Assembly (NCBI GenBank): GCA_905233565.1
Contig: CAJOCL010000003.1
Span: 194,588 to 228,795, forward strand
Direction of reading: 5' to 3'
DNA: 34,208 bases
Source of the DNA: an uncultured Synergistales bacterium
GTDB lineage: Bacteria; Synergistota; Synergistia; Synergistales; Aminobacteriaceae
The position numbers and the translations under genes are program-made. Of this stretch, positions 1-34,208 are shown piece after piece. The notes beneath the pieces are model-generated. The model saw only the letters and a list, made by a program, of their open reading frames with translations, was not told the DNA's origin and ran no database searches. Every line of letters begins with the position of its first letter. Within the stretch, counting starts at the first letter, position 1.

Positions 1-93
1 GTTGACGAGGCAGGAGCATTGAACTTAATACTTGATAAGCTGAGACAGACGGAGAATAACAGCGAATTTCTTAACTCTATAAAGCTGACTTGA
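1..93 (+). CDS. C-terminal tail of an unidentified protein (cut by window edge)
   Basis: An open frame runs from the first base to a TGA at 91-93 and encodes about 30 residues, starting VDEAGALNLI and ending FLNSIKLT. No domain can be recognised from so little sequence. Its reality as a gene end is supported only by the open frame and by the roughly 145-bp AT-rich gap that follows before the next start. Confidence 0.4.
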   Translation, partial: VDEAGALNLILDKLRQTENNSEFLNSIKLT

Positions 94-127
94 TTCCCGT
101 GACATTAAACGGCTTCTGACGGTGTAA

Positions 128-146
128 CAACAAAATTATTTTGTTG
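128..146. promoter_or_regulatory. Perfect AT-rich inverted repeat (operator-like or weak hairpin)
   Basis: Nine bases (CAACAAAAT) are mirrored exactly by ATTTTGTTG around one central T. The repeat lies in the gap before the broken RraA-like gene, which had a LysR-type fragment and a LysR gene nearby, so it could be an operator. It could also be a cruciform or weak terminator of the upstream gene, although no clean T-run follows. The function is inference. Confidence 0.3.
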
Positions 147-238
147 AAAAATAAAATTATTGCTGTTTGTATTAGTGAAGGTTATGGATTAATATTCAGC
201 ATGTCTACAAAATAATCACCGTAAATGAGCTAAAAACA

Positions 239-555
239 ATGTCAGTAGGAAAAAGAATTTACCTCAAGCGCAATATGCCTGACCCTTCACTTGTCGAAGA
301 GTTCAAAAAGATACCGGCCTCAAACACTGCAGATGTTATGGGCAGGAGCTGTGCAATGAATCCGCGCATTCACCTTGTGAGCAGTCCGAAAGCTCAGATG
401 ATGGCCGGGCCTGCCTACACGGTTAAATGCCGCGCAGGGGATAACCTAGCACTTCACGCAGCCTTGAACTTTTGCAGTGAGGGCGATGTTTTTGTTGTAT
501 CAAACGAGGAAGATTCAACACGCGTCCTTATGGGTGAAGTAATGATGGCTTATCT
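239..555 (+). pseudogene. Truncated RraA-like / HMG-aldolase-family gene (5' half only)
   Basis: Residues 1-105 read like the N-terminal half of the RraA-like family (RraA, 4-hydroxy-4-methyl-2-oxoglutarate/oxaloacetate aldolases, normally about 200-230 residues). Visible hallmarks are PASNTADVMGR, MNPRI, MAGPAYTVKCRAGDNL, LHAAL, EGDVFVV and GEVMMAYL. The rest of the family, including the GxxxDGxxRD metal-site region, is absent. From about 550 the frame runs into unrelated residues and stops at 619, because the sequence there belongs to a LysR-type gene fragment in another frame. There is no obvious Shine-Dalgarno site before the ATG at 239. Family members often sit beside hydroxyacid catabolic genes, which fits the neighbouring modules. 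Most likely a deletion scar rather than a functional gene. Confidence 0.6.
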
Positions 556-1044
556 GTATATTTCTGTGTATCTGACAAGCTCCTGTATAAATATTACGGC
601 GATGATATTCAGGCATTGAAGGATAAGGCTTTTAACGACGGTGCGGATCTGAAGAATTTTTCAAAACTTCCTTTCCTTATAGTTTCACCGCTCGGCAGAA
701 TGGGAAAGAGAATAGCCCGGTGCTTCAATGAGGCAGGATACGAGCCGAATGTCTATCTCAAGGCAGGTTACACAACAATAATGGCTCCTTTGTGCAATGC
801 AGCACTTGCAGGGTGTTTCACTTCACATATGAATCTCGCAAGATGGCATTACCAGATGAATGACGATGTTAATATTTTTCCGTTGTATCTCAGAGCCGAG
901 CCGGTACTGCTGAAAATCAACGTTATATACAGCCGTCAGAGATATTTGAATCATCACTGCAGATATTTTATAGACCTTCTTGAAGAGCAGTTCTCAGTAA
1001 TCGGAGGCGAAAAGCTCAAGAGAATAAGCAGCGTTAATTATTAA
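545..1044 (+). pseudogene. C-terminal fragment of a LysR-family regulator
   Basis: In frame 1 the sequence reads continuously from about 541 (SVYFCVSDKLLYKYYGDD...) to a stop at 1042-1044. It gives roughly the last 160 residues of a LysR effector-binding domain (LPFLIVSPLGRMGKR, NVYLKAGYTTIMAPLCNAALAGC, FPLYLRAEPVLLKINVIYSRQRYL). The N-terminal helix-turn-helix and first half of the effector domain are missing; upstream sequence switches to the RraA-like gene in another frame. The only in-frame start nearby is a TTG at 616 inside the domain, so a functional product is unlikely. It converges with the intact LysR gene on the other strand, overlapping by 11 bp, and is a different paralogue from it. 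Confidence 0.6.
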
Positions 1045-1960
1045 TCCTGCTGAACGTGCTGACGAATGCCCGTACTGTTTTTGATGTGTATTCGCGTCTT
1101 GGCAGTACGGCATAAAATAATCTTTCAGTTACGGGCGAATCAATTTTGTAGAAGTTAAGATTTTTTTCGTCAGCCGTAATCATTCTGTCGCTAACGAAAG
1201 CCGCCCCGAATTTTGAACGCGCAAGATAATAAGACGTTGCGAGCTGTGAAATCTCAAGTTTAATTTTAGGTTTAATTCCAGCCGTCAAAAATATTGCTTC
1301 TGCCCTGTCATGAAGATTATTGCCTTCAGAAAGCAGAATATATTCAAGCTCATTCATGGCCTCATGCGAAATTGCCGGACATTCTGGTGATAAGTGCTTC
1401 CCGGCGATGACATCACCTGCCGACAGGGAACAAGGGAGGTTCAAAATTTCAGGAGATACGGCAAGAATTATATGATCATGGAACGCTGGATAATGCGCAA
1501 AGTTTTCGACAATATCACCCCTGCATGAAAAAGTTAAATCGATTAACCTTTCTTTGAGCATTTCAGCGAGTACTGCTGAACTTGCCTCGACTAATTCAAT
1601 TTTGATACCGGGATATAATTTGCTGTATTCCGTCATTGTTTCAGGAAGTATATACGCGTTTATGTAATGTGAACCGCCGATACACAAATGTCCGGCCTTC
1701 AGTTCCTGAATATCCTGAATCTGACTGTTCATATCCTCTTCGAGTGCTGATATTTTTTCTATTGAGCTGATATATATTTTCCCTGCCTCTGTAAGTTCAA
1801 GCGGCCTTGATGTCCTGTCAAATAACGACATTCCTATTGAGGCCTCTATTTTTTTTACTGCAATGCTCAAAGCCGGCTGAGTAATATATAAATTTTCAGC
1901 TGCTTTTGAAAAACTCCCTGCCTTGTAAACCGCGTAAATATATTCAAATTCCTGCTGCAT
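1034..1960 (-). CDS. LysR-family transcriptional regulator
   Basis: A 308-residue protein of normal LysR length. Residues 1-60 form the winged helix-turn-helix (FEYIYAVYKAGSFSKAAENL, TQPALSIAVKKIE, FDRTSRPLELTEAG), followed by a linker helix and a two-lobed effector-binding domain (KAGHLCIGGSHYINAYILP..., ending near AFVSTFSRIN). The ATG at 1958-1960 is chosen because it places the helix-turn-helix at the usual distance from the N-terminus; a start at 2026 would add 22 unusual residues. Neither start has a clear Shine-Dalgarno site. The gene is divergent from the UxaA-type hydro-lyase genes starting at 2084, the classic layout for a LysR activator of the adjacent operon, so it probably senses a hydroxyacid substrate or intermediate. 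The ligand cannot be read from sequence. Confidence 0.88.
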   Translation of the reverse strand: MQQEFEYIYAVYKAGSFSKAAENLYITQPALSIAVKKIEASIGMSLFDRTSRPLELTEAGKIYISSIEKISALEEDMNSQIQDIQELKAGHLCIGGSHYINAYILPETMTEYSKLYPGIKIELVEASSAVLAEMLKERLIDLTFSCRGDIVENFAHYPAFHDHIILAVSPEILNLPCSLSAGDVIAGKHLSPECPAISHEAMNELEYILLSEGNNLHDRAEAIFLTAGIKPKIKLEISQLATSYYLARSKFGAAFVSDRMITADEKNLNFYKIDSPVTERLFYAVLPRREYTSKTVRAFVSTFSRINN

Positions 1961-2083
1961 AATAAATATTATTAATCGACTTATAAAAAATAATAATTTG
2001 AATTTATGATAGGCATATATTAACATAATTTTAATCAGAAAAAAACATGATGTAAAAATTAAAACGAGGGGGAAAATTTTTCA

Positions 2084-2401
2084 ATGAAGATTAACGCGTT
2101 AATAATTGACGATACAGACAACGTTGTAACCTGCGTTGATGAAGTTTCTGCGGGTTCGGAAGTCTGTTACAGAAAAGGCGATGAAATTCTCAGCCTCAAG
2201 GCACTTGAAGACATACCATACTGCCACAAGATAGCACTGAAAGATTTTTCAGAGGGCGATGAGGTCATCAAGTACGGCGAAATGATAGGCAGGACAAACA
2301 CGGCAGTTAAAAAGGGCGGCTGGCTCTGGGACAAAAACGTTTACAGCGTCCCGAGAGATTACGACAGTGAATTAGTTGAAGTTACAGGAGGGAAAAACTG
2401 A
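2084..2401 (+). CDS. UxaA/SuyA-type hydro-lyase small subunit (SAF domain)
   Basis: A 105-residue protein matching the SAF-domain N-terminal module of the altronate/galactarate dehydratase family, which in two-subunit members (for example sulfolactate sulfo-lyase SuyAB) is a separate small chain. Family features seen are HKIALKDFSEGDEVIKYGEMIGR and the closing strand. In relatives the last strand usually carries a G-x-x-V-H-x-H-N motif; here it reads GGWLWDKNV, so the expected histidines are absent. A Shine-Dalgarno run (GAGGGGG) lies about 12 bases before the ATG. Its TGA overlaps the ATG of the large subunit by one base, so the two are translationally coupled. The substrate is unknown: altronate, galactarate, sulfolactate or another hydroxyacid. 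Confidence 0.82.
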   Translation: MKINALIIDDTDNVVTCVDEVSAGSEVCYRKGDEILSLKALEDIPYCHKIALKDFSEGDEVIKYGEMIGRTNTAVKKGGWLWDKNVYSVPRDYDSELVEVTGGKN

Positions 2402-3561
2402 TGCAGTTCTGGGGTTACAAGAGAAGCGAGGGAAGAGCAGGAATAAGGAATCACGTCTTAATACTTCCGACATGCGTATGCGGAAGCGAGACGGCGAGAA
2501 TAGTTGCAAGTCAGGTAAGGGGAGCAGTAAATATCGTTTTCAACACGGGCTGCTCTGACGTTCAGGCAAATACCGACATGAGCCAGAAAGTTTTGACGGG
2601 TTTTGCGTGTAATCCTAATGTTTACGGCGTTGTAATTATCGGCTTGGGCTGTGAGACTGTGGGACATAAGCCCCTGCGTGAAAAAATTCAGGCCATGACA
2701 TCAAAGCCCGTAGTTTCATTCGGTATTCAGGAAGAGGGCGGAACTCTGAAGACGATTGAGAAGGCTGTACGTGCTGCGCGTGAAATGGCCTCAGAAGCAG
2801 GAAGACAGCAGAAAGAACTTTGCGACATTTCAGAACTTCTTTTGGGGATTGAATGCGGCGGAAGCGATGCAACGTCGGGAATAGCGAGCAATCCGGCAGT
2901 GGGAGAACTCAGCGATCTTCTTGTCGACTTGGGAGCGTCAACGATGATGAGCGAGTCGATCGAATGGATAGGCGGTGAACATGTCCTCGCAAAACGTGCC
3001 GCAACTCCTGAAATTCATAATCAGATTATAGAGGTCTGCAGGAATTACGAGGAACATTTGAAAGCTGCGGGGCAGGACTGCAGGGCAGGCCAGCCGACAC
3101 CGGGAAACAAAGCCGGAGGACTTTCAACGCTTGACGAAAAGAGTTTAGGCTGCATACGCAAGGGCGGAACGCGTCCGATCGTTGAAGTTCTTGAACAGGC
3201 AGCAAGACCGACAAAAAAAGGTGCTGTAGTCATGGACACTGCCGGATTTGATATATCGTCAATAACTTCAATGGCTGCAGGAGGGTGCAACGCGATAATC
3301 TTCACGACGGGAAGAGGAACACCGACAGGAAATGCAATAGTCCCCGTCCTGAAAGTTACGGCCAACGCAAGGACATATAAGGCAATGGAAGACAACATGG
3401 ACGTTGACTTGAGCGCGATAATCTCAGGCGAAAAGACATATAAGGAAATGGGACGCGAACTTGTCGATGTCATTCATGATGTCTGCAACGGGAGAATGAC
3501 AAAGGCTGAAGCTTACGGTTTCAGTGATATAGCAGTTGATCACGTTTGCAGATTCGTATAA
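2401..3561 (+). CDS. UxaA/SuyB-type hydro-lyase large (Fe-S/metal) subunit
   Basis: A 386-residue protein covering the C-terminal catalytic part of the UxaA/GarD family. It begins GYKRSEGRAGIRNHVLILPTCVCGSE, then has VIIGLGCET, GIECGGSDATSGIASNPAVG, GNKAGGLSTLDEKSLGC and AAGGCNAIIFTTGRGTPTGN, all typical of the family, with several conserved cysteines. These enzymes eliminate water (or sulfite in SuyAB) from a 2-hydroxy acid to give a 2-keto acid, in the cytoplasm. Its length matches SuyB-like large subunits rather than the about 500-residue fused UxaA. It follows the SAF subunit with a TGATG overlap and precedes a carboxylate symporter by 87 bp. The substrate cannot be assigned; the absence of uronate isomerase or aldolase genes nearby argues weakly against altronate. 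Confidence 0.85.
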   Translation: MQFWGYKRSEGRAGIRNHVLILPTCVCGSETARIVASQVRGAVNIVFNTGCSDVQANTDMSQKVLTGFACNPNVYGVVIIGLGCETVGHKPLREKIQAMTSKPVVSFGIQEEGGTLKTIEKAVRAAREMASEAGRQQKELCDISELLLGIECGGSDATSGIASNPAVGELSDLLVDLGASTMMSESIEWIGGEHVLAKRAATPEIHNQIIEVCRNYEEHLKAAGQDCRAGQPTPGNKAGGLSTLDEKSLGCIRKGGTRPIVEVLEQAARPTKKGAVVMDTAGFDISSITSMAAGGCNAIIFTTGRGTPTGNAIVPVLKVTANARTYKAMEDNMDVDLSAIISGEKTYKEMGRELVDVIHDVCNGRMTKAEAYGFSDIAVDHVCRFV

Positions 3562-3648
3562 AGCAAAAAGCCCCCGTAACTCTGGCGGGAGTAAAGGGAG
3601 CATTAAAAATAAAAATTTACTAAATTACTACAGGAGGAATTATATATT

Positions 3649-4872
3649 ATGGGTTACATATTTAAGCCGTGGAGGAACTGGAGCTTATTCACAAGAATAA
3701 TGATAGGCTTCGTGCTTGGAATAATCGTTGGTCTTTTCTGGGGGCCGGGCGCAAAAGTGCTTAATCCTCTGGGTACGATACTGACAAGACTGCTGACAAT
3801 GGTAGTTGCACCGCTGGTGCTTTGCCTTCTGGTATGCGCGGCTGCAGATGTCGGTGACGGCAAGAAACTCGGACGAATGGGAGTTAAAACGGTTGTATGC
3901 TTCCTTCTTTCAACGGCGGTAGCGATCGTTCTCGGCCTCGTAACGTCGAACATAATCGGAGTAGGGACGGGGGTAACGATACAGCAGACGGTTGCACAGA
4001 CGGCATCAAAGGCGAATGAAGTCTCAATGCTTGATACTCTGATTAACATCATTCCTTCAAACCCGTTTGAAGCATTATCAAAACAGAATTTGCTGCAGAT
4101 AATATTCTTTGCTCTGATACTCGGTTTTGCCTTAATGAAAATCGGCGATCCTGCGAAGCCTCTGCTTGACATGTTCAGGGCAGGCCAGGAGGCAATGAAG
4201 GAGATTACAAACATAGTTCTTGAGTTCACGCCTTACGGAGTTTTCGGGCTTATGGCTAACGTTGTAGGCTCAAACGGACCTGAAATTCTTATCCCGTATA
4301 TAAAGGCAATTGCAGCAATGTACATAGCCGGAGCAATATACGTCATAGTCGTACAGGCCGGAATAATGGTCGGAGTTATAGGGCGCGTTAATCCTTTCCG
4401 TTTTCTTCGTGAAATGAAAGAAGCTATGGCGTTTGTATTTGCGACATGCTCAAGCGTTGCAACAATTCCGCCTAACCTTGAATGCACAAAGAGGGTAGGG
4501 GTTGACAATGACACGGCAAATTTCGTTATACCTTTCGGGGCAGTAATGAACATGAACGGAACGGCAATATATGAGGCAGTTGCAGTTGTTTTCACGGCGC
4601 AGATATTCGGCATAGATCTGAGTTTCACCCAGCAGGTTATGATTATGCTGACGGCTACTCTTGCATCAATCGGAACTGCGGGCGTTCCGGGCTCAGGACT
4701 TGTAATGCTGACGATCGTATTATCTTCCGTTAATCTTCCTATGGAAGCTATAGGACTTCTTGCAGGTATCGACAGGATATTGAACATGGGACGGGTAATC
4801 CCGAATATTGTCGGCGATGCTGCGTCAGCCGTAATAGTTTCAAGAACTGAAGGAACGTTCAAAGACGCTTAG
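3649..4872 (+). CDS. Dicarboxylate/amino acid:cation symporter (DAACS family)
   Basis: A 407-residue integral membrane protein of the DAACS family (GltP/GltT/DctA relatives). Recognisable parts are the N-terminal hydrophobic helices, PLVLCLLVCAAADVGDGKKLGRMG, the first hairpin-loop motif (here CSSVATIPP instead of the usual serine-rich SSSATLP form), FVIPFGAVMNMNGTA in TM7, ASIGTAGVPGSG in the second hairpin, and GIDRILNMGRVIPNIVGDA in TM8, with the substrate- and ion-binding aspartates and asparagines. It imports C4-dicarboxylates or acidic amino acids with Na+ or H+. An AGGAGG site precedes the ATG by about 10 bases. It lies downstream of, and probably in one operon with, the hydro-lyase pair, suggesting it supplies their substrate. 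A strong terminator follows. Confidence 0.9.
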   Translation: MGYIFKPWRNWSLFTRIMIGFVLGIIVGLFWGPGAKVLNPLGTILTRLLTMVVAPLVLCLLVCAAADVGDGKKLGRMGVKTVVCFLLSTAVAIVLGLVTSNIIGVGTGVTIQQTVAQTASKANEVSMLDTLINIIPSNPFEALSKQNLLQIIFFALILGFALMKIGDPAKPLLDMFRAGQEAMKEITNIVLEFTPYGVFGLMANVVGSNGPEILIPYIKAIAAMYIAGAIYVIVVQAGIMVGVIGRVNPFRFLREMKEAMAFVFATCSSVATIPPNLECTKRVGVDNDTANFVIPFGAVMNMNGTAIYEAVAVVFTAQIFGIDLSFTQQVMIMLTATLASIGTAGVPGSGLVMLTIVLSSVNLPMEAIGLLAGIDRILNMGRVIPNIVGDAASAVIVSRTEGTFKDA

Positions 4873-4893
4873 AGATTTTACATAATTATAATT

Positions 4894-4942
4894 AAAATAC
4901 TCCCCTGTAATGCTTATAAAAAATCGGGGAGTATTTTTTATT
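4894..4942 (+). terminator. Intrinsic terminator after the symporter gene
   Basis: An 11-bp perfect stem (AAATACTCCCC at 4895-4905 with GGGGAGTATTT at 4926-4936) is followed by a T-rich run. It ends the LysR-controlled hydro-lyase/symporter unit. The A-rich left arm could let it work from the other strand too, for the truncated doc gene. Confidence 0.85.
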
Positions 4943-4958
4943 TTATACGTTCGAAATT

Positions 4959-5081
4959 TTAGAATGGTGCATTCAAAGCAGAATCCAGCAGGCCTTCATC
5001 TCTAATTCCATGACTACCGCCGTAACGTTCGATTAATTTTTCATGCAGCAGAATAATCTGTTCCCGTGAGAGAATAATCAT
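4959..5081 (-). pseudogene. Truncated Doc-type (Fic-fold) toxin, N-terminal 40 residues
   Basis: The 40-codon frame starts with ATG at 5081 and reads LSREQIILLHEKLIERYGG followed by HGIRDEGLLDSALNAPF and a stop. This is the start of the death-on-curing (Doc) family, whose members are about 120-130 residues and carry the Fic motif HxFx(D/N)xNKR further on; that part is missing, so the toxin cannot be active. The start codon overlaps the stop of the upstream 52-residue frame (ATGA), as in intact antitoxin-toxin operons. The sequence beyond the stop, at 4945-4958, runs straight into the symporter terminator, so the 3' part was lost by deletion rather than by a simple point mutation. Confidence 0.65.
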
Positions 5082-5236
5082 TTTGCAAGTTCTTTGAAAG
5101 CGTCATCATACATGTTCATGAACTTATCAGCAGAGGCCAATACATCTTCCGTAGGGGCAGTTTCAATCTTTTTTCTGACATACGTATATTTAGCGCGGGC
5201 AGTCTTTGAGAATTTCTGTTTAATGTCAGTCTTCAC
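5078..5236 (-). CDS. Small putative antitoxin of a decayed Doc module
   Basis: A 52-residue frame starts at a GTG (5234-5236) behind a perfect AGGAGG 8 bases upstream. It is lysine-rich (IKQKFSKTARAKYTYVRKK) with a C-terminal helical stretch (DVLASADKFMNMYDDAFKEL). Its stop overlaps the ATG of a truncated Doc-like toxin, which is the main reason for calling it an antitoxin; such C-terminal helices commonly wrap a Fic-fold toxin. I recognise no defined antitoxin family. With the toxin destroyed it may be a free-standing relic, although its ribosome site and frame are intact. Confidence 0.5.
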   Translation of the reverse strand: MKTDIKQKFSKTARAKYTYVRKKIETAPTEDVLASADKFMNMYDDAFKELAK

Positions 5237-5291
5237 AAAAATTTCCTCCTAGTCAAGAATTTTTCTTTTCTTATCTTAAATAATAACAGAT

Positions 5292-5340
5292 AAGAAAAGC
5301 CGGATACTTTTAACGGTACCCGGCAATATTATTTTTTTCT
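5292..5340. terminator. Bidirectional intrinsic terminator
   Basis: The stem GCCGG-A-TAC (5299-5307) pairs with GTA-C-CCGGC (5316-5324), with one internal mismatch, around an 8-base loop. Seven T residues follow on the + strand and a TTTTCTTATCT run on the - strand. It closes the ttdB end of the minus-strand operon and insulates it from the toxin-antitoxin relic. Confidence 0.7.
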
Positions 5341-5347
5341 GACTGAC

Positions 5348-5977
5348 TTACTTTATGAATCCTACCTGCTTTGATATTTCTGCAACCTGCTCATCTTTGC
5401 GCTTATTGTATTCGATTTTCTTTTCCTCGAAGTAATTTCTTCCCTGAGCATCAATCGAAACGATAAGCGGCCCGAACTCCTTAACTCTGCAGTTCCAGAG
5501 CGTCTCAGGCATTCCGAGATCTCTCCATTCAGCCTTGACGATCTCTTCAACACAGACGGCAGCAACTACGGCATTACCGGCAGGAATAACACAGTGTATG
5601 CAGCCGAAATCCTTACAGGCGTTTGAAGTATTTTCCTTCATTCCGCCCTTGCCTACGATTACGCGGACTCCTGTAATTTTCACGAAATCGTACTCGAATT
5701 TTTCCATTCTCATTGACGTTGTCGGCCCTACCGAAACCATCTCGAACTTGTCATTTTCGAGCGGACGGATAATCGGCCCTGCATGAAGTATCGCGTTGTT
5801 CCTGACATCGACGGGGATTTCCCTTCCCTCTTCAACAACGCGCCTGTGTGCAACATCACGGCATGTTGTAAGGCTTCCTGAAAGATATACTATATCGCCT
5901 ATCTTAATATCTTTGAGATCTTCCGCGCTTATCGGAGTTACCAGAATTTTCTTGCCGTCCCTGATTTCTACTGACAT
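5348..5977 (-). CDS. ttdB: L-tartrate dehydratase / class I fumarate hydratase beta subunit
   Basis: A 209-residue protein of the Fe-S hydro-lyase beta family (FumA C-terminal half, TtdB). Signatures include GDIVYLSGSLTTCRDVAHRR, HAGPI, VSVGPTTSMRM, IVGKGGM and the tail region WNCRVKEFGPLIVSIDAQG. The ATG at 5977 is chosen over an upstream in-frame start because it yields the usual N-terminus and overlaps the alpha-subunit stop by one base (TAATG), showing translational coupling. With the alpha subunit it hydrates or dehydrates a C4 hydroxyacid: tartrate to oxaloacetate, or malate to fumarate. Tartrate is favoured because the alpha chain resembles TtdA and a DASS carrier is in the same operon, as in the E. 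coli ttdA-ttdB-ttdT cluster. Fumarase remains possible. Confidence 0.82.
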   Translation of the reverse strand: MSVEIRDGKKILVTPISAEDLKDIKIGDIVYLSGSLTTCRDVAHRRVVEEGREIPVDVRNNAILHAGPIIRPLENDKFEMVSVGPTTSMRMEKFEYDFVKITGVRVIVGKGGMKENTSNACKDFGCIHCVIPAGNAVVAAVCVEEIVKAEWRDLGMPETLWNCRVKEFGPLIVSIDAQGRNYFEEKKIEYNKRKDEQVAEISKQVGFIK

Positions 5978-6867
5978 TAGAACTTCACCCCCGAATGTGA
6001 TAATACCTCGCAGTTGAGGTCTTTGTCGAATATTATATGGCCTCTCCTGTGGCTCCAGCACCCTACATTAACGGCTACTCCGATTGCTGAGGGATGCCTT
6101 GCAGTGTTCTCGATATTAACGCCCATAACGGTATATTTTCCGCCCATTCCCTGAGGACCTATGCCGATTGCGTTTATACCGTCCTCCAGCAGCTTTTCCA
6201 TTTTTGCAGCTCTCTCGTTCGGATTGTGTGAACCGATCGGGCGCATTAATGCTTTTTTTGAAAGTAACGCTGCCGTTTCGACTGACGTTGCAACACCGAC
6301 ACCGACAAGAAGCGGAGGACATGCGTTAAGCCCGTAAGTCGTCATTCTGTCGAGAACGAATTTTGTTACGCCCTCATAGCCTTCACCCGGCATTAATACC
6401 ATTGCATGACCCGGAAGCGTGCAGCCACCTCCGGCCATGTACGTGTAAATTTCGCACTTGTCAGAATGCGGTACTATGTCCCAGAATACTGTAGGTGTAC
6501 CCTTGCCGACATTTTTGCCCGTGTTGTACTCGTCAAAAGTTTCAACTGAGTTATGACGCAGAGGCGTTTCAAAAGTTGCTTTGATTACGGCCTCTTTCAA
6601 TAACGCTTCAAGATCATCAATGAGCGGGAATTTAGTTCCGCATTTCACCCAGAACTGAAGTACACCGGTATCCTGACAAGACGGCCTGTTAAGTTTAACG
6701 GCAAGTTCCTGATTCCTGAACATCGTGTCATAAATGACTTTTGCCATAGGGCTGTCTTCTTTTGCGCGCAGTTCCTCAAGTTTAGCGATGACATCATCAG
6801 GAAGTTTCTTGGCTGTGTGTCCGATGAACTTCGCTATCATGTCAGTCATCTTTTCGACCTGATTCAT
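5977..6867 (-). CDS. ttdA: L-tartrate dehydratase / class I fumarate hydratase alpha subunit
   Basis: A 296-residue Fe-S hydro-lyase alpha subunit (TtdA is about 300). Three cysteines in family-typical settings would hold the [4Fe-4S] cluster: SCQDTG, NACPP and GCWSHRRG. Other family blocks are TPLRHNSVETFDEYNTGKN, MAGGGCTLPG, LVGVGVATSVETAALLSKKAL and IGPQGMGG. Compared from memory with E. coli TtdA and FumA, the arrangement and wording are closest to TtdA, but specificity cannot be proved by eye. An AAGGGGG ribosome site lies about 8 bases before the ATG. It is the middle gene of a transporter-alpha-beta operon, 33 bp after the SLC13 gene. The cluster is oxygen-labile, consistent with anaerobic life. 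Confidence 0.85.
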   Translation of the reverse strand: MNQVEKMTDMIAKFIGHTAKKLPDDVIAKLEELRAKEDSPMAKVIYDTMFRNQELAVKLNRPSCQDTGVLQFWVKCGTKFPLIDDLEALLKEAVIKATFETPLRHNSVETFDEYNTGKNVGKGTPTVFWDIVPHSDKCEIYTYMAGGGCTLPGHAMVLMPGEGYEGVTKFVLDRMTTYGLNACPPLLVGVGVATSVETAALLSKKALMRPIGSHNPNERAAKMEKLLEDGINAIGIGPQGMGGKYTVMGVNIENTARHPSAIGVAVNVGCWSHRRGHIIFDKDLNCEVLSHSGVKF

Positions 6868-6900
6868 AAAAATTTTACCCCCTTGAAATTAATTTATATA

Positions 6901-8175
6901 TTAAGCTGCCGGAAAGAACGGAAAAGCTATCGGCAGTAATATCATGCTTATTATTGTTGCGATTATGATTAACGGCAATCCTGATTTAACGTAATCCATG
7001 AACGTATAATCACCTGCACCGACTACCATTGTGTTTGCCGGCATTCCGATCGGCGTTGCGTATGCACATGAACCGCCGATTACACAGGCCATTAATACTG
7101 CTCTCGGGTCGGCGTTCATTCCCTGAGCAATTGAAAGGCAGATCGGAGCCATTAGAGCCGTAGTTGCGGTGTTGCTCATAAAGTTAGTCATGACGCAGCA
7201 CAGAATGAAAACAACGAATGTAAACACTGTAGGTGAAGGATTATCGCCTAATGCGCCGATTACTGTTTCAGCGATTAGCTTTCCTGCTCCCGTCTTGTCG
7301 AGTGCTGCAGCGAGGGATAAAGTACCGCCGAAAAGGAATATTGTTTTCAGGTCAATTGATTTCAGAGCGTCATTTTCAGAGATTACGCCCGTCAATATTA
7401 ACAGAACGGCACCTATACAGCCTACAATGCTGAGTGAAATTCCTATCTGTTTTTCAAATATCATTCCAAGAAGCGTGAGGATGAGAATTACAAGCGATAA
7501 TGTTTTTTTCCACTGAGGCACTAAGCTGAAATCTTTGGATGTGTCGAAAACTCCCTCGCTTTTCGGGTCATGATTAGGCAGAAGATAAAATCCTAATGTT
7601 GCATAGAATAATATTCCTGCGATAAGTATCGGACCGCCCACTATTGCATACTCAAAGAACCCAAATATCGGAAGACCTGCATTGTTCAGGGTGCTTTGTG
7701 CTATCATATTTCCCGGCGCGCCTATCAGAGACAGGTTGCCGCCCATAGCAGCTGCGAAGACTAGGGGCATCAAAAGCCTGGAACGCTTGAACCCTGACTT
7801 TGCGGCTATACCGATTACGACAGGAATTAATATCGCTGCCGTTCCCGTATTCGACAAAACACCGCTCATTAATCCGACTATCGTCATTATCGCAACGATT
7901 AACATTCTTTCACTGCTTGCGAATTTCGTTACGATTCCGCCGATTTCGTTCGCCATTCCCGTTTCAAACAACGCACCGCCTACGATGAACATTGCCACAA
8001 AAAGAATGACGTTGCCATCAATAAAGCCTGAAAACGCCGTCTTCATGTCGAGAACTTTCGTAACAACAAGGCCGATACAGACGATCATTGCCGTAAGGCC
8101 GAGCGGTATTTTTTCAGTTACGAACATGACAACCGCAAACGCAAGAAAACATAAAGTAATAACTGCCGGACTCAT
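6901..8175 (-). CDS. SLC13/DASS-family carboxylate transporter
   Basis: A 424-residue, strongly hydrophobic protein with about 11-12 membrane segments. It carries two SNT motifs, SNTGTAAILIPV and MSNTATTALMAPI, the Na+-site signature of the divalent anion:sodium symporter family, plus SLIGAPGNMI and YATPIGMPANTMVVGAGDY. The ATG at 8175 is chosen because an AGGAGGG site sits 9 bases upstream; the longer TTG start has none. It probably imports a di- or tricarboxylate, or exchanges tartrate for succinate, for the two-subunit hydro-lyase encoded just downstream. A good promoter (8243-8271) lies upstream and two GntR regulators follow. The substrate is inferred from operon partners only. Confidence 0.88.
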   Translation of the reverse strand: MSPAVITLCFLAFAVVMFVTEKIPLGLTAMIVCIGLVVTKVLDMKTAFSGFIDGNVILFVAMFIVGGALFETGMANEIGGIVTKFASSERMLIVAIMTIVGLMSGVLSNTGTAAILIPVVIGIAAKSGFKRSRLLMPLVFAAAMGGNLSLIGAPGNMIAQSTLNNAGLPIFGFFEYAIVGGPILIAGILFYATLGFYLLPNHDPKSEGVFDTSKDFSLVPQWKKTLSLVILILTLLGMIFEKQIGISLSIVGCIGAVLLILTGVISENDALKSIDLKTIFLFGGTLSLAAALDKTGAGKLIAETVIGALGDNPSPTVFTFVVFILCCVMTNFMSNTATTALMAPICLSIAQGMNADPRAVLMACVIGGSCAYATPIGMPANTMVVGAGDYTFMDYVKSGLPLIIIATIISMILLPIAFPFFPAA

Positions 8176-8242
8176 ATAGAAAAACCCTCCTGACAAACTT
8201 TAGATTTTAGATTTGAAATAATGTATCCATAAATTAATCGTA

Positions 8243-8271
8243 ATGATAAATGCCAATGTCTAAATTGTCAA
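8243..8271 (-). promoter_or_regulatory. Predicted sigma70 promoter of the transporter-ttdAB operon
   Basis: On the minus strand TTGACA (8266-8271) is followed after 17 bases by TATCAT (8243-8248), about 65 bases before the transporter start. It lies just past the end of the GntR gene, in the right place to be repressed by either GntR protein. No operator palindrome was identified with confidence. Confidence 0.6.
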
Positions 8272-8289
8272 GAGGGGAATCAAAAAATT

Positions 8290-8931
8290 TTATACGTATC
8301 TAGTTAAAATATCGTTCATGCTTCGGATTATGTGAATGTGCATAGCTTCATAAGCTGCTGAATAATCACGTTCTTTGAGCTTTGAAAAAATATTCAGGTG
8401 TTCGGCATGTGAAATCTGGAAGTATTCAGCCCTTGTAGTCTTTAATCCCAAAGATAAGCCGTTCCATAATTCGGAGAGCATGTTCAATAATCTTGTGTTG
8501 CCTGACGCGAGCCAGATATTATAGTGAAATGATTGATTATAATCCGGGTATTTTTCAGGATTAGTGAGCAGAACTTTTCCGGCGTTTTCGATGCAGTGTT
8601 CTATACTTTCCAATGACGCTTTATTCTCGCAGACAAGCCGGCATGTTTCTGATTCAAGAGCTGCCCTGATTTCGTAGTGTTCGCGTATGTTCTTTTCGTT
8701 GAAACCTAAGACTACGGCACCGCGATTTTGTGATAATTCAATTAATCCGTCACGCGCTAAAATCTGGAATGCTTCGCGCACCGGAGTTGCTGAAATCCCG
8801 AGAGCGTTCGCCGTAGCCTCAAGCGTAAGGACTTCACCCTGTTTCAAGTTACGGCTTATTATTGCCTCGCGTATTGATGAAGCTGCCTGCTCCCTGACAG
8901 GCATTAACTTAACGGGTTTAAGATTGAGCAT
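8290..8931 (-). CDS. GntR-family regulator, FCD (FadR-like) subfamily
   Basis: A 213-residue protein with an N-terminal winged helix-turn-helix (REQAASSIREAIISRNLKQGEVL, ANALGISATPVREAFQILARDGLIEL, NRGAVV) and a C-terminal FCD all-helical domain containing EHYEIRAALESE, FHYNIWLASGN and HAEHLNIFSKLKERD, including the conserved Asp/Glu and His metal/ligand residues. FCD regulators bind organic acids and usually repress neighbouring catabolic operons. It lies directly upstream of, and in the same direction as, the DASS transporter and tartrate dehydratase genes. Its start overlaps the end of a second GntR gene by 14 bp, so both are probably made from one transcript. The ligand may be tartrate or a related hydroxyacid; this is inference. 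Confidence 0.88.
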   Translation of the reverse strand: MLNLKPVKLMPVREQAASSIREAIISRNLKQGEVLTLEATANALGISATPVREAFQILARDGLIELSQNRGAVVLGFNEKNIREHYEIRAALESETCRLVCENKASLESIEHCIENAGKVLLTNPEKYPDYNQSFHYNIWLASGNTRLLNMLSELWNGLSLGLKTTRAEYFQISHAEHLNIFSKLKERDYSAAYEAMHIHIIRSMNDILTRYV

Positions 8932-9511
8932 TATTAATATTACTTCTCCTTCTTATATAAATTAATTCAGATGCTAAAACTTCAGCATAAACAGCGTAAC
9001 CGGCTCTTAACATGCTGAAATCCTGCAATGATAATCTCAAGTTCTCAAAGACTGTATTTATATTGTTATTATCAGAATGTTCAAGGACAAATATTATGTA
9101 AGTCTCAGTAATTATTTTCAGGAAAGCTTTTCTTAACGGTGAATTTGTGTTCCTGTATAACTCCCTGTGAAATTCAGCCTGGCTTTTTATTGACGAAAGA
9201 TAAGCCAGAGTTTCAGTTGAAAGATTTTTTATTGCTTCAAGTTCGAGCAAAGACATATCAGAAAATATATCTTTTATGGCCTTGCTGTCAATGTCTGTGA
9301 TTTTGACGTGCTGATTTGGAAATTTTTCAATTAAGCCGCTGTATTCAAGTATGATTAACGCTTCACGTACCGGGATTCTTGAAACCCCCAGACTGTCTGC
9401 AAATTCATTCTGTGCTATTTCGCCTGAAATTTCACCGCTTAATATTGCATCTCTGATTATTTCTGCTGCGCTGCCTGATTTATATTTTTTGCTAAGTTCA
9501 ATTTGTAACAT
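8918..9511 (-). CDS. Second GntR/FCD-like regulator
   Basis: A protein of 197 residues from the ATG at 9511 (204 from 9532, or 213 from a TTG at 9559; none has a clear Shine-Dalgarno site). The winged helix-turn-helix is standard (GSAAEIIRDAILSGEI, EFADSLGVSRIPVREALIILEYSGLIEKF). The effector part (DIFSDMSLLELEAI, EFHRELYRNTNSPLRKAFL) resembles FCD but is divergent: the histidines of the usual metal site are mostly not evident. It is paired with the downstream GntR gene by a 14-bp overlap. Two stacked paralogues suggest hetero-regulation or sensing of two related acids. A 16-bp tandem repeat precedes it. No promoter was assigned firmly, though the repeats contain TTGATT elements. Confidence 0.8.
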   Translation of the reverse strand: MLQIELSKKYKSGSAAEIIRDAILSGEISGEIAQNEFADSLGVSRIPVREALIILEYSGLIEKFPNQHVKITDIDSKAIKDIFSDMSLLELEAIKNLSTETLAYLSSIKSQAEFHRELYRNTNSPLRKAFLKIITETYIIFVLEHSDNNNINTVFENLRLSLQDFSMLRAGYAVYAEVLASELIYIRRRSNINNAQS

Positions 9512-9551
9512 GATAATATAAATTGTATCCATTATTTGAATTTTTGTAAAT

Positions 9552-9583
9552 AAAATCAAGCATATATAAAATCAAGCATATAT
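9552..9583. repeat. Perfect 16-bp tandem direct repeat upstream of the GntR pair
   Basis: The unit AAAATCAAGCATATAT occurs at 9552-9567 and again at 9568-9583 with no spacer. On the minus strand each copy has a TTGATT resembling a -35 box, about 17 bases from a T/A-rich -10-like element for the more proximal copy. It could be a regulator-binding array or a simple duplication. Confidence 0.6.
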
Positions 9584-9589
9584 ATTAAG

Positions 9590-9611
9590 AAAAAAACCGC
9601 CTTGCGAGCGG
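9590..9611 (-). terminator. Terminator of tRNA-Val
   Basis: The four-bp GC stem CCGC/GCGG (9597-9600 with 9608-9611) is followed on the minus strand by a run of seven T. It lies about 45 bp beyond the 3' end of the tRNA. The short stem makes it moderate in strength. Confidence 0.55.
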
Positions 9612-9656
9612 ATTTTTATATTTATAATTTAGAAAGGTTTTACTATTATTATATTC

Positions 9657-9732
9657 TGGTGGGCAATACTGGATTTGAACCAGTGACCTCTTCCGTGTGA
9701 AGGAAGCGCGCTAACCCCTGTGCCAATTGCCC
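9657..9732 (-). tRNA. tRNA-Val (CAC)
   Basis: A 76-nt cloverleaf read on the minus strand. The acceptor GGGCAAT pairs with ATTGCCC, the anticodon loop TTCACAC gives CAC (reads GUG), the T-arm has GGTTCAAATCC, and CCA is encoded. All stems pair. It stands alone between the GntR pair and gpmA. Confidence 0.95.
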
Positions 9733-9749
9733 GATTAATCAATATGAAA

Positions 9750-9777
9750 ATTTTACAGCAAGAAATCACAAAGTCAA
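9750..9777 (-). promoter_or_regulatory. Predicted sigma70 promoter for tRNA-Val
   Basis: Minus-strand TTGACT (9772-9777), a 16-base spacer and TAAAAT (9750-9755) end 17 bases before the mature tRNA 5' end. The placement is typical for a single tRNA gene. Confidence 0.6.
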
Positions 9778-9862
9778 GAAATACGCTTATTGACTTTGAA
9801 AAATATTAATTTTCTGATAATCTTACGGAAATTTTATATTGTGGAAGGAGTTTTATTTAATC

Positions 9863-10609
9863 ATGTACGAAATAGTTTTAATACGTCACGGCGAATCAGC
9901 CTGGAACAAAGAAAACAAGTTTACCGGCTGGACGGATGTACCATTGTCGGAAAAGGGAATCGAGGAAGCCCGTTCAGCAGGAAGGCTGTTAAAAGCAGAG
10001 GGCTTTGCGTTTGATTACGCTTTCACGTCAGTATTAAAGAGAGCAATCAAAACACTCTGGCTCGTTCTTGAAGAGATGGACAGAATGTGGATCCCTATTC
10101 AGCATTCATGGAAACTTAACGAGAGGCATTACGGAGCTTTGCAGGGTCTGAACAAGGCAGACACTGCCGCGAAATACGGCGATGCACAGGTCAAAATCTG
10201 GCGCAGAAGCTACGATATTCAGCCGCCTGTACTCACGAAAGATGACGAGCGTTATCCCGGCCATGACCCGAGATATAAGGGGCTTTCTGAAGCTGAACTT
10301 CCGCTGACCGAGTGCCTCGCTGATACGGTTGCGCGTGTCGTCCCGTACTGGAATGAAAGCATTGTCCCGGCTATAAAGTCAGGCAAAAAAATAATCATTG
10401 CAGCACACGGAAATTCATTGCGCGCACTCGTCAAGTATCTCGATAATATTTCAGAGAAGGACATACTTGAACTCAATATCCCGACAGGTGTACCGTTAGT
10501 TTATGAGCTTAATGATGACTTAACGCCGAAGTCACACCGCTATCTCGGTGACGCTGAAGCAATCGCTAAGGCTCAGGCAGCAGTAGCATCACAAGGCAAA
10601 GCAAAATAG
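9863..10609 (+). CDS. gpmA: 2,3-bisphosphoglycerate-dependent phosphoglycerate mutase
   Basis: A 248-residue histidine phosphatase-fold enzyme interconverting 3- and 2-phosphoglycerate in glycolysis and gluconeogenesis, in the cytoplasm. The phosphohistidine motif LIRHGES (His9), [49 protein letters not shown] and [12 protein letters not shown] are all present, and the length equals typical dPGM (about 247-250). The ATG at 9863 fits the family N-terminus [10 protein letters not shown] and has GGAAGGAG 12 bases upstream; the earlier in-frame start would add eight residues. It is followed after 40 bp by an aminotransferase in the same direction. Confidence 0.95.
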
Positions 10610-10649
10610 CATAGCAGTAAAACAGCAAAACAGAAAGGAAGAAGATAAT

Positions 10650-11858
10650 ATGCACTTTTCAGACAGGATACAGGCATTGAAGATCTCGCCAATACGCAGG
10701 CTCATTCCCTACGCTGACGAGGCAAAGGCTAAAGGCAAGAAAGTTTATCATCTTAATATCGGACAGCCCGACATAAGGACACCTGATGAATATTTCGAGG
10801 CGGTCAGGAATTTTCACCCCCGTACAATAGCGTATCAGCCTTCACAGGGCATTCCTGAATTACGCGAGGCAATTTCAGGTTACTATAAGGCTATGGGCGT
10901 TCCTTATGAGCCTGACGAAATATACGTAACTTGCGGCGGCAGTGAGGCTTTGCAGTTTGTTGTGATGATACTCTGCGATCCGGGCGATGAAATTTTAGTC
11001 CCCGAACCGTTCTACGCTAATTACAACACTTTTGCTAAACTTGCACTCGCAAAATTAACGCCGATTCCGACAAAAGCTGAAACGGGTTTCCACCTTCCGC
11101 CTGAAAATGTCATCGAGAGCCTCATAAACTCAAAGACACGCGCATTCTGGATCTCACACCCCTGCAATCCTACAGGTGTTTCATACACGCCTGATGAGAT
11201 TCACATGTTATGCAGGCTTGCAAAGAAGCATGATATATTCATAATTGCCGATGAAGTCTACAGGGAATTTATTTACGAGGCCGGAGTTTTCATGAGTTTC
11301 GGAGAAGTTGAGGACGCAAGGGACAGGGTTATTATGGTCGACAGCGTCTCAAAACGTTTCAGCGCGTGCGGTGCAAGAATAGGCTGCATTGCAATAAAGA
11401 ATAAACCGTTCCTCGCTGAAGTCATGAAATTATGTCAGGGAAGACTGAGCGTCTCGGCAATCGAACAGGTCGGAGCAGCGGCACTCTACAAGACACCTAA
11501 GAGCTATCTTCAGGAAGTCAACAAAGAATACAAAATGCGCCGCGATGTCCTTTACAAAGGCCTGAAAGAAATTGACGGCGTAGTGTGTCATGAGCCTAAA
11601 GGAGCGTTCTACACAATGGTAAAACTTCCTGTAGATGACGCAGAAAAGTTCATAATCTGGATGCTTCAGAATTTCGACATAAATGGCGAAACTACTATGG
11701 CAGCACCGGGAAGCGGATTTTACGCGGAGGCCGGTATGGGAATGGACGAGGTCAGAATGGCTTATGTCCTAAAGAAAGAAGACTTGGAAAAGGCGTTGAA
11801 CATTCTCAAAAACGCATTGGCAGCTTATCCCGGAAGAGCCGAAGCAATAAAGGCATAA
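10650..11858 (+). CDS. Class I/II aminotransferase (aspartate aminotransferase-like)
   Basis: A 402-residue PLP fold-type I enzyme. Seen are LNIGQPDIRTPDEYFEA, YQPSQGIPELREAIS, CGGSEALQFV, the NPTG substrate/PLP motif in HPCNPTGVSY, IADEVYREF, and the PLP lysine in SVSKRFSACGARIGC (Lys235). The C-terminal arginine motif for the substrate carboxylate is in the FYAEAGMGMDEVRMAY region. It transfers amino groups between an amino acid (likely aspartate or similar) and 2-oxoglutarate. An AAAGGAAG site precedes the ATG. It may be cotranscribed with gpmA (40-bp gap) and is closed by a terminator. Exact amino-acid specificity is not decidable by eye. Confidence 0.9.
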   Translation: MHFSDRIQALKISPIRRLIPYADEAKAKGKKVYHLNIGQPDIRTPDEYFEAVRNFHPRTIAYQPSQGIPELREAISGYYKAMGVPYEPDEIYVTCGGSEALQFVVMILCDPGDEILVPEPFYANYNTFAKLALAKLTPIPTKAETGFHLPPENVIESLINSKTRAFWISHPCNPTGVSYTPDEIHMLCRLAKKHDIFIIADEVYREFIYEAGVFMSFGEVEDARDRVIMVDSVSKRFSACGARIGCIAIKNKPFLAEVMKLCQGRLSVSAIEQVGAAALYKTPKSYLQEVNKEYKMRRDVLYKGLKEIDGVVCHEPKGAFYTMVKLPVDDAEKFIIWMLQNFDINGETTMAAPGSGFYAEAGMGMDEVRMAYVLKKEDLEKALNILKNALAAYPGRAEAIKA

Positions 11859-11888
11859 ACTTAATAAGTTAATAAAGTAGCAACAAGA

Positions 11889-11923
11889 ATCCCCGTTTGT
11901 AATTACAGCGGGGAATTTTTTTG
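11889..11923 (+). terminator. Intrinsic terminator after the aminotransferase gene
   Basis: The stem TCCCCG/CGGGGA (11890-11895 with 11909-11914) is followed by a run of seven T. Confidence 0.8.
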
Positions 11924-11969
11924 CATGAAGTGTATAATAATTACATTAAAAAAGGAGTGAGAATAAGCC

Positions 11970-12371
11970 ATGCTCGGCGATTATACATGGAGCGTAATAG
12001 AAAAAGAGGCCGAATGCCTTGCACAGAGATTTCAGGCCGTCAGCAAGAATGTTGCAAACGCAAACACACCGGGTTATGCGCGTCATAATGTTTCATTTGA
12101 AGACCAGATGCGCGAGGTTATGGAACAGGGAAAGCACCTTCATATGACCGTAACAAATTCGGGGCATATGCCGTCACACCCTTTGAAGATTAAGGACGTT
12201 CACGCGGCAGATTTCAAGATAATGGACGAACAGTACAGGCTGGATCTGAACAACGTAGACCCCGAACGCGAAATGGCTGTACTCGCTGAAACTCGAATGA
12301 TGTATACAGGTTTCATGAGGATAGCCGCGAATAAACTGGCAACCCTCAGATCCGTAATAGCAGGGAGGTAA
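11970..12371 (+). CDS. flgB: Flagellar basal-body proximal rod protein FlgB
   Basis: A 133-residue rod protein. Residues 20-42 carry the rod-family motif in FQAVSKNVANANTPGYAR, and the C-terminal helix reads NVDPEREMAVLAETRMMYTGFM followed by ANKLATLRSVIAGR, typical of FlgB. It is exported by the flagellar type III system and forms the proximal rod joined to the MS ring through FliE. A GGAGTGAG ribosome site precedes the ATG, and a TATAAT box lies at 11933-11938 without a clear -35. It is six bases from flgC. In most genomes fliE and fliF follow; here they do not. Confidence 0.95.
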   Translation: MLGDYTWSVIEKEAECLAQRFQAVSKNVANANTPGYARHNVSFEDQMREVMEQGKHLHMTVTNSGHMPSHPLKIKDVHAADFKIMDEQYRLDLNNVDPEREMAVLAETRMMYTGFMRIAANKLATLRSVIAGR

Positions 12372-12377
12372 TATAAA

Positions 12378-12797
12378 ATGAAAATATTTGACAGTCTTGA
12401 AGTTGCGGGAAGTTCGTTAACCGCCCACCGCTTATGGATGGACACAATATCATCAAATTTGGCAAACATAAACACAACGAGAACTAAGGCAGGCGGCCCG
12501 TATAAGAGAAGAGTACCTGTGTTCGCAGAAATGCTTGACAGCACACTCGGAGGTTACCACGATATAGGGGGCGTTCGTGTTCTTGGAATTTCTGAAGATC
12601 AGGGCGCGCCGAGAATGGCATATCAGCCGGATCACCCTGACGCAAACGAACAGGGTTATGTCGCTTACCCGAATGTAAATCTTGTCCGTGAAATGACGGA
12701 TATGCTTGTGGCAAGCAGAGCTTATGAGGCAAATTTGAGCGTTGTTACGACAGGGCGCGACATGTGGAACGGCGCACTTGATGTTATGAGAGGTTAA
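12378..12797 (+). CDS. flgC: Flagellar basal-body rod protein FlgC
   Basis: A 139-residue rod protein. The N-terminus FDSLEVAGSSLTAHRLWMDTISSNLANINTT has the rod signature. The middle has DHPDANEQGYVAYPNVNLVREMTDMLVASRAYEANL, the characteristic FlgC block. It assembles into the proximal rod after FlgB. The AGGGAGG site overlaps the end of flgB, consistent with coupling. A terminator follows at once, so the transcript is just flgBC; the other flagellar genes must lie elsewhere. Confidence 0.95.
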   Translation: MKIFDSLEVAGSSLTAHRLWMDTISSNLANINTTRTKAGGPYKRRVPVFAEMLDSTLGGYHDIGGVRVLGISEDQGAPRMAYQPDHPDANEQGYVAYPNVNLVREMTDMLVASRAYEANLSVVTTGRDMWNGALDVMRG

Positions 12798-12802
12798 AAT
12801 TT

Positions 12803-12832
12803 TTCCCGGAGTTTTGATTCCGGGAATTTTTG
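12803..12832. terminator. Bidirectional terminator between flgC and the DUF4432 gene
   Basis: An 8-bp perfect stem (TTCCCGGA 12803-12810, TCCGGGAA 12819-12826) is followed by TTTTTG on the + strand and by TTAAAATTTTT-like A/T tracts on both sides. It serves two convergent operons. Confidence 0.85.
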
Positions 12833-12839
12833 TTTATGC

Positions 12840-13832
12840 TTAATTTTTGTTGCACGTCAGTTTCAGCTTTACGGAGTTTTTGACGCTTTCAAACGGTTTC
12901 AAACTCAACAGTCTTCCTTCTCTGCGTTCGCGTTCACGTCCCATTATGTAACATGTTGACGGTTCAAGACCCAAGACGTAATTGCCGCTGTTCATGTTTT
13001 TCCATTGAGCAAGTATAGGCAGGGTATCAAGAGACCATGAAAGCTCCGCCGTAATTCCGAGTTCAGGATTTACAAGACGCGCTGAAGGTTCGTTTTCCAT
13101 TTCGTTAAAGAAAACCTGCTCTTCTTCACCGTTAATGGGTTCACAAAATTCACATTGTTTTGAAAGCCCTGTTTTTGCGTATTCAGTTCTGGGAGTAACT
13201 TTCCGTTTTTCAGGAAGCTCAAGCCTCGATTTTCCGCTTAACATCGGCCAGCCGAAATTCATGTGATAAAGCATCATATATTCAGATTCTGATGATGAGA
13301 GATTAGTTATTTCGTCCTCGATCAGAATTTCACTTCCCCATACAGGTATGGTGTAATTTCGCCTGACGCTGAAACAATGCTTTCCCTGTTCAGCTTCCCT
13401 GACTTCACCGCCGACATAAATATTTGCGTTATCAGAATATCCGTAAAGCCCTTTTGCGCTGAGACCGTGAAAGCGTCCGTGTAACGGGTGAAATTCGCCG
13501 TCATTGTCGGTGTTTTCAGGGCCGGCGGATAACATACCGCATGTGAAAAGCATTCCGCCGGGAAAATATTTTCCGAACTGTCCGGGCATCGGCAGAAATC
13601 TTGAGGGCGAGTCGTAACCGCTCTTTGTCATGTAGCTGATATTAACGCCTTTGAATTTCAATCGTCCCATGTCAAGCCCCGAATCAGGCAGAATATCAAG
13701 CTCAAGTCCGCCCGCCGTAGTTACCTGATAGATTGTTATTCCCTTCGCGTTCCCCTCATCGAGAGTTACGCGCCTGACACTGTAAATCTGCTCTTCGTTT
13801 CCGACGTAACTGTAAAATTTATTGCGTTCCAT
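12840..13832 (-). CDS. DUF4432 aldose-1-epimerase-like protein
   Basis: A 330-residue protein resembling the DUF4432 branch of the galactose mutarotase-like superfamily. Seen are GGLELDILPDSGLDMGRLKFKGVNISY, LFTCGMLSAGPEN, FHPLHGRFHG, ILIEDEITNL and a late glutamate-rich stretch YVLGLEPSTC, which hold the superfamily's His/Glu-type positions. No signal peptide is visible, so it is probably cytoplasmic and acts on a sugar or sugar derivative. It is the last gene of an operon with galT, overlapping its upstream neighbour by one base (TAATG), which supports a role in galactose or related sugar metabolism. The actual substrate is unknown. Confidence 0.75.
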   Translation of the reverse strand: MERNKFYSYVGNEEQIYSVRRVTLDEGNAKGITIYQVTTAGGLELDILPDSGLDMGRLKFKGVNISYMTKSGYDSPSRFLPMPGQFGKYFPGGMLFTCGMLSAGPENTDNDGEFHPLHGRFHGLSAKGLYGYSDNANIYVGGEVREAEQGKHCFSVRRNYTIPVWGSEILIEDEITNLSSSESEYMMLYHMNFGWPMLSGKSRLELPEKRKVTPRTEYAKTGLSKQCEFCEPINGEEEQVFFNEMENEPSARLVNPELGITAELSWSLDTLPILAQWKNMNSGNYVLGLEPSTCYIMGRERERREGRLLSLKPFESVKNSVKLKLTCNKN

Positions 13833-15115
13833 TATGAAGATTGCCCCTTTCTGAAAATTGCCTTAAACATCTTTTTTGAAAGACGCTTAAACGCAGAAAT
13901 TGCTTTCTTGATCCGAATATCCCGGATAACTGCAGCGGGATTTTCTGCGTAATGACTGCCCAATCTCAAAGCGTAAATTCTTTTTCTGTATTCTTTAAGA
14001 ATATTTCTGTTTTGTTTAACTCCGCCGAAATTTATCCCGTTGATTTCGCGTCCAGTCTCTTTTTCCTTCAGCTTGGAAAAAAAATAATTTTCCTGCCGCT
14101 TCTTTAGCTTCTGGCTCGTTATAATTTCATTTCTGTCTGATTCGTGAACTTCAAACCTGTCTGATAATTCCTTCCAGACCCGTAAGCCTTCGTCCGTCCT
14201 GATTATAATACTGCTGCTGCCTTCAACTCCGCCGTTCCTGCCGGTGTAATTATCTCCTGCGGAAATATCAGCAAATATATTTAATTTATCCAAGCAGTAA
14301 AGGCACCTTTCAGGCTGAAAATAATCCTTAACTTTCATGCGTTCGGAATTTGGCAGATCAATAATATTTCCGTCATTCCCAACTAAACGCATTCCGCCCG
14401 GCCAGCCTCCCGAATCTTTCGTCCTGAAATATAATTCTTTCAGTCCTGACGTTAAGGCACGGTGATTTTTGAAATAGCGTATAACATTCATGCTCATTGT
14501 ACGGTCGCAGAAAAGCCCGATTATAAAATAATTCTCACGTTTTAATCCGTACATTAAAATCAAATTCATAATCCCGTGAACAAAACAGCCTGTTCCGACA
14601 AGAATAATTTTCTGTTCAGGATGTGAAATAATATATTCTGCACATTTCTGATGAGATATGATGACGTATCTTGATTTTTGAGAATCATAAAGCTCTGATG
14701 CACTGCTAACTATTTCACTGCACGGAACATCAGCGTAATCATGTCCGCGAACAACAAAGGCAGATTTATATTCACTGTTCCCGTCAATAAGACCCGATAT
14801 TATTTCAGTAACAGCTCCGCCGCTGACTGCATTTTTCAGGATACTTTCGTTTTTTGACCTGACAGTATATATCCCCTTGACATCATGAAAATTAAAATCA
14901 AGGTTTAATTCCCCTGAATATTTACTGTAATTAAAACCTTTGCCCGGACAAACGTTAAAGCATTTTCCGCAATGAACACAGTCAGAATCGTTGATTGCCG
15001 GGAGTCTCATTCCGTTAAAATCCTGAAATGTTATGCACTTTTCGGGGCATACAGCGGCGCAAATTCCGCATGAAATACAGAGATTATTCTGTCTTGTGAA
15101 TGAAACTGTATCCAT
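13832..15115 (-). CDS. FrhB-like Fe-S protein (coenzyme F420 hydrogenase/dehydrogenase beta family)
   Basis: A 427-residue protein with an N-terminal double [4Fe-4S] ferredoxin (Cys13, 16, 19, 23 and Cys46, 49, 52, 56, each CxxCxxCxxxCP). It is followed by the FrhB N- and C-terminal domains (AVSGGAVTEIISGL, VGTGCFVHGIMNL, IGLFCDRTMS, ERCLYCLDKLNIFADISAGD). Despite the family name, bacterial members beside polysaccharide pyruvyl transferases are found in exopolysaccharide gene clusters, where they are thought to be flavin/Fe-S oxidoreductases acting on sugar or pyruvyl groups. Here it overlaps the pyruvyl transferase (upstream) and DUF4432 gene (downstream) by one base each. The C-terminus is lysine/arginine-rich. 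The precise reaction is not known. Confidence 0.82.
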   Translation of the reverse strand: MDTVSFTRQNNLCISCGICAAVCPEKCITFQDFNGMRLPAINDSDCVHCGKCFNVCPGKGFNYSKYSGELNLDFNFHDVKGIYTVRSKNESILKNAVSGGAVTEIISGLIDGNSEYKSAFVVRGHDYADVPCSEIVSSASELYDSQKSRYVIISHQKCAEYIISHPEQKIILVGTGCFVHGIMNLILMYGLKRENYFIIGLFCDRTMSMNVIRYFKNHRALTSGLKELYFRTKDSGGWPGGMRLVGNDGNIIDLPNSERMKVKDYFQPERCLYCLDKLNIFADISAGDNYTGRNGGVEGSSSIIIRTDEGLRVWKELSDRFEVHESDRNEIITSQKLKKRQENYFFSKLKEKETGREINGINFGGVKQNRNILKEYRKRIYALRLGSHYAENPAAVIRDIRIKKAISAFKRLSKKMFKAIFRKGQSS

Positions 15116-16377
15116 TAATTAACTGCTCCTGTTTTCCTCAAGTCTTCCTCGAGCATATCAAAACAGTTACGGCTCTGAATCTCTGCGAGCTTTTCACGTA
15201 TGGTGATTTTTTCAGCCTCGTAATTCTTGAGCAGACAGGACAAGCCTTTAATGATTCCTTCAGTGTCAACATTTTCTGATGTAATGTCAAAAACATAACC
15301 GCTTTGTCCGAGAACGTCTGCAAGATTTCTGTATTTCAATGCCCAGCCGAGAGCAACACAAGGTATATCGTTTTTGTAAGCGTGAACTAAGCCGTGATAC
15401 CTTGAACAAATAATAAACTTGAATTGTTTGACAAACTCATTATATTCCAGGCAGCTGAAATCATTTTCAAAAAGCACTATGTTTTCACTGTCAGGATAAA
15501 AATTCTTGAGCGTCCTGCATATCTCTAAATCCTCGTGAGAATGCCTGAAGATTACTACCCTGTAACCCTGCCCGGAAATATAATCTATGATTTTTCGGTA
15601 ACACTCCAGGATTTTATCCCCATTACCGTGCTGAAAACATCTTTTGTTCGGAATAACGGCGGCATTTTCAATATTGCCGGTAATTTTAGGAACTGACAAC
15701 GACGGCTTAACCCTGAATATATTTTCAGGATTTACCCCCTTGTTCTGCAAAACTAAATCTGTTGACAGATATACATTCTTGAGGCCGAACAGCTGTGTCA
15801 GGTAATCATACCCATCTTTTTCACGGGCAAATATCATTCTGGGGTATTGAAGTTCTGCTGAAAGAAGCGGTGTTATCTTCTGCATTATCTCAGGCTCATA
15901 ATCAAAAGGCCCGAATGACTGAGGCATAAGGTAAACAGGAACATTATATTTTTTTGCTAATTTGATTTTCATAATATAACGTTCAGGAGATTTTACGCCC
16001 CATTTGCTGCCGAGCGTAAAGCCGCTTATATCAACAAGTGCAGTCATTGAAGACATATGTGAAGGCAGTCCGCAATACTCAGACAGAAAGAAATTACGTT
16101 CTCCGTGAATTAACTTGACGGCATCAAGAATTAAGCCTTTGCAGAAAGCCTTAAACCGTGCCTCCCCTCCTCCTGTATATGCGCGCAAAACTCTGGATGA
16201 GATACCTTTTTTGAAAACGTAATCGCTTTCATTGTATTTGCCGTCTGAAACAAAATACACGCTACATAACGGGAATCTTTTGCGGAGTTCATCTGTCGTA
16301 ACAAACAGCATTGACTGAGCTCCCTTGTTCCCGAAATTAGCTCCTGTGATCATGAAATTGTAAGCTGAATTTTGCAT
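15115..16377 (-). CDS. Polysaccharide pyruvyl transferase family protein
   Basis: A 420-residue protein of the WcaK/CsaB/AmsJ-type pyruvyl transferase family. The N-terminal glycine motif is ITGANFGNKGAQSML, followed by a degenerate middle (LVDISGFTLGSKWG, YLMPQSFGPF) and the typical C-terminal block FIICSRYHGLVHAYKNDIPCVALGWALKY, which carries the conserved RxHG...P...G residues. These enzymes transfer pyruvate from phosphoenolpyruvate to sugars in surface polysaccharides as ketals. It lies 2 bp after galT and overlaps the FrhB-like gene, a pairing seen in many exopolysaccharide loci, though no glycosyltransferase is present here. Confidence 0.85.
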   Translation of the reverse strand: MQNSAYNFMITGANFGNKGAQSMLFVTTDELRKRFPLCSVYFVSDGKYNESDYVFKKGISSRVLRAYTGGGEARFKAFCKGLILDAVKLIHGERNFFLSEYCGLPSHMSSMTALVDISGFTLGSKWGVKSPERYIMKIKLAKKYNVPVYLMPQSFGPFDYEPEIMQKITPLLSAELQYPRMIFAREKDGYDYLTQLFGLKNVYLSTDLVLQNKGVNPENIFRVKPSLSVPKITGNIENAAVIPNKRCFQHGNGDKILECYRKIIDYISGQGYRVVIFRHSHEDLEICRTLKNFYPDSENIVLFENDFSCLEYNEFVKQFKFIICSRYHGLVHAYKNDIPCVALGWALKYRNLADVLGQSGYVFDITSENVDTEGIIKGLSCLLKNYEAEKITIREKLAEIQSRNCFDMLEEDLRKTGAVN

Positions 16378-16379
16378 TC

Positions 16380-17876
16380 TTAATTTATTACCCCCTCTGA
16401 AAATCTATCAAACGCCGTCAAACCTTCAGCATTACGCTTATAAACTCCGCTGTCAGTCAAAACCTGTGCGAAAACATGGCCGACTTCGTAACGCAGCATA
16501 TTTTTTACTTCATTTTCACCCTTCAAGCCCTCATACTTAGAACGCAGACCCTTATACCAGACTTCATGTGCTTCAAGTTCTGACGGCAGATTTTCACGCC
16601 CTTCAAGCCATAATGAGCGGATCTTCTCCAACGCCCCTTTAAGCCTCGCAGGAAGTACCGCAAGCCCCATTACTTCAATCAATCCTATATTTTCCTTTTT
16701 TATATGATGTACTTCTGAATGAGGGTGGAATATTCCTAACGGATGCTCTTCGCTTGTCCTGTTATTTCGGAGAACTAAATCAACCTCGTAATCATTTCCC
16801 CTTCTGCGCGCTATCGGTGTGATCGTGTTGTGCGGTTCGCCGTCTGAGTATGCAAGTATCCCTACACTTTCATCGCTATATTCCCTCCATGCCGATAATA
16901 TTCTGTCGGCCATGTCAACAAGTTTATCGGGATTTCCTGAACGCAGCCTTATCGCCGACATCGGCCACTTCACGCGCCCGGCCTTTATTTCAGGGTCTGA
17001 AACTCTGTATTCTTTCTCAACCGGTGCAAGTTCCATAGCAAAGACGTAACGTCCGCCCTGATAATGATCATGTGAAAGTATTGACCCTCCGACAATCGGC
17101 AGATCAGCATTTGAGCCGACAAAGTAATGAGGAAATAACGAAATGAATGCAAAAAGATTCCCGAACGTCTCACGCGAGATTAACATCGGAACATGATTCT
17201 CATCAAGAACGATGCAGTGTTCATTGTAGTAGCTGTAAGGTGAATATTGGAAATACCATTTTCTGCCCTGAAGTTCAACAGGAACAAGCCTGATATTCTG
17301 TCTTGCAGGGTGTCCGTGATGACCATAGAAGCCCTCATTTTCACGGCACAATAAGCATTTAGGATAACCCGTTGACTTTACCGCACGCGCTTTCGCTATA
17401 TCGCGGGGATCTTTTTCGGGTTTTGACATGTTGATTGTTATGTCAAGTTCGCCGTAATCCGTTGAAGTCTTCCAGCAGATATTCTTTGCCGTCCTTTCTG
17501 AACGTATATAGTTCGATGACACTCCTAAATTGTAAAAATAATTCGTCGCGTCAGCCGGCGATTTTTCCCTCAGTGCCTCAAATTCTGATATTACGTCAGA
17601 CGGGCGGGGCGTTAATGCTCCCATTAATTTAGTGTCGAGTAAATCCCTCTCCGTTTCAGTGTCCTCAATGAGCTTGTTTTCTGCCGACCAGTCCAGTATT
17701 TTTGAAAGTATCGAATCAGGTGAAGCCGTGAAATCTTCGCTTATTTTTTCGGGTTCAAAGGAATTAACTCCAAGTATGCCTATAAGCGAGTTTGCTGCCC
17801 AAGTTTTATCTTCAGGCGTTATTAATTTGTGATATAACGCAAATTCTATGAGCCTGTTTATTTCGCGGTTTAACAT
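16380..17876 (-). CDS. galT: UDP-glucose--hexose-1-phosphate uridylyltransferase, class II
   Basis: A 498-residue protein of the Gram-positive-type (class II) GalT family, which is longer than the about 350-residue class I enzyme. Signatures are NREINRLIEFALYHKLI, GYPKCLLCRENEGFYG, HPARQNIRLVPVELQGRKW, YYNEHCIVLDENHVPM, FVGSNADLPIVGGSILSHDHYQGG (catalytic His region) and LGIFHPHSEVHHIKKENIGLIEVMGLAVLP. It swaps UMP between UDP-glucose and galactose-1-phosphate in the Leloir pathway. The ATG at 17876 is preferred over a TTG six bases earlier because AAGGGGG is then about 10 bases upstream. It heads a four-gene tightly coupled operon. No galK or galE is in the window. Confidence 0.92.
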   Translation of the reverse strand: MLNREINRLIEFALYHKLITPEDKTWAANSLIGILGVNSFEPEKISEDFTASPDSILSKILDWSAENKLIEDTETERDLLDTKLMGALTPRPSDVISEFEALREKSPADATNYFYNLGVSSNYIRSERTAKNICWKTSTDYGELDITINMSKPEKDPRDIAKARAVKSTGYPKCLLCRENEGFYGHHGHPARQNIRLVPVELQGRKWYFQYSPYSYYNEHCIVLDENHVPMLISRETFGNLFAFISLFPHYFVGSNADLPIVGGSILSHDHYQGGRYVFAMELAPVEKEYRVSDPEIKAGRVKWPMSAIRLRSGNPDKLVDMADRILSAWREYSDESVGILAYSDGEPHNTITPIARRRGNDYEVDLVLRNNRTSEEHPLGIFHPHSEVHHIKKENIGLIEVMGLAVLPARLKGALEKIRSLWLEGRENLPSELEAHEVWYKGLRSKYEGLKGENEVKNMLRYEVGHVFAQVLTDSGVYKRNAEGLTAFDRFSEGVIN

Positions 17877-17939
17877 GTGCAATTTACCCCCTTGATTAAA
17901 TTTTTATTGCTGGAATTTGTCATAATAATATTGTAAAAC

Positions 17940-19232
17940 TCAGAGTGTTTCAATCCCTCTTTTAAGGGAAAATATTTCGTCAAGTTCCATAGGCTTCCCG
18001 AAATAATATCCCTGCGCCTTGTCAAAGCCTATCGAACGCAAATATTCAAACTGTTCTTCAGTTTCAACACCTTCTGCAAGTGCCTGCATACCCATTAATC
18101 TTGCCATTTCAAGATTTGAGCTGATTATGTATTTTGCCTTTTCTGATTTGTGAACGTTAAAGCCGTGCAGAAATTTCATATCAAATTTTATTGTGTCAAA
18201 ATTATAATCTTTCAGGACATTAAGCGATGAATAACCCGATCCGAAATCGTCCATCCATACTTCATAGCCCATTGCCCTGAATTTCTCTATTCCAAGCGTT
18301 AAGACCGTCATATCTTCGTCGTTTACGCTCTCGGTAATTTCAATCTTCATCATTTCACGGGGTATGTTATTGAGGCTGATTGAGTTTTCTATTTCGCTGA
18401 TTATGTCGCAGAGTTCAAAGTCAAGACGTGAAATATTTACGGATACCGGCAGCAGCGGCATGTCTGATTCGCTTCTCTTCCTGTAGTCAACACAAACGCG
18501 CTTCATTGCGAAAACATCAAGTTTATGAATCTCCCTGTATTTTTCAAGAGTCGGTATAAATTTAGCGGGTGATATTATGCCCAGTTCGGGATCGTTCCAG
18601 CGCGCTAAGGCTTCAGCCTCGCAGATTTTTCCTGTTGATACCCTGATTATGGGCTGATAAAGCACTGATATATGCCCGTTGTTTATGGCATTGTCCAAAC
18701 TGTCAAGTATATGCTGCTGCAACGCTATATCCCTGCTCATATCGTCATGAAACATGCAGGAGCTGACGGAATGATTTTTCTTGATATTGTCACAGGCCAA
18801 TTTTGCGCGGTCGCAGGAAGTTCTTATATCTTCGTCATTTGAAGGGAAGTATATTCCAGCTCTTAATCTCAGTGTTACATTTTCATGAAGTGAGTATAAA
18901 TATTCCTGTACCGTGTCGATATCCATTTCAACTGATGACCAGTTAGTCAGTATTACAAAATTATCATCTGAAAATCTGGCTGTAAGATTGCACGCGTATT
19001 TTTCAGGCGAAAATATAACGTTCAGTATAAGCGCGATTTCTTTCAGAAGCTCATCGCCCTTGTCAAAACCGAAACGCTTATTGAACATTTTGAAGTTGTC
19101 CAGATTGAACCAGACAACAGAAAGACCGCTTTCGCCGGAAATCATGATCTTTCTTGAACATTCATGAAACCCGGCACGGTTAAGCAGGCCGGTTAAGCTG
19201 TCATGTGAATCAATCTCAATCAATGAACTCAA
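17940..19232 (-). CDS. Degenerate GGDEF + EAL protein (probable c-di-GMP phosphodiesterase)
   Basis: A 430-residue protein. Residues 10-160 form a GGDEF fold (DSLTGLLNRAGF, WFNLDNFKMFNKRFGFDKGDELL) in which the signature is SDDNF (88-92) instead of GGDEF, so cyclase activity is unlikely. Residues 175-425 form an EAL domain with the catalytic set intact: EAL 207-209, Asn266, Glu298, DDFGSGYSS 328-336, Lys349, AEGVE 386-390 and QGYYFG 407-412. It should hydrolyse c-di-GMP in the cytoplasm. There is no sensory or membrane domain before the GGDEF. The start is a TTG at 19232 within the end of the PPC gene (17-bp overlap, different frame), with no clear ribosome site, implying coupled translation or an N-terminally shortened gene. 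Confidence 0.88.
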   Translation of the reverse strand: MSSLIEIDSHDSLTGLLNRAGFHECSRKIMISGESGLSVVWFNLDNFKMFNKRFGFDKGDELLKEIALILNVIFSPEKYACNLTARFSDDNFVILTNWSSVEMDIDTVQEYLYSLHENVTLRLRAGIYFPSNDEDIRTSCDRAKLACDNIKKNHSVSSCMFHDDMSRDIALQQHILDSLDNAINNGHISVLYQPIIRVSTGKICEAEALARWNDPELGIISPAKFIPTLEKYREIHKLDVFAMKRVCVDYRKRSESDMPLLPVSVNISRLDFELCDIISEIENSISLNNIPREMMKIEITESVNDEDMTVLTLGIEKFRAMGYEVWMDDFGSGYSSLNVLKDYNFDTIKFDMKFLHGFNVHKSEKAKYIISSNLEMARLMGMQALAEGVETEEQFEYLRSIGFDKAQGYYFGKPMELDEIFSLKRGIETL

Positions 19233-19659
19233 AAAGGTTCAGGCCCACTTCATCACTGAATTTTCGTTCAACTACAAAACCGTTTGTATTACCTTCTGAT
19301 ATATCATCCACTACCATTTCGCAGGTTGCGCTGACTCTGGCATTATTGAAGTGTCCTCCGAAAACATGGCCGTTTTTGTCTGCCGCGCTCATATGAATGT
19401 GAGGGTAAAATTTTCCGTCCTTAGTCGTTACCGTCCCCCATAAGCTGACTATTTCGGCAGGAAATTCAAAATGATTAGTATGATACTTCTTTTCAGCTAC
19501 ATCAAATAAACCTACGTTGAAATCATCAACTGCTCCGAGTGCTTTTACTTCTGCAAGGGTAATTTTTTCCTGTTCGCAAAACTTCTTGAGAGTTGACATT
19601 ATCTCTTCGCCCTTGTCTATCCTGACAAAATATTTATTCCCGAAACGCCTGAACTGCAT
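19216..19659 (-). CDS. PPC/DUF296 domain protein
   Basis: A 147-residue single-domain protein of the PPC (plants and prokaryotes conserved, DUF296) family. Seen are YFVRIDKGEEIMSTLKKFCEQEKI, VKALGAVDDFNVGLFD, and the metal-type histidine block PHIHMSAADKNGHVFGGH, followed by CEMVVDDI. Bacterial members are small trimeric proteins often called DNA-binding, but their function is poorly known. An AAAGGAGG ribosome site is 8-9 bases before the ATG. It is the first gene of a pair with the EAL protein, overlapping it by 17 bp, which hints at a shared regulatory role. The bipA terminator lies upstream. Confidence 0.85.
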   Translation of the reverse strand: MQFRRFGNKYFVRIDKGEEIMSTLKKFCEQEKITLAEVKALGAVDDFNVGLFDVAEKKYHTNHFEFPAEIVSLWGTVTTKDGKFYPHIHMSAADKNGHVFGGHFNNARVSATCEMVVDDISEGNTNGFVVERKFSDEVGLNLFEFID

Positions 19660-19714
19660 TGTAAAAATCCTCCTTTAGAATGCTTGAATGCCGACATTAT
19701 ACAGCAAAACAGCC

Positions 19715-19748
19715 CCTAAAAAAGGAAAATGCCGCTTCTTTCAGCGGC
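19715..19748 (-). terminator. Terminator of typA
   Basis: The perfect 5-bp stem GCCGC/GCGGC (19731-19735, 19744-19748) is followed on the minus strand by ATTTTCCTTTTTT. It separates typA from the PPC gene. Confidence 0.7.
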
Positions 19749-19756
19749 GTTGTAAA

Positions 19757-21637
19757 TTATTCCTGATTACCCGGCACCCTTCTGGCCTTTCGTCTCTCTA
19801 ACTCGTCAAGAATTGCCTTCCTCAATCTCACTGACTGCGGAGTAACTTCGACAAGTTCATCGCTTTCTATCCATTCCATTGCCTTTTCTAATGACATTCT
19901 GCGTGGAACATCGAGTTTTGTTGTCAGTTCTTTTGTTGCTGAACGGTGGTTAGTCTGCTGCTTCTTTTTCGTGGGGTTGCAGGGAATATCGCCCGGCCTT
20001 GAATTTTCGCCGATAATCATACCGTTATAGACTTGTTCAAGCGGTGAAATGAACAAAACTCCTCTGCTCTGCAGGTTTTCAAGCTGATACGCCGTAGCTT
20101 CTCCCGTATCCATGCTGACAAGCGAGCCCCTGCTGCGTGTTATTAAATCTCCTGCCCATTCTTTATAGCCGCTGAAACAGTTTGACATTATCCCAAGACC
20201 TCTTGTATCGGTCAGAAATTCACCCCTGTAGCCTATAAGCCCTCTTGTCGGTATTTCAATCTCAATTCTCAGTAATCCCCTGTCAGGATTGTCAATATTG
20301 AGTACTTTCCCTTTCCGCTTCGTCATCTTTTCAAAGACTATACCTTGATACTCTTCAGGGACATCAATGGTAACAAGTTCATACGGTTCACATTTAACGC
20401 CGTCTTTGTATTCGATTATTACTTCAGGTTTTGAAACGCAGAACTCCATACCCTCGCGCCTCATTTCCTCGATTAAAATTCCCAGCTGCAGTTCACCGCG
20501 CCCGGAAATCTTAACGCCGTCCGGCCGTCCTAAATCTTCCATTCTGAGAGATACATTAACGTGCATTTCACGCTGTAATCTTGCCTTTAACTGCCTCAAA
20601 GTTACCGCCTGACCTTCACGCCCCGCAAAAGGCCCTGAATTAACCAGAAAGAACATTGATACCGTAGGCTCTTCGATTGAGAGGGGCTTTAACGGGTTGT
20701 CTGAAATTTCCTCAGCGCAGAACGTATCACCGATGTTAATTTCGTTCGGCCCCGTTATCCATACTATATCGCCCGCGCTGACTTCCTCAACTTCCGTCCT
20801 GTCGAGGCCGCGAGTTACCCAGAGCTGCGCTGCCTTTGCGTTTTCCTTGCCCGTAATCTCCCAGTCATCGCCTGAATGATCCGTTGTGTTCCATTTTGTC
20901 GAAACACGGACAAAAGGCTCGCCCTTGCGTATATGTCCCTGAAGTATTTTTCCGCAGCCTATACGCCCGACATATTCATTCCAGGCAAGCGTACTGACCT
21001 GCATCAAGAACGGCTTTGACGGGTCAACGTCAGGGGCAGGGACGTAATCTATAATGGCCTGAAATAAATCATCCATATTGTCGCGTCTTGGGTCAGACAA
21101 ATCTTTAACAGCCCAGCCGTTTAAGCCTGAACCGTAGAGGACGGGGAAATCTGCCTGCTCATCGCTTGCCCCGAGTTCAAAAAATAAATCAAATGTAAGA
21201 TTTAATGCCCTGTCCGGGTCTGCTCCTTCTCTGTCTACTTTGTTAATAAAAACTAAAGGCTTCATGCCGATTGATAATGCGTGCTGAAGTACGTATCTTG
21301 TCTGAGGCATAGGCCCCTCGTTAGCGTCAACAATCAAAATAACGCTGTCAACAGTAGATAAAATGCGTTCAACTTCGCCTGAAAAGTCTGCGTGTCCGGG
21401 AGTGTCGATAATATTAATCTGATAGCCTTTCCATTCGACCGTACAGGGTTTTGAGCGTATTGTGATGCCTCTTTCGCGCTCTAAAGGGTTATTGTCCATT
21501 ACGCGCTCGGCGACCTGAGTGTGTGCCGCAAATGTCTGTGCTGCCCTGAAGATTGAGTCAATGAGTGTAGTTTTGCCGTGATCTATGTGGGCGACTATGG
21601 CGAGATTTCGGATATTCTTTGCGTTTTGTTGTTGCAT
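19757..21637 (-). CDS. typA: Ribosome-associated GTPase TypA/BipA
   Basis: A 626-residue translational GTPase, slightly longer than the usual 605-615. G1 is AHIDHGKTT (16-24), switch regions contain RERGITI, G3 is DTPGHADF, and G4 is NKVD. Later family blocks include [55 protein letters not shown] and [18 protein letters not shown], and the C-terminal domain has [18 protein letters not shown] and [17 protein letters not shown]. It binds the ribosome in a GTP-dependent way and helps 50S assembly and stress or cold adaptation. It is divergent from argG and ends at its own terminator. Confidence 0.96.
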
Positions 21638-21788
21638 TAAAATTTTCCAGTCCTGTTAATGAAATTTGTAGAGCAATTTTAGCACATATAGTTCTTCATT
21701 AATTATTATTAATTGCTGCCGTATTCATTTTCACAGCTTGTGATATTATCATGGACAATATAATTTTTTTGAAAGAAGGAATATTTAA

Positions 21789-23021
21789 GTGACGGAAAAA
21801 AAAGGAAAAGCGGTACTTGCTTACAGCGGCGGTCTTGATACTTCAGTAGCCGTAATGTGGCTCACTGAGCAGGGCTATGACGTTATAACAATGACGGCTG
21901 ACGTAGGACAGAAAGATGTTGACCTTCAGGCTGCAAAAGCTAAGGCACTGCACAGCGGGGCGGTAAAAGCATATATTTTTGACTTGAAGAAAACTTTTGT
22001 TGAAAATTATGTTTATCCTTCACTCCGCGCAAATGCAATGTATCAGGGTACATATCCCCTTGTCTCGGCGTTATCACGTCCGTTAATCGCAAAAACTCTC
22101 GTTGATATTGCCAACAAAGAAGGCGCAATTGCAGTAGCTCACGGCTGTACGGGAAAGGGACAGGATCAGGTCAGAATCGAAGTCTGCGCGACTGCACTAA
22201 ATCCGAAAATAAAAGTCCTGGCACCTGTAAGAGACTGGCATTTTACCCGAGAGGCCGAAATTGAGTACGCAAACAAGCACGGTATACCCGTAAGGGCGAC
22301 GGCAAGTTCACCTTACAGCACTGATGACAATCTCTGGGGACGCTCGATTGAATGCGGACTTCTCGAAGATCCTTGGAACGAACCGCCTGAAGATGCCTAC
22401 GAAATGACTTCTAACCCTCTTGAAGCTCCTGATACGCCGGAATTTATAGAGCTTGACTTTGAGGGCGGAATACCTTCGGGGCTTAACGGCGAAAGAATGA
22501 ACGGTGTTGAATTAATCCAGAAACTCAACAAAATTGCAGGCAGGCACGGCATAGGGCGTATTGATATGATTGAAGACAGATTAGTCGGCTTCAAATCACG
22601 CGAAGTATACGAGTGTCCCGGCTCAACGGTGCTTTTAGCTGCACACAGGGCGGTCGAAACTCTGACGCTTGACAAACAGGTCTTGAAGACGAAACGCGAA
22701 CTTGAGACGAGATTTGCTGAATTGACGTATGAGGGCTACTGGTTCTCACCTCTGCGCGATGCGATAAATTCATTCATGAACGACACGCAGAAATATGTGA
22801 ACGGCACCGTAAAAATGAGATTATTCAAGGGTCAGTGCGTAGTCAGGGGCTTGAAGACGGCCAAGAGCATTTACAGGCATGATCTGGCGACATATTCAGA
22901 GGGCGATGCATTCGATCACTCTGCCGCTGTCGGCTTCATAAACATCTGGGGTCTTCCGGTCAGGACATGGACATCGACATGGCCGAGACAGGATGAGGCA
23001 GAAATCCCGATAGAGGCTTAA
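21789..23021 (+). CDS. argG: Argininosuccinate synthase
   Basis: A 410-residue enzyme joining citrulline and aspartate with ATP to give argininosuccinate, the penultimate step of arginine synthesis. The ATP-binding P-loop AYSGGLDTS (11-19), YPLVSALSRPLIAK, HGCTGKGQDQVRIE, ASSPYSTDDNLWGRSIECG and VDMIEDRLVG-like IGRIDMIEDRLVGFKSRE are all present, and the length is normal (about 400). The start is GTG at 21789 with AAGGAA upstream. No argH follows; the gene is monocistronic, ending in a hairpin. An AT-rich ATTAATTATTATTAATT stretch upstream could be an ARG-box-like operator, but this is only a suggestion. Confidence 0.96.
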   Translation: MTEKKGKAVLAYSGGLDTSVAVMWLTEQGYDVITMTADVGQKDVDLQAAKAKALHSGAVKAYIFDLKKTFVENYVYPSLRANAMYQGTYPLVSALSRPLIAKTLVDIANKEGAIAVAHGCTGKGQDQVRIEVCATALNPKIKVLAPVRDWHFTREAEIEYANKHGIPVRATASSPYSTDDNLWGRSIECGLLEDPWNEPPEDAYEMTSNPLEAPDTPEFIELDFEGGIPSGLNGERMNGVELIQKLNKIAGRHGIGRIDMIEDRLVGFKSREVYECPGSTVLLAAHRAVETLTLDKQVLKTKRELETRFAELTYEGYWFSPLRDAINSFMNDTQKYVNGTVKMRLFKGQCVVRGLKTAKSIYRHDLATYSEGDAFDHSAAVGFINIWGLPVRTWTSTWPRQDEAEIPIEA

Positions 23022-23031
23022 AAGGATTGAC

Positions 23032-23060
23032 GGCAGCCCTGAAAATCTGCGGGGCTGTCT
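23032..23060 (+). terminator. Terminator-like hairpin after argG
   Basis: GGCAGCCC (23032-23039) pairs with GGGCTGTC (23052-23059) with one G-T wobble around an 11-12-base loop. Only a short TTT follows, so termination may be incomplete. It separates argG from the tRNA promoter. Confidence 0.6.
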
Positions 23061-23072
23061 TTGCTCATAATC

Positions 23073-23100
23073 TTGACAAAATAAGCGTTAGAGTTATAAT
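23073..23100 (+). promoter_or_regulatory. Near-consensus sigma70 promoter of the tRNA array
   Basis: The perfect TTGACA (23073-23078) and perfect TATAAT (23095-23100) are separated by 16 bases, ending 23 bases before tRNA-Pro. This is the best promoter match in the window, as expected for a stable-RNA operon. Confidence 0.85.
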
Positions 23101-23123
23101 TACGAATTGTGATACGCGAACAG

Positions 23124-23201
23124 CGGGGCGTAGCGCAGTCTGGTTAGCGCACCTGCTTTGGGAGCAGGGGGTCGGAAGTTCGAATCTTCTCGCCCCGACC
23201 A
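23124..23201 (+). tRNA. tRNA-Pro (UGG)
   Basis: A 78-nt cloverleaf. The acceptor CGGGGCG pairs with CGCCCCG, the anticodon loop TTTGGGA gives TGG, and CCA is encoded. First gene of the six-tRNA array. Confidence 0.95.
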
Positions 23202-23213
23202 GAGTGAAAATAT

Positions 23214-23290
23214 GCGGGAATAGCTCAGTTGGCTAGAGCGATGGCCTTCCAAGCCGTAGGTCGCGGGTTCGAATCCCGTTTCCCGCTCCA
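23214..23290 (+). tRNA. tRNA-Gly (UCC)
   Basis: A 77-nt cloverleaf. The acceptor GCGGGAA pairs with TTCCCGC, the anticodon loop CTTCCAA gives TCC (reads GGA), the T-arm has GGTTCGAATCC, and CCA is encoded. Confidence 0.94.
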
Positions 23291-23305
23291 AAAAAAGGTG
23301 AATAC

Positions 23306-23382
23306 GCGCTCTTAGCTCAGCTGGATAGAGCAACGGCCTTCTAAGCCGTAGGCCGCGGGTTCGAATCCTGCAGGGCGCGCCA
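23306..23382 (+). tRNA. tRNA-Arg (UCU)
   Basis: A 77-nt cloverleaf. The acceptor GCGCTCT pairs with AGGGCGC (one G-T), the anticodon loop CTTCTAA gives TCT (reads AGA), and CCA is encoded. Confidence 0.94.
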
Positions 23383-23396
23383 TCAGGTTAAAATAT

Positions 23397-23474
23397 GGTG
23401 AGTGTAGCGCAATTGGTTAGAGCTTCGGATTGTGGTTCCGGCGGTTGAGGGTTCAAGTCCCTTCACTCACCCCA
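23397..23474 (+). tRNA. tRNA-His (GUG)
   Basis: The acceptor GTGAGTG pairs with CACTCAC, with the extra 5' G (G-1, position 23397) opposite C73 that marks histidine tRNA. The anticodon loop TTGTGGT gives GTG, and CCA is encoded. Confidence 0.95.
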
Positions 23475-23485
23475 GAAATATAAAA

Positions 23486-23562
23486 GCGTTCGTAGCTCAT
23501 CTGGATAGAGCGGAAGACTTCGGATCTTCAGGCAGCGGGTTCAAGTCCTGCCGGGCGCGCCA
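23486..23562 (+). tRNA. tRNA-Arg (UCG)
   Basis: A 77-nt cloverleaf. The acceptor GCGTTCG pairs with CGGGCGC using two G-T pairs, the anticodon stem GAAGA/TCTTC encloses CTTCGGA, giving TCG (reads CGA), and CCA is encoded. Confidence 0.92.
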
Positions 23563-23582
23563 GAGAATTGAAATTCAAATAT

Positions 23583-23658
<76 letters not shown>

Positions 23659-23820
23659 AATATTAATAATTCCCCCTTCAGAACAGATTCAAAGAGCCGC
23701 AGGAATTTGCAGCAATATGCCAGCACAGTGGAAATAGCTTCATAGTATAATATAAAAAATACATTAAGGGAAAATAAGATCAACATTATAGTTACTCAAA
23801 ACATATAAAAATATCTATGC
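23659..23820. other. AT-rich spacer after the tRNA array, no gene seen
   Basis: About 160 bases with stops in all frames, no clear terminator and no tRNA-Lys 3'-end repeat. It contains a CCAGCACAGTGG sequence at 23720-23731 of no evident meaning. I find no gene here. Confidence 0.5.
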
Positions 23821-24110
23821 TCAGAGTTTTACGGTATAAACCGCTGGCGTACTACACACCTCTATCAAGTCCGCATTTCTGCATTCCTTACTACTTTTAT
23901 ATTTTTGCTTTTTCGCTTCGAGTGGTATTCGTAGTTTTTCGGCTTCACTCTCGGCGAGGCTGAACATTTTATGGACGAAACCTTTTCTCCGTCCAACCTT
24001 CTATATTCAGTTTTCAATATACTTTTTTACTTCATTCAATGCCTTGTTCCTCGCCTAGAAACTATGTGATTCACCAAACGTGCTAGATATTAGCATATGT
24101 TCACATATAC
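23821..24110 (-). ncRNA. Candidate structured RNA, possibly a decayed IS200/IS605-type right end
   Basis: This 290-base segment is rich in nested complementarity. A 7-bp stem (23953-23959 with 24049-24055, GGCGAGG/CCTCGCC) encloses two hairpins: TGGACG/CGTCCA (23972-23977, 23990-23995) and TATATT/AATATA (24002-24007, 24016-24021). Outside it are GAGTG/CACTC (23930-23934, 23946-23950), CGGT/ACCG (23832-23835, 23840-23843) and TGCTA/TAGCA (24081-24085, 24091-24095). A 48-codon frame on the minus strand (23967 to 23821) is lysine/glutamate-rich without a recognised domain and could be the tail of a lost tnpB, whose 3' end overlaps its guide RNA. The strand, boundaries and identity are inference; tRNA-adjacent large RNAs such as ROOL or GOLLD are alternatives. 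Confidence 0.35.
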
Positions 24111-24234
24111 AACAAAGATAAAATATAAAATAAAGATAAAAATTTAATACTTAGCGGTTTTGCTTTGAAAGAGAAAATATGTTAAAATATTTCTATTCTG
24201 ACTATGAATTAACCTTAATAAGGAGGATGTAGCC

Positions 24235-25980
24235 GTGAGTATTTCTAAGAAAGTGCTTAGTCTTTTGTTGGCTGTACTTATGGTTGTAAATTTTGCTGTT
24301 TGCAGCTCAGCAGCAGAAGCTGACGGAACGCCCGCAGATCTCGTTGTTTATGGCAAGATTTTCACTTCCGAAGGCAATCAGATTGTCGAAGCGTTCGCGG
24401 TCAAAGACGGAAAGTACGTCTATGTTGGCGACAGGAAAGGCGCAGAAGCCTTTGTTGAAGCCGGCAAGACCGAAGTTATTGATTTTACGGGGAAAGGTCT
24501 GGTTATGTCAGGCTGCGGAAACGGCCACGCACATTATCTGTCTGCTTTTGCCGTACAGTCATTCGGAACAATGATCGGCTTTGACGATACTGTGGAAAAG
24601 TTCATGACTGAAATCGTTCCCGCTACTGTCAAAAAAGCAAGGGAAACAGGGGCAAAAGCTGTATATGGAATGGGCTGGGAGTTCCAAACGTTTAAGGATA
24701 ATATGCCTACCCGCCAGCAACTTGATGCAATTTGCAGCGACATTCCCATGTTCTTCGCAGATGAGGAAAATCACAAAGCTCTGGTAAACAGCATTGCTCT
24801 GGTTAATGCAGGCATTATTAGTACGGACGGTACTGTTCTCAAAAAGGGCAATGACATACGCGGCGGCGAAATCGCTATGAGCTCAGACGGAACTCCTAAC
24901 GGTCTCTTGAAGGAACAGGCAGCAACTTATGTGCGTTCATTTCTCGACAATGAAGCTCTTTTTTCCGTTGACATGGCAAAAGCAAGCCTTGAAAAAATTC
25001 AGGAGCTTATACTGTCAGAGGGTTACACGATGTATCTCGACGGCTACTCATCATACTTCTTTAACGATACTTACTATCAGGCCGCCCATCAATTGGACGA
25101 GGCGGGCAAACTGCACTTCATTTTAGGCTTCAGCTACGAAATTGACAGCTGGATGGATGTCGATGCAGTTTTGGAGAAGGCTGTCGCCGCTAAGAAATTT
25201 GCTTCCCCTAAGATAAAACCGTACTGGATTAAGCTGTTCATGGACGGCACTGTTGAAAGCGGTACGGGCTTTATTGAACCTGTATATCCTGACGGTCATC
25301 AGGGAATCGTCAACTGGACAGAAGAGGAACTCACAGAGATGACGAAGAAAGCCAATGAGAACGGACTAATCATGCACATACATGCACTGGGCAACAAGGG
25401 CGTTAACCGCGTTGTCAACGCATACATAAACGGCGGAAAGCCTGAAATGCGCAATACGATCGTACATATCCGTAACGTCATTGAGCCTGATTATAAGCGT
25501 ATGGCAGATAATAATATTTATGTTACCTCAGGTATGCTTTGGCACCACAATACTAATGAAACAGCTGAGGAACTTAAAACTACGCTCCCTGCAAACATGG
25601 CGGACAAAGGTTATCCCATGAAATCATTTTTTGATAACGGTATCACCGTGTCATTTCACACGGATTACCCTGCATTGAGCAACAGTCCTGATGATCCTTT
25701 CGGAGTTATTGAAATTGCTTTGACAGGTGTTTATCATCGGGAGAATGGGAATCCCTGGTGGCCCGAAGAACTCGTAACACGCGAGCAGGCACTCACTGCC
25801 ATGACCATTAACTGCGCAAAGCAAATGTTCATTGAAGATGAGCGGGGCAGCATCAAAACAGGTAAATATGCGGATTTCTTACTCGTTGACAAGGACATAT
25901 TAACCTGCCCGGTTACAGAGATTCACAATGCAAAGCCCGAAGCAACTTACTTTGAGGGCAAAAAGATTTTCAGCAGGTAG
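24235..25980 (+). CDS. Secreted amidohydrolase (Amidohydrolase_3/YtcJ-like)
   Basis: A 581-residue metal-dependent hydrolase of the amidohydrolase_3 branch. Residues 1-27 are a Sec signal peptide (basic SKK, hydrophobic core, SSAAEA cleavage region), so the product is exported; the cysteine is not in a good lipobox. After a small beta-domain (DLVVYGKIFT) the barrel shows the metal motif HAH (98-100), Lys333 (IKLFMDGT), HIH (381-383), His411 and Asp477 (HTDYP), then EERGSIKTGKYADFLLVD-like closing strands. Such enzymes cleave amide, ester or related bonds in small molecules; the substrate is unknown. The start is GTG at 24235 with AAGGAGGA upstream. It is a close paralogue of the amidohydrolase half of the fused gene at 30346, with stretches identical in DNA. 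A terminator follows. Confidence 0.9.
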   Translation: MSISKKVLSLLLAVLMVVNFAVCSSAAEADGTPADLVVYGKIFTSEGNQIVEAFAVKDGKYVYVGDRKGAEAFVEAGKTEVIDFTGKGLVMSGCGNGHAHYLSAFAVQSFGTMIGFDDTVEKFMTEIVPATVKKARETGAKAVYGMGWEFQTFKDNMPTRQQLDAICSDIPMFFADEENHKALVNSIALVNAGIISTDGTVLKKGNDIRGGEIAMSSDGTPNGLLKEQAATYVRSFLDNEALFSVDMAKASLEKIQELILSEGYTMYLDGYSSYFFNDTYYQAAHQLDEAGKLHFILGFSYEIDSWMDVDAVLEKAVAAKKFASPKIKPYWIKLFMDGTVESGTGFIEPVYPDGHQGIVNWTEEELTEMTKKANENGLIMHIHALGNKGVNRVVNAYINGGKPEMRNTIVHIRNVIEPDYKRMADNNIYVTSGMLWHHNTNETAEELKTTLPANMADKGYPMKSFFDNGITVSFHTDYPALSNSPDDPFGVIEIALTGVYHRENGNPWWPEELVTREQALTAMTINCAKQMFIEDERGSIKTGKYADFLLVDKDILTCPVTEIHNAKPEATYFEGKKIFSR

Positions 25981-26009
25981 TATGCTGAACAAATTATAGG
26001 CATATAACT

Positions 26010-26056
26010 AAGAGGGAGATGTGAACAAAAACAGCATTATCCCTCTTTATATTTTC
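26010..26056 (+). terminator. Intrinsic terminator after the secreted amidohydrolase
   Basis: The 8-bp perfect stem AAGAGGGA (26010-26017) / TCCCTCTT (26040-26047) is followed by TATATTTT. The loop is long (22 bases). Confidence 0.65.
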
Positions 26057-26086
26057 CCGATAAGATTTTTCAAAACGTTAAAAAAA

Positions 26087-26114
26087 TTGACAAGCCGGAG
26101 AAAAACGGTATTAT
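26087..26114 (+). promoter_or_regulatory. Predicted sigma70 promoter of the HAD phosphatase gene
   Basis: TTGACA (26087-26092) and TATTAT (26109-26114) with a 16-base spacer lie about 60 bases before the start codon, just after the preceding terminator. The gene therefore starts its own transcript. Confidence 0.65.
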
Positions 26115-26173
26115 TAGCGGCAATTTACAATGAGTATAGTACAACTAATTATATGTAACGGAGGAATTAATTT

Positions 26174-27280
26174 ATGAAGCGTTTGATTAGTATACTAGGG
26201 TGCATTTGTATACTGGCTTGTATTTGTGCAGTCGTGCAGATGAGTAACAGTCCGTCAGCCACAGAGAATGCAGCAAATTTTTCCGGGTTCAAATACTGGA
26301 CACCTAATTCTCCGGCAATGAAATCCATTATGGATTTTGTCAGCGCGGCAACAGATGAGAAATCCAAAGGCTACATACCGAAAGAGGCCCGTATAGCTTT
26401 GTTTGATATGGACGGTACGCTCACATGTGAAACATACTACACCTATTATGATACGATGATGTTCATTGAATTTTGCCTGAAGGATCATCCGGAGAGGGTG
26501 TCGGAGGAGTTGAAGAAAGCGGCGCGTGAAATAAAACCGGGATATACTGCCGGAGAAGCACTTGCCCGAAATTTTGCGAAAGCCTACGCAGGAATGACAG
26601 TGAAAGAGTTATATGACTACGCTGTGGAATTTGGGCAGAAAAAAACAGACAGTTTCAAGAATATGCGCTATATAGACGGATTTTATCTGCCTATGGTTGA
26701 GGTAGTAAGATACCTTTACGACAACGGCTTCACTATCTATGTTGTCAGCGGAACTGAACGCACCACCACAAGAGCCATTGTTGCTAATTCTCCAATCAAA
26801 GATTATGTTTCTCCGGCTCATGTTATCGGGACTGAGTTTGAAGTGAAGGTAAAAGGTCATGAAAATGTATCTTCAAACATGGATTATAAGTATGTAAACG
26901 GAGATGAACTTGTATTCACCGGCGGATTCATTCAGAAGAACCTGAATGCTAACAAAACAATCTGGATAGAGCGTGAGATCGGACAGTATCCTGTGCTTGC
27001 TTTCGGAAACAGCGGAAGTGATACCAGCATGATGAATTATGCGCTTGATAAGAGAAACCCATATCCATCGGCAGCTTATATGGTAGTTGCTGATGACAGC
27101 GTTAGGGAATGGGGAACTCAGGACTGGGAGAAGAAATCAAAGGATTACAAAGAACAGGGGTATGTGCCGATCTCGATGAAAAATGACTTCAAAGAGATAT
27201 ATCCCGAATCCGTATCCAAAGCGGATAAACAGTATACTGCTCCTGAAACGGTTGAAGAGGAATTAGAAGAAGCGGCATAG
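26174..27280 (+). CDS. Exported HAD-superfamily phosphatase
   Basis: A 368-residue protein. The first about 21 residues (KR then a hydrophobic stretch with cysteines at 10, 12, 16 and 18) form a signal peptide or membrane anchor; ILAC16 could serve as a lipobox but is not ideal. The HAD fold shows motif I FDMDGTLT (nucleophile Asp78, acid Asp80), motif II VVSGTE (191-195), and motif III/IV GNSGSD (278-283). This gives a phosphoserine-phosphatase-like cap-1 enzyme acting outside the cytoplasmic membrane, probably as an acid phosphatase. The C-terminus is acidic (EEELEEAA). A GGAGGA site lies 7-8 bases before the ATG. The natural substrate is unknown. It is transcribed alone from its own promoter. 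Confidence 0.85.
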   Translation: MKRLISILGCICILACICAVVQMSNSPSATENAANFSGFKYWTPNSPAMKSIMDFVSAATDEKSKGYIPKEARIALFDMDGTLTCETYYTYYDTMMFIEFCLKDHPERVSEELKKAAREIKPGYTAGEALARNFAKAYAGMTVKELYDYAVEFGQKKTDSFKNMRYIDGFYLPMVEVVRYLYDNGFTIYVVSGTERTTTRAIVANSPIKDYVSPAHVIGTEFEVKVKGHENVSSNMDYKYVNGDELVFTGGFIQKNLNANKTIWIEREIGQYPVLAFGNSGSDTSMMNYALDKRNPYPSAAYMVVADDSVREWGTQDWEKKSKDYKEQGYVPISMKNDFKEIYPESVSKADKQYTAPETVEEELEEAA

Positions 27281-27309
27281 TGAAAGACTGTCGCTTAAAT
27301 CATCGAATC

Positions 27310-27350
27310 TTGCAGGAGGTGTTATCTCCTGCAAGTCAAAAATTTTTATT
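27310..27350 (+). terminator. Strong hairpin, probable terminator after the HAD gene
   Basis: The 9-bp perfect stem TTGCAGGAG (27310-27318) / CTCCTGCAA (27326-27334) has a 7-base loop. The T-run (TTTTT) comes about 9 bases late, so it may be an imperfect terminator or a leader hairpin. Its arm contains AGGAGG, which it would sequester. Confidence 0.55.
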
Positions 27351-27383
27351 GAGAATATTTCGGAAGGGTTTTGTTTTATAAAC

Positions 27384-29138
27384 TTGGAACTTAAAAGTAA
27401 TAATATTTTGAAAAGCATTTTCAGGACAGCACTTGTTGCAATGATCGTTGCGGATCTAGCAGAAATAATTGCTGCTATGATTGATGGAATGCTGACAGGG
27501 CGGTTTCTTGGAGCAGAGTCAATAGCCGCTTTCGGAATAGCTAAACCTTTTTTCTCTATAACAGGCGTGTTAAGTGCTGTACTCTCGTTAGGTTCAATGA
27601 TATTAGCTTCTCATTTAATCGGAAAGGGAGACAGGAGAAAAACAAATCAGATATTTTCGCTTACATGTTTTTTAGGAATTACGTTATCAATCGGCTTTTC
27701 TTTTCTTGGAATTATGTTTGTAAATCAATTCGCCGCTGTTTTAGGTGCAAATGGAGAATTGTTCCCGATAGTCAGAAAATATCTTGCGGGACTGCTTTTA
27801 GGAGTTCCTGCAATCGTCATGGGCAATATATTAGTTGTTTTCATGCAGCTTGAAGGCAAATACAATAAAGTAAATTTAAGCGTCTTTGCAACGATTACAG
27901 TAAATTTAGGCGGTGATTTGTTTAATATTTTCTATTTGAACGGCGACATGTTCGGAATGGGACTTGCTACATCAGCAAGTTATTACGCGGCATTAGCTGT
28001 TTTGATATACGGCTTTGTAGCAAAGCATTCTATGTTTCAGTTTTCTTTCTCTGATATTAAATGGGAAATGCTGACAGAACTTATCAATAAAGGACTCCCA
28101 AAAGCTACCAGAAGAGTGTGCAATATTTTTCGTCCTGTAATTATCAATCATTTAGTATTAATGATTGGCGGAAGTCTTGCTATGTCCGCTATGTCTGTTC
28201 AACACAGTGTAGCGGAATTTCTTGAGCTGCTTGGAACTTGCTGCGGTGATGTTGTTGTTTTAATGTGCGGTGTTTTTTACGGTGAAGAGAATGAGGACGA
28301 GCTGTCAGAAACATTAATACTTTCGTTTAAGTACGTGTTGTTTGGGGTAACAGCAGTAACATTAATGAGCTTCTTCGGGGCGCACGGAATTGCGTCTTTC
28401 TATTTAGGAAATCAAATAAAGGCAGTAGAAACGGCAACACTATGTATTCAGTTTTATGCTCTTAAACTTCCGCTGCTGGCTTTTAACGAGATTTATATGA
28501 ATTATTTTCAGGCGATAGGAGATAACAAAAGTTCGCATTTGCTCTCAGTTCTTCACAGGCTGATTTATGTTGTTGCATCAGCGTTTGTTCTCGGGTATTT
28601 TTTTGGTATTGTAGGAATATGGGCGGCATTTCCTGTGAGTGAATTATTATTGACACTGACAATTATAATAATGGCAGCAATTCATGAAAAGCAATTTCCA
28701 CGAACTATTCGGCAAATGTTATTTCTTCCTGAAGGTTTCGGGATTGATTCTAAGTATCGGTTCAGAAGCCAGATATTAACAAAAGAAGATGTGTTAAATG
28801 CCTCAGAACGCGCTTATAATTTTTGCTCTGAAAATGGAGTGAGTAAAAAGCAAGCGTTATACGTATCTTTATGTATAGAAGAACTTGGAATGAATGTTGC
28901 AAACTATGGTTTTTCAAAAAAGAATCAAAGTGCTGAAATTAATCTTGCGATTATAAAAGATGACTTAATACTTCGTTTCAGGGATAACGGAAAGACTTTT
29001 GATTTGACAAAATGGATCAGTATTTTTCACAGCGATGATCCTGCCGCGCATATTGGAATACGAATGCTGACAGGACTTGCAAAAGAAGTTACATACACAA
29101 ACTCGTTGAATACGAACAATGTGTTTATTCGATTGTAA
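27384..29138 (+). CDS. MATE-family transporter fused to a C-terminal RsbW-type ATPase domain
   Basis: A 584-residue two-part protein. Residues 1-450 are a MATE flippase with about 12 membrane segments (IIAAMIDGMLTGRFLGAESIAAFGIAKPF, MGNILVVFMQLEGKYN, FNEIYMNYFQAIGDN, VGIWAAFPVSELLL). Residues about 491-584 form a GHKL/HATPase_c_2 domain like anti-sigma factors: N-box EELGMNVANYGF (Asn504), DNGKTFD (534-540) and GIRMLTGLAKEV (558 on). The first part moves organic cations, lipids or drugs across the membrane using ion gradients; the second would bind ATP in the cytoplasm and might act as a kinase or partner-switch. The start is a TTG at 27384 with a distant GGAAGGG, so it is uncertain. Its RelA/SpoT-type neighbour begins 27 bp later. 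The DNA looks more AT-rich than the flanks. Confidence 0.85.
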   Translation: MELKSNNILKSIFRTALVAMIVADLAEIIAAMIDGMLTGRFLGAESIAAFGIAKPFFSITGVLSAVLSLGSMILASHLIGKGDRRKTNQIFSLTCFLGITLSIGFSFLGIMFVNQFAAVLGANGELFPIVRKYLAGLLLGVPAIVMGNILVVFMQLEGKYNKVNLSVFATITVNLGGDLFNIFYLNGDMFGMGLATSASYYAALAVLIYGFVAKHSMFQFSFSDIKWEMLTELINKGLPKATRRVCNIFRPVIINHLVLMIGGSLAMSAMSVQHSVAEFLELLGTCCGDVVVLMCGVFYGEENEDELSETLILSFKYVLFGVTAVTLMSFFGAHGIASFYLGNQIKAVETATLCIQFYALKLPLLAFNEIYMNYFQAIGDNKSSHLLSVLHRLIYVVASAFVLGYFFGIVGIWAAFPVSELLLTLTIIIMAAIHEKQFPRTIRQMLFLPEGFGIDSKYRFRSQILTKEDVLNASERAYNFCSENGVSKKQALYVSLCIEELGMNVANYGFSKKNQSAEINLAIIKDDLILRFRDNGKTFDLTKWISIFHSDDPAAHIGIRMLTGLAKEVTYTNSLNTNNVFIRL

Positions 29139-29165
29139 ACTAAAAAATGAGAAAGAAGGTTGATA

Positions 29166-30224
29166 ATGAAAGAAACAGATATTGAAATACAAGCCTTAAT
29201 TGAGAGGTATAAACACTTAGAAAAATTTGTCAGCGAACGTCTGCATAATATTTTTGCGGACAGCGGTTTTATGATACACGTTACACACCGCATAAAAACA
29301 ATAGACTCCATTAAAGGAAAACTTGAAAGAAAGCCCAATGAATATAGCAGCATTTACGAAATTTACGATATACTCGGCTTCCGTGTTATTTGCTATATGT
29401 CACCTGATGTAGATTTAGCAGCTAAATTAATTGCTGATAATTTCCGTGTTGATTGGAACAGATCAAAGGACAAAAGAAAAATTATTGATGCAAGGTCATT
29501 CGGTTATCTTGCCCTTCACTATGTATGTGCGCTTCCTGAAAATGAAAGTGAATTAAGCGATTTATGGTTTGAAATTCAGATTAAAACAATTCTTCAGCAT
29601 TGTTGGGCCGAAATAGAGCATGATCTGGGCTACAAATTAGAATTTGAAGTTCCAAGAGACATCAGAAGGAGCTTCTCAAAAGCAGCGAGTTTGCTTGAGA
29701 CAGCAGATGATATTTTTGTTTACATCAGAAAAAGTCTGAATGAATACAGAATCAAGATAAAACAAGATATTGAGAACGATAAACTTGACGAATTGTTCTT
29801 TGACAAAATAACTCTTGCTGAATTTACTTCCCACAACATTGCTTACCGAAATTTATTAAACGAAATAGCAGCTGTAACAAACGCACGGATATTAGAAGGA
29901 AACTCAGAAAGTCAGCTTCCATTAATTAATTTTCTGGAAATCCGCTCTTTCAGAGATATGGTAAATCTTATCAATGAAGAGCATGATTTAGCATTAAAGC
30001 TGGCACAAGAGTTATTGCAGGATTCAGAAATTGATGAGCTCGCTTCTACGGCAGCATATCATTTTCTTTTCAGAGCAAGACTTATCAGCGGCAGTTACAG
30101 CAGAGAAAAAATACGTGAATTTTTCATGCTTACTACGAAAGATGAAAAACTCATAGAGAACAATACGAAGAAAATTATAGATATGCGCAAGGAACTCTTA
30201 GGATTACCTGAGAGCAACAGTTAA
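29166..30224 (+). CDS. RelA/SpoT-domain (p)ppGpp synthetase-like protein
   Basis: A 352-residue protein. Residues about 20-160 are a RelA/SpoT synthetase domain: Arg42-x-Lys44 in HRIKTIDSIKGK, EIYDILGFRVICY (Asp68), SKDKR, FGYLALHYV, and WFEIQIKTILQHCWAEIEHDLGYK (Glu136, Gln138, Trp147, Glu149, His152). The catalytic pattern appears intact, and there is no HD hydrolase domain, so it resembles a small alarmone synthetase. Residues 165-352 are helical and unlike the ACT/TGS regions of long Rel proteins. The ATG at 29166 is preferred to a TTG six bases earlier and has AAGAAGG upstream. It is 27 bp after the MATE-ATPase gene, suggesting a joint transcript. It could be a housekeeping synthetase, a toxic (toxSAS/CapRel-like) one, or a pyrophosphokinase using another acceptor. 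Confidence 0.85.
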   Translation: MKETDIEIQALIERYKHLEKFVSERLHNIFADSGFMIHVTHRIKTIDSIKGKLERKPNEYSSIYEIYDILGFRVICYMSPDVDLAAKLIADNFRVDWNRSKDKRKIIDARSFGYLALHYVCALPENESELSDLWFEIQIKTILQHCWAEIEHDLGYKLEFEVPRDIRRSFSKAASLLETADDIFVYIRKSLNEYRIKIKQDIENDKLDELFFDKITLAEFTSHNIAYRNLLNEIAAVTNARILEGNSESQLPLINFLEIRSFRDMVNLINEEHDLALKLAQELLQDSEIDELASTAAYHFLFRARLISGSYSREKIREFFMLTTKDEKLIENNTKKIIDMRKELLGLPESNS

Positions 30225-30345
30225 GCAAAAAACATTTTTCATATTAATCATCTGCCTTAAAGAAAGATTGTCGATTGGGAGATAACCTATTTTTCTGATA
30301 AAATAAATTATATCTGAATAAGTTCACAGAAAGGATTATGTGCGG
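30225..30345 (+). promoter_or_regulatory. Intergenic region with probable promoter for the fused lipoprotein gene
   Basis: A 121-bp AT-rich gap. TTGGGA followed after 18 bases by TAAAAT is a passable promoter. The last part, reading CACAGAAAGGAT, matches the ribosome-site region before the stand-alone esterase gene (ACAGAAAGGAT, 33683-33693), evidence that the two leaders are homologous. Confidence 0.4.
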
Positions 30346-33300
30346 ATGAAAAAGAAAGTTTTAGCATTAGCAGTGACCTGTGTTATGGTTTTGTGTCTTA
30401 CGGCCTGCGTCAGTTCAGCAGCAGAGACTGACGGAACGCCCGCCGATCTCGTTGTTTACGGTAAGATTTTCACTTCCGAAGGCAATCAGATTGTCGAAGC
30501 GTTCGCGGTTAAAGACGGCAAGTACGTCTATGTTGGCGACAGGAAAGGTGCAGAAGCCTTTGTTGAGAAGGGCAAGACTGAGGTTGTCGACTATACCGGG
30601 AAAGGTCTCGTTATGCCAGGCTGCGGAAACGGGCACGCCCATTATATGCTGGGTTATGCTCTCAAAACGATAGGCACAACCATAGAATATGAGGATAATG
30701 CGGAAAAGTTTATGAATGAAATCCTTCCTGCTGCGGTCAAAAAGGCAAGGGAGACGGGAGCAAAGGCTGTATTTGGTCAGGGCTGGAATCTCATGCACTT
30801 TGGGGATCATATACCTACACGTCAGGAACTTGATGCCGTATGCAGTGATATTCCCATGTACTTTTTGGACGATGAATGCCATAAGGCTCTGACTAACACG
30901 CTTATGCTTGTTAAAGCAGGCATTATGAGCGCAGACGGTACGCCGCTCATGACAGAAATACGCGGAGGCGAGATTCAAACAGACGCTAACGGCATTCCTA
31001 CAGGTTTCTTGTCGGAACAGGCTCAAACTTACGTACGTTCATTCTTAGACGACATTTATACTCTCGACATGGCCAAAGCTAACCTGGCAGACATCGAGAA
31101 GCATATGTTGTCAGAAGGTTACACGATGTACACTGAGGGCTGGGGTAACTATTTCGTCAACACTAATTACTATGAGGCTCTTCAGCAATTAGACAAGGCC
31201 GGCAAACTGCACATTGTTGTTGGTCTGCCCTATGAGTTTGAAAGCTGGATGAATGTTGATGAGGCTCTTGCAAGAGCAGTTGACGCTAAGAAATTTGCTT
31301 CAGCACGCGTAATGCCGAGATGGATCAAGCTCCTCATGGACGGCACTGTTGAAAGCGGCACGGGATTTGTTGATCCGCTGTATCCTGACGGTCATCAGGG
31401 TATCCCCAACTGGACGGAAGAAGAAATTACGGACATAACGCGAAAAGCTAACGCAAACGGTTTGACTATGCACATACATGCTTTAGGCAACAAGGCCGTC
31501 AATTGTGTTGTCAGTGCCTTCGTCAACGGAGGTCAAGACGAAATGCGCAATACACTGGTGCATGTCCGCAACGTCAACCCGGAAGATTACAAGCGCATGA
31601 CAGACAATAATATTTATGTCAGCTCGGGCGTAACTTGGCATCATGGCCCTGCCGGAATGGCTGAGTATTTGCGTGAACATAAATCAACCCCTGTAGGCCA
31701 AGAAGACGAATCTTATCCCTTCAAGTCATTTTTCGATAACGGTATCCCCGTGTCAATACACTCAGATTATCCGGCATTGAGCGGAAGCCCTGATGATCCG
31801 TTCGGAATTATGGAGATTGCTGTTACTGGTGTACTTCACTCTGAGAACGGGGCTGCTTGGTGGCCTGAAGAACTCGTTACCCGTGAACAGGCTCTCACGG
31901 CCATGACTATCGGCTGCGCAAGGCAGATGTTCATTGAAGATGAAAGAGGCAGTATCAAGCCCGGTAAATATGCAGATTTCCTTCTCTTGAATAAAGACGT
32001 TCTGACCTGCCCGGTTATGGAGATTCACACTGTCAAGCCTGAAGCTACATACTTTGAGGGGGAAAAGGTCTTCACTGCTCCGGATTCTGACAAAACACTG
32101 AATGAGGCTAAAGAGGAACTCAGAGCGCAGTACGGTGAGAACAAGAAGATTACAGACGGCAATTATGACAAGTCCTTAGCAGTCAAGTGCATTAACGGTA
32201 CATTTGTCGGCAAAAAGACTGATGATGTCATAGCCTACAAAGGTATTCCGTTTGTCGGTAAACAGCCTGTAGGAAATCTTCGCTGGAAAGCTCCCGTTGA
32301 TGTCGTCCCTGATAATGGCGTATACGAGGCGTATTACAACGGGAAAACTCCTATACAGGGTGAAGACATATATGAAACTGCTTCCCTTTACGTTCAGGGC
32401 GAAGACTGCCTGTATTTGAACATCTGGAAAGCTGATGAAGCCTCTACAGAGAAAAAGCCTGTAATGGTATGGATACACGGCGGAGCTTATGAGATGGGCG
32501 GAACGGCTGACCCTACGTATGAGTTACATAACTTCGTCAAGGAAAATCCTGATGTAATCGCTGTAAGTATCGCGTACAGAGTCGGCGTGTTCGGTTTCTT
32601 CCACTTGTCCCATCTTCCTGACGGCAAGGACTATCCTGACGCTCAGAACTTGGGCCTCATGGATCAGATAATGGCGTTGAAATGGGTACATGAGAACATT
32701 GCGAGCTTCGGCGGGGATCCTGACAATGTTACAATCTTCGGCGAATCCGCAGGCGGCGGCAGTGTCAGCCAGCTTCCATTAATCAAAGGCTCTCACAAGT
32801 ATTTCAAGAAGGTCATTGCTCAGAGCGGCGGAATCGTTTTCACGAGGTCGAAAGAACAGGCTATCGAGTGTACGAATGAATTGATGGAGATACTCGGCTG
32901 TAAAACAGTCGCTGATCTCCAGAAAGTAGATGTCCGTAAGTTTGTGAAGGAAGCAGCGGTACTCGAATTGCGCGTATTGCCGGAACGGGACGGAAATTAT
33001 CTGCCCCTAGACCCGTATGAAGCGTATGCAGACGGCGCGGCAAAGGATATAATTTTCATGCAGGGCTGCAACAAAGACGAGATGAACTACTTTATGGTCT
33101 CAATTGGCGGAATAGAGCCTTTCATGGATTTCTACGGTAAACGCTGGGCGAAAAATATCACACAGCTTACGGACGAGGAAAAAGTGCTTGTTGAGAGCTT
33201 CTGCAAGGACATCAAGGGAGATATTTACGAACCGCTTTGCAGACTGTACGATCAAATCTGGTTTATCGCGCCGCTGTTCAGGATGTCTGAGAACCAGACC

Positions 33301-33675
33301 AAAGCAGGCGGAAAATCCTACACCTATTTATTCACGGTTGAATCCTCCGTGCCTCTTATGAAGAGCGGACATGCTGTGGAGCTTGCGTCAGTATTAAATC
33401 ACCCGGAAAGCACCTTAGAGACGGGAAGAGCATTTGATGAGACGTTCTCGAAGACTATGCGTAAGATGTGGGTGCAGTTCGCCAAAACCGGCAACCCTTC
33501 ACTCAGCGCGGACATTTCCCCTGACGGCAAGGCACATAATTGGCCTCTCTACAACTTGAAGGACAAGGAAATTATGGTCTTCGATGAGTTCAACATTCAC
33601 CCGGAAAAAGAGTCGAAGTTAAAAATTCTTGATTGGGAGAGATGCTATTTCCTGACTAATTATTACTGCATGTAA
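30346..33675 (+). CDS. Giant lipoprotein: amidohydrolase fused to type-B carboxylesterase
   Basis: A 1109-residue two-enzyme protein. Residues 1-21 are a lipoprotein signal with lipobox LTAC. Residues about 24-580 are an amidohydrolase_3 module with HAH (97-99), a Lys in IKLLMDGT and HIH, closely matching the gene at 24235. Residues 582-1109 are a carboxylesterase type B: oxyanion loop HGG (711-713), GESAGG with Ser801, Glu912 (GCNKDEM) and His1009 (SGHAVEL), forming a full triad. Both catalytic sets look intact. The ATG at 30346 is chosen over a GTG six bases earlier because its spacing from AAAGGA equals that of the stand-alone esterase gene. The product should be a membrane-anchored enzyme hydrolysing an amide/cyclic bond and an ester of an unknown compound. 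The mosaic origin is described in the findings. Confidence 0.9.
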   Translation: MKKKVLALAVTCVMVLCLTACVSSAAETDGTPADLVVYGKIFTSEGNQIVEAFAVKDGKYVYVGDRKGAEAFVEKGKTEVVDYTGKGLVMPGCGNGHAHYMLGYALKTIGTTIEYEDNAEKFMNEILPAAVKKARETGAKAVFGQGWNLMHFGDHIPTRQELDAVCSDIPMYFLDDECHKALTNTLMLVKAGIMSADGTPLMTEIRGGEIQTDANGIPTGFLSEQAQTYVRSFLDDIYTLDMAKANLADIEKHMLSEGYTMYTEGWGNYFVNTNYYEALQQLDKAGKLHIVVGLPYEFESWMNVDEALARAVDAKKFASARVMPRWIKLLMDGTVESGTGFVDPLYPDGHQGIPNWTEEEITDITRKANANGLTMHIHALGNKAVNCVVSAFVNGGQDEMRNTLVHVRNVNPEDYKRMTDNNIYVSSGVTWHHGPAGMAEYLREHKSTPVGQEDESYPFKSFFDNGIPVSIHSDYPALSGSPDDPFGIMEIAVTGVLHSENGAAWWPEELVTREQALTAMTIGCARQMFIEDERGSIKPGKYADFLLLNKDVLTCPVMEIHTVKPEATYFEGEKVFTAPDSDKTLNEAKEELRAQYGENKKITDGNYDKSLAVKCINGTFVGKKTDDVIAYKGIPFVGKQPVGNLRWKAPVDVVPDNGVYEAYYNGKTPIQGEDIYETASLYVQGEDCLYLNIWKADEASTEKKPVMVWIHGGAYEMGGTADPTYELHNFVKENPDVIAVSIAYRVGVFGFFHLSHLPDGKDYPDAQNLGLMDQIMALKWVHENIASFGGDPDNVTIFGESAGGGSVSQLPLIKGSHKYFKKVIAQSGGIVFTRSKEQAIECTNELMEILGCKTVADLQKVDVRKFVKEAAVLELRVLPERDGNYLPLDPYEAYADGAAKDIIFMQGCNKDEMNYFMVSIGGIEPFMDFYGKRWAKNITQLTDEEKVLVESFCKDIKGDIYEPLCRLYDQIWFIAPLFRMSENQTKAGGKSYTYLFTVESSVPLMKSGHAVELASVLNHPESTLETGRAFDETFSKTMRKMWVQFAKTGNPSLSADISPDGKAHNWPLYNLKDKEIMVFDEFNIHPEKESKLKILDWERCYFLTNYYCM

Positions 33676-33702
33676 TAAGTTTACAGAAAGGATGATACAA
33701 AA

Positions 33703-34208
33703 ATGAAGAAGAAAATTTTAGCGTTGGCAACACTCTGGGTTATGGTCTTCAGTCTGACGGCCTGCAGCAATGGTTCAGCTAAAGCAGCTGACAAAACACT
33801 GAGCGAGATTAAAGAGGAAATGAGCGCTTTGTACGGCGAGAACAAACCAATCACAGACGGCAATTATGACAAGTCGCTGGCGGTCAAGTGTATCAATGGT
33901 ACATTTGTCGGCAAAAAGAGAGATGGTGTCATAGCCTACAAAGGCATTCCGTTTGTCGGTAAACAGCCTGTAGGCGAACTCCGCTGGAAAGCTCCTGTTG
34001 ACGTTGTTCCTGATGACGGAGTTTATGAGGCATACTATAACGGCAAAACCCCATGCCAGGTGGATTATGATGCGCAAATTGCTTCAGTTTACGTTAGAGG
34101 GGAGGACTGCCTTTATCTTAACGTCTGGAAAGCTGATGACGGCAGGACAAATAAGCCTGTAATGGTATGGATTCACGGCGGAGCTTTTACAGTCGGAGGG
34201 ACGGTTGA
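33703..34208 (+). CDS. Lipoprotein type-B carboxylesterase (3' end beyond the window)
   Basis: The first 168 residues of a carboxylesterase. A lipoprotein signal with LTAC lipobox (MKKKILALATLWVMVFSLTAC) leads into DKTLSEIKEE, then TFVGKKRDGVIAYKGIPFVG, LRWKAP, GEDCLYLNVWKA and the oxyanion loop HGGAFTVGG; the nucleophile elbow lies past the window edge. It is a paralogue of residues 582 onward of the preceding giant protein, with near-identical leader, ribosome site and N-terminal esterase DNA. It follows that gene by 27 bp, so the two are probably cotranscribed. The missing end prevents judging whether it is intact. Confidence 0.85.
   Translation, partial: MKKKILALATLWVMVFSLTACSNGSAKAADKTLSEIKEEMSALYGENKPITDGNYDKSLAVKCINGTFVGKKRDGVIAYKGIPFVGKQPVGELRWKAPVDVVPDDGVYEAYYNGKTPCQVDYDAQIASVYVRGEDCLYLNVWKADDGRTNKPVMVWIHGGAFTVGGTV

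Follow-up and report, generated by a model that had tools for sequence, protein, structure and literature searches.

Among solved structures, those nearest to the amidohydrolase family considered here are 3ICJ and 3IGH (PF07969), both of which are annotated as 'uncharacterized'. These archaeal proteins share their fold and metal-ligand motifs with one half of the gene product described below, but they are stand-alone proteins, whereas the amidohydrolase half is predicted to be secreted and is fused to an esterase. The other half has the fold and the Ser-Glu-His triad of p-nitrobenzyl esterase (1QE3/1C7I), of Est55 (2OGS) and of a Thermaerobacter esterase active on polyurethane (8YMA/8WDM), and is about 30% identical to these enzymes. 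However, each of these comprises a single domain, whereas the rumen esterase family examined here is fused and is variable at E-domain positions 76-150 and 301-450. DUF3089, or lipolytic family XV, includes the characterised esterase Est10 from the bovine rumen (PMC4431682), and was found again among rumen lipase/esterase clones (PMC4464377). Although Est10 and a module of the gene cluster reported below belong to the same Pfam family, Est10 is a single-domain protein, whereas the cluster module is fused to amidohydrolase, carboxylesterase or further DUF3089 domains.

The subject of this study is a stretch of 34,208 nucleotides from an uncultured Synergistales bacterium (the window), which carries a gene that joins the first two of these enzyme types. 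Enzyme families are abbreviated as A (Amidohydro_3), E (type-B carboxylesterase), C (choloylglycine-hydrolase-like) and D (DUF3089/family XV esterase). The genomes compared are given G-numbers, with G000 denoting the window genome, loci are given L-numbers, and C3 and C16 are contigs of the window genome.

A single gene encodes an amidohydrolase and a carboxylesterase

Positions 30346-33675 of the forward strand form one uninterrupted ORF of 1109 amino acids on contig C3 (Table 1). A Pfam search assigns residues 80-576 of the product to Amidohydro_3 (PF07969, E = 1.5e-57) and residues 616-1081 to COesterase (PF00135, E = 2.1e-90). Both matches lie above the curated cut-offs (196.6 bits versus 29.7, and 304.6 bits versus 27, respectively), and the first covers profile positions 2-472 of 472. 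The A half is 68% identical to the product of the window's own stand-alone A gene, which falls in a different lineage in the A tree, and the E half shares 78% identity with the first 140 amino acids encoded by gene 33703, the next tandem esterase, which is incomplete because contig C3 ends there.

Table 1. Features of the fusion locus in the window.
Feature	Position	Strand	Basis
Stand-alone amidohydrolase (A), own A-type leader, GTG start	24235-25980	+	Pfam PF07969
Scar: 3' end of lost upstream esterase (KIVDWEITYF) and esterase-type intergenic DNA	30263-30339	+	BLASTN
Esterase-type signal/lipobox leader MKKKVLALAVTCVMVLCLTAC	30346-30408	+	DNA identity to leader of gene 33703
Amidohydrolase domain (PF07969)	30409-32073	+	Pfam, catalytic motifs, predicted fold
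Junction/linker TAPDSDKTL	32074-32100	+	A stop, spacer and E signal peptide absent
Type-B carboxylesterase domain (PF00135), oxyanion HGGA	32086-33672	+	Pfam, triad, predicted fold
Next tandem esterase (E), incomplete	33703-34206	+	Contig C3 ends inside

Family motifs were used to assign H97, H99, K328, H376/H378, H406 and D474 as candidate metal-binding and catalytic residues of the A half, and these positions (HxH, Lys, two further His and Asp) are invariant in an alignment of 34 A homologues. The triad of the E half, S801, E912 and H1009 (with GxSxG and the oxyanion motif HGGx), is invariant in an alignment of 35 E homologues. An earlier interpretation of this DNA that used its letters and ORFs only (the sequence-only reading) had proposed an intact two-enzyme fusion with both active sites kept. 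This proposal is borne out by the complete PF07969 and PF00135 domains in one ORF, with the catalytic residues present, and we infer that both halves are enzymatically active.

The predicted structure of the fusion (mean pLDDT 86, pTM 0.61) has pLDDT values of about 90 over most of both domains and of about 56-62 in the linker, with low confidence around residues 580-600. As modelled, the protein is two folded domains that are loosely linked. Fold comparisons match the A domain model with 3ICJ/3IGH and the E domain model with 8YMA/8WDM, 2OGS and 1C7I. The E ends and the nucleophile region are far better conserved between fusions than segments 76-150 and 301-450, which vary most (down to about 40% identity). 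Such variable segments would fit a set of tandem copies with altered substrate range.

Full-length orthologues with 72-89% identity are present in G004, G010, G016, G026, G030 and G032, and the fusion is confined to this one rumen genus among 188 Synergistota genomes. The open-access literature on amidohydrolase/carboxylesterase fusions, on Amidohydro_3 plus COesterase and on rumen Synergistota esterases yielded no description of this architecture, which agrees with the earlier view that it is unusual. Carriage on mobile elements was considered and rejected: matches in plasmid records all span less than 80% of the query, and viral contigs yielded no relative. The sequence-only reading had also raised the concern that two genes might have been joined by an assembly error. 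The window contig does end inside the next esterase, and the fusion-bearing genomes are metagenome bins or drafts. However, six further genomes carry the full-length fusion, and in some of the seven assemblies it lies deep within long contigs (597 kb, 133 kb), so that an assembly or binning artefact is exceedingly improbable.

Leader and junctions of the fusion gene

The 63-bp leader DNA of the fusion shares 78% identity with that of gene 33703, compared with 51% for the leader of gene 24235 and 47-58% for the leaders of other fusions. Directly past the leader, identity is 50% to gene 33703 and 85% to gene 24235. BLASTN likewise aligns the 5' flank and leader with gene 33703 over 104 bp (E = 7e-14), then matches the fusion to gene 24235 across 1681 bp, and thereafter to esterase. 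Both the esterase-type leader and the switch from leader to amidohydrolase to esterase had been recognised in the sequence-only reading, and these comparisons confirm them. Alignments place the first breakpoint at about 30403-30425, a region in which A and E leaders have similar ends, and the second at 32074-32085, after ..YFEGEKVF of A (ending at 32073) and before the mature start of E, DKTLxEIKEEL. The previous estimates were near 30412 and 32089.

Stand-alone A proteins terminate in ..YFEGKKVF[S/A][R/K], and the fusions pass from ..YFEGxKVF into the mature E start DKTLxEIKAEL. Because ..YFEGxKVF runs straight into the mature E start, the stop codon of A, the spacer and the signal peptide of E have been lost. 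Linker length varies among the fusions. The G004 fusion is without the first 16 residues of E, the G026 fusion has its own linker, and those of G000, G010, G030, G016 and G032 have VF[TE]A followed by the E start at the same place. A candidate junction microhomology between the 3' end of A and the end of the E leader, TTCAGCAG, was rejected because the reading frame would be wrong.

Upstream of the gene, positions 30263-30339 are 74% identical to 33621-33696, and the 30 bp at 30263-30292 are 97% identical to esterase remnant DNA in G025, as determined by BLASTN. The window fusion itself begins with a signal peptide and a lipobox with Cys, as read from its sequence (MKKKVLALAVTCVMVLCLTAC), and in this strain it is probably secreted and lipid-anchored. 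The G030 orthologue lacks the lipobox Cys, and in others the motif is weak. Lipid anchoring is therefore a prediction for the window protein and not a conserved property of the fusion, and the outer-surface placement proposed in the sequence-only reading is a possibility.

A-type leaders are present in the fusions of G010, G016, G026, G030 and G032 and in related A genes of G002, G009, G018 and G025. Within the narrow A lineage of the fusion, nine of the ten other A sequences carry this type, and the remaining one (G004) begins with a DUF3089 domain; the esterase-type leader occurs among the fusions in the window protein only. In the window genome, contig C16 bears an E-D gene that also has an A-type leader. 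The A-type motif tested is found in this genome at the stand-alone A gene and the E-D gene only, and the notion that the leader is generic and common to many genes of the genome was rejected. This restricted distribution suggests that leaders have been exchanged within the cluster between its A and E genes. Such exchange would account for the pattern described in the sequence-only reading without insertion of A into E.

Relationships of the two halves

In the phylogenetic trees, the A half and the E half of the window fusion are each sister to the corresponding halves of the G010 and G030 proteins, which are themselves already fused. In the A tree, the AU test does not reject (p = 0.42) a single clade that unites the seven fusions with G009, in which A is joined to a pair of DUF3089 domains, and with G002, whose A gene is truncated at the edge of its contig; a clade of the seven fusions alone is mildly rejected (AU p = 0.02). 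The stand-alone A genes of G018 and G025 lie near the fused lineage. The E halves are distributed over four esterase clades, namely {G000, G010, G030}, {G032}, {G016} and {G026, G004}. A single clade is rejected both for all seven E halves (AU p = 1.5e-6) and for the five without G026 and G004 (AU p = 3.8e-5). The E tree was built from 122 rows with a quick method, and the AU tests used a simpler model, with 38 rows for E.

These placements argue against the earlier proposal that an amidohydrolase was placed between the signal and catalytic domain of a local esterase in the window lineage. The leader, the spacer and the upstream 3' scar are all of esterase type, and the switch points are sharp, which favours such an insertion. 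However, both halves are orthologous to those of already fused proteins in G010 and G030, and the remaining members of the A lineage carry non-esterase leaders, mostly of A type. We consider this insertion very unlikely. Because the halves are sister to already fused proteins and the other leaders of the lineage are not of esterase type, the esterase-type leader of the window fusion would most simply be a later swap in its lineage.

Since the A halves form nearly one lineage and the E halves fall into four clades, either the E partner has been replaced or fusion has recurred. If fusion recurred, one A lineage would have been joined to different esterase neighbours on at least four occasions, and on one occasion to a pair of DUF3089 domains. 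Recurrent fusion accounts for the E tree no less well than replacement of the partner does, and it fits the differing junction lengths (the shortened E half of G004, the distinct linker of G026) and the near-lineage stand-alone A genes of G018 and G025. Yet five fusions share VF[TE]A and the same E start, the A halves come close to a single clade, and the tandem esterases adjoining the fusion would be ideal replacement material. Repeated independent fusion is quite possible, although we rate it somewhat short of an even chance.

We consider it likely, taking the reading as a whole, that this bifunctional hydrolase arose by deletion fusions in an A/E/C/D gene cluster, followed by replacement of the E half and the leader. 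Deletions between neighbouring genes would repeatedly have removed a stop codon, spacer and downstream signal peptide, such that mature domains were joined end to end. Recombination with tandem esterase copies would then most likely have replaced the E half and, in the window lineage, the leader as well, perhaps by gene conversion or unequal crossing-over. The product would be a secreted protein in which a short linker connects a metal-dependent Amidohydro_3 enzyme with a serine type-B carboxylesterase, and its gene would lie in a cluster that encodes secreted hydrolases of four families (A, E, C and D) in rumen Synergistota.

Other fusions in the hydrolase cluster

A scan with one query each for A, E, C and D revealed eight fused architectures among the cluster genes: A-E, D-A-E, D-A, A-D-D, E-D, C-E, D-D and D-D-D. 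Five of these (D-A-E, A-D-D, D-A, C-E and E-D) are confirmed by Pfam. The C family matches choloylglycine hydrolases weakly. Gene order in the clusters with an A-E fusion is A, A-E, E, E, E, C, D in G030; A-E, E, E, E, C, D in G010; broken A, A-E, E, shortened E, E, C, D in G032; A-E, C, D-D in G016; and A, C, A-E, E, D-D-D in G026. The remaining clusters are D-A-E, E in G004; A-D-D in G009; A, C, D in G019; D-A adjoining C in G001; and C-E, A in G013. The D-D fusion is present in G034 as well.

The window genome has A, three unrelated genes, A-E, and E to the contig end, with C and E-D on contig C16. The latter locus (L003:66-4083), near the contig start, consists of a choloylglycine-hydrolase-like gene and then an esterase-DUF3089 fusion, and these genes may continue the cluster that is cut at the end of the window. 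Related esterases, some of them broken, form tandem arrays of three to six copies in G025 (L044:3673-13741) and in Selenomonas (L071/L076). The Selenomonas copies are up to 85-90% identical to Synergistota copies, which suggests transfer between phyla.

Adjacent A and E genes in other phyla

The fetched loci include 48 pairs of same-strand A and E neighbours within 300 bp, from five phyla, in a sample that is biased because the search favours records with both domains. In 19 of the 48 pairs, both the A and the E are close (Synergistota, Bacteroidota and one further bin). One partner in each of the remaining pairs is a more distant family member, usually the amidohydrolase. In taxa other than Bacteroidota, Synergistota and Selenomonadales, the A neighbour is a more distantly related Amidohydro_3.

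First matches had suggested that the fusion itself is spread over rumen phyla, but this was rejected when ORF parsing gave separate adjacent ORFs outside Synergistota. The best matches in Prevotella, Bacteroidaceae, Selenomonadaceae, Lachnospiraceae/Oribacterium, Desulfovibrio and Actinomycetota are separate genes, and the fetched loci contain no A-E fusion outside Synergistota. The pairs of rumen Prevotella, Selenomonadaceae, Oribacterium, Desulfovibrio and Atopobiaceae resemble the fusion in combining Amidohydro_3 with the same E family; both genes share one strand, and the gap between them is usually about 110 bp or smaller. Unlike the Synergistota fusion, they are separate ORFs.

Possible substrates and significance

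A fusion of two genes is good evidence that their products cooperate. The repeated fusion of the same four kinds of hydrolase gene suggests that these enzymes share one kind of substrate. Because two ester-cleaving families (E and D) and two presumed amide-cleaving families (A and C) occur in mixed fusions, a substrate with both bonds may be guessed, on which the A/E/C/D enzymes could act together; a shared substrate bearing ester and amide bonds is the most economical guess. Acylated amino lipids and plant acyl conjugates are possible substrates with ester- and amide-linked groups. Sequential attack on one compound by both halves is plausible, and is helped by the adjacency of A and E genes in other phyla.

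Alternatively, the gene could be an ordinary fusion of neighbours that lacks biochemical coupling and is tolerated because both partners are secreted scavenging enzymes. The partners are indeed cluster neighbours, and the linker looks loose in the predicted structure. However, the frame and both active sites have been kept across large divergence in seven genomes, and A and E are paired across phyla. We regard an uncoupled fusion as rather unlikely, and joint action on a common substrate is the reading followed here. Evenly balanced, in our judgement, is the broader interpretation that the cluster is a fusion hot spot, where four unrelated or distantly related secreted families have been re-joined, with leaders and partners swapped, around a common ester/amide substrate class, and that the A/E set has spread over five rumen phyla, probably by gene transfer.

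The eight fusions, all assembled from the same set of four hydrolase families, point to a rumen degradation route that has gone unrecognised, and they provide a hint of function for the uncharacterised amidohydrolase group and for DUF3089. They also form a natural series, in which one enzyme has different partners, that is useful for understanding how bifunctional enzymes arise and possibly of interest for engineering enzymes in which ester cleavage and amide cleavage are linked.

Other domain combinations

Other COesterases of the same genus (L022, L025 and L028) carry N-terminal leucine-rich repeats (LRR_4). The COesterases at L043:3708-5675, L093, L094 and L126 have a common N-terminal stretch of about 137 amino acids that starts with MKKLFTIDDF and occurs in Synergistota, Actinomycetota and Bacillota; this stretch had no Pfam match of its own in the single protein tested. 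Within the window, positions 27384-29138 encode a MATE-type transporter domain (PF01554) and a C-terminal HATPase_c_2 domain in one ORF, an unusual transporter/ATPase-kinase-like fusion, which is followed by a gene for a RelA/SpoT-domain protein at 29160-30224.
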